This document shows positions 1 through 64,000 of a stretch of 64,000 bases of DNA, piece after piece. Positions within the stretch are counted from its first letter, which is position 1; the number at the start of each line of letters is the position of its first letter. The position numbers and the translations under genes are program-made. The notes under the pieces are model-generated. The model was not told the origin of the DNA. It saw nothing but the letters and a program-made list of their open reading frames with translations, and did not search any database. Source of the DNA: Corynespora cassiicola (taxonomy: Eukaryota > Ascomycota > Dothideomycetes > Pleosporales > Corynesporascaceae); the NCBI GenBank assembly GCA_022059125.1, contig JAEUWY010000006.1, positions 806,001-870,000 on the forward strand, read 5' to 3'.

Positions 1-374
1 GGAGTTGCTTAGCCGAAGCATCGATTTCGCTGCGTTGCGCGTCCGTCAAGTACTGTGAGTCTTTGGGTAGAGAGCCTGCGGTGCTGCCATTGTTGGGGCG
101 CGCCGTGTGCTTGCGCCGCGGGGGATTGGCGGTCGAGAGATAGCTCTGCCGTATTGACCGTAAATATGTGTGAAGCTCTGCAATGTGGGCGCGCTGCCAG
201 AGGTTAGCTGCACGTTTTGGAGGGCCCCAAAGTGGGATTTCGGTGACGTGGTCATACAATGCGGTATGCCTCCTTCAGGAACTCGTCCAAGTCCTGCAGG
301 CGAAACACATAGGGCTCTACAGGTCTGGCATTGTGGGCAGCCAGCGCCTGGTTGAATACAGGGGTCAGGTCCAT
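1..374 (-). CDS. ufe1: Ufe1/syntaxin-18-like ER SNARE, N-terminal part (cut by window edge)
   Basis: Two-exon 5' end of a gene running off the left edge. Exon 1 is 374-258 (39 codons from ATG), the intron is 257-194 (GTATGA...GGCAG, 64 nt), and exon 2 is 193 to beyond 1. The spliced product opens MDLTPVFNQALAAHN, has DLDEFLKEAYRI before the junction and RAHIAELHTYLRSIRQSYL after it, then a basic linker and LTDAQRSEIDASAKQL. That order, a DEFLKEAYRI helix followed by a helix with LRSIRQSYL and a TDxQRxEIDxxxKQL segment, is what I know from the N-terminal domain of syntaxin-18/Ufe1, the ER t-SNARE for retrograde Golgi-to-ER fusion. The SNARE helix and tail anchor lie outside the window. The unspliced frame hits a stop just after the donor, so the intron is required. 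Family assignment is by motif memory and fairly confident. Confidence 0.8.
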
Positions 375-711
375 GGTGAGGTGCAGGCTTCAAGTTGCGT
401 GGGCTTGCTGGCTTCAAGACGGTATGACGATCAATCGATCCCCGCGGGAATCAGCGGGCTTTATTTGTTCGCTTAGCTAGCCAATGGGCGACGTTCACTC
501 TTCATCTCAACCTCCCGTCACCATGCTCGTGATATCACCAGACCTGAGCAAGAGATGGACTATACATGACTGCTCCGAAAATCTCTCTCATAAGCTCTAA
601 TTTTTCCAGGCCTCTCGCATTAATGAAACATAAAGCCATTCTCAAGAAAAAAGGTCGTGAAAACCCTCGATACCCAGCATACTGCCCCTACCCATAAGAC
701 GCCGCAAGCTC
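375..711. promoter_or_regulatory. Intergenic: ufe1 upstream region and eIF3g 3' flank
   Basis: 337 nt between two genes on the minus strand. It must hold the eIF3g 3' UTR and the promoter of the SNARE gene. I see no clear TATA box or repeat in it. Confidence 0.5.
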
Positions 712-1615
712 TTAAGTAGTCGCCTTCTTGGCGAACTCGACGCGCAGAATGAGATGCTTGAAACCGAAACCGTCCATCTTCTCGCATGCCTTGGCGGCAT
801 CTGTCCTGTCCGCGAAGCTGACAAAGGCGAAGCCCTTTGCCCTCTGGGTCTCGCGGTCCTTGGCGAGGAAGACTCTTGTGACGTGACCGAACCTTGAGAA
901 CATGTCGCGAAGCTCCTGCTCCTCGGCAAACTCTGACACGTTGGTGACACGGAGGGTAGCCAGGTCGTCCCGCTCGAACTTTCCGCCCATCTTCTCGCCG
1001 GCGCCACCACGACCACGCAGGTGAGGAGGCACATAGCTGGAGCTGCCGGCACCGAGGCCGCCGGTGTCGGGAGTGTCGTCGGGCAAAGAGGCCGGGTTGC
1101 CCTCGCCCTCGGGGGCCATGGTGTCCTTGAAGGGACACTTGGTGGTCCAGTGGTCTCCGCTGCAGATACGGCACTTGATCTTGGCGTCCTTGAGGTTGTT
1201 CTTCTTCTTCTCGATCTCGCTCTTGTCCTCGGTGGTGGCCTTCCAGCCGGCAATGGGCCTGAAGAGGATGTTCTCGGCCACGCTCGTAGTGTCGGTCTGG
1301 GGACCCGGCGGCTTGCCCTTCTCCTGCCCGAACTTGGCCCAGTGTTTCCGCTCAGCGACGCGGGGGTTCACGATCTGCTTGACGGTGGTCTTCTTGATGC
1401 GGCGCGTCGTCTTGATCTTCTTGCCGTCCTCACGGAGCGTGTAGGTGATGATGGTCTCGGAGCCATCCTTGTTCTTGATAATCTGCTGCTGGGGGAGCTG
1501 GACGGACTCCTCGTCCTCCTCTTCGGCCCAGTCGGTGCGGCTGCAATATTGCGTGAGCGGGAGTCATGGGGAGCAGACGGGGCGGGGCGCGCGCTTACCC
1601 TGCGACTCGAGACAT
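712..1615 (-). CDS. tif35: eIF3 subunit G (eIF3g/Tif35)
   Basis: Translation initiation factor 3 subunit G, an RNA-binding eIF3 subunit that aids scanning and reinitiation on the 40S ribosome. Exon 1 is only 17 nt (1615-1599), intron 1598-1541 (GTAAGC...TTGCAG, 58 nt), exon 2 1540-712 ending TAA; 281 aa. The join gives [18 protein letters not shown], matching the family's acidic N-terminus. A C-x2-C-x4-H-x4-C zinc knuckle ([14 protein letters not shown]) starts near residue 129. A single RRM spans about 200-281, with RNP2-like LRVTNVS and RNP1-like KGFAFVSF. Length fits fungal eIF3g (about 280-300 aa). The very short first exon is why no single ORF starts with ATG. It is divergent from akr1. 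Confidence 0.95.
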
Positions 1616-2060
1616 GTCTGCGCGGTTCAGTGGTCCTGGGGGTGCGGCGTGCGGCGTGCAGTCGGCGGTGGGACGGGTATATTCGACTATCAAAAGTTGA
1701 CTGTTGCGAGTGGCGGCCGTGGGGTTGTGCGCGGTGATCCAAATGCGAAGTCTTGGCGCGCTAGGCCGGCGCGGGCCTAGGCAGCGCCAGCTTGCGCGTA
1801 TGCGGGCTGCTCGGCCACCCGGCACCGCCACAGGGCTCGACGGGCACCACGGACAGGGCGGCAGGGGTCTTGAGGTCCAATTGCGCATGGGCTTACCGTC
1901 CTGACGAGGGATTGCGAACGCCGCGAGCCGCAAGTCCTGCTCAGCTGCTGCACTCCCGTTGCGTGCAGTTTCGAAAAAAGTCCCATACCCCCCCAGCATG
2001 CGCCCGGCCTCGTAACTTCCACACACTCCCGTCTCGCTCTCTGTCAACACACCGCGCGCC
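1616..2060. promoter_or_regulatory. Divergent promoter eIF3g / akr1
   Basis: 445 nt between two divergent start codons. It is C-rich just before the akr1 ATG (CCCATACCCCCCCAG at about 1981-1996) and has no clear TATA box, typical of a housekeeping bidirectional promoter. Confidence 0.5.
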
Positions 2061-4428
2061 ATGACTTCCGCGCCCGCCCAGCCCGACGCCAACGGGCATC
2101 CCACTGGAGACCAGCATGTTGAACTCGAGGACATGGCTGACAAGAAGCCCGCCCTGCCTCTGGAGGAGGACATCATGCAGCTGGCCCGTCTGGGCGAGAT
2201 AGCCGCCATCCAAAAGCTGTTTGACAGCGGGCGGTACGATGCGACGTACAAGGACGAGCAGGGCATCACGCCGCTCCACGTGGGTATCTCCCTAGCACAC
2301 ACAGTGCCGTCCGACGACAGCAGCTGATCCTATCCGCAGTGGGCCGCAATTAACAACCACTATGCGCTCTGCCATTTCCTTATCCAGAGCGGCGCCAACG
2401 TCAACGCGAAGGGCGGCGATGCTGTTGCTACACCAGTCCTCTGGGCTGCGAAACGATGCCACTACTACGTCGTCAACCTGCTTCTCGAACACGGCGCCGA
2501 CCCTCTCCTCACCGATGATCAAGGCTTCAACCTCCTGCATTCTGCTACCCTCGACGGCAATGTCTACCAGCTCGTCCTGCTGCTACACCAGGACATACCC
2601 GTCGACATCCCGGATGCGCAGGCACACACGGCCTTGATGTGGGCTGCCTACAAGGGCTATCCGTCTTGCGTAGATCTCTTCTTGCGGTGGGGGGCGAATG
2701 TGTACGCGACCGACGATCAGGGGTTCACAGCTTTGCACTGGGCATTGGTGAAGGGATCGCAGGGCTCTATCCAAAAGCTACTCGAGTACGGGGCGGATCG
2801 GTTTGCTAAGAACAACGATGGAAAGACTCCCGCCGTGACGGCTGAAGAGATGAACACGACGCGACAGTGGCACCGCGCCCTGTCCGAGGCCGGCTACAAC
2901 AAAGACGGTTCGGCCAAGGACTTCCCGGTTCCCGGCGTCAAGGATACACGTTGGTTCATCTCTCGAGCCATATTCTTTCTTCCCTTCTTCATCGTTCTCC
3001 AAGCCGTCTACCTCATCAGCCACTACCCTGTCTATGTCGGAATACCCCTTGCATTTGCCATTGCATATGGATTCCAGTGGGCTGCGCAATACCTTCTGCG
3101 CTGGGCCCCTTCGAATATGCGTAACATACATCATACCGTAAGTTACCGCTCTTGGCCGTGTAATATCTTACTAAAAATTTGCTCCTAGCCTTTTCTGGCA
3201 GGCATATTTGCTGGAACTTTGCTATGGGTGGGCGTTTCTTGGGTAACCACAGTATTGCCATGTATGTCCAGCTTTTGCTAAACCGAGTGCATAACCTAAT
3301 CTCTCCAGGGACTCTACGCACCAACTTCTTCTTGAACTTACTCTTTGGAGTCTTTTACGGACTAACTGGCTACTTCTATTTCTTCACAATGTCTTCCGAC
3401 CCAGGCTTTGTCCCAAAATCGGCATCTCGGAGCGCTTCCAAGTCGGTCATAGATGAACTCATGGAGGTAAAGCAATTTGACGAGAACCATTTCTGTGTGA
3501 ATTGTATGGTTCGAAAGCCGCTGCGGAGCAAGCATTGCAAGAGATGCGAGCGTTGTGTGGCCAAATCTGATCAGTGAGTGGCGTCGATTGAGCAGGCAGG
3601 ATTTCAGCTAATAGTTTCAGCCATTGCCCTTGGGTGAACAACTGCGTCGCGAACAACAACCATCGTCACTTCGTCTTCTACGTGCTGTTCTTGGAGCTTG
3701 GCATTCTGGTCTGGGTTCGATTGCTACTCTCATGTATGTTCAAGGACCACTGAGATTGGCCGGTTATACTAACTGTTTTAGACCTGGAAAACATTGATGG
3801 TCCCAAAGATGTCGAGTGTAATGTCCTGTCGGATGATCTCTGTAAAATCCTGCACAAAGATCCCTTCACCATTGTCCTCTCGATCTGGGCTGCTTTCCAG
3901 CTTACTTGGGTGACGATGCTACTTGCTGTCCAGCTTATTCAAGTTGCAAGAAACCTTACCACATACGAGAGCATGCGTGGCCACCTGCACAGCCATACAG
4001 CAGCCGATGCGATCAACTCCTTTGTCACCACTGGTGACACTTCACAAGATGTTACGGGTGGCAATGCTCCCACAAATGGATTCGGCTCTGGCCAGGACAC
4101 AGGAGATGCTGCTCCCCGTCGTCCAGTGAAGCGCTCGATTTGGGACCAGTGGAAGCGACTCTTGGGTCTAGACACGTTCGTTGCAACTGCACTCCGGGGA
4201 TCTCAGGCAAACCAGAGGAGAGCCCGGGGCAATCCATTCTCAAGGGGAATCGTTACCAATTGCAAGGATTTCTTCTGCGATGGCGCTCCCGTCTTCAAGT
4301 CGAAGGAGAGCGGATATGCACGGCTTGGTGGCGAACGTGTGGATTACACGCGCATGTACGAGGTCCCAAAGATGCGATACCAGCGGTCTGGCGGTACATA
4401 TGAGGCAGTGACGGCAGACGAAGTGTAA
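2061..4428 (+). CDS. akr1: Palmitoyltransferase Akr1 (ankyrin repeats + DHHC)
   Basis: Integral-membrane protein S-acyltransferase of Golgi/endosomes that palmitoylates cytosolic-face cysteines (Yck kinases in yeast). Six exons: 2061-2279, 2340-3137, 3189-3261, 3309-3573, 3621-3733, 3782-4428; 704 aa. About five ankyrin repeats fill residues 45-260 ([30 protein letters not shown]). Hydrophobic segments follow, then the Cys-rich domain ([21 protein letters not shown]) and [10 protein letters not shown] at about 451-454. Two further membrane segments lead to a TTYE motif (TTYESMRGH) near the C-terminus, as expected for DHHC enzymes. The last-but-one intron cuts the DHHC motif itself (GAT CA|C CAT TGC). 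As I recall, yeast Akr1 has DHYC; this copy has the canonical DHHC. Length is typical. Confidence 0.96.
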
Positions 4429-4694
4429 TTTAGCGGGAACGAATGCCTGTACTAGTACTTTAGATGATTAAGATGGACGGCCGGACGACACGATGAATGG
4501 ATCACGCTTTACTGTCAATGATATCTTGATCAGACATTGGTTAGGGATGCAAATGTATGCAAATGTTGCAGTCACCAATTCTAAACTCAATGCATACGAA
4601 TCCTTCAGGCGTCTTTGCGGAATTGGATGCCTTGGACAGTGACTCATTTCTACTCATGTACCGATTAATACGTCAGGTCTTGACTGGATTGCGC

Positions 4695-4701
4695 TATAAA
4701 A
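4695..4701 (+). promoter_or_regulatory. TATA box of the GNAT gene
   Basis: TATAAAA lies 34 nt before the ATG at 4735. If used, the 5' UTR is only a few nucleotides. The rest of the 4429-4734 gap is the akr1 3' flank with nothing notable. Confidence 0.5.
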
Positions 4702-4734
4702 CCAAGTCTCTCGACACGACTGAGCATCATCATC

Positions 4735-5460
4735 ATGGAGACCACTTCACGACTACAATATTATTTCATTCGCATACCGTTCACTTCACCCCATCTGGTC
4801 CATCTAGCCACCAAGTTTCGAGCCACCAAGCTTGCAGCTCTCGAGTCAGACCCGACGGCATTCGCGGTTCAACATGCAGAAGAAAGCTCACATCCAATCA
4901 CACTGTGGGAGCAACGCCTGGCTGCTCCTACGATCAATGTAGTCTGTATCGTAATGACACCAGAGCAGCAGGCACTGGACAAAGAAACGTTACTATTGTC
5001 AGGGAACTGGGTCGGCACTGCATTCATACGGGGCCCTCTGCCATACTCGGTCTTTCACATAGCCGAGTCTGAACAACCTGTTCCTGAGGACCCGAGCCTG
5101 GAAACGAGATGGCACCTCGGCAATGTCTATATATCCCCCGCGCATCGCGGACGTGGCCTTGCAAAGAAGATTGTACATGCGTGCATAGACGAAGCTCGAC
5201 AAATCACAAGAGAATTGGCCGGGGAAAACGGAAACATGCAGACAAGAGTCAGATTGTTTTGCGACCCGACAAAGACACAGGTTGTGAGCTTGTACAGAGG
5301 CTTGGGGTTCCAGGACGCGGGCAAATGTACGTTACAAGACGCATTCGTCGCCAACGGCGGTGCGGTGCTAGTCCCGAACGACTGGCAAGACACAGAGGAG
5401 AACAGGGCTCGGTGGGACAATCGATATGGACTCGCCATGGAACGCCTTGACAGGGTGTAG
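4735..5460 (+). CDS. GNAT-family N-acetyltransferase
   Basis: Intronless 241-aa protein with the GCN5-related acetyltransferase fold, transferring acetyl from acetyl-CoA to an amine. The acetyl-CoA pyrophosphate-binding motif A is visible: a beta strand LGNVYISPAHRGRGLAKK (residues about 127-144), with R-G-R-G-L-A as the Q/R-x-x-G-x-G/A signature, followed by an alpha helix. Motif B is in KTQVVSLYRGLGFQDAG near residue 190, the usual LYxxxGF. The N-terminus has an unremarkable helix (LVHLATKFRATKLAALESDP). Substrate cannot be read from sequence. It resembles the many small fungal GNAT proteins of unknown substrate. Confidence 0.85.
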   Translation: METTSRLQYYFIRIPFTSPHLVHLATKFRATKLAALESDPTAFAVQHAEESSHPITLWEQRLAAPTINVVCIVMTPEQQALDKETLLLSGNWVGTAFIRGPLPYSVFHIAESEQPVPEDPSLETRWHLGNVYISPAHRGRGLAKKIVHACIDEARQITRELAGENGNMQTRVRLFCDPTKTQVVSLYRGLGFQDAGKCTLQDAFVANGGAVLVPNDWQDTEENRARWDNRYGLAMERLDRV

Positions 5461-7258
5461 GTAGCCAGTTGAATTCCACAAGTCCCCCACTGCAGGATGT
5501 CTATCTCGTACAAAAAGCATGACAAACAAGAAGTCCCTTGAGCCACACCTTAACATTCCTTTGCTCATGGCCCCAGCCACCCGTTCTGCGAAACTGTCAT
5601 ATCTAATTTGGGACACAGCCGCAGCCCACCTATCTGGGCGATGGATTCCGAGAAACACCCCTGTCGCCATTCCGACCAGAAAAAACGCCTTCGGGACTCT
5701 ACAAGTCTTGGTCGCTCGCAACATGCACCACTCGGCGAATTAGCAGCGCACCACCACCAACAACAACACTTTCGAAGCAGGAAGGCATCTGCACCGTGGT
5801 ACAATGCCCTCCAGAGTGCCATCGAGGGCCCTCTGACACATTTAAAACGTTTCACGAGTCCCCCCGACCCAGCGCTCGCCGTGATGGCGATCGCAATCCA
5901 TCGCAAACCCGCCCTCTCTTCAGTATCTCAAACACGCGCAACACAATATTTTTTTTTGGTTTGAAAAGCAGCAAACCGACATTCCCCACCACTAACACGA
6001 AATCCCCGATCAAAGACCCCGGTCTTCCAACTCGGCAAACCCTCCCCGTTTCTGGTATCCCGACAGGCTGCGCCAGCGGCGACAAAATAATTTAACTAGG
6101 GGGATGTGTGGTGGGAGACGAGGGCTGTGCCGTAATCGCGGCCTCCGCCTGCCTACCACCTCGCTGACCATGGGATTTGTTCAACGAGGCAAAGCCGTAC
6201 CCTTGCTACCAGATTTTCCCCATAATAATTACCTGAGACAGCCGCAGTGGGCAACCTTTTGAATTCCTGTTATTCCCTTATCCAGCAAAGATATTCCCTC
6301 CGTATCTAATCCCCCGAACAACGGCCCTTTCAAGGCACGGACAGGACAAAGAGAATAACCAGAAGCAAAGAGGAAGAAAAAAAGGAATGTAATCCCTACA
6401 GCTTCCCTAAAAAAGTCCTGCGGCCTAATCCATCGCCTTGTTTGTTTTCTGGCTACGTGCTCGTTGTCAATGGTCCTAGCCGTCCTTCCTCCCGCCACAT
6501 GCGGATTGCTGACTTTCCTCCCAACCCCCCATGTTCATTTCGCATTCTCCAAATCCCATTCCTCCCCAATGGGAACTGCCGATTGGGGTGAGCACTGGCC
6601 CTGCGTCTTGGTACCTCTCTTTCAACTCTTCTTGCTGTGAAACCCCCGCGGGTGTTGTACGGGCGTGTTTCGCCTTAAAGCTGCGCCTGACCTGGCCTGG
6701 CCTGGCCTGGCCTGAGTGGCCTGCCTTGCCTTGCCTCAACCCTTGGCGAGGGGGAAGCAAGTGGCGGGAAGGAACGTCGTAGTGTCCATGCTGGCGGGGG
6801 GCCCGGGAGGGACTAAACTGGACTGGGCCCTCTTTCTTCTGAAGGTCCCTTTTTTTAATTCACCGGTAACGCGCGAATGGTACAGTTACGGTAACGATGG
6901 ACGTAGCGTCACGCTCCCTCCTCCCAATTAACTCTTCCCTCGAACAGACTAGCGGACTCCGTAGGTGGGGATAACAAAGGTAAGAGGTAGTTGGGTGGGT
7001 GAGGCGACGCCTACCACGTGGATGGTCTCGGGACTTGGGGTAAGCTGCACGCTCCATGCTAATGGATTAATTCCCATGGCTGCAGGTTTCTTACATAGGC
7101 TTGGTGGGTTCCCGGTTCTTTCCATTCTTCTTGGTTTTGGTTTTCCTCTGGACGTGTTTTGCGTTTGCTTGTTACTCGGCATTCTCCTTTTTGATCGGCG
7201 GCGTCGCGTTACGTCGTGGAGAGTGCAAATAGCGACGACGACGACAACAACGAATAAT
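5461..7258. other. Intergenic, 1.8 kb, no supportable gene
   Basis: Contains the GNAT 3' flank and the upstream region of the rhodopsin-domain gene. Open frames here are short, lack family motifs and overlap each other. A short tandem CCTGG array sits at 6691-6714. Pyrimidine-rich tracts occur at 6480-6560. Nothing else stands out. Confidence 0.5.
6691..6714. repeat. CCTGG tandem microsatellite
   Basis: Almost five perfect copies of CCTGG, followed by diverged CCTTG copies to about 6735. Confidence 0.85.
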
Positions 7259-8757
7259 ATGATCGGTACATCTAGTCAACATGGTCAGCTGGCTCTGTAC
7301 TCGATATCGCTGTTTTTTGCGTCTGTGGCGGTCTCTGGGAGGCTGTATGCAAGGAGGATCACACATACGAAGTGGCAGTGGAATGACTGGCTCATGATAT
7401 TCGCCTATGTGGGTAGTCTTCGTCCGGACCTTCGTCTTTATTCATGGAGATGTGCTAATCGTATGTAGGTCAATGTCGTCGGACTAGTCATCAGCGCAAT
7501 CATCGGTAGGTGAAACCCTCTTTACTCCGAAGACGACACAAGGACTGACAATCTTTCTAGGTGTGGTAAAAGGCGAGATGGGCGTCCACCTCATTTCATT
7601 ACCTAAGCATCGTCTGGAAGATATCATTACATTCAATTTGAAGGTCAATACCCTGTTCCAGCTCTTTGGCTGTCCTCTGTCTCTGACATGCGCAGATGAC
7701 AATCGTCGCCCCTATCTTCCTCTACTCAGCTTCTTTTCTTGTCAAGATGTCCATCACGCATCTCTATATTGTACTCTTCCCTCATACGCCCCTACAATGG
7801 ATATGCAAAGTACAACTCGTGCTATTGACACTCGCCTGGCTTTCGTCTCTCTTGCCGACCTTTTTCATGTGCGAACCGCTCGAGTACATTTGGAATCGGA
7901 ACATCGAGGGAGGCAAGTGCATCAACTTAAAAGCCTTCTGGAGGGGTACGGGAGCGATCGCGCTGTTCTTCGACGTTACGTGCGTGGTTTTGCCGCTGCC
8001 AGTGCTGTGGAGCCTCAAGATGGGAGTGTGGCAAAAGCTCAAGCTGACGATGCTCTTCGGGCTGGGATTAGGGTGAGTGGTACTTTTCTTGCTCTTACGA
8101 TGCACATACCTCAGCCTAGATGCTGATGTCGTTACCAACAGTATATGCATCATCACAGCTCTTCGCATCTACTATGACGAACTCATGGACTTTGCCGATC
8201 TGTCATACACTGCGGCACCCGTCATCATGTGCGCCGTCCCCGAGCCTAGCTTTGCCATCGTCTTGGGATCGATTCCCATCATGTTACCGCTCTTTACACG
8301 CGCATCCAACACAGTCAAGTCTGGTTTCGCGAATAATAAACCTACTTTTACGCCAAGTCCTGGGCAGTCTCGACCTCCGACCGCGCAGACACAGGATCTT
8401 CCACATAGACCTGCCCCCCTCCAGCGCTCGGATTCGAAAAAGTTCAAACAGTGGGTCGATCATGTGTACCCGCTCACCCCGATTACCGAAGGCGGAAGAG
8501 GCAGCGATGAAAGTGGCAGAGCGGGATACAGCGTAGATCTAGAGAGGGGGTCTCGTAGGATCCCGAGCTGGGGTGGGATTACAATAAGGAAGGAGGTGAG
8601 GATCAACTCGGAGAAGAATCATGTGCATGATGCAAAGCTTGAAGCGGAGAAGGAGAAGAAAAAGAGGCGGAGAAGTTCGTTCAAAAGAGGACACCTGGAG
8701 AGTGACAGCGTGCAAGAGAGACCCGAACCTTGCTGTCCGAGGGAAAACGAAATATAG
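7259..8757 (+). CDS. Fungal rhodopsin-domain (SAT4-like) 7-TM membrane protein
   Basis: Five exons: 7259-7408, 7469-7505, 7561-7643, 7696-8072, 8142-8757; 420 aa. The N-terminal two-thirds is a run of about seven hydrophobic segments, including a first helix LALYSISLFFASVAVSG, SSLLPTFFMCEPLEYIW, ALFFDVTCVVLPLPVLWSL and LTMLFGLGLGICIITALRIYY. The order, with an interhelical GGKCIN segment followed by DVTCVVLPLPVLW, is that of the family often annotated as 'integral membrane protein' or PTH11-like/SAT4 rhodopsin domain. The C-terminal 150 residues are a cytosolic, Ser/Arg/Lys-rich tail with a basic stretch (EKEKKKRRRSSFKR). The usual C-terminal proline motif reads PEPSFAIVLGSIPIMLPLF. Function and ligand are unknown in the family. 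The stop is 61 bp from the convergent GNAT gene. Confidence 0.88.
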
Positions 8758-8818
8758 TGCGGGGTTCTTAGATATCCAATCGTAAATGTTAATACAATAC
8801 AAGGAATACCTGTCCAAT

Positions 8819-9645
8819 CTATATCTTTTTTACCGGTGACCTTACCATCCAGCAGATCCTTTGCTTGGGCCGGTCTTTCCATTTCTCGGGTAGTTGCAAT
8901 GTGAAATCTTGGTGCAGTTCGAAGCCATTCTTCCGGTATAGAGGCACTGCTACGGCAGTTGCTTCAACAATGGCATCAACGCCCAGATTATCTGCCATTT
9001 TGGTTCCCCATTGAGTCAAAAGTGTGCCCGCTCCTTTTCTCTGCCATTGCGGATCTACCATCAGATATTCTAGGGCTGCATCAGGGCGATTAGCAACGTC
9101 TTTGGTTTGGATACGAACGCATGCGTACAAAGAAGCCGGCCACGGGCCTCGTCAAATTTCTTCCTCCTGTTGATAAGATATGTGTCGCTCAAATATAGAG
9201 CATAGTCCTTCTCTTCCCCATTCTCCCACCAATCACCCGTCGTCTTTGCATCTGGGAGGGCAGCTGCTTTTCCGTCGTAGACGTTCCATTTGGCACCCGC
9301 TATCATTTTACCGTCTGCACTAACAATCTTCAGCCAGCTTGCCGATTTGTCGGCCCTGAAAAGATCAAGCATTCGTGTTGTGCCTGCAGATCTACCCTTT
9401 GGCTTGTCGTGTGAAGGAAACTCGGCATCGATATAAGGGTGGTCATGGGCGAATGCTACCGAGACGAGTTCAAAAAAGCGGGGAATGTCCTCTTGGGTGC
9501 ATTCCTGGAGCTCGAAAGTCGACGATGTTGGGGATTTTGACTCTGAGGCGGGGGTTGACTGTGATGTAGTTGCTTTTCCATTTACTGGGGGGACAGGCAA
9601 AGGAGCGTGCGTAGACGTAAGAAACGATGCACTGTGGGACAACAT
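8819..9645 (-). CDS. GNAT-family N-acetyltransferase (two exons)
   Basis: 257-aa acetyltransferase. Exon 1 9645-9129, intron 9128-9076 (GTACGC...GCTAAT...GATGCAG, 53 nt), exon 2 9075-8819. The splice restores motif A without a gap: RGRLLSLEYLMVDPQWQRKGAG, with QRKGAG as the acetyl-CoA loop at about residues 183-188. VPLYRKNGFELH follows near 220 as motif B. The domain is preceded by about 45 Ser/Thr/Pro-rich residues and then TFELQECTQEDIPRFFELV, the typical start of a fungal GNAT domain. Sequence organisation (WxxNG, DxYLI, L-xVDPxxQRxGAG) fits the common fungal 'acyl-CoA N-acyltransferase' group. Substrate unknown. It is tail-to-tail with the rhodopsin-domain gene. Confidence 0.87.
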
Positions 9646-10626
9646 GGAATATTAGGTATGGCGATATCCAACTCGAAGGGAAGTGAAAAAGAAGCACACA
9701 AGCGCAGACATGGGCTGAGGAGCCAAGAGCGAGAACGCAAGGTGTCGCTGTGCCGTCGCGGGGTTTATGGCACATATTAACCAAGTCGACCGCCATCAAC
9801 GGAACTTGACTGTGCGAGGTGAGATTGCGACCCGGGGCTGTGGATTGCGACGCATGATCAGGCTTGCTGTAGCTCCCAGCTCACAAGTAAGCTGTGGCCA
9901 TGGCTCCTGAGTGGACGAACGGAGCAGCCGAACCATTGGCAGCCGTGTCATGGCAGCGGGAGGCTGACGGAGAGAGGCAATGAGGGCTTTGAGCTGGGCC
10001 CTAACATTGTCATGGCGTCTGCGGCAATTTCGATGCGACAACGGAGGAAGCTGGAGGGTTTGGCGGTGGGTAGGGGCTAGCAAGGCACGCCGATCAAGAA
10101 GGTCGCCAGTCGGACCGCATGGCGCCCCTCAGCCTTATCGTGAATGCGGGGCCGTTGAGCTCCAGGGTGTGGGGAAGCTGTTGTCAAAGCAAGCCGGATG
10201 CTCCAAGACAGCTCTGACATGCAGATTGAGCCCGTCTCGACGTCGGAAGCAAATGATCCGCCATGAAGATAGAGTCGGCCGCTCCGCGTCTCAGGGTGCG
10301 GCTGCGTGATCAGGTGCCCATGTACCCCGCCGCTGCTGATAGGCGGCGCCGGAGCTTGGGCGGGGGTACAACACCTGAAGGCGCCAGCACCTCCTGCCCG
10401 TTTGCCCATCTCCAGACTGCTCACCTTTGTACTTCACACATGCTCTGAGCCCCGAGTCTTCGTCCCGCATCGCGTCGCGCGTCTCGCATTTCGTCGGTCG
10501 ATGTGAGCGTCGCACCCATCGCCCGTGCCCGTGGACCGCGTCCTGGTCCAGCTTACCTCGCGCGCCACACCAAGGGATTCGAGCGGATAGTCGGCGGCCA
10601 AGCGCTCGCCGCCATCAATCACCGCC
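9646..10626. promoter_or_regulatory. Divergent intergenic region, 1 kb
   Basis: Lies between the start codons of the second GNAT gene and the 1213-aa protein gene. It probably holds both promoters and 5' UTRs. I found no gene, TATA box or repeat I can support. Confidence 0.45.
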
Positions 10627-13600
10627 ATGGCCTGGTGGCGTCGAGATCCGTCAATCTGGTGCCGCTCGCCCATCCATCGCTACACCAATCGTGCCTTGCG
10701 TGACAACGAAGCTGCCATACGGACCCGCTGCTTCTCGAGGTCGAAGCCCAGCTCCGCTCAGCACAAAGATGACGATGACTCCAAGAGGCCCCAGGGGCTT
10801 ACTAACCTCCAATGGCTGCAGCTCCAGCACTATCGCCGCTGGAAGAAGCGACTCCAAGATGATCCGTATCGTGCCCTGTTTGGCGCCAGCGAGGACATGC
10901 TGAAGGGTAAGGGACTAAAGGACTGGCACTGGGTGTATAAGAGCTTCCCCAAGTGGGTTTTTGAAGACCAGGGAGATGGAGAGGCTGGGAATGGTGAGTA
11001 GTGGGAGGTCAATCAATGGCTACATTTGCTGACCGGGTCGCAGCTGCTTCTCGGGGAAAGAGGGATAGGTCAGCCGACAACTCCCAGTCCAACTCTGCGC
11101 CAGATGCAGCATATCCCAAGAAGGTCAAGCTATCTGACGAAGAACTTCCTAGGCCAAAGGGACGCATATTCCCAGAGCCTTCGTTCAGGTCATCGCGATT
11201 TGAACGTGACGACTATCGTACCGGCGTATCTTCTCCCTCCGACACCAGACGGCCTGGTGCACTGCATTCAGCCGATCAACCCACACATAGACACAAAATG
11301 GAAGAGCTTGATGAGACCGAAGCTTCTGCTGTTGGCCAAGATATCAGTTGGAAACCTGAAACATCGGGTCCTCGGGAGGAGGCGATTGGGAAAGGCTCCC
11401 ACGGCGCTTCCGACTCAAGCTCAAGGGATAGTCAAGCGAAAGATGCCAACTCTCCAAAGGAAGAAGCATCAGTTCGAGAAGCATCCTTTATTGAGGAATT
11501 TCTTGTTCAGCCGCCTACACATGAGGATGGCGTTGTCAGCAAAAAGGACAACGAGAAGGAGTGGAGGCAAACCGTATTGCAGAGGAGAGTCGAGATTGGA
11601 GAGTCGGACCAGCCTAACACAAAGCGAAATCCACAAGATTCTACTTTTGTAGATGCCACCTTCAAAAATGGCCATCTTTCGACACGTTCTGAGCAAAACG
11701 AACGATTCCAACCAGCAATGGCAAATCGGGGTCAATCGCCAACTTCCCCACCTCCACCTGCACCAGCACCAATTCCCTCTTCGCAAGCATACGAGAGTGA
11801 CTGGTATATTCGCCCGACCATGTCACTGCACAAAGACACTCCAAGTGAGATCCCCGCATCACCTGCCCCTAGAAGATCAACGGCAGGAGTACTTCGCCAG
11901 CTCCCAGAGGATGATCTCGACCTCCTCAGTGCCGCCGATATTCGAGCGTCTATGGGTCGCAAGAGGGCGAATAGCTATACTTTCCCTACAAGACAGGAGT
12001 TGGAAAAGAACTACAAGGAAGTTCAGCTGGCAGATAGTGGGCTACACCCATTGATAGAGTCAAAGATAGTGAGCGACCAGCATGTTCGACGCAAGGAGCG
12101 AGCGCTTCAGTCAGCACAGACATCAGAAGAGGCACAAGAAATTTACCAGGAGTCCAAGACACAAGAACCTGCAACAGTCCCGGAATCTACACCCGAGTAC
12201 GATGTTGGTCCGTTGACAAGGTGGCTCCATAGATGTGGGGACGTCTTTGCTCGAAATTTCTGGCAAGAGCCCATTACCGCAGCCAATTCTCACATCAACC
12301 TTCCCGACCATTTCGTCAGAGGCATCAAGTCTGGTGTCAGAATTGACCGCGATGCCAGAAAGCAAATTGAAGAAGATCTGGCTGAGGCTGTCCCGGCTTC
12401 CAAGACGCTCCTGACCCGCTTGAAGGCAGATGACGAAAAGTTCGACACTGCACTCAAAGCACTTCAAACGCAGCGTTTCAATCCGATGCCAATGAACTAC
12501 AACAACACGCCTCGGAATAAGGTGGCAATTGACCGCAGAGTTCAAGAACTTCGGGATCATATCACACAAACACACGAACTTTGCAGTGAAGCGTTGCGCT
12601 CTCTTGATCATGTAGAGAATGACACCTTGAGAAACTCCGAACGGCTGCAAAGGAAGCTGGTTCTTGCTGCCGAAGTTGTTCAGAAGAGTTACAAGCTGAC
12701 ACGAGCCATGATATTCGGGCTCCAGGCGAGGCTCAAGAGCGAAAAGGAGGCTCAGGATGAGCGAGTTCTCTTGAACTTCCTCGACCATCTCCTCTCGATC
12801 CAGGACACAAAGCTTGCACTGGGAAAGGTCATCGACAGGGCGATGCATGTTTACGGTGTGCTACCTAGTATTGCAGAAAAGCAGGCAGAAGGAGATGAGC
12901 AAAATGGCGAAGTATCCTCCAGTTTCTCAGCGACTGAGAGCTCAACAGAGACGTCGCAATCGCCTACATCCGAAGCTAACCCCGCCTCTAAAATTATTCC
13001 TAGCAATGCAGTAGCAAACATGAAACTCCAGGACGAGATCCAAGCTCAGAAAACAGCGATGCGGGGCTTGTCCGATGACGGATATTCACGTCCGCCCAAA
13101 GAATCAACAATCAAGTCCTTCGCTGAGCCCAATCCCCTCGCCAACAGCCTATTCAGGCCATTTTCTATGCAATTTGAAAGTTTAGGGAAAGATGTCGACA
13201 CAGAAGCCGAAAAGACCAAGGCAAGCATGAAGTTGAAGCTTGACGATCAGAAACTTGTGAGAGAGGTCAGAAGGGCATATGAAGATATTTACGGCCCCAT
13301 CACCATACATCACCGTCAGTTTGCGGGCAATGACCGTCCTCCGAGAGTGGAGGTTGAGAAAGCAGCCGAAACAACTTCTTCTTCAGAGGATGTGACTGAG
13401 AAGCTTCAGGAGAATTCACACGAGGCCATACCAGCTCATGCGGTCATTGACGAGCCAGTCATGCAACAGCAAAGTAGTGTGGTGGATCCTACACCTCAAG
13501 TGACAGAAGAGAAAACCAATTCGGCTCGACAGACCGACAACGACTTTTCGAAAGTAGTGCCTGCCACAGTGCTGCCCAAGACTTCACCTGTCGAGGAGTC

Positions 13601-14318
13601 ATCTGCATCAAAGCTCGAAAAAGACAAGCCGCTACGCACAGAGAAGGCAGCTGTGCTCGATGAAGAGTCCGATTGCTCTGGGCTCGACGGTTCTATCAAC
13701 CATGAAATACCCGAGTATACAGAACAGGATGCAAAGCTGGCAGCAGCGTCTACGACTTATGAAATTCTGACGTACGACGCTCAGAACGATGAATTATCGA
13801 TAATCACATCCACGGCACCTGGATCACGAGACACTTCGCCTCCGATACCCCTCCATGAAGCACTTTCTATTCTTGAAAACCCAGCCAAATTCATCCCGCA
13901 CATCAAGAATTGGGAGGTTGTAAGGGCAACACCGACTATGCTCGCTCTACGCACTGATCTAGACGCGGCCGAACCCACTTCCAACATCAGGACCGTCAAA
14001 TTCCCGGTATTGGGCGAGACTGAGGGCAAGGAAGACGAATGGAAGCACATCAATCCTGTGGACGGTACCACTAGACTAAGCCCAACAGGATTTGTGGGCA
14101 ATGGAGTCGAAGTCGAGGAATTGGAGAGGGATTTTGAGGAGAGGAGACGAATGGCGGACGAGCACAGCAAAAAGTTTGAGGAAAAGGAGCCTCGGTACCG
14201 CGCTAAGAAGGATGGAAGGGAAAGGAAGGGAGGCGGTGCCGCGAGTGTCCTCAAGACTGCCATCGTTGCAACTGCCGGGTGCTATATTGTAGGCGTGATT
14301 GGGGAACTTCTAAGATAG
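10627..14318 (+). CDS. Unrecognised 1213-aa protein with C-terminal membrane segment
   Basis: Exon 1 10627-10993, intron 10994-11043 (GTGAGT...GTCGCAG, 50 nt), exon 2 11044-14318. The N-terminus is basic, with few acids in the first 40 residues (MAWWRRDPSIWCRSPIHRY, TRCFSRSKPSS), resembling a mitochondrial presequence. A conserved-looking block (NLQWLQLQHYRRWKKRL, DPYRALFGASEDML, WVYKSFPKWVFED) follows. Next is a long Ser/Glu-rich disordered stretch, then a helical, coiled-coil-like middle from GPLTRWLHRCGDVFARNFW through SLDHVENDTLRNSERLQRKL. A second disordered part precedes an ordered C-terminal block (FIPHIKNWEVVRATPTMLALR, LSPTGFVGNGVEVEELERDF) and a final hydrophobic segment, TAIVATAGCYIVGVIGELL, at about 1194-1212. 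Proteins of this layout are often called 'serine-threonine rich protein' in filamentous ascomycetes. I assign no function; mitochondrial membrane location is inferred. Confidence 0.8.
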
Positions 14319-14860
14319 GGATTTCGTTGAACTGATAGTTTTGCTTTTATTCGTCTGGCTTATCTGGTGCCGAGCGTATTGGTGTTGGCCAGGAATGATG
14401 GGTATCAGGTTGGTATGGAGCCGAAATCGGACTTTGATAATTTGTATGATACGAGATTGACTCTCCTCTACTTTAATTACATTCTGATGAGAATTTTATC
14501 GATACAATAAATTCTGTAGAGCATCAACAAAAATCAAAATGTAGTCGGATGGACTAGGCTTGCGACTAATCGCTAATGTGAACAATGTGAATGGCTGGTC
14601 TTCGCCAACTACCCACACATATCCGGTTGAGGCAATTGACTCAATAGCGTTGTAATTTATTCGATAAAATTTGATATTGACTAACTAGCGTTATAATTGA
14701 TTCGACAAACGTTGGTCTTCAATTTAGTTTGGTCGAAAGAATATTCACATGAAGCTGAGCTATGCTAGATATATCTCAACATAGGCTGAGCTCCTTTAAA
14801 TACATACTCCCTGGTTCCAATTTCTCCAAAATACAATTCCATTTATTGAGGAATATCAAA
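14319..14860. other. AT-rich intergenic region
   Basis: Follows the 1213-aa gene; an AATAAA-like signal lies at about 14506. Clearly more AT-rich than its flanks. It holds a pair of imperfect direct repeats (see repeat entry), and TTTAAATACATA at about 14796-14807, about 55 nt before the next ATG, may act as a TATA element. Confidence 0.5.
14645..14709 (+). repeat. Imperfect 24-nt direct repeat pair
   Basis: Two copies, 14645-14668 and 14686-14709, begin TAGCGTTGTAATT and TAGCGTTATAATT. They match at 21 of 24 positions and are spaced 41 nt start to start. They lie about 150-215 nt upstream of the secreted-protein ATG. Confidence 0.7.
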
Positions 14861-15776
14861 ATGATCAACGCAGTCCTCATCTCGGCGGTTCTATCCGCAT
14901 TGGCTCCTACCCCTTCCCCAGCTTCTAACCTACTCGCCCGCCAGGATGGCTATCTCTGCCCATCCACAGCTTCTTGCCCTGGAGAAGAAGGCTGTTCGTA
15001 CACTGTAGAGGGCGACAAGTACCTCGTAACCTGTGTTGCAAACCTTGATGGCGGCGACCTCTCAGTCTCTCAAGTACACGCCAATTCCCTTCGCAGCAAC
15101 GGTATACTGATTCGCTCAGGTCGGCTCCCTCCCCGAATGCCTCTTCGCCTGCTCTGAAACCTCGGGCTGCATTGCCGTCGTCTTTGAAGACCGGAACTGC
15201 TACCTAAAGAACGAGATTCACGACCCTTCCGTCTAGTGCGCTGTCTCCCCTCCTTTCTCCTATCCCAAGCCCATTCTAACCCCTTCCTCCCCCAAACAGC
15301 AACACAGTCGTAAACTCCGGCCTAACCTCCAAACCCCACCGTCCTCACCCCCAAGCCCCAGTCCCCTCCTCCTTCCAACATCCACCCTCCCACCCGTACA
15401 AGGAATGCCCCGAGGGATTCTTCTGCCCCAACAACGACCAGTGCACCTACTCGGGCGAGAACAAGGACCAGCGACCCTTTACTGTGCTGTGCGGCCGCGA
15501 CTTCTACGGCGACGACTTGTTCCTGCTTGAGGATACTGATTTTGGCGGGTGCGTGCAGGCGTGCGCCGAGGCGGAGGGGTGCGAGGCTGTGAGCTTCAAG
15601 GGAGGGTTTGGGCTGGGGACGTGCTATCTCAAGGGAGGGAAGGAGGCGTGGGCGGTTTATAGTGGAGGAGTGGATGGTGAGTCTTTGCTCCTCTTTCTTT
15701 ATTACTTTGGTGGCTTGAAAGTGCTAATCAGGGTATAGGTGCGTATCTGGATCTTGGAGCGGTGCTTGAGAGATAA
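14861..15776 (+). CDS. Secreted protein with two tandem eight-cysteine (PAN/apple-like) modules
   Basis: Four exons: 14861-15073, 15120-15235, 15300-15676, 15739-15776; 247 aa. Introns are 46, 64 and 62 nt; the second has a GTGCGC donor and is needed to pass an in-frame TAG. Signal peptide about 1-21 (MINAVLISAVLSALAPTPSPAS), then a possible Kex-type site near LLARQ. Module 1 cysteines: 33, 39, 45, 58, 78, 82, 88, 98. Module 2: 146, 152, 158, 174, 194, 198, 204, 218. Both read C-x5-C-x5-C-x(12/15)-C-x19-C-x3-C-x5-C-x(9/13)-C, with GC(I/E)AV(V/S)F and CYLK shared. A Pro/His-rich linker (about 118-143) separates them. The CxxxC...GCxAVxF...CYLK half resembles PAN/apple domains, which bind carbohydrate or protein. 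Likely extracellular or wall-associated; role unknown. Confidence 0.8.
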
Positions 15777-15988
15777 AGTGCAGAGGTGTGGAATGGGTGG
15801 TTTTGGACGGGTCTAATTGTCTCGTTCGGATGGTCATCTTACATTCTTACATGTCATTGGTATCCTACTGTATTGTTATACTGTGTGCTTGATGAATGAG
15901 TGCTGTCAAGTGGGCCACTCATTCATTTACAGCTGCACATATGCCTAGAATTGAAAAGTTACAGGTCCAAATTCTGGGTCTTTGCCCT

Positions 15989-17379
15989 CTAGTGCAAGAA
16001 GTAATGCTCGCCCGTTTCAAGTACCTCAATCTCATCTCCAACCTTGATTTCTCCCAGTCCGAATGGTGTAACCGACATCCCCAGACATGGACTCTTGCTG
16101 CCTTCATCTATGATACGATACTTGCGCATAGTTGTTCCAGGTTCGTTACGGTCCGGGATCCCGGTCTCGGGATCCACGTTGGGGAGTTTGCATCGTGTGG
16201 TCCTGCATGAGACGTGGTAATCCCCAGAACCGATGCGGGCCTTTGTCCAGTCATCTTCATGGAAGGCCGGAGGGCCAGTCATATACAAGTTGGCTCGGTA
16301 ACGAAGCGCATTGAGCTTCGAATATCCCATTGGTAATCGTGACGATACGTCATGCACGCTAGCGAGATTCATGATGGACATCGGATACTGCACGTCGTTA
16401 GCATTGGTTTAACATAGTCAACGTGGAGGTAACATGCCGCGTCGTGCATTCCGACTATAGTTTGAAATCCCACGTCTTCTTTCTTGGGTGCACACATGGA
16501 TACTTCTCTGTACTTGGTCGTATCGATTCGAAACAGGGTGATTGGGTTGGTGACGCCCAGCGAGTACTTCAACTTGGCCGTGATTTCGTACGGAATCTCG
16601 ACGCCCATGTTCAAAGCAACCGGCATGTCGTTCCATATCTTGACTTCTTCGCTCCTATACTTCATCTCTTTCATTCGATCCTTTGTTGGATTGAATGGCA
16701 CGCGAAACTCGGCCATCAGCTCTGTCCTATCGAAAACCTTCGCGGCTAGAATCTTGCTATAGTTTCTGAGCCCGTCCATGCTAAAGTCGACGTCGGGAGC
16801 GAATGGGAAGCGCACTATGAGACAGCCTTCGCTCTTCACCCACTCCCCGTCTTCACGATAGCCTGGAACTGACGGGTCGGGGACCCACACCTCGGTCTGC
16901 ACTTTGGCAAGTCGAGGAAATGTTCGTTGCGTGATGAATGTCCATTTGCTTGTGACTTTTCCTTCCAACGTCGGAAGCGAGGTGACTTGCTGTGCAATTG
17001 TGAATTGTCGATCATATCGAAGGCCCGTTCTGATAACCTCAGTCTTATCCAGCTCGACTGGGGCGCATGACTTTATGGGGTATATGAAAAGAGCTTTCAC
17101 GCTCCAGCGGTTGTCTGGTCCAGGTCCGGCTCCTTTGGCATACTGCTTGGAATATTGGTCGGAAAGATTGCTACGTCCTTGGAGGCCAAACTTTCGGCAT
17201 CCGACCGGAGGTGGGAGAGGCTTTTCTCGCTCTATCGATGCCAGTACAAAGAGAATGACGAGTGGTATTATGGGGGCAAAAACGAGAATCGTAAGAATGA
17301 TGCCGGTGTAATCGGATCCTGTGGTTTTCCAAAAGTCTTGAACAGCATCAATAGCCTTGTCCAATGGATGTGAAGACAT
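15989..17379 (-). CDS. Membrane-anchored MOSC-domain protein (mARC-like)
   Basis: 446 aa. Exon 1 17379-16438 (314 codons), exon 2 16387-15989. The 50-nt intron 16437-16388 starts GCATGT and ends GTGCAG, a GC-AG intron; only this joint gives GMHDAYPMSIMNLASVHDVS, the family's core. A membrane anchor lies at about residues 24-47 (GIILTILVFAPIIPLVILF), then a MOSC N-terminal beta barrel (VKALFIYPIKSCAPVEL) and the MOSC domain. Cys380 in SCRTTRCKLPNVDPETG corresponds by memory to the molybdenum-cofactor ligand of mARC (xRCxxxxVDPxTG). The end is IKVGDEIEVLETGEHYFLH. mARC-type enzymes reduce N-hydroxylated compounds with cytochrome b5 partners on mitochondrial or ER membranes; whether this fungal branch does so is unproven. 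Convergent with the secreted-protein gene, divergent from the Rad51 paralog. Confidence 0.9.
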
Positions 17380-17875
17380 TTTGGGAGGCCAAGAGCAGCT
17401 GCTGGTGGAATCAGATATTTCCTCGAGCTGTTCAAATACGAAGGTCGGGCCGAGCTATGACTCGAATCGTGCCAATCGCGCCTTGTGGGATGGGAAAGGC
17501 GTCTTCACGATGATAAGTAGGCAGCAGAACACCGACTATCATGAGGGTTTTCGTACAGCTGCTACAACGTGTACAACTCAGAAGTTGGTGGCGGGGCCAG
17601 ACACGATGCGCCCCGAGTCAAATGCTTGGTCGCGGTTGCTTGTGTTTCGTCATGGGTCGAGTCAGTTGTGAGCTGACTCAGTCTTGAGCTTCAACATCAC
17701 GTCGCCCGCAATAGCTTCCCTCTCCATTCACCGCCACGCCCGCGAGATGCAGCGCGCCAACGCGTCGCGCTGTGCCCTCTTCCCACGAGAGGCACGCCAG
17801 GTCACGAGATTGATATAGACAGGCCACGCACCGCTGCACAACACAGTTGACGACCTGCAGGCTGCCTCAGACGCC
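17380..17875. promoter_or_regulatory. Divergent promoter MOSC / Rad51 paralog
   Basis: 496 nt between divergent start codons. I see no TATA box or repeat. It is C-rich towards the Rad51-paralog ATG. Confidence 0.45.
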
Positions 17876-19427
17876 ATGGCTAGCCAGGAAACCCTGAAGC
17901 TGCCCTCTTCGTCCCGTACGTCCCAGCAATGCGTTCGCATATATTGAATGCATAGCTAATGCCACTGTAGACAGGTTGCCCACCGTCTCCGCATCGCAAG
18001 CCCTCCAGAAGCTCCAAGGACGGGGTTCGCGCGCCGTCTCTACCGGTCTCTCGCAGCTCAACACCATCCTCTCGCCCCCGGGCTTCCTTGGCCGCAACAT
18101 CTCGGGAGGGTACATGCGTGGCAAAGTGACCGAAATATTCGGTCCGTCTGGAGTCGGCAAGACAGCGTTTGGGTAAATTAAGACCCCATTCCTTCACCCT
18201 CCTCAAACGCGTATACTAAGCTTGTTGAAGCATTCAAGCCGCTGCAAATGCACTGTGCGAGGGCCATGCCGTGGTCTGGGTTGGTTAGTACCTAAGTTGA
18301 AGGACGCGGAGCTCAGCGCTCTGGCATTGTCCCAATGTGACGAGGGCTAATTGCGTGCAGATGCAGCATGTGCGCCCTTGGCGGCCCAGCGCTTCAACGA
18401 TATCCTGCTTGCTACCCACGATGCCTCCCTGCAGGATGCTGGAGCAAAGGTGCCCGCACCGCCCGAAGCCAGTGTAGATGAATTGCAAAGCCACTTTCAT
18501 CACTTCACGGTGCCAACGCTGGCACATTTGCTGGCTCTATTCGTTCATCAACCGCCCGATTTCCCGCCGCCAAACACGAGTCTGATCGTTATCGACTCCC
18601 TTTCGACCCTATTCGATAATGCATACCCCCGCAATGTGGATGATCGCGCATCCAAGAGCAAGACAGAGCATGCGCGATGGGCAGCAGGGCGCAAATTTGC
18701 AGTCTTGAGTGAGCTGATCTCTACGCTCGCTAAGGTTGCTGCGCTGCACGACATCGCGCTGCTTCTCACATGTCAAACCATCACTCGGATTCGGAGTGGT
18801 TCAAGGGCTTTGCTGGTTCCGGCAATATCTAGTGCAGACTGGGAGAGCGGCATATCCACTCGTCTTGTTTTGTTCAGAGACTGGATTCCAGCGCAAAGGA
18901 AGTGGAGTGATGCCGATGCTAATAGATTGCTAAAAGCCCGGTTTGTCGGCGTGCTAAAGGCAAATGGTGCGATCTTGACCGACGAAGAGGGTGTAGGGAA
19001 GGTGCTTCCATTTGCTATAGAAAATGTAAGTCAATATACTACCCGCAGAGCCTACAATTTACGAGACGCACAATCACGTCTTGTGCGACCAGCTTAGGCT
19101 GACCTGCAGCAGAGGGGCCTCTGCGACGTGAAGATGGCTGCAGTAGATATTGCTGCACCTACAGATCCTCCGCTTCCGCTGCAGCCCAGGCCGCTTAAAA
19201 GACGTTTCACTGAAATTGGAGACGAAGGGGGTGAAGATCCCGACTCAGACGAACTCTACGGTTGGGTTGAGGATGATGAAGTAACGGCCGAGGGTCTCCT
19301 CATCGGCGATGAACCAGTTCCAGACGAACCCACGGTCGCGGAACCTGGTGCAATTTCTGGTGCAGAATCGCCCGCTATTCGGGTTGAAGAAAGGCCACCA
19401 AAGGTAACACGACATTCAGATGCCTAA
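17876..19427 (+). CDS. Rad51/RecA-family paralog (Rad55/Rhp55-like)
   Basis: Five exons: 17876-17915, 17971-18172, 18231-18283, 18361-19025, 19110-19427; 425 aa. RecA-core ATPase: Walker A GPSGVGKT at 71-78 within KVTEIFGPSGVGKTAFGIQ, and Walker B SLIVIDSLSTLF with Asp177. The segment SRAVSTGLSQLNTILSPP before it is the usual Rad51-paralog lead-in to the ATPase core (stG...LD..L). LLLTCQTITRIRSG is the sensor strand. The C-terminal 100 residues are acidic and low complexity, ending without a recognisable domain. Rad51 paralogs help load or stabilise Rad51 filaments in homologous recombination. I cannot decide between Rad55, Rad57 and XRCC/RAD51C-type by eye; Rad55-like is the best guess. The last intron has a CAGCAG (NAGNAG) acceptor, so one Gln is optional. 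Confidence 0.82.
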
Positions 19428-21164
19428 ACTTGTCTACGCCCTGAAAGAGAGGGGTGGACGGTCACCGAAGCTCTCCCCGCCTTCTAGAAGACGTGGAGCC
19501 CCCAAAATCTGCGTCAGCAGTGCATCCTAGATACGCCCCAACGGTGCTTATCTTGGTCCCCATTTGGATCTTGTTGGATGGACCTCGTACTCCCCGATGC
19601 ATTTTCGCGGCTGAGCAAGATTCGGTCAGCGCCAATCAAGGGACGAGTTGATCCTTGAATCTTGCATCCATCCGGACCAGCCAGAGGCCCGATTGCCAGG
19701 TTCGATCCATTTTGCCGTGTGGGGTCAGCCATCCAACGTGGAGAGCACCCACACCACATTCGACATCAACACCATCCTGAAGCATCGTGCCCAAGGAACA
19801 GGGAGCTCACCTCAGCAGCACGGGACCAGCAATCTAAACAGCTGCACAGCAACGTCCAATGCTAACCGACCATTTACCAACACCACAGCTTTCCCCTCAG
19901 CGGAGGGCATTTTTCCGGTGGCGAATACGAGGGGCGGACCACTGTTCCCCTTGGAATCTTGATATTTTCTGATCTTCGCCTTTGGATTCTAGAAAGGCGG
20001 GATCCTTCCCCATGAATGGCAGCCAAGAACCCGGGGACCATGTTGCAAAAAAAGGAACAATGTAGACGCTCCAGGCTTATCCACGAAGGTGCATGACAAG
20101 CGGCACAGACCGCTAGTCGCTCCGCCTCCGGAGCTGCAGTCAAGGTTCGGGGAAGACGCCGCGATCCAAGCTGCTGGGACTGTTGCTGACCGGCAAAATT
20201 GCATGCCGTTTAGGAACGCCCGCGCTCGTGTAGGATGCGTGTGGCGGAGTGCGAAGTCTGGGGAGCAGCAAAGAGGAGGCGCAAAGGCCTGGAACCTTGT
20301 CCTCGTGGATTGGCGCGTGGGGGAGGTTGCGAATAGGAAGGTCACTTGAGAGGAACGTCCTCTCTCGTGACCAACATGTGAGCATGTTTGTGACGGAGAG
20401 GCTTCCGACCAGACGACTGACAGAGTTTGGATAATAACCGGACGACGGAGCAGGCGCCGCGTGTCTTGAGCCCAAGAAGCGGAGTCGGAGGGCCAGAATG
20501 GACATGTTTCTGAGTCCAGTATAGAACGAAATGCAGCAGCACTCAATCTTCAACTTTGTTTGCATGCACGCACGCGTAAACGCCTAGGTTTTTTTTTTGT
20601 TGTGATGGTCGCAGCGCACGCTGAGTGGTGGACTATCAAAGGTCGACCATCAAACGTCTGTGCTGACACAGAGCAGTGTATTGGGTTGAACAATGTTGAG
20701 TAAGGGGGTAAGGTACATTGGTACATTAGGCATGGTACCAGTAGCAGCAGCAGCGCACACACATGAAGCGGAGTAATGGGCGCGCGTACAGCGGACTCCG
20801 CTCCCGAAATACCCATTCCATCTATCGATCCCTAACAGGGAGGGCTTGCAACTCCAATCGCGCCCGATGGAGCCCCTCGCGACAAGCAGCACGGAAGAGA
20901 GGGCAGCAAAAGAAAGGAAAAGGGAAGGACGCCACGTACTTGGCTGAAAGGGTCCCCCAGCAACACCCCCGTGCCGTGGCCGCTTCCCCAAACGAGAGGG
21001 CGTAGTCTCGCGGCAGATGTGATGGTGGTGGTGGACTTGGGATGCAATGCGCCGTCGATACCTACTCTTCTCCGCATAGCGGTCGGGACTGCTTTCCACA
21101 TCGCCGACGGCCTTGGGGAGAGAGCTGCGAGCGCCGCACCGTCCTCGCCTCGCGGGCTTTCCAA

Positions 21165-21198
<34 letters not shown>
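21165..21198. repeat. GGCT tandem microsatellite
   Basis: About eight and a half perfect copies of GGCT in a row. Confidence 0.9.
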
Positions 21199-21339
21199 TT
21201 GGTGTTGGGATGTGCGCGCCTGGCTGTCTCTTTCGTCTCCCTTTCGTATGCTATGCCACTCACCCTCATCTCATCCGATCCTCCCGTATCCAACGTGCTG
21301 TACTGTGCTTACATGGCCTTCCTCCTCCATTACCGAGCA

Positions 21340-21620
21340 TCATCTAAGATTCACGCCTCACCTACCTACGTCCTTACCTACCTACCCACCGCCTTGGCCT
21401 CGCGCACCCCGCGCCGGCGTCTACATCCGCATCCGCGCCCGCGCCCCATCCCCAGCCCAGCCCTACCCTACCCTGCCCTGCCGTTCCTCACCCTGTCCCA
21501 TCCAGTTCAGTCTGCTGACACCAACCCACCCACCCTTCCACACCACATCCCCTTTACCGTTCGCCGGCTCACCCATCCCATCCCCTCCCTCTCCCCCCCC
21601 ACGAAATCCCAAGCCCGAAA
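21340..21620 (+). promoter_or_regulatory. C+T-rich tract, promoter-like
   Basis: About 280 nt dominated by C and T on the plus strand, with CCTACC, CCCGCGCCC and TCTCCCCCCCC runs. Such tracts often precede start sites of highly expressed fungal genes, but no coding region follows it. Confidence 0.35.
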
Positions 21621-24600
21621 CTGGACTCACCGTTCAGGACTCTTTTCTTTGCCATAGGGCAGGAGCTAGCTAGGGTGCGACGCTTCCCGCTCACCGTTTT
21701 TTTTCCTTGCGCACTCTCTGGTTTGCAAATCAGCAGCAGCAGCCGATTCAGGCGCGCGCGTGCGTTGCGTGCGTAGGGCTTCCCCGGATGGGGAGAGGGG
21801 CAATGAGGAGCCATGTGGCTTTTTCATTTTTCTCGGTGCGGATGCCGGTAACGGGGTGTCTGGGACGGGATGGGATAAAGTGCGGGCGCGATGGAATGGG
21901 GAGCGGTGTGGATGGATGTGTATAGCATGAGATGGCATGTGAGTATGCATTCATTCCCGGTCGTGCTCGTTGGAGGGGGGCAGTGATGGGTTTCTTGCGA
22001 AAGGCGTTGTGAGGCGTTGTACTAGAGAGTGGGATGTCTGTCCGTTTTTTTGCGTGGGAGAATTGAGTGGGTGGATGGACGAGCCGGAGAAAGGGATGGT
22101 GCATTAGCAGCAGATGGACCGACATTGTCTGTCGGTCTTTCTTTTTCTTGTCTGTTGCCTGCCTGGACGGTTTTAATTCATTCATTCACTAATTCGGTGG
22201 CATGGTCTATTCCGTCGTGGCTTCTGCTGATGATGGTCGTCTTTTTTTTCCTTTCTTCTGTTCCGACTTATGCGAAGAAGAACTCTCACCATCAGCGATA
22301 CAGGTGGAGGCAGTGACATGTTTTGTTTCATCATTGCTCGTGCCCCGTGTATGCATATTGGATTTGCTTTTTTTCCTTCTTGCGTTGTCCATGCTAGGCT
22401 CTATGCGACCATGTGCGCATAGAGTTTTCCAGGGAGCTGGTCTGTACTTTTTTGCTTTTGACGGGCGGGACGGAAGTCTCGCTTTACCTTGCCCAACTCC
22501 CCGTCTTGGGAGGCGATAGTTTCATGTCATTATCGCGGGAAGCGGGAAAAATAATGGTAAAAGTACGGTGAAGGGGTCGCAAAAGCATAAGAGACTGAAA
22601 GAAGGAAATAGGAAAGTGGCTACCACCGAGAGGCCGGTAGCGAGCGAGGCGCCGGGCAGTACTCAAGAAAAGGAGGGGTGGGCAAGGTAAGCGATAGGGA
22701 AAAAAATTGGGGTACAGGTCTGGATGGTCGTGTTCATGCTTGTACTCGCGACATTTCGTATTCTGAATCTGGGGACGTAAGATGCGGGGTGCGCGGTGTA
22801 GTCCTCCGTACCTGGAGGGGAAAAGAGATGACGGGACATCACACATTCGAGGGTCGATTGGCAGGGAAAAGGCCAAAGATAGACATTGGGATGAGACTGT
22901 GTAACGCCGGCTGCCGCCTTTGGCTGGGCGTGATAGGGATACAAAGCTGTCATGCCCAGGTATGTGTGGGGTGAACGGCCGGGGTAAGTATCCCCTTCGC
23001 GGAGCTGACCGCCATGCGTCAGCGTTTGACGCGTCCCTGATATGGAAACCACTGCTTGGTGCCTAAAATGCTAAATGGGCGGACTCCAGTTTCGAGTCGC
23101 AATTAAGAGGGCCGATAATGGAGCATCACAAGACGACGGTTGGCCTATGGCTGCGCCGACATGCTCAAAGCCCAAGACTGAGTTTCGGGTGGGGGCACAG
23201 GCTTCTGAAATCTTGCTCCACCACAATGCAGGCCCGCATTACGATACGAGAAGATAGCAAGAGTGGCGCTCTCGCGACCCTCGCGACCCTCTACGACGAC
23301 ATCATAGCATGAGCTGTACAGGATGACAGCTGCATGCGCACGTTCGCTAAACCACCAAAAGGCGCCCGGATCGAAGCGAAGGCAGGCAGATCGCGGATTC
23401 TGGGGTCGAGGGCAAACCTAAATGCCGGCAGATAAACGGGTTCTAGGTAGAAGCGCCGTACAAAGGACGGAGATGGGGGAGGGCTTGGTGTGCCCATTGG
23501 CCCGCCTTAGTTACGACTTGTCTGGTTCTTGGGGCGCATTCTCATGTGCGCCGGCGGAGCAAAAAAGGAACCTGTTTTTTTTTTCTGTTGCAACGCAACC
23601 AAGACGTAATGCACAAGTGCCCAAGAGGATCGAGGAAGGCTCGTACGGCATGTTGGGATCTGGTCGTGGCCGAGGTCGGGGTTCGGCGATGGGGAAGCAA
23701 GAGGAAGGAGAAGGAACTTGGGATAGGGAAATTCTCGGAAAAGGCGACTTGGGGTGACGTCTGAGCAGTCAGCCTCCACATGTTGGAGTACGGACCCCAA
23801 GGGGCAGTGTCAGCTCGGCCGACACCAGTGTGTCTTGGTGTGACCGAGGTACAGGCGGGCGGGTGTTGGCCATGGCTTGTTATCGTGAGGCCTTGGCCAA
23901 GAGAAGTGTTGGCGGTACCCCCCGTGTGGCCGGAAAGGTACCAGATTCGCTCGCTGGGAGATGAAAAATGGCCATCTGCACTTGCATTGGCATTGGCACA
24001 AACGAACAAGTCGGGTCCCAAAATGGCCTCGCCGACGACCTGTGCGATGCCGCGCCTCGAGAACGGGGCCCAGTGGCACACGGCTCGGAGGACTCGACAC
24101 TTGTCGTCAGTCAGCGTAGCATCGCTTGTCGCAAGGGAACTTCCGTGCAAAAGAGCTGGTGACACGGATTGATCTCTGTCGCAGCATCTGTGGTGCTATC
24201 TGCTATCCTGGCGTGTGGTGGGCTGCACACACGGCAAGGCACTGCCAAATCCAGGTACGCGATATTATCCTGTGCGGCGCCCCACGATCCTCCACCCCTC
24301 CCCAACGGCGTGATATGAGCATCAATATTTCTTCCGGTGGTACAAGGACCGCATCGTGGCGGTACGGCGCGCGGAGGTATTCTGCCGCGAGATTTGGGTG
24401 GCGAGGTACCTCGCCCGAGGTATTGGTCGAGCCTCAGGCTGGAACAGCGGCCGTGACAAGAAAAGGAGAGGCAGCCATTGTTGAGCCGGTCCGACTTCCC
24501 GCTTTTGCATCATGCGAGCTAGCAGCACTCCGAGCACACCTGGGCACCTAGTACGCCTAGCAGCCCACTTACTCATGCAGCCAGCCTGGAGCCCCTCCTG

Positions 24601-27600
24601 TCCCATGGAAAAAAAAAGGGAAGAAATTTTTTTCGCATGGCTGTCATCTTCACATGACGGTGGGTATCGTATCCAAGCCCAAGCCACAAGCGCTGTTACG
24701 AGCCCGACTGACGTACCCCGGCCGACATCCCAACAGAATCAACTCTTCTGCGGCCGTTGGATATAGCTAAATTTAAACTTCTTCTAGCTCCAGTTCTGGC
24801 TTTGTTCGCGAAAGGCTTGTCCCGCCCACATAATTCTCTGGACGGTAATTTAGCCGCCGTCCACCGCCAAAGGGGGTGCTATGTAGCCACGTTGGATAGA
24901 TTGCGGCGTGCAATTTGGCTGCCCATCTCAGCCCACCTCTTAATCTGTCATCGTGGGGAAGCCCGCGTCTGTGCCGCCGCCGATAACAATGGCTCTATGC
25001 GGCGCCGCGTCTGATCCATCTGATTCGCGACCCTAGATTACCGTGCAGGTAGATGCGCTGCCATCCGTTTGGGTGTTTGAAGGTCCACTCTGTATACACA
25101 TACACATGTGTCCCTTGGCTTCTCACTCCATGGCCCACATCACCAGAGTATGACTTCACCGCAGTCACCAAGATTCGGGGAGTGCTGTTGGTTTGCGGAA
25201 CTGGTTGCTTGGCCGTTCGGAGATGCGGCCGCTAAGAAATCGATAGCTGGGGATTTTGGCCGAGGGCGCCGGACAGGAGGATAACGTGATGTGGCCAGAA
25301 TGGTGAAATCAAAGACTTGCATAGGCGACTTGTTGGCCCGTCGTCAACAGTCATACGCTACGTTTGCCCTGCATCCGAGAGACATGTATACCTCCTTTGA
25401 TGGTGATTAATTGTTGATCTGCATATATTGATTGGTGATGCCGCGCACCGAAAACCATAGGCCTGGTAGGTCGAGTATGAAGTTAATGATCCGATACACG
25501 ATGCTGCAATTCAAAATCCCAAAGACCGGTAGTATATGCTGTGCCATAGTTAGGTACCCTATAGAGTTTGTTGAATAGTAAGAGTGGAGTTGGTGCGTTG
25601 CATCTGTGGCCTCTGGATGGACAATGGCCTGTTAGCTTCACTTTTTCTAGGCCCGTCGACCGCTGCAGTGTTATGAGAAGAATGCTGCCCAATTAGCAGC
25701 GGAATGTAGCATGGAGAGTGTCCTTCGTAGTAGCGGTCAAGACTCCCCGCTGCTAGCTAGCACCACCACGTCGGTTGCGTGCAGGACTAGGGCAGATCTT
25801 CTGCGAGAAATGTCGCGCTGGGAACGTCGGAGGGGCGGCCCTGAGGACCCATTCGGCGTCCCTTTGGACGTTCGCAGGAGCCTGGCGCATTCTTTGCGGC
25901 CGAGACGAAGAGCCTTGACGTTGCTGGTGGTGATGGACATGTGATTGATAGCCGGCGGGACAATTGTCGCGAGCACTTAATCCGATGCGGCTCACAGAAT
26001 GGGAAGCTCGAGTACCCCAGCTTCTGTCTACGGGCAAGCGCTGGCAGTGCGGCTTCAGGACCTGGCCGTCGTTGAGTGGTGCGAATTGCGTATGCCGGTC
26101 CTCGGGGTAAATTTCTCCCTCGAGACGAGCAGTGGGGTACCTATTATCCACGATGGATTGTGGAGACCCCACAATCGCATGGCAGGCTAAGCCGCCGCTA
26201 CCATGTAGAAGCGAGTCAGGTCAGCCCCCTTTGGAATGGGACGCGCGAAAATCTAGAAGCTTGCTAAACATGATTGACCGCAGGGGGCGAATCTCGGTAA
26301 GAATTATTCATTGGTAGCGGCCTGTTATCTTAGTCTGAGTTCCGCGGTTAGCAGGTGACCGCGCCTTATCTCTGCTGACTCTGGTCTGCGCTCTTCTAGG
26401 CGGATCCATTGCAGAGTTGGGAAATGAGAGCTTGGGGGAACCAATGTCGCCATCGCCGACACGGCGGGATTTTCAAGGTGGGCTCTGATGGTTTTGGTAG
26501 GCCGTCGACGCGCCGACCCTCATTACACGGGGCGACGATGGGTCTCTGGCCCTGATAGGGCGGGTTCCATGCTCGTTTCGTCCACCGGCTGGCGTCCATG
26601 ACGAGTGCGGCAGTCCAGACGACGTGACACAGGCCCGATAAGAATAGAATCAGCATCCCTGAGCAGCCTGGGGACCTGGAGAAGGGGGCGCTCCCGCGCG
26701 GTATCTTGGGAGCTCCGGATATCACGATACGAGTTCAGACGAAGAGCCACATGTCCCTTTGAGACGCCATTTCCGACCCGTCGACAAGTCGATAGTCTCT
26801 GGGGGACGCCGCTGGGCGGACCACAAGCCGCCAGACTTGCCGTCCAGGCTGGCCGGCGTCCAAGAGAGGCTCTTTGTCAGTCGATGCTTGGGAGGCATCC
26901 ATGCACACAGCGCAGCAGGGTCGATCATGGGCGCGCATAATGCGGAGCGTCGGGTCTGGGGTGCAGTGCGTGGACGACGGCGCAAGACGGACGATGCTGG
27001 ACGCTGGAGTGACAGGCCGAGAGGTTGTGTTTGGGACTGTTTGGGACAGCGCCGCACCAGTGAGGCCAGCAAAGGGACGCGCTCGTCCAGCAGCGAGGTA
27101 GCCGAGTCCCGACTATTGCCGACGAGTCGTCGACAATAGGCACTCGCAATGTGTCGTGTCGTCGTGGCTTGGTCCATGGGGGTCCCACTGTCCCTCGCAG
27201 GATGCAGGCCACAGCTAAGCAGGGGGTTTGGGGGTGAAAGCCGAACTCGGCATGGGGCGCGCTGAGGGCGGACTGCGTATCTGGGCGTACGGCGCAAGCT
27301 GGGCGGCGGCGGCCAGGCGGACTCGCGCCGCTCCATCTTTGCCCGAGCCATGACAGACGTGCCCTGGCGACGACGCAGCGAGCGATTGCGGAGAGCGGAA
27401 AATGCGGAGACGGGGGCTGCATGGTGCCGTGGGCTTATCGTCGCCTGATGGTCCCCCTGCGGTGTGGTTACGCAAAGGACTGGAATGTGGCCTCCTGATC
27501 CCAGTCCTGCGGTCGGCCTTCACCGCATCTCTCTGGGTGGGCGTGGGAGGTGGGAGGAGGGAGGGGGTACGGTGTGTAGGTGAGTGGGTGAGTGTGGTGG

Positions 27601-27640
27601 GTAAGTGCGTGCGTGCGTATGGGTGTGCGTACTGCCGTCC

Positions 27641-27676
27641 TGCCCGCTCTGCCCGCTCTGCCCGCCCTGCCCGCCG
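27641..27676. repeat. TGCCCGCYC minisatellite
   Basis: Four copies of a 9-nt unit, TGCCCGCTC or TGCCCGCCC, the last one incomplete. Confidence 0.75.
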
Positions 27677-28204
27677 TCTGAGACATTCGCGCGGGGATTT
27701 GGCTGTGCGGAGAATTTAGCGGGTTGGGGGGGTCGTCACGTACGATGTTCTCATGATATCCTGTGTCTTGAGATGAGAGGTGGGGAGACTGGCTGCAGGC
27801 CAGCGTCCAGCCCGCTTTCTTGTGCCAGCGCGCTGGAATTCCCTCTTGCGGCATCCCTGTTGTCGATTCTCGTTGCCTCACTTGGCGCACAAATCACGTC
27901 ACACTTTCCATCTCGTAATGCCACGCTGCACCTTGACTGGACTTGAAGGTTTTGATTACGCGCTGAGCTGGGGATTTTGAATCTACCTAGTCGGCCAATA
28001 AGCTGCCCTCCCCACGCCCGTCTGGAGATGCCGCCCGCCTACAACAAACTGAAACGGAACTGTGTGAAGAAGTAGGGTGGTAATACATCGACTGCGGATC
28101 GCTGGGATCGCGGGGTATGATTTGAATCCAACAAAGAAAACAAAGATAGTCTATCAGTCAAGAACCGAAAACAAGGAAGACGACAATATGAAACTCGTTA
28201 TGGT

Positions 28205-28225
28205 TGTGTGTGTGTGTGTGTGTGT
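28205..28225. repeat. (TG)n dinucleotide repeat
   Basis: About ten TG units, 155 nt beyond the creA stop codon, probably in or just past its 3' UTR. Confidence 0.9.
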
Positions 28226-28380
28226 CCGTCGCATTAGTGCTCTTCCGAACCTGTCTATGATTTCCCTAGTACGCAACGCTCGCTTGCTCCGAATAGAATG
28301 AGAAGATGAAATCCAAAACCAATGCTGCCAAAAACTCCATGGAATGCTGTGCTTTGCTTTTGGGAGTGGGGTGGGGCTGT

Positions 28381-29742
28381 CTAGAAGCGCTCCATCAGGT
28401 CGTTGCCGGCCAGGGACCCCGTCGTGGAGGAATTCCCGGAAGAAAACCCGCTAGGGGCGTTTAGCAGGTCCTGGACAGCAACTTTGGGAACCTGCGGAAT
28501 CGGCAATTTCCGCTGCGCTCCCTCTGGCTTGGAGATGATGTCGCCGATGCGGAGGCCACTCGACTGAGTCGGAACGTACGGCTGCTCCGTGTTGGTCGAC
28601 GGCTCCATCGGAGCGAGGGCTGGTGCATGGTGCAGCGACAAATGACGAATGTGCGGAAGCTGCACGTCGCTGAAACCATGGGGGCGGAGCCGCGGGGAGT
28701 GCGCGGGCGTGGCAAGCGGGGTGTGGTCAGGAGTAGGGGAGCATGAGTCATGGGAGAACGTGGGAGACGGCGGAGCCGTGGACATGGGAGATCCGGGCCT
28801 CGACTTCTTCGTCATGCGATGAGCGTAGGGGTCGTCATCTTCATGTGAATGCGACCGTGACATGGGCTGCGAAGCGTAGGCGTACTGAGAAAGGCCGGGC
28901 AGACGGCCACTGCTGCTGTGATAGGGGTGGTAGCCGTGGCTGGTGATGTGGCGGTTTGCATGTGAGAAGGAGGTGTGGCCGGGATGGCGCTGCTCGAGCC
29001 TGGAGGCGGCGTCGGCAAGCAGGTCGATGTTGCGGGACAGGCCATTGGGGCTGCCGCTGTTGCTGTGAGTGCCTCCGGTGCGGTACGAGGACAGGTCGTT
29101 GGGCACGTTGGGAGAGTAGTTTGAAAAGGAATGGGGAGGCGAGACATTGGGAGAGCCAATGTTGGAGCTGGGCGCAGAGCGGGAGATGGGCTTCGAAGGC
29201 GGAGGCATCATGTGTGCGACGCTCGAGCTGTGGTCCATGATGCCGGCAGCGGCGGCGGCGGCGGCAGCAGCGGCGGCGGCATGCTGCTTGTTGCCCCTCC
29301 GCGAATTGGGGTTGTTGTGTATCCGCGAGTGGCGGGTGAGCTCGTCAGAACGACTGAAGCGCTTGGAGCATCCGGGGAAGGTGCAGGCGTGGGGCTTCTC
29401 TCCCGTGTGGGTTCGGATGTGACGAGTCTGGTGCTCAAGACGGTGGAAGGCCTTCTCGCACAGCGGACACTTGTAGGGACGGGGCAAGTCCTGGCGAGCG
29501 TCCTCCTGCGCAGGCTGGGCGTTTTGGAGCATGGGAGCCATGAGGCTCACGGCAGCAGTTGCCATAGAAGTCTGGGGTTGCTGGGTGGAGGGGGCGGCAG
29601 CGGTGCTCGAGGGCACGGCGGAGTGTTGGGCCGAGGGAGAGTTGGCGGTGGAGTTGGAGTTGTTGTTGTGGGAGTTGGTTGAGTCGGGGTTGAGAACGTT
29701 GGAGAGGTTTCCAAAACCTGAGGGCGTAGTAGAGTGTTGCAT
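28381..29742 (-). CDS. creA: Carbon catabolite repressor CreA/Mig1-type C2H2 protein
   Basis: Intronless 453-aa DNA-binding repressor of genes for alternative carbon use; CreA binds SYGGRG sites in promoters under glucose. Start chosen at ATG 29742 ([19 protein letters not shown]); no ATG lies further upstream in frame near it. Two C2H2 fingers at about residues 92-112 ([21 protein letters not shown]) and 120-142 ([23 protein letters not shown]), with TGEKPHAC linker and [11 protein letters not shown] after them, are the CreA signature. A 12-residue poly-alanine run (about 155-166) follows. The rest is Ser/Pro/His-rich, with an acidic patch ([10 protein letters not shown]) before the basic TKKSRPGSP. 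The C-terminal [31 protein letters not shown] block is the likely repression region. Confidence 0.97.
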
Positions 29743-30593
29743 GTGATCAGCACCAGCGGCGTGGGCGAGCAAAAGTCGGGGGAAGGATGGGGGGGCTGAA
29801 GATATTTAAGCCCTGGAGAACAAAAAGGGCTTGGCCGCGAGGCGTGGGGGAGGGCAGGTTAGGGCAGGTTAGGTAGCGTCCTTCGAAGCTTGTCTGTGCT
29901 GACGAGGATCAGCCGGATTCAGGGAGAAGCAGCTGGCGCAGCCAAGCCCGACTCCACGGCGGGTACGCTTTTGTTTTCGGGCGGAGTGGCCCTCGCAGCG
30001 AGCGAGTAATGGAGAATGTATCAGGTTAGCCCCGGCGTGCACTGGCAGGCTGCGACGGTGCTGACTGCGGCGGGTGCTATCGGGCCCGACCCTGGGAATA
30101 GATTAAGACGATGCTGTCGGTGTTATGGCGTGCGTCTGGCAATATTTGCTGTGCGTCTCCCGCGCGCAACACGCAGGCAGGGCCAACAGGGCTGGCGCCT
30201 ACCGGGACCGGGCCTGTTGGAGGGGGGAAGGCAGCGCGAGGTGGTGGCCGATATCTGCGGAGTGGGACTGGCGTCTGACGTCGGCTTAGTGGGAGATTTT
30301 TGCGCGCCGCTGCCAGAATTTGCAGATGCAGATTTTTTTTACGGGGCGGTGAGTCCGAACTGGCGATGCAGCGGCGGGCAGGGGGGAAGGGGGGAAGGGG
30401 GTGTTGAGGGGCTCGAGGGGCGGCGAGGGGCGCCTGCTGCGATTATCTCAGTTGAGGCTGTGTTGGGTGGTGAGTCGCCGTGAGTCGCGGCGTGTTTGGG
30501 GGGCAGAAACACGGTGACGAGGGGCCCCGTGTTCACGACGGTCCCCGGCGTACGTGAGCCGCCGTGAGCGGAGGACGGGCTATCTGGCGGCGG

Positions 30594-30652
30594 CCGTGGG
30601 CGTGGGCGTGGGCATGGGCGTGGACGTGGACGTGGACATGGGCGTGGACGCG
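30594..30652. repeat. GTGGRC hexamer minisatellite
   Basis: About nine diverged units of GTGGGC/GTGGAC/ATGGGC in a row. Confidence 0.8.
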
Positions 30653-30834
30653 CGAGTGATGCGATCACGCAAATGGCAGAGTGACGTGTGGATGGCAGTA
30701 TGGCAGGATGGCAGGATGACTTGGGGTTGGGGCAGAGGCCGATAAGGGACGCGACGCGGCGGCTGGAGCGACTGTCGTGGAGCGAGGGGTGTGGATATCT
30801 GGGGATGCCTGGGGCGTGGTGGTTGCTGGAGTCG

Positions 30835-30865
<31 letters not shown>
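30835..30865. repeat. (CT)n microsatellite
   Basis: About 15 CT units with one CCC interruption, roughly 1.1 kb upstream of the creA ATG. Confidence 0.9.
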
Positions 30866-31110
30866 ACCACACCGCACCCGCAGCCCTCTACGCTCTCCAG
30901 GGCCTCTCCAGGGCAGCCTCCATTCTGCCGCCCGCGCAGGTGAGACGTGTGCAACTCGCTCGCCGTCCCTCGCTATCTGCCTGCTCGACCCGCACCGCAC
31001 CTGCAGCCGCCCATGGGTGCACGGCGATCTCCTCCAGCACATCGCCGCCCGCACATGCCAGAGATTGCGGTGCCGGCGCTGGTATAGCTGCGATGGGTGC
31101 TGCGACGGGC

Positions 31111-31173
31111 ACTATGCTATGCTGCTATGCTGCTATGCCTGCTGTGCCTGCTGTGCCTGCTGTGCCTGCTGTG
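31111..31173. repeat. GCTATGCT/GCCTGCTGT minisatellite
   Basis: First three TATGCTGC-type units, then four copies of TGCCTGCTG; the two parts look like one array diverging along its length. Confidence 0.75.
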
Positions 31174-31361
31174 CGTCCGCCATGCCAGCCGTACACAACT
31201 GCAGGCGGCGCGGCGGCCAATGGGCCTCGCCCCCCGTCCCCCTCGCAGCCCGGGCGGCGGCCTGGAGAATAAGGGATGTGGGGGTTTGCGCCCCGATTTC
31301 TGGGGTAGCCATGGGCACCGCACGGCGCTGGCCATAGGGTTTGGGGCGCCAGGGCATTGCG

Positions 31362-31387
31362 CAGCCTCCAGCCTCCAGCCTCCAGCC
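31362..31387. repeat. AGCCTCC tandem repeat
   Basis: Nearly four copies of the heptamer AGCCTCC. Confidence 0.8.
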
Positions 31388-32796
31388 GGCACCGCCATGC
31401 GCGGCCACGGCGGCCACGGCGGCGCGGAGAAGCTGGAGCTGAGTTTCGCCCAAAAAGCAATGCGCTCCTGTATCCACGCTTGTTTCCAGCATGGTGTTGA
31501 GCAGGGTGCTAGCGAGCGGCATGCTCGGTCCATGTGCGTCCCACCTCGGCCCGCCCTCTTGCATCCCGGGAGCTCCCTCATATTGAGCGACTGTCGGTGA
31601 GGCCACGGGCACAGGCGCTCGGTGAGCTTCGCCCAACTGCCTCCCGCCAGCCGGCCCTGCCCCTCTGCCCTCTGCCCCTCGGCCACGGCGCCCCTCTGTG
31701 CTGCCGGCAAAATCCTGCTCATATCGCGCGCAGCTGCTCACCACTGTCTCGACCACGACGTGTCGCCCGGGCCCATGCCAGCAGCCCTCCCCAGAGCCCG
31801 CAGCCCGCAGCCCACAGCCTGCGTGCCCAGGTGCAGGCCAAATCCGCCGCCACACCACGGCCCCTGTGGAGCCCCGGCCGCGGCGTTTCCTGGATAGGCT
31901 GTTTTGGCGGGCCCCCCTCGCAGGAGATCACTCACCCCCACAGCCGTGCGCTGAGATGTCGCGACGCCTGTGCGGGTCCGCGACCCGGCTGCCCCGATGC
32001 GCTGCAATGCCCTACAGTCGTGCCCGCCTTGTGCCTGTGTACGGTGCGCCCGGCTACGCGAACGCATTCCTTTTGAGACGGCAGCCCGTGGCCGCCGTGG
32101 CCTCCTCCTCCCTCCCAGGCACGCCCACTTAGCCGTCCGCCTCCTGTCCTGGGGGCCTCCCTCGCCCTGCCCGCCCTTCACGCCGCACACGTCGCCCTCC
32201 GCAGCTAGTCCATCCGACGTGCGTTAGCCACATTGCCTCTCCTGGCCCTGCTGCTTGCCGGGGAAGAATCTCGGACATTGCAGCGTCTTATCCGTCGAAT
32301 TTTTGCACGTGGGTGGGTCCGGAGAAAGTCGGGCAATGCCCCAGCGCCGAGCCTCATCGCCCTCAACTCGCCCTCGCCCATCTCGCCCATCCTCGCCCGC
32401 CCCGGGTGCCGCCCTAGCCGCTTGCAGCATCCCGAAGCGGCCTGAAGCCTGCAAGGTACCGTCCTGGGGCGAACGCCAGTTGAAACACCACATTGCCATC
32501 ACACCTTGCTCACGTTATGCCGAGATTTCTCCACGCCTCACGAGTCAACTGTCAAACGAGAGAGGGATCTGATCTTTGTGATATCGATATGCGCCCGCCC
32601 AGAAGACCGGCCGGGCTCCAAGCGCTGGCCAAGCCGAGGTCGGATTCCCAATGCCGCTGCTGGCCAGCCTCCGATAACGTTAGACGTGGTTCGTGTCACG
32701 CTTGAACGGAGAAGATTTTTTCAAACCCCAAACCGTACCCACCCTCTCTGCTCTGACACCACCGTGCTGGCTGTCGCGACTGCTCACACCACCCAC

Positions 32797-32846
32797 CACC
32801 GGCCACCTCGGCCACCGGCCACCGGCCACCTGGCCATCTGGCCACC
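32797..32846. repeat. GGCCACC tandem repeat
   Basis: About seven copies of GGCCACC/GGCCATC with small insertions. Confidence 0.75.
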
Positions 32847-34460
32847 CACACCCGCCTGCTCCGCGTCGCCACCTCCCGCGCAATTGCTCCGGCCATGTCG
32901 CCCATGGCCGGGAGAAGCAACTTACGCGTACTCGCAGCGCCGGATAACGGGCCCCCTGAGATCGATCTGCGATCAAGCTTTGGGGCCCCGCAATATTCAC
33001 CGTCTTCCCCAGTCCGGCTGTACGAGCTCGCTGCTTCGGCCAAATGACATCAGCTCATCTCACTCCATCCTGCCCAGTTGATGTCATGTTGGCCCGCCTT
33101 CCGCCCGCATCCTAAACGTAATTGCGAAGCCACAACGTGGCAGAAACTGTCGTCGGCCCCATCAAGGAGGCGTGGGCAACAAGATCACCGCAACACAAAA
33201 CTAGGGGTCCCGGGCGTTTTGCAAATTTTATGGCTGACAACTCAGGGCCACTAGCCACATCATGCGCGACCGTCAATGAGTATCCCCGCATCAGGTGGAA
33301 CGGCCGTGGAACCTTTTGCTACAAGCGCCTTTCGAGCAATTCTCGCCTCCTGCCGTCGCCAGGAATCCGGGGTACACCGGCCCGAAGCAATTCAGGGTCG
33401 AGATATCTGTCCTTCTTCGGTCCCATAATGTCATCCGGCCCTCCTTTGGATCCAGAACATGAAAACTTCTTCACTGAATGACGTCGTCTTCCGCCCGTCG
33501 GCCTCGTTCCGCTCTCCATTCTGTCGAGTTTATTGACGGAACAATCATTGTCCGTACCATGGTTGTTGATGTCGATCTATCGATGATCTCGCTCAACCGA
33601 ACAAGTTGCCGTCTCACGTATATACGCAATTTACTCTCAAAAAGGTACCTGCATGCTCTGTGGGGTGTGGATCGATGCACTCCAGATTTCTGTGCATGTC
33701 TTGCAGATAAGGCCGCTCTGTTGGGCCATGTCCGTGCCTACAGATGACCTCAACTTTATCCCCAAACACCATCTCTAGGGCGACAAGACCCCCTTTACAA
33801 TTATCCTCCTCGTCCAAAACCTTGTGTCTTCTAACCTTTTTGCCGATGTTGCTTACTGCCAGAGTATATTTCCTGGCTCGCGTTCAGCGCGGCTCTAGCG
33901 TCTTTGCCTCTTCGATTCCTTCAGCACATCAATCTCGGTTCAATTTCTGTTTATTAGTGTCGATAAACGGAATGATATCGGAGAGTTCCACGATTAAGTG
34001 CTAACAACCTAACCCCAAGCCCAGGGCCGATGCCATGCTGATCTCATCAGCGATAACACCATCATGTGCCACGACACAATTGCAAGCGCAGCTGCCGGAT
34101 CCATGATTGCGGCAGACGACATCGTGCATATCTCATACAACTGGTCCATAGATCTTCAGTTTGAAAAGGAAGGCGCAGGATAACATTAGCCTATCTGTAC
34201 CTAGGTAGTTGGCGAATCTTTCGATAACCATACCAGATCTTCGATCAGTTGCGTCCCACGGGCCAGACTCTTCAACAAACTTTGAGTGCGTTGATCATAC
34301 ACAGTCTGGCAACGAATCTCGATGGTAACATGATCATCTGACCTGTACCCCCACTCTACCTTACCCAACCGCTTCTTCCTGGCTAGATACAACCGACTAC
34401 ACTTGTTCCTTGCCCAATGGCAAGCCTAGCATACCCAATTATTACATAACCATTCAGTGC

Positions 34461-34487
34461 GGTTGCGACGGTTGCGACGGTTGCGAC
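34461..34487. repeat. GGTTGCGAC triplicate
   Basis: Three perfect copies of a 9-nt unit, 236 nt past the CFEM stop codon. Confidence 0.9.
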
Positions 34488-34722
34488 TACATCAGGCTAG
34501 CCTGGAGCGTTGTAAAAAAAAAAAACGGCAAAGGAGAACCAAGGCAAGTGTTAAGCAATCCAAACACGTATGAGAAAAGGGCACAGAACCCGGTTCACTA
34601 GAAGGTGGGGAAAATGAATTCCGTGAATTCGTCTATGGGTATCTGTTGTGCATGATATTCAGTCCGCTTTTTCATCTCAGTCCCTTTCATGTCTTTCTGC
34701 TCTGGATCTACGACTTCCGGTT

Positions 34723-35183
34723 TCAGTCGCAGGCTGGCTCGAGGAAGTCCAAGGCCGCTGTGCTCAAGAATTAGCTCTTGAGCTTGATACGTATTACCTA
34801 GCCCACGACGGGCTTGTGTTGACAAGAATGTGTGTGCAACATACCTAGGTTTTCTTCGATACTACACGTCTCTGAGACACAAGTGGTGACTGCATCAAAA
34901 AAGGGCCCACACAAACAGTCATCGTCAGCATTTGGGTCACAGCCCGCCTGGACCGCGCTCTCATTCCAGCAATCCATCTATCGACATGGTCAGCTGCCTG
35001 CAATTGCACTCCTGCACATCGATCGCAATCTTGTGAGAACAAATGACATACTGGACACTGCCCCACACTTGCTACTTGGGCGCCCTGGGGAGACGCAAGA
35101 GGGGACGCAACGGGTGACGCCAGAGGAGACGCAAGCGCTACAGCGCCTGCACCTGCGACTAAGCTGACGACGGAAATACGCAT
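34723..35183 (-). CDS. Small secreted CFEM-domain protein (99 aa, three exons)
   Basis: Exon 1 35183-35052 (44 codons), intron 35051-34978 (GTATGT...GCTGAC...GATAG, 74 nt), exon 2 34977-34845, intron 34844-34758 (GTATGT...GCACAG, 87 nt), exon 3 34757-34723. Signal peptide about 1-18 (MRISVVSLVAGAGAVALA), followed by a Pro/Ala/Ser repeat (SPLASPVASPLASPQ). Eight cysteines at 43, 47, 57, 65, 67, 77, 82 and 98 read C-x3-C-x9-C-x7-C-x-C-x9-C-x4-C-x15-C, the CFEM pattern. Asp62, three residues before Cys65, sits where CFEM proteins have the heme-iron ligand Asp. No GPI signal follows the last Cys, so it is probably secreted free. CFEM proteins act in heme uptake or as plant-infection effectors. 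Divergent from the bZIP gene. Confidence 0.88.
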
Positions 35184-35286
35184 ATTGGTTTTTTGGTGCG
35201 AAGGTTTGGTATAAACGATTGGAAGTCGACAGGACGATGCTATCGCAGTCGATAGTCCAGTTCCTTAACCTGACGGCGGCCGGCTC

Positions 35287-35292
35287 TATATA
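35287..35292 (-). promoter_or_regulatory. TATA box of the CFEM gene
   Basis: TATATA on the minus strand, in ATTATATAGAG, about 105 nt upstream of the CFEM start codon. Confidence 0.6.
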
Positions 35293-36538
35293 ATCTAGAG
35301 TCGCGGTATCAGCCATATTGGCCCTGAGCCACATTATCATGCGCGCTACCGTTTCGGCCTCCCGCGCGACGGTTACAAGACTGGTGCAACCGCAAGAGGA
35401 CCCTGGCAACATCCTGGCTCATCTTTCCGTATTGTCCAGCGCGCCGGATTGTAGAGACAGTGTTTGGCCTGTGCCTTTTGATCTCGCTCAATCAGAACCG
35501 CACATTCACTGTCACGTGTCGATAACGCAAGCCTGTATGTGCTTCTTTGGGCTAGTTCCCGCTCAATCCCCCCAGTCTAAGCTTTCCGGACACTCCCTAC
35601 GCACCGCTTCCCCTGCCACGACAGCCCAGCTTGTATCAAACAGCAGCTCCTTCACAGGCTGTGGCCACTATAGCCGACGATTCCTTCTCTCGCCATCGGA
35701 TCACTGAAAGCGATGCACCGCTGTGCTCTTGGGATGGGCACTGTTGCCGACTTCCGTGGAATCACACAACTCTCGAAGTACACATCCCACTATTCGGCCT
35801 TGGGGTAACAAGCTGCAACTTGATCCCGCGTTACAGATTGCCTCACCACTGGACTAGGACGCATTTTGCCCAGAATGCCACTTCTTGCTCTTTCCTTGGG
35901 CGTGTAAAGGAACTGGATGAGGGAAATTTGAGGACGAAAAGAAGACTCCGCATGCCAGTTTGTCGTTCAGCAAAGGGCCAAGTTCACACACTGGACTCGG
36001 CCGTCCCTCTGATCTGATGCTACGGAGCGGCGGCTGAGGAGGCAGCCGAGATGACTGAGTTGGCCCAAGCATGTCTCCGATGGCGCCGACTCGACGATGA
36101 GGGCATCCGACTGAGGCTTTGCAGTTTCAATGGCTCTTCACGACCAGTGTCATGTGTGCTCGAGTCCCAGTGCCGTCCCTCGTTCCGCGGACGCCCATCG
36201 GATGGAGACAAAGCCATCAAACAATTCTGAGAACGAGACCGAGCCAGAAGCTTGTCAGTCCCGAGACGGATGAAGATGTGCCATATCCCATCCACCGCTG
36301 TCGTGCATATTGCTCTTTTCGCAGTTCGGACGAGGTGCAAATCATCAGCGAGTCGTGGCTTCCCAGGTTCCAAGGTTGTTCGTTTGGCGTTAGTGGCTCC
36401 AACCAAGCGGCCCTTTCCCATCCTGTCGTGCATTTGTAAGCAGTCACGCTGGACGTCGCGGTGTAGCATCGCACTCTGTCCATATCTCCTTTCCACCAAA
36501 CAGACCCTAAAGACTCTAGAACAGCACGCCTGCCGAGA
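35293..36538. promoter_or_regulatory. Divergent intergenic region CFEM / bZIP
   Basis: About 1.25 kb. It must contain the bZIP promoter and upstream elements of the CFEM gene. Frames here are short and without motifs; I see no further gene. Confidence 0.45.
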
Positions 36539-37493
36539 ATGGCGCCAAGGACTAAGCCTAGTGACGACGACTGGCACAACGTGGCAGACGCAAAGAAGCG
36601 GAAACAGATCCAGGATCGACTCGCACAGAGAGCGCGAAGTAAGTGGCCCTGAACGCGGCTGTGTGTAATCGCATCTATACGAAACAATAACGGGTGTTTC
36701 GCCGCTTTGCGACGCATGAATGCGTGCACTTCATCTCTTGCGGTACCTGATCGGCTCAGGGTAGACGGAGCCCTCCACAGGCCGATCTAACGGGTGTCGG
36801 AAAAGTTCGCGAACTTCGAGGACGATTGCTAATTGGCTCCACCTCACCACAGGACAACGATTGCGCGAGGCAAAGAAGGATACGAAACGCAAGGGCCCTC
36901 AGAGCACTGCAACGGAGAAGACGGGCGACGACGCACTACCTGACGACGAGTCTCAGGCCCTAGTGGCATACCAGCCACCCCACCCTGTTTTTCACGATGT
37001 CACTCAACTGTCTCAATCCATCGCTAAAAGCGCGGAGGTTCCCTCTGTGGACTTCACCCCGATCCATACCGGGACGCGCGCCATGTTTGCTGCCGCCATG
37101 GCAGGACCTGCCGTTACGACTCTTATCTCGCAACCTGTTTATCCTCTCAACGTGTACGGAGCTCTCTATCTCAATGGTGAGATCCTAGGACTCACATGCA
37201 GTGCTGTCATTCCATCCAAATCAAGTCCAGCGAGGCCGGGCACCCCTCCTTCGCTTCGTCCAACTCAACTGCAGCTCATGACTATCCATGCCCCTTGGAT
37301 AGACCGGATTCCATTTCCAAAAATGAGAGACTCTCTCATTTCTCTTAGCGGATTTCTGGACGAGGATGAAGTCCTGCGAGACTTGGCCCTAATTCCTAGC
37401 TTTACCATCACGCCTGGTGGTGCCAGCTGGGATCCGCAAGCTTGGAATATCGAGAAGCCATTTGCGGACAAGTGGGGATATCTCTTCCTATAG
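36539..37493 (+). CDS. bZIP-type transcription factor with DUF3425
   Basis: Exon 1 36539-36638, intron 36639-36852 (GTAAGT...CCACAG, 214 nt, the longest here), exon 2 36853-37493; 246 aa. The splice assembles a basic region KKRKQIQDRLAQRARRQRLREAKK (about 19-42), the fungal R-x-x-x-(N/D)R-x-AQRxxR pattern of AP-1-like bZIPs. A proper leucine heptad does not follow, as is usual in DUF3425 proteins. The C-terminal part (LQLMTIHAPWIDRIPFPKMRD, LIPSFTITPGGASWDPQAWNIEKPF, WGYLFL) is the DUF3425 domain seen in many filamentous-fungal regulators of stress or secondary metabolism. Target genes unknown; the divergent CFEM gene is one candidate by position only. Confidence 0.9.
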
Positions 37494-37752
37494 AGACTCC
37501 AGCAAAGGAAGTGCCTTTCAGCATGTCAGGCCGAATATTTTAGATCTAAGATTAATGAAGCAACGATTTACGACCAATCAACCAGCCCTCGTACACCTGA
37601 TATCGTTTGGGCACACCAACGTAAAATCACTCTGTACCATTCGGGCGCCAATCATCATAGAGGACTCACCGAAGGCACATCATAGAAAGACCTGACAGCC
37701 AATAAAAACATGCTGTTGTAGTACTCATTCATTACGATCTAATACTGAGAAT

Positions 37753-38601
37753 CTACTCGCCGCCTTTCTCGATCAACGCAACAAACCAGTCGATAACCTT
37801 ATCCGGCGCGCTGGCTACAGGCACATGACCCGTAGGAATCCTCGTAACATCGACTTTCTTATTTCCTTTTGCCTCAATCACATCGATGCCTTGCTGCTGC
37901 ACCGCCGGTGTCACGCAAAGATCGTTCTCGCAGAACAGATACGAAACCGGCAGGTCATTGTAGCCGGGGTACGTCAGCTCATTGGCGAAGCTCACAGATG
38001 AGTGCTGCACAAATCTCCCAACCCATTCTAAGCTTTCCTCAGGCGAGAGATCGCTGAAGACAACACTAGCAGTTAGCGCCAGGTTATTGTGCAGCATCCA
38101 GCCATCCTGTCCAGGCTGTCAATCTCTGCAAAACAAAAAAAATGAAATGAAGTTTGCGACTTGGGGGGGCAAAGATCATACCTCATCAACCGCAATGTAT
38201 TGTTCACCGTCGTTGATAAATACGTTCTGGGCAGCCTGTCCCACATCGGGAACCAACGCTGTCAGATATGCAACTCGAACGAGGCCGCCCTTCTTCCCCT
38301 GCTTCGCCCGGTCCTGCTTGCTGAGTCCCTTGATGCTCTGCGAGACAGGAATTCCGCCGTATGAGTGGCCAACCAGCACGATATCTTTTCCCTCGTCTGC
38401 GAGGCGCTCTACAACGCCGGCAATCTGTGCTGCATCGTCGTACATGGTCGGTAGCGGCCCGGGTTTCTTGCCCGTCGTTGGGAGCGTGACAGCCTCCAGT
38501 TCATAACCCTTGGCCCTGAATGGGTCGATTGCCTTTGTGTAGCTGTTGAGCTGAGAGAAGGACCCAGGGACCAAGACGAGGATGGGTTTTGTAGCAGCCA
38601 T
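37753..38601 (-). CDS. Alpha/beta hydrolase
   Basis: Exon 1 38601-38182 (140 codons), intron 38181-38116 (GTATGA...TTGACAG, 66 nt), exon 2 38115-37753; 260 aa. Core AB-hydrolase motifs: PILVLVPGSFSQLNSY with the oxyanion-hole loop near 10-20, nucleophile Ser80 in GHSYGG, acid Asp205 in CENDLCVTP, and His237 in PTGHVPVAS. Small cofactor-free fungal hydrolases of this kind (EstA/AB_hydrolase_1 type) cleave esters or lactones; substrate is unknown. Another acceptor 9 nt downstream (GGACAG) keeps frame and would drop three residues (PGQ). Tail-to-tail with the bZIP gene, 259 bp apart. Confidence 0.9.
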
Positions 38602-39671
38602 TATGTTTTAGCCGAATGGGATTGAACGGCAGGAGAGGTTATCAGGTTCTTTTTACCACTGGCAAAGCAGGGAGGGCAGGATAAAGTGATGTTGCGGAGA
38701 GGACTGTAGTCTGCTCTTATAGAGTGCACTCCCGCCTAATGCGGGGAATATCCGAGGAACTGGCTAGCCCTTTTTCTCCAAGCCGCCTCCTTGCACCCTC
38801 GCTCCATCGCCCCGACTTCCAGTACAGATACACATGGCTTAACAATGCCCATTTCCTTGCCTTGCTAATCAACCTCCACCTCCGCGCATGGGATGCCTAA
38901 AATCTGACATTGCGCCCTGACCAACCTTTTTTTCTCTCCGCGGCAAGAAACTTTGCGATTCTGACAAGCGTACGCCCCGCTCTCACTACGATTCTGACTT
39001 CCGATGGTCGTCCGGGGATGTCAGAGATGACCAATGTGCTGGAATGGCTTAGGAGTAGGAGAGAGGCTAAGGTATCACGGGACGGTGTCAGGGGACGGTG
39101 TGTAGGTAGGTGCATGTAGCGTGGGCGAATCCAGGGTGTGATGGGGTAAGCGGGGGTTGGGTGGGGCTCGCGGGTCGGGGACTTGGGTAGCTACAGGAGC
39201 AGTTAAACACGTGTGTACACTTGTAGTCCAATTTTTCTCGTGATATTGCGTTGTTCATGGTGGTAGGCAATTGGAAAGGTGAATTGGCGTGTTGGGTCCG
39301 TGAATGGCGTGCTTGTTGGGTTAGTGGTGGGATTATCGGGTACGTACGTAACGGGGTGCTGTTGCGATGGAGGTTTGGGGGCCAAAAAAATGAGGGAATC
39401 TGGGAGCAGGAGGAGTGCGCAACGCTTGGGTGACAAATGATGCAAGCAGGAATAGTCTTGGTTTTTCTTTCAATAAAAAGATAGAACTCATTGTATTGAT
39501 TGAGAGAGTGTGCCACCAAAGTGGCAAGTAGGTATATACGTTTTTGTAAGTATGTATAGGCATGTGCATGCATGTATCCGTGTCTTCCGTATTAAAATCA
39601 TAAACAAAGGGAAATGTCTTGTTAGACCATTGTCGAATCTCCAACCCGCGATCTCAAGTTCAAGAGACCAG
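38602..39671. promoter_or_regulatory. Hydrolase promoter and 3' flank of the secreted-protein gene
   Basis: A TATAAG element on the minus strand at 38716-38721, about 115 nt before the hydrolase ATG, is a likely TATA box. The remainder, to 39671, is A+T-richer 3' DNA of the 369-aa secreted-protein gene with no coding signal. Confidence 0.5.
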
Positions 39672-40929
39672 TTAAATCTGGCCATCGTCCAACGTGGTGA
39701 GCTCATAAGTAAAGCTTCCGACCACCTTGTAAGTATCATCTCCGTACCAGTATCCAGTATTGACGGCATAGCTGGAGTCCCAGCTGCGCGTGTAGAAGCT
39801 GCAGTAGGTTCCCTGCGGGACGTCGTTCTTGAGCAGGACGTAGCTGTTGAAGAAGTTGCAGGGCTTGTATTTGCCGTCGGGGCCAGCGGTTGCGCGGTCA
39901 TAAGCGGTGGTAGCCTGGCAGACGGCGGCGCATCGGCTAGGATCATAGGGACCGTCATTGAAGAGCTGGGATGTGGAGTCAGTATGAAAGTAGTTGATTG
40001 AAAGAAGTAAAACTCACCCTCATTCCAAGGTAGGTGTCATAACCGTTGTCCAGGGGAGCGTTGATTGCACCATGGAGGTAATCGGAGGGGCCAGTGAAGT
40101 TGGTAAGAGCTCCAGGATAAGGGCATGGAGCCATCTTGGAGTATCCTGATGACTGTCAGATTGAATTCATTATTTCCAGGCGTGCATCTTACCGTTGCTT
40201 CCAGCGATGACAACGTGGAATTGATTGCGCCATTGGCCAGTGTTGGTGGCGGAGCCTGCGGCAACGGGATAGCCGTAGAGCGAGCACTTGACGTTGGTAA
40301 AGGGTGCAGGGTTCGGGCAGGCCTGTCCAGGATCGACAGAGGGATCACGCTCATAGTAGATGTTGAAGCCCAGGCAGTACCTGACGCTGTCGCAAAAAGC
40401 GGCGCATGCGTCAACATTGTACGCGCCTCCATCAAGATTCTTGTAAGTGAGATAGCCGGCCTGCTGTGTAGAGCCCTGGAGATTGGTGAAGGATTTGACA
40501 TATCCACGGGGAGTCCCTGCGGCCTGGGCGGTCTGTGCAAGAATGCTATTGCCGGCCAAGTACGCTTCTACAGATCCATCTCCGGGTATAGGACCGTTGC
40601 TATGGCTTGATCAGTGGTCATGGATGTTATGGGAACAAAGCTACCAACCCTCCGGGCTGCGTAGAGCAAGCATCTCTCTTCTGGATACCACGCTTTCCCG
40701 ATGTGTCCGAAGTGATTGGATCGGAGGGAACGTCTTCCGCATCAGATTTGGCGGCGGCTACTGCATTATAAGTAGGCTTGGCTCCAGGAACTGCAGTCGC
40801 ATCTGGACCAAGCACCGAAAGAGGAACCAAGTCATTGGCAGCTCCAACAACATCGATTTGCTGTGGTGCGGGTGCGGGTGCGGCAGCTGCAAGACCGCAA
40901 ATTGCGGAGATGAAGAGTGTGGAGCGCAT
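39672..40929 (-). CDS. Secreted cysteine-containing protein of unknown function (369 aa)
   Basis: Four exons: 40929-40649, 40599-40193, 40145-40018, 39965-39672, with introns of 49, 47 and 52 nt. Signal peptide about 1-16 (MRSTLFISAICGLAAAAP), a propeptide-like stretch ending in the dibasic SGKRGIQKR, then the mature part. The mature part has FTNLQGSTQQAGYLTYKNLD, ACAAFCDSVRYCLGFNIYYERDPSVDPG, NTGQWRNQFHVVIAGSNG and KYKPCNFFNSYVLLKNDVPQG. This is a widespread ascomycete secreted family, usually labelled hypothetical. The CxxxCD...C.GFNIYxERDPS and second CxxxCQ...CNFFNSY segments look like two PAN-type halves. No catalytic residue can be named. A TATAAAT at 41061-41067 (minus) lies about 130 nt upstream. 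Confidence 0.9.
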
Positions 40930-43077
40930 ATTGAAAGATCGGTATGATGATTGAAGATAAGAGTCCTTGCCGAAAGAATAGGCAGGTAGAGCAGAGAGGC
41001 TTGTGGAGTTTGCAGTAATTGATGAGATGAAATCATCAATTTGTCGAGAGGGTTGCCATGATTTATACTCATTGTGTGGTTATCTGTATACATCAACAAA
41101 GCTTTGTCTGGACCCGCATCTAGCTTTCAGCTCCGTCTGAGACCTTACAGGACCCTGAGTCAATAGATCGTGCAGTCTACATCTCAGCAGCTACGATACC
41201 CCAAGGCTTGGCTCAAGGGAGGCTTAGAGCAGCGGAGTCGCCGTGAAAAGACAGCAATCTCGACGCCAGAAGACATCTGCCAGGCGTCGGAGGGTGACTG
41301 GTGCGTGAGGCTTGCAGCACTGGCCCTAGTATGGGCTGACAGTGGGTCGAAAATGAACACGGATATCTTTCTGCGGACGGCTGGGCATGCAAATTCTCTC
41401 GCGCCTTGTGAGAAGCTGCCTAGAAATGGCACCGATTGGAGCCATTTGAGGCGTGCGGAAGAGGAGATGCGAGAGCAAAAATAGTGACGATAGAGAGACT
41501 CCACGAAAGCTTGTTCCTTCCGCTAACCCTTGCCTCGGAGCGTACGCGAGACCTCGTTCTAGGAAGACGTGGCGCACGTGGAGGACTTTTTTGGGCGTCG
41601 AGTCTGATTGTGGCGTCAAAATGGCGCCGTAGCGGTGCTGAATCGAGGTTGAGCTGTTAGACACGTGAGTTGGCTATTCCGCTTTTAGATACACTATGCG
41701 GCCGTCCTGCCTTATTTCCACCAAGCCCTCAACAACATGCATTCATGCCTCCGAGGAGTCCAAGACCAAGGCTGCCTGAAAAACTATCAGAGTCAAAATG
41801 TCAGCTGGAAATGGAGCTGATGTTTTCTTATACGGTGGAGTAGTCGAGGCCCTCGATAGGCGGCCGGTCATGCACTTGTACTCCGTTGTACATGGATATT
41901 TTCGGATGAGACATGTCCAAACACGCCGATGCCGTCCGAGCTAAATCCCCGCAGGGTTTTCGTGTCCAGACTATTGGGACCCAAGGCCACCATTCCAGAC
42001 CGCACCGCCGGCGCATTGGGCAAGGCCTGGTAGGCGACTCGCGCAATAGGACATGTTCTATCCAGATATACTCATCCCACGTGAGTCGGAACTTTAATCA
42101 CAGCCCTGGGAGATTGGATCATCAAACATAGCTTTTGGTCCGACCGCGTTCTCTGGAGCCCAGAGCCGCATACCTGCAACTAAGCGAATATATGCAGATC
42201 TCTCATATGGCATTTGTTTTGGGGGTGCTGATACATAAACCGCAAGTGAATCGGCGGAACTGTTCCATGACTCAGCAATTTCTCAATTTGCAGGGGTGGA
42301 CGCAAGTTCATCATTGACCCCGCTGCGCGGCACAGGAACAGTCCTCAGGCTCGGGTCCGTTTGGCTTCTGAACGCACAGGGCATACGTACGCAATCGTAC
42401 CATTTCTCGTTTACAGCCCTCTTAGGTGGCTGACTGAAGCTCATAGGCGAACCGCATGGCTGTTGATGCGGCCTCGTATCTGCTGTGATCCGAGCGCCTC
42501 CCTTCACCGGCCGGCTCTGGATCTCGTTTAGGGAAGCCGATGGCGCCGAGGCGGCTACTGTGATCCAACCGTTCGATCTTTGTAGAGTCACATTGCCAAA
42601 AAGCATCAGATTCTCACGCTCTAGATCCAGCTATGGCGGCCAACCACTACCACAGCATCACAGAACGTGCAGTGCACAGCAGAAGCCTAGGCATGAGCTT
42701 TGTTGCTTTCTTTTCTTCCCAGCTGGACCAACTTCCATGTTCTCAGTGTCTTCCCGCCTTTCATCAACTACCATGCGTCATTGTGTCATAGTAAGATTAT
42801 AATAGTCTAACTATCATGCACGTCATACGAATAAGCATGTTCACACGTTCAAGTTATAGAGGCTATAAGAGTCAATGAATGTATACTGTAAAGTGTCTAT
42901 ACCGGCTCCATCTCTATTTCATCCCATCAGACAAGCCAATCGGGAGAATGAGAAATCCACGCGGAATTGTTGCGAACCTATGTCAAACTCTCTCGATACA
43001 TTCCAGCGCGCTAGTCTCAAACCCGATATTATAAGATATTGCACTTCACACCAATGACGGATATCCTGGGGAATTTA
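40930..43077. other. 2.1 kb intergenic, possible degraded coding remnant
   Basis: Contains the secreted-protein promoter (TATA at 41061-41067, minus). Around 41870-42060 on the minus strand one frame reads like ordinary protein (PNAPAVRSGMVALGPNSLDT, then RGFSSDGIGVFGHVSSENIH) but is closed by stops on both sides. No family is recognised, and I do not call a gene. Confidence 0.35.
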
Positions 43078-43941
43078 CTATTTGCGAATGTTTAATTGAT
43101 AATCGAAAGGCGCCTCCATGTTGACCAAGTGCTCATTCATCCACCGCTGGTGTTCAATGTAAAGATCCTGCATGTGGGCGTTCATTTCGATGATGTCTTG
43201 CTCTATGTTGAACTCAAAATATCCTTCAGAGTATACACGTGGACATGGTGATGGATCCAGGGGTCCATATTGACATGCCGTAAAGATATACTGCGATGCT
43301 GGATAATGGTGATCCGATGTATTTTGATATGAGTTCTGGCTTGTAGACTCATATGTCGATCCATATGTTTCATTATTTACGTGTACATCGTCTCCCACGA
43401 AAGCAGACACGTGAATGTCACCAGAGTCACTCGGACCTGAGAGAATACCAAAGCCTAATTCGGGAAACTCGTATGTTTGGTTCCAGTTCGAATTGAATCC
43501 CCATCCACTTATTGAATCTAGGGCAGATTCACGATCATGGTTCGAAGAGTTTTCCCGATAAGGGAATTGGTAGTATTCTCGATAGAGATCTTGATGAGGA
43601 TCTTGCTCATAGGTTCCATAAGGATCTCCATAAAGAAACCCTTGGTGATCATTAGAGAAGAACTCAAATGGAAATGAAGAGTTCATTGGAACGCTTGGGC
43701 AGAAGAGCTGGGCTCTGCAAAATGGACAGGTATTGCTTTCTTCTGTCCAAGTAATTATACACTCAATGCCGATGACATGGTTACAGGGAAGCTGCACAGG
43801 CTGCTCCACGGCGCGCTCATCGAAGCTACCGTATGATGTTGAAAATTCCCGGAAACATATGCTACAGTCTGTCTCAATACATTGTGAAGGGTGTATGGAT
43901 TGCAATCCTGCGTTGAGGAAGGTGGGCCGAGAGTCAAACAT
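43078..43941 (-). CDS. RING-finger protein (probable E3 ubiquitin ligase)
   Basis: Intronless, 287 aa from ATG 43941 (MFDSRPTFLNAGLQ); the frame continues upstream without ATG. The RING lies at residues 26-75: C26-x2-C29-x23-C53-x-H55-x2-G58-x2-C61-x10-C72-x2-C75, within LPCNHVIGIECIITWTEES and CPFC. Position 58, normally His or Cys, is Gly, a replacement I recall in many ascomycete RINGs of CGHxFGxxC type. The remaining 210 residues are Tyr/Ser/Asn/Asp/Gln-rich and look disordered (YQFPYRENSSNHDRES, TYGSTYESTSQNSYQ). Likely recruits an E2, possibly through atypical zinc ligation; substrates unknown. Local DNA is more AT-rich than the housekeeping part of the window. Confidence 0.78.
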   Translation of the reverse strand: MFDSRPTFLNAGLQSIHPSQCIETDCSICFREFSTSYGSFDERAVEQPVQLPCNHVIGIECIITWTEESNTCPFCRAQLFCPSVPMNSSFPFEFFSNDHQGFLYGDPYGTYEQDPHQDLYREYYQFPYRENSSNHDRESALDSISGWGFNSNWNQTYEFPELGFGILSGPSDSGDIHVSAFVGDDVHVNNETYGSTYESTSQNSYQNTSDHHYPASQYIFTACQYGPLDPSPCPRVYSEGYFEFNIEQDIIEMNAHMQDLYIEHQRWMNEHLVNMEAPFDYQLNIRK

Positions 43942-44335
43942 GTTGTAAGCAAGACTGTGATGTGTTGGACTGAGCTCAAGTATGTGCAAGAAATACAGCC
44001 GGGGCCCCAAACAGTTATAATCCAGAGTAGAAGCTGGGATGAGTTTTTGAGGAGACTTTATTATCGCTGTCGCTCACAATGTCCATGAGTGATGGTATTG
44101 TACGATAAGCTTCACAATGTAACCTTGACACAGCAAATTTTTTCACTAAAACAACACGAAAAGTTATTCAATCTCTAACAATTAGACAAGAACAAAGGTT
44201 CCCAGAAGAAGGAAATCATAAAAGCAACAGGCAAAGTTTTTAAATCCGATATAAAGTATTGATTTTATGCAAGGTATTGCAGGTGGCTTACTGTTGATAA
44301 CACAGTAGCCTTTGACCCATGTGGTTCCATACTTC
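43942..44335. other. AT-rich intergenic region
   Basis: 394 nt upstream of the RING gene, downstream of the first small Cys/His frame. It is A+T-rich. No gene or clear TATA box is visible. Confidence 0.4.
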
Positions 44336-44530
44336 TCAGTTCGAGCTGCTAGACCCTTTCCTAATTATAACTTTTCTATCATATCTTTCACGTCCCTTCA
44401 ATCGATAAAGATATTGATCAATGCTATCCCTCAATTCCGCGTGGTGAGCAGGGCAAAGAGCACCCCCAGATGACGGCGAATATGCTACAGTCACAAGCTT
44501 GATACAACGTCGACGAGCACACCTCTTCAT
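44336..44530 (-). CDS. Tentative small Cys/His protein (64 aa)
   Basis: Frame from ATG 44530 to a stop at 44336; the open frame extends upstream to 44638 without another ATG, so an upstream exon is possible. The core is C-x4-C-x16-C-x2-H: CARRRCIKLVTVAYSPSSGG, then ALCPAHH, with a basic tail (LKGRERYDRKVIIRKG). The pattern recalls WRKY19-like short zinc motifs (C-x4-C...C-x2-H). It shares this arrangement with the protein at 45144-45404. No function assigned; it could be a chance ORF. Confidence 0.35.
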   Translation of the reverse strand: MKRCARRRCIKLVTVAYSPSSGGALCPAHHAELRDSIDQYLYRLKGRERYDRKVIIRKGSSSSN

Positions 44531-45143
44531 TTTATAGTTTGATTGGTCAAATGGACAACAAATAGCCCTTTTTCTACGATCCAGTTGTAGTTTATGGAAG
44601 CTGCACGAATAATGGTACTGGAGAGATTGTTGACGCACTTAATTGTATGCGCTCCTTAATTCACAATGTGGACATGTGCTGGCAAAAATGTTCTAGTTGG
44701 CACACCTATTACTTATTGGGTGGCGCGAAGATTGCCCAATTTGCTGGCAAAGGTCCTAGGCGTAAACAACTTGAAGGTGACCATAGGCGGACCGTACGAA
44801 AAGACGGACATTTTAAGAAGTAAAACATAACTCAAACAGAGCTGATTCAAAACATAATTAACAACGTACATAGCATCCGATCAACGCCGCTCCTAAGCTA
44901 CCATGTACAAAGAAAAAAAAACAAATTAAACAACACCTCCAGCTGGTCTCTGTCCTGGTAACCTCAAACGTACCTGCCCTAGTCATAGTGTCACACAAAC
45001 ATCTATGCCCATAAAACACCCTTCACGCTTAGCAATGCAGCATTTCTCTATTTCAAACCACAATTTCTATCAATTCCCGAAACATCACTTTTGACCCAGC
45101 AGAAAACCCCTCCAGACAAACCCAATGACAAACCTCAATTGAT
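44531..45143. other. AT-rich intergenic region
   Basis: 613 nt between the two small Cys/His frames. A+T-rich with an A run at 44914-44928. No coding signal was found beyond the upstream extension of the first small frame. Confidence 0.4.
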
Positions 45144-45404
45144 TCAACCTCGCCCCCCAACTCTCCCCCTCCAATCCATCACCATCCCGGTACACGCCCG
45201 CACCAAAAACCTCGCATGAACCCAACACAGCACCCCCCCCACCTCCCCACTACCCTCCAAATCCGCCTTGCGCCGCAAAACGCGCATCCTGCAGCCCTCG
45301 TGCCCGCAGACCACCGCCTCGAACGGAAAAGTCCATCTAGATGCCGAACCGGCGACCCTAGCCAGGCCAGCGACGAAAGAGTTCCTTCTTGTTGGCAGAT
45401 CCAT
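45144..45404 (-). CDS. Tentative small Cys/His protein (86 aa)
   Basis: ATG-started 86-aa frame beginning MDLPTRRNSFVAGLARV. The core is C-x4-C-x21-C-x2-H: VVCGHEGCRMRVLRR, then EVGGVLCWVH, with a short basic tail (RGRVGGRG). Codons strongly prefer G/C in the third position, and the Cys/His spacing and GG(A/V)LC match the 44336-44530 frame, which supports both being real. Function unknown; a zinc-binding mini-protein is the inference. Confidence 0.45.
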   Translation of the reverse strand: MDLPTRRNSFVAGLARVAGSASRWTFPFEAVVCGHEGCRMRVLRRKADLEGSGEVGGVLCWVHARFLVRACTGMVMDWRGRVGGRG

Positions 45405-45939
45405 CAGGTTCGGTACTCTTGCTTACGATACAGAGCTACTTTTTCAGTGGGCGTGGGTGTACATTGTCGGATTTTCTTTACAGCAACAGTTCGAGGCACG
45501 CTACAAGGAAGTCGGCGGATCTCTGTATTTGTACAATCAACACGAGAGGGCGTAAAATTTCCATGTACACACATCGCTGACTACATATTCGCGGCACGAC
45601 ATGAACGCTCCACTTCATTGCAAAACAAGCAAGCGAGCATGAACGTGGCAACGACCCCACACTCCCATCAACATTCACCATACCACTCTATGCCACCAAA
45701 AAACAACACATAATACTCGTACCCACAGCAAAAACGCAAAAAAAACCAAGAAGGAAAAAAAAAAGCCTTTGATCCGGCGCCCACAGGCCCAAAAAAAGAA
45801 GACACTACCAGCTTTCCCCCCCCTTATCCCTTACGCCATCTCGCTCCAAGAAATTTGCACCCTTCCGCGAACGATGCAGGGGAAATAAAGAAAGAAAAAG
45901 GGATATATAATACATCTCAAGGTAACCGCATCCGAACCT
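45405..45939. other. Intergenic region with A-rich tracts
   Basis: 535 nt between the small Cys/His gene (promoter side) and the 3' end of the thioredoxin-domain gene. Contains poly-A runs near 45729-45765. No gene is seen. Confidence 0.4.
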
Positions 45940-48187
45940 TTAGTCATTCTTTCCGCCTCCATTGCCACCGAGCAAGCCCTCCTTTCCGTCGAGATGGAAA
46001 TAGCCTGGGTTGGTGCCAAAGGCTCGCTTCCTCATGCGCGACTTGCCAAACAGCGATCCCGCTAGGAGGAAGCCAATGGCCATGCCGAGAGACAGCCATG
46101 GATGGTTGTAGCCAAAGTCCCGGATGGACAGGAAGAAGCCCTCGAAAGTGCCCGTCGTAGACTTGGCGGGGATCTTGGGAGGTGATGCAACAACCTTGTT
46201 GAGGGTTTCAAGGATGGACGTGCGAGATGGGCGGATTGGCTCGCCGGTGATGGTGATGTCCCAGTACCTTCGGCCCTGGTGCTTAGGTTAGCAGTGCATT
46301 GAATACATTGCAGGCGCTTGACTTACATCTTCATCGTTGATAACGACCTTCTCTCCTTCCTTTGCGTCGATTCCATACGTCGTACGGATCCAGCGCTCCC
46401 AGAAGATGCCATCGACCCACGCGAAACCAACCTGTCTCCGCTCAAGCTCATCCATGTTGATGCGAATGCCCTTTGCGTTCCTCAGCGCTCGCTGGTCATT
46501 CCTGTCTTCGGCTTCCTCAATGCGCAGCTGCTTGGCATCGCGAAGTTCCTGGCGCTCCAACTGGAACATGTGCTCCTGCTTGTCAATCCACTCCAGGGCC
46601 GCGTTCTTGATCTCCCGCTTGGCAATGATGAACTCATCCGAGCGCTCCCTATTGAGGATACCAAGGACGACAAGCTTTCCGTTCATGATATCGCGTGCAT
46701 TCGACGATGTGAGTTCGGGTACAATTGGGAGCCAGACCGACTTCATCCAGTCAAGCACCTTTCGAGTATCGCGCATGTCCTTGGGAGCAATAGGGGAGTA
46801 GTAGGATGGCTTTCCATCCCTAGAAACCATCAGACGCGGCCAAGTAGAGATCTTGAAGCGGCTGAACAGCTCCTTGTCGTTTGTCTTGACAATCTTTGCA
46901 TGGCCGACCAAGTTCAAAGTGAGTCTCTCCAAGGCCTGGAAATCCTCCGAGGTGGTAGCGTGATCATAGAAGTAAGTGAATATGACCTCCTCCGTCTCTT
47001 CCAATTTGGCAAATGCCGCTGCATCCACATCAATCACACCAGATCCGACCTCAACAGCCTTGTTTGCATAATCAATCAGATCGCCGAGGCCGCGAAGTCC
47101 ATTGTACTCGATGCGTTCGCCACCGCGGAAGAAGAGAAGAGTGGGATAGCCCCTAACACGGGCATCCTTGCATAGCCTCTTCTCGACATCACAGTTGACT
47201 TCAGCGACGTTGAGCTTTCCCTTCATTTCACGAGCCATCTGAGACCAGTTCGGACCAAGAGCTTGGCAGTGGTGGCACCAAGGAGCGTAGAACTTGACGA
47301 ACCAGGGATCCAAGGTGTTTGTGACAAGTTTCTGGAACTTCTCTGCGGTGAGGGGCTCGGAAATGCCAGACGGGTTTGCCGTGGACTTTGCCTTTTCAGG
47401 TTCAGCCTTGGCTGCGGTCGGGGTGGGCTTGCTCTCCTCAACAGCAGAGGACTTTGCCGCCTCTTCCTTCTTCTTGTCTTCGGCTTCCTTTTCCTGAGCT
47501 TCCTCAGCCTGTTCCTTGGTTTCCGGTCCGGTCTCGACAGACTTGTCACCAGGCTTGGGCGGTTTGGGACCACCCTTGGGTCGCGATCCCGGGCGGATAG
47601 CCTCGAGCATGTCCTCTACCCACTTGACCATATCTGGCATATCTTTGGAGCCCTTCTGTCTTTGTACCTCTTTGCCATCCTTGTACTGGATTATCGTAGG
47701 GAAGTTGTTAATCTTTTGGGATTCGCATGTGTCGCGGAATGCAATGCAATCCACCTTGGCGATCTTAAAGTCGTACCATCTTGTGAAAGAATTCAAAGAG
47801 TCTTCGTCGTCTTCCTTCTTGGAGGCGATCGGGGGTTTTGATGTGTAGTAGAATTCGTATAGTGTTTGCCACGTTGGCCGGAAGGCGGTACAGTGCGGGC
47901 AGAGCGGGGAATAGAACTCGACAAGCCTATATTATGCAAAGGTTAGCTAGTCGAGTTATAGATGTAAAATACAGTTCTTCTTACCAGTTTCCATGGCTGA
48001 TTTCAGAGTCGAGCTCTGTGCCCAGCTCTTTCATGGGCGGCACGGTCTGGCCGTTGAAGATAGTGTCCGGTACGACCTCTTCCCAGTCATCACCATCTTT
48101 CCCGGCGCCCTTTGCGCCAGAAGCCTCCGCGACGACGGTAGTAGCAATCGTCGCCAGCGACAGGAGTGAATAGAATATGGAGCGCAT
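45940..48187 (-). CDS. Membrane-anchored protein disulfide isomerase-like protein (two thioredoxin domains)
   Basis: Three exons: 48187-47985, 47926-46327, 46275-45940; 712 aa. Signal peptide about 1-20 (MRSIFYSLLSLATIATTVVA). Thioredoxin domain 1 has the active site CPHC at 77-80 (VEFYSPLCPHCTAF); domain 2 has CHHC at 285-288 (VKFYAPWCHHCQALGPNW), each followed by a cis-Pro strand (NNFPTIIQYKDG; RGYPTLLFFRGG). Between them lies a Lys/Glu/Pro-rich linker (about 180-250). A long non-catalytic part follows, then a transmembrane helix at about 661-677 (LSLGMAIGFLLAGSLFG) and a short basic cytosolic tail. The layout fits ER oxidoreductases of the Eps1/TMX type that aid folding or quality control of membrane cargo. 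No KDEL is present, consistent with membrane retention. Divergent from the complex I subunit gene. Confidence 0.92.
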
Positions 48188-48510
48188 TGTGGCGCTTGCT
48201 GCGGTGGCTTGCGCGTAACAAGTGGAGAGCCTCCTTTCGAGGAGGGAACGTGGAATTTGAAAACACAGAGGGCTACAGTATCCAGATCAATGCGAGGGCC
48301 TCGAAGAAGTCGTCGACGTGTCCCTGGTGAGTTCCGGGGAGGGAGTCGGGGTTGGTTGCTCAGCAAGCTGATGCGAATGAACAGAAGTCGGGAGTGCCTG
48401 AACGGACAGGGGTCCGTCCCCGGGGCTTGGCATCGCAACTTCACGTTTGCGCATCTCAACTTCGACCATCCATTGAACCACAACCCCGCCTCCCACATCC
48501 ACCGTACACC
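48188..48510. promoter_or_regulatory. Divergent promoter PDI-like / NDUFA5-like
   Basis: 323 nt between two divergent start codons; no TATA box. A compact bidirectional housekeeping promoter. Confidence 0.5.
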
Positions 48511-49351
48511 ATGAGGGCCGCCCTACGGCTGTTTGCCAACGTCAAGCCCGGCCAATTCCTCGAGGCCGGCGCTCCCACGGGCCTTACTGGCCTGGTGACG
48601 CATCCGTCGCCGCGCTCCACGCTCCTCTACTACTACACCTCGACGCTCCAGAAGCTTAAGCAGATCCCGGAGTCATCAGTCTACCGCCAGTCGACCGAGG
48701 CTCTTACCAAGCACCGACTTGCAGTTGTGGAAGAGGCAAAGCCCGATGGGTGGGATGCATGGCAAGAGAAGGTCCAGCTTCAGATTGCTGAGAACCCTGG
48801 TGCTTTCGAGGTGAAGCAGACTGCCCAGGGCACTATTATCAGCGTGCCAAAGAACAAGGAGTTCGACGAGAGAATGAAGGCTGCTGAGTGGGATGGAGAG
48901 GCCGTGACAACTTTCCCCGAGGGCATCCGATCTGATCGCCAGCGGGCTCGCTATGCCCCCCAAATGAAGGGCGGCAAGGACTACACTCCCGAGAGGGTTG
49001 TTGCACCCATCAAGCTTGAGCCTGAGCCGCTATACACTGCTGAGGCGTATGTTGTAACACCACGCATACATGAAGAAGATTGCTAACTAAGCCGACCAGC
49101 ATCGGTGAATTGGAAAGCAGGCTTGGCGCCGGACTGCTCGAGGAGGTCATTCAAGTTGCCGAGGGCGAGCACCAGCTCGTGGACGAGATGGTCAAGGCCA
49201 AGGTGTAAGTCATGTATCCCGTGCATTAAGCCCCTTTTGGCAGGATGCTGACAATTTGCGCAGCTGGGAGAAGCTGGAGGAAGAGGCCCCCGCGGGCCAG
49301 TGGGACTACTTTGAGCGCGGCAACACGCACACTCAGACGCAGAAGCCATGA
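48511..49351 (+). CDS. Complex I 29.9 kDa-type subunit (NDUFA5 family)
   Basis: Accessory subunit of mitochondrial NADH:ubiquinone oxidoreductase, in the matrix arm. Three exons: 48511-49046, 49100-49204, 49264-49351; 242 aa. The N-terminus (MRAALRLFANVKPGQFLEAG) is a plausible targeting sequence. TGLTGLVTHPSPRSTLLYYY starts the NDUFA5/ETC_C1 domain, followed by TLQKLKQIPESSVYRQSTEAL, HRLAVVEEAKP, and the helical C-terminus IGELESRLGAGLLEEVIQVAEGEHQLV; WEKLEEEAPAGQWDYFERG closes the protein. The fungal form is longer than animal NDUFA5 (about 116 aa), as known for the Neurospora 29.9 kDa subunit. Confidence 0.95.
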
Positions 49352-52300
49352 AGCACAACCACGAGTAATTGTACATAAAAGATATAAAGTACTGTACCAA
49401 TCAAGAAACTGCCGAGTTGCCCTTGGGAGAATCGCAAAAATAGCAACCCCCTTTCATCTCAGGATGCTTTCCGCGGAACAGAATGCCTAGTGGAACTCAG
49501 GGCTTGTCAGGTGTAGTCAGCTCATGTCTTGTCTGAACAACCTTTTTGACTCCGGCAAGCTGCTTCAACACCATGCACGACTCTGTCTAGATCGCGTCAA
49601 TTATTGCTCGTACGTTTCGAATGTCACGGTCAAGAGCTCATTGCTCCTTGAAACATGTCGGCCAGGTGCAAGTAGGCTGTGCTTGTAGATCTTGGCTTGG
49701 TAATTTGGCGCCAAGGCACATTCGGTTTGAGCTCATTTGTCCACGAGAATGGACGACAAGAGTGCAGTCGCCCAGCCAAGGTGTATTAAGTGTTCATCGA
49801 AACGAAAATCAGACACGGACGAGCGGATGCAAGGCCGGATGTGTAGGGCCTCCCCGTGGTTGGATATGGCATTCTGATATGTCGGTGGTGGTGTGGACAT
49901 GGTCGCATCGGGCCATTGGCTCTTCTTCTCGAAACGCGAGATAACAAGAGACGCAAGCGAGAACGTTTGACATGAGGGAGCGGCCCCCCCACGACTTGCC
50001 GCCGACGGTGATGATACGCATCCATGTCGAACATGCTGACACCAGCGGTGGTGGATACACGGTAACGCTCCGCAAAGCTTGAACGATCCTCTCCAACGTC
50101 GTCGAGATTTGGCCGACCTACCGGAGCTGTCACAGAGTGCTACCGTTGCGCAAGAGGCCGATAGAGCCTGTGTCGTAGCGCGAATGATTGCCCCGAAGGG
50201 TGCGACGCCGTGATGAGCAGAAAGGTCGGCGGCATTGCGTCAGGCATCGACGTGCGTGGTTGCCAGATGCAGTGGAGGTGTTTGAGTTATGACGTCGACC
50301 CGGAGACAGGTCGTCGGAAGGAGGAGAAAGAGCAGCGAGCGCACGGGGACTCGGGGAGATTCCGAGTGGGTTCAGAGGGCAGACATCCCAGACGACGTTG
50401 GATGGAAAAGTGTACCGTGAGGGTCCTATCTCGGCCTCGGGCGACTCATGTCGAGCACAAACAGGGTCCACGGTCTCGACTGTCGGCAGGCTCAACAGAG
50501 GTCCCAGGGAGGACGTGTTTGGGCCCGGACGCGCGCATAGGAAGCCGAGCTCGAGTGGTGAAGAATACGATGGCGTCCCAAAGCAGCGACGGACGTAGAG
50601 GGCGAGCTGGAGGTGATGGCGACTGTCAGTTGTACAAACACGTTGCAAGCCCACCCCTGCCATGGCTCCTGCAAGTGCTGCCTTTTGGATGCCGAACTGG
50701 TGAAGGCGCATCTCCGGCGCGCCAGCGCGTACAGACATCCGAGCCGAAACCAATGGCGTCAAAGACCCTTCCATCTCCGAGTGATGGCCTGCAGCGGTGC
50801 TAATCCGGATGCGACCGAGCACGGTGGCTTGCTGGGCAGCCTCGTCTTCACCGCCCACTAACAGGCACGCTAGACGGCGCTCGGCTCGAAAGCGGCCAAC
50901 GTGACAGTTGAAAACTCATGGCATCCGGTCAGTTGTGCCCAAGGCCAAGCGGGACCATCTGCACAACATGGTCGTCACGCACAGTGCCCCTCATATGGAA
51001 GGACTGGCGAAATCGCCCCATTCATTGCGGCCGCTCTAGGGTCGGGACGAGCTTAATCCAACTACAGGACTCGATTGTAGGTGAGATTGGAGAGCGACGC
51101 TGCGAGATTGCCGACGACGACGGAGGCGCAACGGGGAAGTCGCAGTGGCAGCCGTCCGCTCATCACCCCCCGTGGACGCCCGTGGACAGCAGCGAGAAGG
51201 GCGAGGTGCGTGTCGAGGCGCTAGGGACAGCAAGGCCACGGCGTGATGTGCGAAGAAGTTTTACCAGGGATCTATCAAGCTTGCGAGCAACGTGCATGCA
51301 TGGCTTCCTCAATTGGGACGGCACCAGAAGGCGAGGAATTTGCCGATGAAGCTGACGATGATTCTCTGCCCACGGCGTACTGCCTGGTGCCGTCTGCCCG
51401 TTCAGGCTTTTGCGGCTTTACCGTCATGGATTGCTAATAATGACTAGGAAGGCGGCGTCGCGACTGTGAAGAAATTTTCTTCGCCAACCCGGCAGCATGC
51501 TGCAACTGGGCGTGCCAGGCTCTTGGTAGCGCGCGAGGGCCTCGGGGTCGTGTCTGCGACTGGACTGAGGCTCCAGCAATGGCGTCGAGTAGCTGGGTGG
51601 GAGCAGCGTAGACGACAGACGATGGACTACTGCCTACCGTCGTGGTGGTGCCCAGGACTCAAAGTCAGGGCGGCTGTCGTCCGGGCTCCCGTTGTGTCTG
51701 TGGGCGGGCGCGACCCCCTCCTCCCCCCATGCCATGCCATGGCTAATTAAAGGCGTTTGCACGATGCTAGTCACTGACGTAGCATCGAGATGTGTCAATC
51801 TTGGGCACCGGGTTCCCGCATTCGGCATGCTCTCTCTGGCTGCTGGCTGGCTCGCCGGCTGGCTCGACGGCCACGGTAGTACGTAAGCTGATATTGGATG
51901 AAAAGGGTGAAACTTGCCGGGGCTTCGGTGACAGTGTTTTCGGGGTGCTGCCGCGCATCTATTTTTTGCGCTGGTTTCGAGAAGGATGCATGGAAGAGTT
52001 GAGGGCAGCGAGGCCGTTTCACGCATTCAATTCGAGGCATCCTGACCCGAGAGGGACAGCGTCAAAGCCATGGTGTGCGCCGTTGCAGGCGGGCGCAGGG
52101 GCCTCCCCGGGCGGCGGCTGGCGCCTGCTGCAGCGCTTCCGTCATTCGCACGCTGGGCGGCGCGCTGCGTCCTCGTAGCGGCCTGGTAGTGTGCTCGTCT
52201 AAACCTCGGTCTGGGCAGCGCCGACCGACGTGGTGTTGCTGGCACACCGCACCTCAGGGCGCTGCCAGCGCAGACGGGCGGCCGAGGCCAGGGCGCCTGG

Positions 52301-54186
52301 CGACGGGCGACGGGCGACTTCGTGCTCGCAATGCCGCCATGTCGCCGCGCCCGCAATGCCCTCTATGCGGCGACAGTGAGGCGGCCGGCCTGGGAGCGCG
52401 CTGCGAGCGCAGCCGGGACTCTGGTGGTTTCAGCAGCGGAAATAACTTATCCCTGCAGCCACAACCTTATCCATCTGTACGCTGGCCCGTGGGAGCCCCG
52501 GCGGGCGAGGGCCTGGGGGCCCTGGAGCGTGAGCCCTCGGCCGGCGCTACGCTGCGCCTGTGGCTCGCCTCAGTTTCCGGCGAATGTTTTTTTCTGCGAA
52601 CCGGGGCGGGCGCGTCGTGCGCGTCGTAGCCGTCGTCGCAGCTGTGGCAGCTCTAGTCGCAGCCGCCGCCTGCGTGTGCGATTCGTACCCGTGGTGCGCG
52701 CTCGCTCCGCCGGCGAGGCGCCTGTGGGAGCCGGGTGCGTCGTGGGACAACGGGAGCCGCTGCGTAATGCCTGCGCCGGCACCCAAGCCCATGCCCTGCC
52801 CGCCCACCCACGCCCACGCCCACGTCCGCCCTGGCCCGCCTGCTATCGATAACGCCGTCATGGCGTGGAGAGCATCCGATGGCCCGCCGCAAAGTCAATT
52901 GGGACAGGAGACAGCGCGCGGGAGCGGCCTGCTCGCTCGCTCGATCGCCGCTGCAGACGCCCCTCCAGCTCGACGACCCTGGCGCCTGACACTGGCAGCA
53001 AGTGCCAGGCCCCTACCGCCTGGCACCTACTGCCACCTACTGGGCCGTACTGCCACCTGCCGGCCTGCCCTGGCCGTGGCCTAGCGGACTGGCGGGAGCG
53101 AGCTTGGGGGCCTCTGCCGTGTGCCTGTCGTCATTGGTCTTCCGCAGTGGGAAACCGTGCCGGCGGCCTCGCATATGGCGCGTCTGTGGTTGAATTGGAC
53201 GATGCAGGAACCAGAAAAAATCAGTCCAGGAAGGCGTCACGTGGCGCCGCCCTCCCATCCATGTGTCTGCCTCGAGCTCAACCCATCACCCCCCCCAACA
53301 AATTTGTAACGGCGCCCTCCCACACTACTTGCCTGCACACATCCATAACCTAGTTCGGTTTCCAGGCGCCCTCTCCGCCGCCGCTACTGCTCGCCTCCTC
53401 TTTGCCACGCTCGCCCGCCCTGCTTGCTTGCTTGCTTGCTTGCCTGCTTCCTCTCACCTACTACTCATTCGGCTCCCTCGCCTACCTGCAAGCTCCTTGT
53501 CCTACCCTCAGGCCATCCTGATACCGGCCACTGTCGGCCTGCGCGCTGCTGCGAACATCGGCCGCACCGCTCCTGGTCCTGGTCTCCCAGCACCCAAGTC
53601 GCTCTGAAAATTTCGTCGACACTCACCCACCTGCCCACCAACTTCACTCCCCCTTCCCCTCTCCATCTCTCCAGACCGCATTGCCGTGGGTCTGTTCCTG
53701 GCTGCCTCGTGCTTCCTTGCCATCTCCACTTGGTACATCGGAAGAGGCTGAAGCCTGTTTAGGTGGGCCCCTGGGATCTGCAAGAGAAAGCCCTGCCGCG
53801 TGAATTTGCCCGCGCACCAGACAGCCTTCAACAATAGCACGCGCTGCTATCCCGCATCTCCCCTCCACCCTTCTCCATTTCACGGCCATCTCCGCGCCTC
53901 GTTACTCTTCTCCGCCTACGGTGGGAACTGGAAAAGAGCTTCTCTTGTGGACTGCTCTAGCTTGACGTCGCCGTCGCCCGCCCACCTCGACCATTGTATC
54001 GAGACCCACACGCGGCTCCGCAAAGCTTCTTCGCGGTCCATCGTTCCCCATCACAACGCCGACTCAACCTGTTCGCGGCCTGTCCCACCAACCCGCGCTC
54101 GAGGACCTCGACCGTCGAATGATCCCGCCATCAGCACTACCCATTGGTTGCGCCCGTCACTACACCCTCCGTGATATCACCCTGTC
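49352..54186. promoter_or_regulatory. About 4.8 kb upstream region of the C2H2 factor gene
   Basis: No supportable gene. From 52 kb on it is very GC-rich, and from 53.3 kb C+T-rich, leading into the ATG at 54187. Small tandem repeats occur at about 51838-51867 (GGCTGGCTCGCC) and 53421-53442 (CTTG). Long frames such as 50130-50858 (-) are Arg/Ser/Pro-rich with no motif. It may hold a long 5' UTR or leader introns of the transcription-factor gene. Confidence 0.45.
53421..53442. repeat. CTTG tandem microsatellite
   Basis: Five copies of GCTT/CTTG in C+T-rich DNA about 750 nt before the transcription-factor ATG. Confidence 0.85.
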
Positions 54187-57100
54187 ATGGACGAACACTA
54201 CCGTCAGCCTGGCCTGCCGACGCCCGGCCAGAACCAGTACCAGTCTCTAGGAGGCCACTCGTACAATGCGTCGCAGAACAGCCTTCCCACACTGCCGCCT
54301 CTCCACGGGAGCAACGGCACCCCTTTCCCTTCCATGTACGGCCACCACAGCAACCCGCAGACGCCCATCACCCCCCACACGCCCGCGAGCTCTGCCCCCA
54401 ACAGCAACACCATTCCGCCGATAGCTCCGCAGCACCCTCCGCTGCGCCCTATCCAGCCTTCCCCCTCGTCCTACCATCACCTGCCGCTCACCTCGTCCTA
54501 CTCCCAGGCGCCGCTGCTTCCGACCGCCGCGGCACACTCAAACACACACCAACTGGCTCCCGCGCTGCCGTCGGGTTTGCAGGACGTGCGCACCGGTGGC
54601 ATCGGTCTCTCGTCGCATTCCCAGCTCTACCCCCACCCTCCCATCCTCCCCAACCAGGAGCCGGAGCCTGTGCACGTCGTGGGCCAGCAGGGTCGCCGTG
54701 GCGTGCTTCCTACCCACCCTGGCCGGCCCACGCCGACCGCGGGCAAGGCGCCGCCGAACCCCACCAAGAACAGCGAGGGCAAGTACGAGTGCCCGCACTG
54801 TAACAAGACGTATCTGCACTTGAAACATCTGAAACGACATCTTCTTCGACGTAAGCATCCCCTACAGCCCCTCCGCCGTGCCCAGTAGCTGACGTTTCAT
54901 AGACACGGGTGAGCGCCCTTACCAATGCCATCTGTGCAAGGACACCTTCTCCCGGAGTGACATCCTGAAGCGCCACTTCCAAAAGTGCTCCATTCGGCGT
55001 GGTAACCCTACAGGAGCCAGCCATCTGCAGAATGCCCAGTCCCACCTCCAGAAGAACCGCGCGCCCACTGGCGCCGAGGCCAACTCTTACCTGCAGCACA
55101 TGGCCACGTCCATGCCTTACACGGACTCTTCCTACGGAAACACCATGGTCGGCATGGCTCCCATGTCCGGTGACCCGTCCAACTACGGTGGCGACGGGCT
55201 CCCTCCCATGTCTGCTCATCAGTCCATATCCGCGAGGACTTCGCGATCCAACAGCCTCATTCGCCCTGCCAGCGGCGTCGAGGACAGCAATCGACGGAGC
55301 CTTTCGGCCCTTGAGTTCCAGAATGGACGCGTCAACTTCAACGGCAACGATTTCCGTGGGTCCAACGGCATGCAGAACAGCATGTCGCATGACATGAACT
55401 CGTACGGCTCTCAGCAACCCCAGAACCCTGGTGCCGTGCCCAACGGCAACAACCGCTACAACTACGATCAGTCCGTGGCACACCCTGACATGTCCCAGAA
55501 TGGCATGCCCGTCAAGGCCGAGGATAACAACCCCACGCCCTACAACCGCCCGACTCTCCCCAATGTCGACGGCATGTCAAATGGACAGGACACTCCGCTG
55601 CGATGGAATGGCTCGTTTAACACTGAACCCCAAGACAACTTTCTCATGAGTTCCAGTATGGCGAGTGGCCCACTTCCCGGCAAGACGTCAGGTGTTCTGA
55701 CTGGCACTTTTTAGACCTCAGATGAACCGTCGCATGAGAGCATGTTCAATGGGTTGTACTCCAACGCTTCCGGCTTTGTCGACACCTCTTCAATCTACGA
55801 CAACTGGAGCCTAGGCCCATCTGATCCTCTGCAGCACAAGGCCGAGGCCCTTGTCACCTATTGCTACCCCAACCCATCGATGCTGCCCCCAGGTTCAAAC
55901 GAGGCCCATGGTCACGACGCTTTGAAACAAATTTTGACGGCGGACAACGTAAAACATTTCCTGGAGGAATTCAAGCACTGGCAGAGTCATTGGCCAATGA
56001 TTCATATGCCAACATTCAACCCCGCCACTGCAAACCATGGTCTTGTTCTTGCCATGGTTTGCATTGGCGCTGTATATTCTGCAAGGCTGGGCGTGAGAGA
56101 AGTTCGCTGGCTCATGGAGCTCGCTCGAACCTGTGTCTTACGCTCATCCCATATTCACCAACTGGCCATCCACAACGCACGGGACGAGGCACCGTCGGAT
56201 GACCGGTCGTCCTCGGATATCGAAGAGATCCAAGCTCTGGTCCTCCTCCAATGTATTTTTGTATGGCACGGCACCCAAAAGCAACGCCAACAAGGGCGGG
56301 AGGAGTTTTGGGCGCTTGCAAACGTTGCACGCCGCGCTGATCTTCTGCGACCGGTGCCAAAGGACCGGCCTGGTTCTAGCGTGCTTCATCAGCCGGGACC
56401 ACTCGACGGACACGATATCAATTCATGGTCATGGACAGCCTGGATCGAACAGGAAAAGCGGGCCAGAGCTCTGTACCTAATCTTCCTCATAGACGCATCC
56501 CTAGCCATCTTCTTCAACATTCCGCCACAGTTCGAGGTTCACGACATCAAGCTTCCATTGCCAGCAGACGATGCGGCTTGGGAGGCGAGGACTGCGGAAG
56601 ACTGCGCTGCCACGCTCGGACTGCGAGGGAATGGAGCGCAAGCCAAAAACCTATCGGGAAGCCGCCTGCCAAAACAACTGGGCATGCCTGAAGCTGTAAA
56701 GTGTCTATACAACGGGAACCAGTTTCCGGAGCGGACTACGAATGTTTACTCCAAGTTCATTCTCATCCATGTCATCCACGTACAGATTTTCAACATTCAG
56801 CGCCAGCTTCTCGCAGCCAGCAATATTTCCAGTTTTGGCAACCCTTCAAGTGGTACAAGCACACCGCAATCCCGAAACTCGTGGACGCCCACCGACGGTA
56901 CGATTAGCACTGGTACCAGTGGCCGTACCAGTCCGGCCGAAGGTGCCAACCCTCAGTACGCTCATGCCCACCAGATGCTCCGCCAAACCATGAGTGCACT
57001 AGAGCTTTGGAAGAAGATCTGGGACGCAGACATGAATACTCAGTACCCGCCACATAAGCGTCGCCTAGGTTTCTGCAGAGACGGCATCCACTTCTATTTC

Positions 57101-57352
57101 CTCGCACGATTGTTCCTTCGAAGTTCTCGCCGCGAAGAATGGGCAAACCCCGCCGATATTCGTTGCCAGCAGGTTTTCCATCTGCTGAAGCAGATCCGAG
57201 CCTATGTTGCTTCGGACTCGGCCCAGAAAGGAATCGATATCGGATCTGTAACTACCGTTGACGACAATTATGGCGCCCAGCTGGCTGACCTGACCCTTAA
57301 CATGGCTCTTCTCTTCACTCGCATCAACCCTTCCCCAACGCCTGCAGAATAG
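54187..57352 (+). CDS. C2H2 zinc-finger transcription factor with fungal-specific factor domain
   Basis: Exons 54187-54850, 54903-55655, 55722-57352; 1015 aa. Intron 2 (55656-55721, GTATGG...CTGAC...CCTCAG) was set by frame: the nearer TTTTTAG acceptor does not keep the frame with this donor. The N-terminus is Pro/Ser/His-rich. ZF1 is C202-C205-H218-H222 (CPHCNKTYLHLKHLKRHLLRH) and ZF2 is C230-C233-H246-C250 (CHLCKDTFSRSDILKRHFQKC), a C2HC finger, joined by TGERPYQ; intron 1 splits the ZF1 last His codon. A Gln/Asn/Ser-rich region follows. From about 490 on lies the fungal-trans-like helical domain (HWPMIHMPTFNPATANHG, WTAWIEQEKRARALYLIFLID, IFFNIPPQFEV). This architecture is known in several ascomycete regulators; I do not assign an ortholog. 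Confidence 0.92.
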
Positions 57353-59366
57353 GCATCATCAGCATCAATACGGCATACCCGTATCCTCCAGGCGGAAATC
57401 TCAAGCCTCCATGGCTTCGTTTGAAACCGTCGCATCACAAAAAAGCAATAACGGCAGCATCATGACTCGGGCATTCCCTTCATCATCGGACACACTAGAT
57501 CTCATCGACCGCACTACTAGGCTTATATTTCCCAAGTACCATTCATCCTAGCAACCGCTGTTTTGCTAGGCCTGCATCATTTATCGGAGTCCCCGGAGTT
57601 TTTTATTTTTCTAAAGTCGAGCGACACACTGAGCATGACGAGACATTGGTGGTTATGTGTCACTTCACGACTCTTTTTTTTTTCTTTCCCACAAAAAGCA
57701 TTAGACGTTTTCCTCACGGCTTGCATTTGCCAGGCGCAAAACTTTTGGAACATGGACAATAGACGACGACGGCCAGACCAGCATTCTAGCGTTGTGTGGA
57801 CTTGCATTTATCGGCTATCTTTTCCCTTGTTTGATTGGGGGAAGAGATGGCGCAGATGTTGTCTTTCCATGTAAATTGTTTCCATTGCTACACTTATCAC
57901 ATGGGACGGGTGCATTTCATAGGTTAGACATTAGAAAGTGAGCAGAAAACAGTGCCAACTCCTACTGAAAAGTGGAATGGAAATCTTTATTGTTCTCGGA
58001 ACGCGGTTGATCTCCTCATGATTATGTGATGTATCGTGTCCTGCGTCCTGTTCTATAAGGTGATGTCCTCCCGCGCTCTTTGCCGTGCAGGTATGTGCGC
58101 GATTGTGACGACAATGGTGATCAAGATGGCGGATGATGATGATGGCCAACCGCTCGCTCGCTCGCTCGCTTGAGCATTGACAAGACTCGAGCATGTGGTG
58201 CTCGAGCGGTTTCAGACCCCACCACCTCGAACACAAAAAGCGTTGCCTCAGACAACCAGGCCGCGGCTAAACCGCCGTCTTGTAGGCATCTGCGTCTCGA
58301 TTGCAGGCCATCACATCATGCATTGCCCCAGGCGCGCATGTCCATTGCCATTATCAGCCGTCCGTCGGCCACATCACGCACGCCCTGAAGCAGTTCGTCC
58401 GTTGCTGCGAACCCGTTCCCGATATCCCTCCCCCTTCCCTCCCTCTTCGTCCAGGCCGCAAATGCATATCCTGCAAAGCACAGCTCCAGCCGTTCTACGA
58501 ATAGACGGTGGATTCTGGGATCCCAAGGCTGTGCTAGGATGGCGATCATGCGGCGGCCCGGCGCCCGCTGGGGCTCTGCTCCGCGGCCTGGGTTTTCCTT
58601 CGGAGATCTGATCTTCCAGCCTCCCGAGGGGGGAGAGAGGGATTTGGGAGGGGAGGGGGAGGTACGTGTGGCTCTGACGCACCCTGGACCGTGTGTGTTT
58701 TTTTTTTGACAAATTATGGACGGGGTGCAAGGATTGATCTGGTCTGGTCTGGCATAGCGTTCACACCCTACCTTTCTGGGTCTCGCTCAAGCTGTGTGTC
58801 TGGACTCGAGAAGTGAGATGCGTGCCTGAAGGATTGTGCTTGAGGAGGGCGGGGGGTTGGACGCGATGTGTGTGCATGATCTTTGGGGGTAGAGAGGGAA
58901 GCGAGGGCAGAGTTGACCGTCAGATCTGTTGCCTGTCCCGGGGAGTAGAGGGAGGGACGCAGGGGGGGAAGGGCGCATTGGGCAAGTCTTCAGCCGTTGT
59001 AGCAGGCTCTCTCTTGCCGTTTAGCAGATCTGGGGGTTTGGGATGATGAGGGAGGGGATGGGGGAAGGGGGGGCAAACGCCTAAAAGGAAGAATGGGACC
59101 CAGTTCCCTTTGGTTTTGGTTCTTGTCTCATTCTTACTTTCTTGAGTGGTTGTGCACTCTCGCTTTTTTCGTTCTTTTTTCGTTTTTCGCTTCGTTGCTC
59201 AGACGGTTGGTTGCGTGTCGATGCGCGCTCTACTGTCGGGCTTCTTTCTTCCAGCCGAGCTGAGGTTTTGATTATACGCACTCTTTTTTTTCTTCTTTAC
59301 TTCTGTTTGATGTTGGTGGAGCCGGGGGCTTGAATTGAGAGCTCTGGACGCTCGCTTTTCGTCGCC
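57353..59366. other. 2 kb intergenic region
   Basis: The 3' flank of the C2H2 factor gene and upstream region of the second rhodopsin-domain gene. A (CGCT)5 array lies at 58151-58171, and a T-rich stretch at 59150-59310 runs up to the rhodopsin-gene 5' end. No gene is supported. Confidence 0.45.
58151..58171. repeat. (CGCT)5 microsatellite
   Basis: Five perfect copies of CGCT. Confidence 0.9.
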
Positions 59367-60621
59367 ATGTTTATACGGCCTGGGTTCGTCGTGGTGATTG
59401 TTGGGTTCACCCTGACCAGTCTTTCAACCATTATTGTGGCCTTGAGGTATGTGCTTTTTGAAATCGAGCACGAAACAAGTATATATTGACCAGTGGCTTA
59501 GGTATTACTGTCGTTACTTTTTGATGGGGTCCATCGGCGCAACTGACCATCTCATGTTAACGGCTGTGGTAAGTGGCGTCAGTGCCGCTCAATGAGAGTT
59601 TTGCTGACTCGACAAGGTACTCACTTGGGGGAACACTGTTGTCAACTACTACCAAGACGAGACAAGCCGCAATTTCCGCCCCAGCTTCTTCAGGAAACCT
59701 GTAAGTCGAATTGATGCCGACTGATGCCAGCTCACCCTAACCAACTCATAGGAGAAGCGACCACAGATAGAGAGTGCCCTTCGTGGTACACTGCTGACCT
59801 GGTACATCTATCGCATGACGTATGTGGTTGCACTTTGCTTCGTCAAGCTTTCCATTCTATTCTTTTACCGCGCAATCGCCTCCAACATCAAGTTTCGCCG
59901 CATCGTCTATGTTATGATTGGGTTCGTCTGCACCTACTCTTTTGCATCCACCGTTGCTGCGGCCTTCCAATGCGCAAACCCAGTGAACGCATGGGATACG
60001 ACGGGTTACCTGGCTCAATTTGACGGGAACCCAAACACGAAACGCCCAAAGTTCAAGTGCTATGATCCAACGACGCTGTGGGTCCTCACAGCAGCGATCA
60101 ACCTTTTCACCGACGTGGTTATATTGCTTCTTCCCATCCCCACGCTCCTTGGCCTGAGAGTGCCCATGAACAAACGGCTGGCGCTGATTGGCATCTTCTC
60201 CGTCGGCATCATGGCCATTGTGGCATCCTGTGTTCGAATGTGGGTCATGGCCCTGTGGTCCGAGTCGCCGTTCAACTCTGCGCGTTTTGGTGCGGACCTG
60301 CTGCTCTGGGGTCAGGTGGAAACAAACTCGGGCATCATCTCAGCGTCAGTGCCATTCCTCCGCCTCATTTTTCGGCGAAGGGCGTCATCGTCCAAAGCTG
60401 GATCGAATGAGAAGGGAAGGAGAGTTATAAGCCCGCCGAAGCCGATCCCAACGGACAACAAGCCGTTGGAGATGGACTCTGAGGCCTTCTTTGATGGGCC
60501 GGACAAGGGGCCCGACGGGGACCCGCAGTGGAAACCTTTCATCACGGTTCCCGCGAGCTTAGACGACAGTACGAGGGGGAGCATTGCGGGAGAGCCCGTG
60601 GGCCCGCACACGACGGTCTGA
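59367..60621 (+). CDS. Fungal rhodopsin-domain (SAT4-like) 7-TM membrane protein, second copy
   Basis: Exons 59367-59446, 59502-59568, 59617-59700, 59752-60621; 366 aa. Seven hydrophobic helices: FVVVIVGFTLTSLSTIIVAL, GATDHLMLTAVVLTWG, LLTWYIYRMTYVVALCFVKLS, IVYVMIGFVCTYSFAST, LWVLTAAINLFTDVVILLLPI, LALIGIFSVGIMAIVASCVRM and a seventh around SGIISASVPFLRLIF. Family marks are KLSILFFYR after helix 3, CYDPTTLWVLTAAINLFTDVVILLLPIP, and NSGIISASVPFLRLIFRRR before the cytosolic tail. The tail is Lys/Pro/Asp-rich. The set fits the rhodopsin-domain family better than the copy at 7259. Role unknown; relatives include PTH11-like surface sensors and cluster membrane proteins. Confidence 0.92.
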
Positions 60622-61730
60622 GCTGGATGTGGGGACGACGGGACATGGTCAACGAGCTGGCCCCAGCCGGAGGGGGAGGGAGGGGCACACTTGGAGGTTC
60701 GGCAAGATAGCTGGCCTGCTCCGCCGCTACGCTGATCGCCACGCACGAATGTAAGTCATAGTTTTGGCTTCCGCCCTGCTGCATGCTGACACCGCTACAG
60801 AGGGAGGCTGGCACACGCTCCGCTTATATAAAAAGCCTGAATAGCGGGGTATGCGAGGGGGCCGTCTTGGAGAAGGTGCACCGCATTCGCCACTGGCCCT
60901 GGCGACTACAGGCAGGCCAGGCGGTGAATGCTGCCGTCGGCGGAGGCCCCCAAGTCACCGGACTGCTGGCTGGAATTGCGCCATCTGACAAGATGAGGGG
61001 GAGGGAGTGGTGGGCGAGGGACACGGAGGGGGGGAGAGGGCCAATGGTGCATCCGTTCCAAAACAGAGGCAGCGTGGTGAGAGGACTAGTCGATCGCAGT
61101 GGCATTGCAATGGCGGAGCGTGTGGCACCGTGGGAGTGCCTATGTATGAATAGCATGCCTGTTCCAACGCCCGACGTGCCAGCCCTGTAGCGAGGCGAAG
61201 GCCCTGGGCTAGGCCGCTTCCGGCAACCAGCCAGAGCGGATCGCCAGCCAACCAGACGAGGGACGACGCGCCGGCAGAGGCTCAGCCTGGCTCGAGGGGC
61301 CCGCCGAGGTCACGTTGTAGACGTACGCGCCGCCCGCCGCTCGCCGCTTGGTGCCCGTCGCTCGTCGCTCGCCGCCCGTCGCTCGTGAATTCCCGTCTGC
61401 TGCTGCTGCCCGCCGTCACTGACTCTAAACTAAACTCCGCTCGAACCGCAGGCCCCGAGCCCGACCCAAAGCTCCCCACATTGCGTGCGTTTATGTCGTA
61501 CACCGCCCAGCGCACCATCGCCCACCCGCTTTACTTCTTCCATGTATAAAGCCTAGTCTCCAATCGTGGCTTCCTCACGCTCCTTCAAGCTCTTCCTGAT
61601 CGCAGTCGCCATCTTCATCTCCCTCTCCGCAACCCTGGCGACTGTGCGCTTCTCTGGCCGCGCTCCCTCCCTCCTGCAGTACCTCAAGAGCTCCAAGTTC
61701 CCGCTCTCGACCCAGGCCCAGCGCCCGCTT
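60622..61730. promoter_or_regulatory. Upstream region of the oligopeptidase gene
   Basis: About 1.1 kb. It has a repeat cluster of GTCGCTCG and CGCCGCCC units at 61337-61385, a small AUG at 61493 (17 codons then stop), and from 61557 an open, coding-like extension in frame with the oligopeptidase (see findings). Confidence 0.45.
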
Positions 61731-64000
61731 ATGAACAGCAGCATGGCGCCCTCTCACTACAAGAAGCCCCCGCAGCTGCCGCCCAAGTTCACGGCCACGC
61801 CCTCGTCGCTCGTCGAGGACACAAAGAAGCTGGTATGTGCTCATTGACCCTCTCCCATGCTCCCCGTGGCCTCTACAACGTCTCCCCCCGGAGTCGCCTC
61901 CTACCCCACTGCCGCCGATCGCAAGCTGACAGCGCCAAGATTGAACGGTCGAGAGGCGTCCAAGATAGCATCGTCAAGGATGTAACCGCCGACAAGGCTT
62001 CCTTTGAGAATGTCGTCCTCCCCGTCGCCTACGACGACAACAAGATGGCCATCGAGTCCCACATCATTGGCTTCTACCAGGCTGTGTCCACCGACCAGAA
62101 GTTGCGCGATGCCTCCACCGAGGCTGAGAAGCTGTTGGACGACTTTGGCATCGAGTCGAGCATGCGGGAGGATGTCTTCGGGCTCGTCGACGCTGTGCTG
62201 AAGAAGGACGAGAAGCTCCAGCCCGAGTCGCAACGTCTGCTTGAGAAGGATCACAAGTCGTACATTAGGAACGGTCTCAGCCTGCCCGCGGGCCCCAAGC
62301 GCGACCGCTTCAAGGAGATCAAGAAGCGCTTGAGCGAGATTAGCATTGCGTTCCAGAAGAACCTCAATGAGGAGCAGGGTGGTCTCTGGTTCACACCTGA
62401 GGAGCTCGACGGCGTGCCAGACGACCTCGTGTCTTCGCTGAAGAAGGGCGAGGGCGAGAACGAGGGCAAGATTTGGCTCACGTTCAAGTACCCGGATCTT
62501 TTCCCCACGCTGAAGTACGCAAACAACGCCGAGACGCGCAAGCGCGTCTTTGTCGAGAACGAGAACAAGTGCAACCAGAACGTGCCTTTGTTCCGTGAGG
62601 CAATCCTCCTCCGTGACGAGGCGGCCCGCCTGCTCGGCTACAAGAACCATGCCGAGTTCCGGATAGAGGACAAGATGGCCAAGACGCCCAAGACTGTGGA
62701 AGACTTCCTGGGTGACTTGCGGACTCGCCTTGCCCCTGGTGGCAAGAAGGAGATTGAGAAGCTGCTCGAGCTCAAGCAAAAGGATCTCAAGGAGCGCAAG
62801 ATCGAGGATGGAACGGCCTCTCAGTACTTCCTCTGGGATCACCGCTACTACGATCGTCTGCTGCTCGAGCAGGACTACCAGCTCGACCACCAGGTCATTG
62901 CAGAGTATTTCCCTCTGCAGACTACCATCCAGGGCATGCTCAAGATCTTTGAGGAGCTCTTCGGCTTGGTCTTTGTCGAGATTGTTGGCGACGACCGCAC
63001 GGCTCTCGCTGACGGTGGCAAGGGCTCTGATATCGTATGGCACGAGGATGTCCAGGTCTTCAGCGTCTGGGACGACGAGGCTGAGGGATCTGAGTTCGTC
63101 GGCTACCTGTACCTTGATCTCTTCCCCCGTGATGGAAAGTACGGACACGCTGCCAACTTCAACCTCCAGCCCGGCTACATTGATGAGAACGGAAAGCGTC
63201 GTTACCCCGCTACCGCCCTTGTGTGCAACTTCTCCAAGCCCACCCCTAAGAAGCCTTCGCTTCTCAAGCATGACGAAGTTGTCACGCTTTTCCACGAGCT
63301 CGGTCACGGCATCCACGACCTTGTGTCGCGGACGACTTACTCCCGCTTCCACGGCACAAACACCGTCCGCGATTTCGTCGAAGCCCCTAGCCAGATGTTG
63401 GAGAACTGGTGCTGGACTCCTTCGCAGCTCCGCTCTCTCTCCCACCACTACTCTTACCTGTCTCCAGAGTACGAGGCTGCGTACAAGGAGTCAGCGGCCA
63501 CTGACAAGAAGCCTTCGGAACAGATTCCTCATTCGCTGATTGCCAACTTGATTAGCACAAAGCATGTCAATGACGCCCTATTCAACCTGCGACAGCTCCA
63601 CTTTGGAATCTTCGACATGACGGTGCACACACCTGCTAGCCACGAGGAAGTCGAGAAGTTGGACATCACCTCGACGTACAACAGGCTCAGGCATGAGATT
63701 AGTCAGTTGGATGGCCCCGAGACGCTTGACAAGAAGGGTGACTGGACATGGGGTAATGGCCAGGCTACCTTTGGTCATTTGATTGGAGGATACGATGCTG
63801 GGTAAGTTTTTGTCTTGGTTCCTTGATACTTTCGAATATAGGCTAACATTGCACAGCTACTACGGCTACCTCTCATCGCAGGTCTACTCTACTGACATGT
63901 TCTACACGGTCTTCAAGGACGAACCCATGAATGGCAAAGAAGGCCGCCGGTACAGGCACACCGTCCTCGAGCGGGGTGGCAGCAAGGAGGAAATGGACAT
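61731..64000 (+). CDS. M3-family zinc oligopeptidase (saccharolysin/thimet type), 3' end missing
   Basis: Exons from the first in-frame ATG: 61731-61832, 61940-63801, 63857 to beyond 64000; introns 61833-61939 (107 nt) and 63802-63856. The sequence has VKDVTADKASFENVVLPVAYD, RDEAARLLGYKNHAEF, the catalytic HELGH (HExxH, about residues 486-490 in this model) in FHELGHGIHDLVSRTTYSRF, and FVEAPSQMLENW with the third-ligand Glu. These are the M3 metalloendopeptidase marks (Prd1 in yeast; cytosol and mitochondrial intermembrane space), which cut short peptides. A second ATG at 61743 (MAPSHYKKPP) has the better start context. The C-terminal about 100 residues lie past the window. Upstream, the same frame is open from 61557 with no ATG. 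Confidence 0.93.

What the first reader, a model, noticed from the sequence alone, without database searches (positions are those of the whole stretch)
34723..35183. A 99-aa CFEM protein hidden in three short exons
Seen: no single frame shows a CFEM domain, but joining exons at GTATGT/AG sites gives a signal peptide plus eight cysteines in exact CFEM spacing and the Asp three residues before Cys4. The third exon is 35 nt and supplies the last Cys. Known: CFEM proteins bind heme or act as infection effectors. Inference: this is a free, secreted effector-like CFEM protein with an unusual Pro/Ala/Ser repeat after the signal peptide, which gene finders may miss.
Basis: partly seen in the sequence, partly recalled or inferred. 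Interest (0 to 1): 0.75.

Follow-up and report, generated by a model that had tools for sequence, protein, structure and literature searches.

The report
Small secreted CFEM protein gene, Corynespora
This is a real, ordinary three-exon gene of a plant-infecting fungus for a small, probably secreted protein of a well-known fungal family (CFEM), with close relatives already annotated in many related fungi.

Summary
Exons 35183-35052, 34977-34845 and 34757-34723 (minus strand) join to an intact 99-aa protein that Pfam calls CFEM (39.3 bits, cut-off 22). 26 of 30 aligned annotated relatives follow it through both joints. Unspliced relatives break at these joints. The window comes from Corynespora cassiicola or a very close relative (100% match). 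The gene is single copy there.

"Hidden" and "effector" need tempering. Orthologs are already annotated in dozens of species. No near-identical protein surfaced, but a paper reports one small CFEM protein in C. cassiicola that I could not compare. The Asp at the heme-ligand position is present here but Ser in 5 of 44 orthologs, so heme binding is plausible, not shown.

Extras: the mature protein has no Lys, Arg or His, so trypsin-based proteomics would probably miss it. The Pro/Ala/Ser repeat is four copies of ASP(L/V/Q) in a segment where 11 of 44 orthologs carry a KR/RR site. It reads as seven X-Pro/X-Ala dipeptides, perhaps a trimmed propeptide.

The parts
35052..35183 (-). exon 1, codons 1-44: signal-peptide-like stretch (1-18), ASP(L/V/Q)x4 repeat, Cys1
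34978..35051 (-). intron 1, 74 nt, phase 0, GTATGT...TAG, branch-like CTGAC
   Evidence: 25 of 27 partial relatives start or carry an insert at this joint
34845..34977 (-). exon 2, codons 45-88 plus one base: Cys2-Cys7 and Asp62; alone scores 25.7 bits as CFEM
34758..34844 (-). intron 2, 87 nt, phase 1, GTATGT...CAG, branch-like CTAAT
   Evidence: partial relatives stop or carry an insert at or near this joint
34723..34757 (-). exon 3, 35 nt: AALDFLEPACD (first codon shared with exon 2) and stop, with Cys8
35089..35135 (-). 12-bp tandem repeat, 3.9 copies, coding for ASPL-ASPV-ASPL-ASPQ (residues 18-33)
35184..35340 (-). putative core promoter: TATATA 109 nt and CCAAT 138 nt upstream of the ATG
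   Evidence: consensus matches only, no evidence of function

Best explanation
An intact, conserved, single-copy Pleosporales gene for a small soluble secreted CFEM protein. After signal-peptide removal (and perhaps trimming of a short N-terminal spacer) the eight cysteines pair into a compact, very acidic helical domain. Its most likely work is extracellular: it binds ferric heme or iron through Asp62, as Csa2 of Candida does, for nutrition or detoxification at the hyphal surface, in saprobic as well as plant-infecting life. Shown: gene structure, family, conservation, single copy. Inferred: secretion, fold, ligand, role. The gene and its family I hold at about 0.97; the figure below is for the mechanism.
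For: Gene and family. Free protein: C-terminus one residue after Cys8. Asp62 falls on an Asp of Csa2 in the D-x-x-C motif of the profile alignment to 4y7s (E = 0.032, above the usual threshold), and a Csa2 D80A protein, which lacks the iron-coordinating Asp, cannot bind heme (PMC7175094, passage). D is kept in 39 of 44 orthologs. All-helical model of ortholog P0009 (10-residue blocks from 31 to 80 at pLDDT 88-94).
Against: 5 of 44 orthologs have Ser at the ligand position, so the ligand is not indispensable in this family. The two residues after Asp62 are acidic (DDDC), whereas in the 17 Asp-type CFEM pieces of the same genome the next residue is Phe (8), Ile (4), Leu (2), Ala, Gln or Thr (1 each), never acidic. 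Fold searches did not return Csa2, which is inconclusive. No expression, secretion or binding data.
Confidence: 0.45

Rival explanations
1. Apoplastic effector: the protein acts on the plant, for example by dampening immune responses, and iron is secondary.
For: Secreted CFEM proteins of Verticillium dahliae suppress plant cell death and two of them contribute to virulence (PMC8867779, abstract and passages). The host fungus infects crops, and one CFEM protein was listed among its putative effectors (PMC7346487, passages).
Against: Conserved as an ortholog across an order with non-pathogens (lifestyles recalled); single copy; not in an AT-rich compartment. In V. dahliae the two broad suppressors are Asn-type at the ligand position, and this one is Asp-type.
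Confidence: 0.2
2. Structural or surface-active acidic wall protein without a heme ligand: it stabilises the wall or films at interfaces.
For: Five of 44 orthologs lack the ligand Asp while the Cys frame and the acidity are kept. A 104-aa CFEM protein of Fusarium solani stabilises emulsions when aggregated (PMC11147851, abstract and passages). CFEM proteins of Aspergillus fumigatus affect wall stability and not virulence (cited in PMC11176510, passage).
Against: Asp is kept in 39 of 44 orthologs; the protein is strongly acidic, unlike the hydrophobic F. solani one.
Confidence: 0.25
3. Spurious exon chain: no such gene.
For: No RNA evidence could be examined; no near-identical protein entry.
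Against: Homologs that run over both joints, and conserved break points.
Confidence: 0.02

Closest known systems
Pleosporales small CFEM orthologs (e.g. P0001 Coniothyrium glycines, P0009 Melanomma pulvis-pyrius)
   Same: Eight Cys, CDPNxDDxCLCGPFFDAV-like core; partial relatives break at the same two joints
   Different: Here the spacer is ASP(L/V/Q)x4; in 11 of 44 orthologs it contains a KR/RR site, in others it is shorter or Pro-rich
Csa2 of Candida albicans (PDB 4y7s)
   Same: CFEM Cys frame and Asp three residues before Cys4; soluble, not anchored (recalled)
   Different: Only weak sequence similarity (E = 0.032); one more residue between Cys3 and Cys4 here
Verticillium dahliae VdSCP CFEM proteins
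   Same: Small secreted CFEM proteins; Asp-type like seven of the nine
   Different: Not Asn-type like the immune suppressors VdSCP76 and VdSCP77
Fusarium solani C7Z2B1 (bioemulsifier)
   Same: About 100 aa with a single CFEM domain
   Different: 10 Cys, hydrophobic, pI 7.45; here 8 Cys and 13 acidic residues without any basic one in the mature part

Membership tests
CFEM domain (PF05730) | Score above Pfam's gathering cut-off | tested here: met
   39.3 bits vs 22, residues 37-99
CFEM domain (PF05730) | Eight Cys with the published spacing | tested here: met
   C-x3-C-x9-C-x4-D-x2-C-x-C-x9-C-x4-C-x15-C against the pattern quoted; all intervals met
CFEM domain (PF05730) | Literal residues Pro at -2 and Ala/Gly at +1 of Cys1 in the published pattern | tested here: not met
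   G at -2 and P at +1. The Pfam model, which is the test used for membership, accepts the protein with a wide margin
Heme-binding CFEM hemophore (Csa2/Rbt5 type) | Asp ligand three residues before Cys4 | tested here: met
   D62, aligned with an Asp of 4y7s; Ser in 5 of 44 orthologs
Heme-binding CFEM hemophore (Csa2/Rbt5 type) | Helical-basket fold | tested here: inconclusive
   Ortholog model is all-helical but PDB searches did not list Csa2
Heme-binding CFEM hemophore (Csa2/Rbt5 type) | Binds ferric heme | not testable with these tools
   needs purified protein
Plant-directed CFEM effector | Secreted in planta and alters host response | not testable with these tools
   signal-peptide-like N-terminus seen by eye only; no SignalP, no expression data
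Kex2-processed pro-domain (K2PP) protein | KR/RR or LxxR after a disordered N-terminal segment | tested here: not met
   No Lys or Arg after residue 2; 11 of 44 orthologs have KR/RR between the signal peptide and Cys1

The most novel reading that the evidence does not exclude
The N-terminal spacer of this CFEM family is a propeptide removed by two alternative routes. In many Pleosporineae a Kex2-like site releases the CFEM domain. In Corynespora and several other lineages a stair of X-Pro/X-Ala dipeptides right after the signal-peptidase site is eaten stepwise by a Ste13/DPP-IV-type dipeptidyl peptidase until it stops at Gln-Gly, which then caps as pyroglutamate. In C. cassiicola the stair was lengthened by tandem duplication of the ASP(L) unit to seven steps (SP-LA-SP-VA-SP-LA-SP|QG).
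Probability: 0.15. Interest if true: 0.5.

Novelty: new member of a known kind. Interest (0 to 1): 0.3.

Why it matters
It corrects the picture from a hidden species-specific effector to an order-wide single-copy secreted CFEM gene, which makes it a weaker candidate for a host-specific effector but a good test case for what free CFEM proteins do in fungi generally. Two practical points follow. The mature protein has no trypsin site, so ordinary secretome proteomics would probably miss it. And its 35-nt last exon may be mispredicted in some relatives, which would remove the eighth cysteine from their records. If the propeptide idea is right, the N-terminus used in recombinant work must be chosen with care.

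Tried and rejected

The dipeptide-register test is weak. The cleavage sites come from a simple (-3,-1) rule of mine; 42 of 45 sequences got a site and some look wrong (e.g. P0046, P0020, P0009). Of the 25 sequences labelled as lacking a Kex2-like site, 18 have a shuffle p of 0.05 or more and 6 have a run of zero; P0009 has a longer run off register (3) than in register (1). Pro at +2 is nearly constant and gives the first step for free. The shuffle p (0.0005 for this protein) ignores that a 4-residue tandem repeat is one event. The Kex2 label in that script is broad, and the sequences are related.

Full report
What is there. On the minus strand, 35183 to 34723, three exons separated by two GTATGT introns give an intact 99-aa reading frame with eight cysteines. 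Both introns have one branch-like site starting 16-17 nt from their ends. The spliced product scores 39.3 bits against Pfam CFEM (cut-off 22), and the only other family listed is at E = 0.27. Exon 2 alone is picked up as CFEM in a six-frame scan of the genome at 25.7 bits.

Is the splicing right? Homologs decide. Of 41 proteins found at E up to 0.001, the best (Coniothyrium glycines) is 63% identical over 99% of the length. I aligned 30 annotated ones; 26 follow through both joints, while P0018, P0021, P0024 and P0025 diverge after the second (by eye). The remaining hits are mostly short, apparently unspliced translations from environmental DNA. I examined 27 such or partial proteins from both homolog searches. 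At the first joint, 21 of 27 begin at residue 45, 46 or 47; 4 (P0031, P0032, P0055, P0063) carry an insert of 18-25 aa after residue 44 or 45; 2 start inside exon 2. At the second joint, 11 stop at residue 88 exactly, 7 run on to 91-93, 8 carry an insert of 17-20 aa after residue 83-89 and resume to 98-99, in line with in-frame reading through intron 2, and one (P0063) runs to 97 without an insert. Both intron positions therefore look conserved. No RNA data could be examined.

Which organism. An ORF at 61550-63805 (peptidase M3) is 100% identical over 83% of its length to Corynespora cassiicola Philippines, with the next named species at 89%. The genome holding the window has 44.35 Mb, close to the 44.8 Mb reported for that isolate (PMC7346487, passages). 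C. cassiicola belongs to Pleosporales, family Corynesporascaceae.

How widespread. A profile search gave 70 proteins; the named ones belong to Pleosporales genera as far as I recall or looked up, except Zopfia, which NCBI places as incertae sedis. Both searches see only relatives that share short exact words, so absence elsewhere is not shown. The gene has one copy in its own genome at protein and DNA level, beside 22 other CFEM matches, which are exon-level and a lower bound. The DNA around it is not AT-rich.

The protein. The signal-peptide-like stretch ends in an Ala-x-Ala motif at residue 18 (by eye; no SignalP). The C-terminus lies one residue after Cys8, so no GPI or membrane anchor fits. 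The mature part (19-99) has 13 acidic residues and no Lys, Arg or His; the program gives pI 4.05, which is the lowest value it returned for any protein and probably its floor. Of 38 proteins with a complete domain by my pattern, this one included, 15 have a domain free of Lys, Arg and His, so acidity is a family trait. It follows, as inference, that trypsin would not cut the mature protein.

The ligand position. Asp62, three before Cys4, is present in 40 of 45 family sequences (39 of 44 orthologs); the other 5 have Ser. Three of the 47 named relatives given to one search had no matching core (P0038, P0054, P0057) and are not in these counts. A profile of the family aligns with Csa2 (4y7s) so that Asp62 meets an Asp of Csa2, at a weak E of 0.032. 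Among 20 of the 22 other CFEM pieces of the genome, 17 have Asp, 2 Asn and 1 Thr there. In Csa2 the Asp80 coordinates the heme iron, and D80A cannot take heme from albumin (PMC7175094, passage). In V. dahliae, Asp-type and Asn-type members differ in function (PMC8867779, abstract and passages). This protein is Asp-type.

The spacer. The Pro/Ala/Ser stretch is a 12-bp tandem repeat that multiplies the Ala-Ser-Pro at the signal-peptide end, whose Pro is constant in the first alignment (31 of 31). In 11 of 44 orthologs the same segment holds a KR or RR site (three further RR lie in or before the signal peptide and are not counted). The five of these species that I looked up are Pleosporineae; the rest I assign from memory, and other Pleosporineae such as the Didymellaceae (recalled) lack the site. 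A review describes KR/RR and LxxR as the motifs of Kex2-processed pro-domains (PMC8528282, passages). Corynespora lacks any basic residue there. Instead, from Ser19 on, seven dipeptides in a row end in Pro or Ala and then Gln-Gly follows; read one residue off register the run is zero. In the 25 sequences, this one included, that the script labelled as lacking a Kex2-like site, the mean run is 2.0 in register and 0.4 off register, and Gln follows the run in 9 of 25; in the 17 labelled as having one, the means are 1.0 and 0.18. The genome has four DPPIV_N matches. This is suggestive only; its weaknesses are listed under Tried and rejected.

Structure. AlphaFold on ortholog P0009 with 25 relatives gave an all-helical domain, mean pLDDT 77.3, 88-94 in the 10-residue blocks from 31 to 80. 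PDB searches gave no significant match. That neither supports nor excludes the Csa2 fold.

Verdict. The effector label is not backed. Heme or iron binding is the best single guess, at about 0.45.

Noticed in passing
window 34460-34487: Perfect 9-bp tandem repeat, 3.1 copies (CGGTTGCGA), downstream of the CFEM gene.
   Followed up: no
window 59752-60621 (+): Fung_rhodopsin (PF20684) ORF; the only CFEM match listed in the window is the gene studied here.
   Followed up: no
window 10998-14318 (+): 1106-aa open frame with no Pfam match at E 0.001.
   Followed up: no
L028, L029 (own genome): Two CFEM pieces with Asn instead of Asp at the ligand position, like the Asn-type members of V. dahliae.
   Followed up: no
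P0018, P0021, P0025, P0043, P0053, P0056: Six of 44 ortholog models lack a recognisable eighth Cys, possibly because the short last exon was mispredicted.
   Followed up: partly
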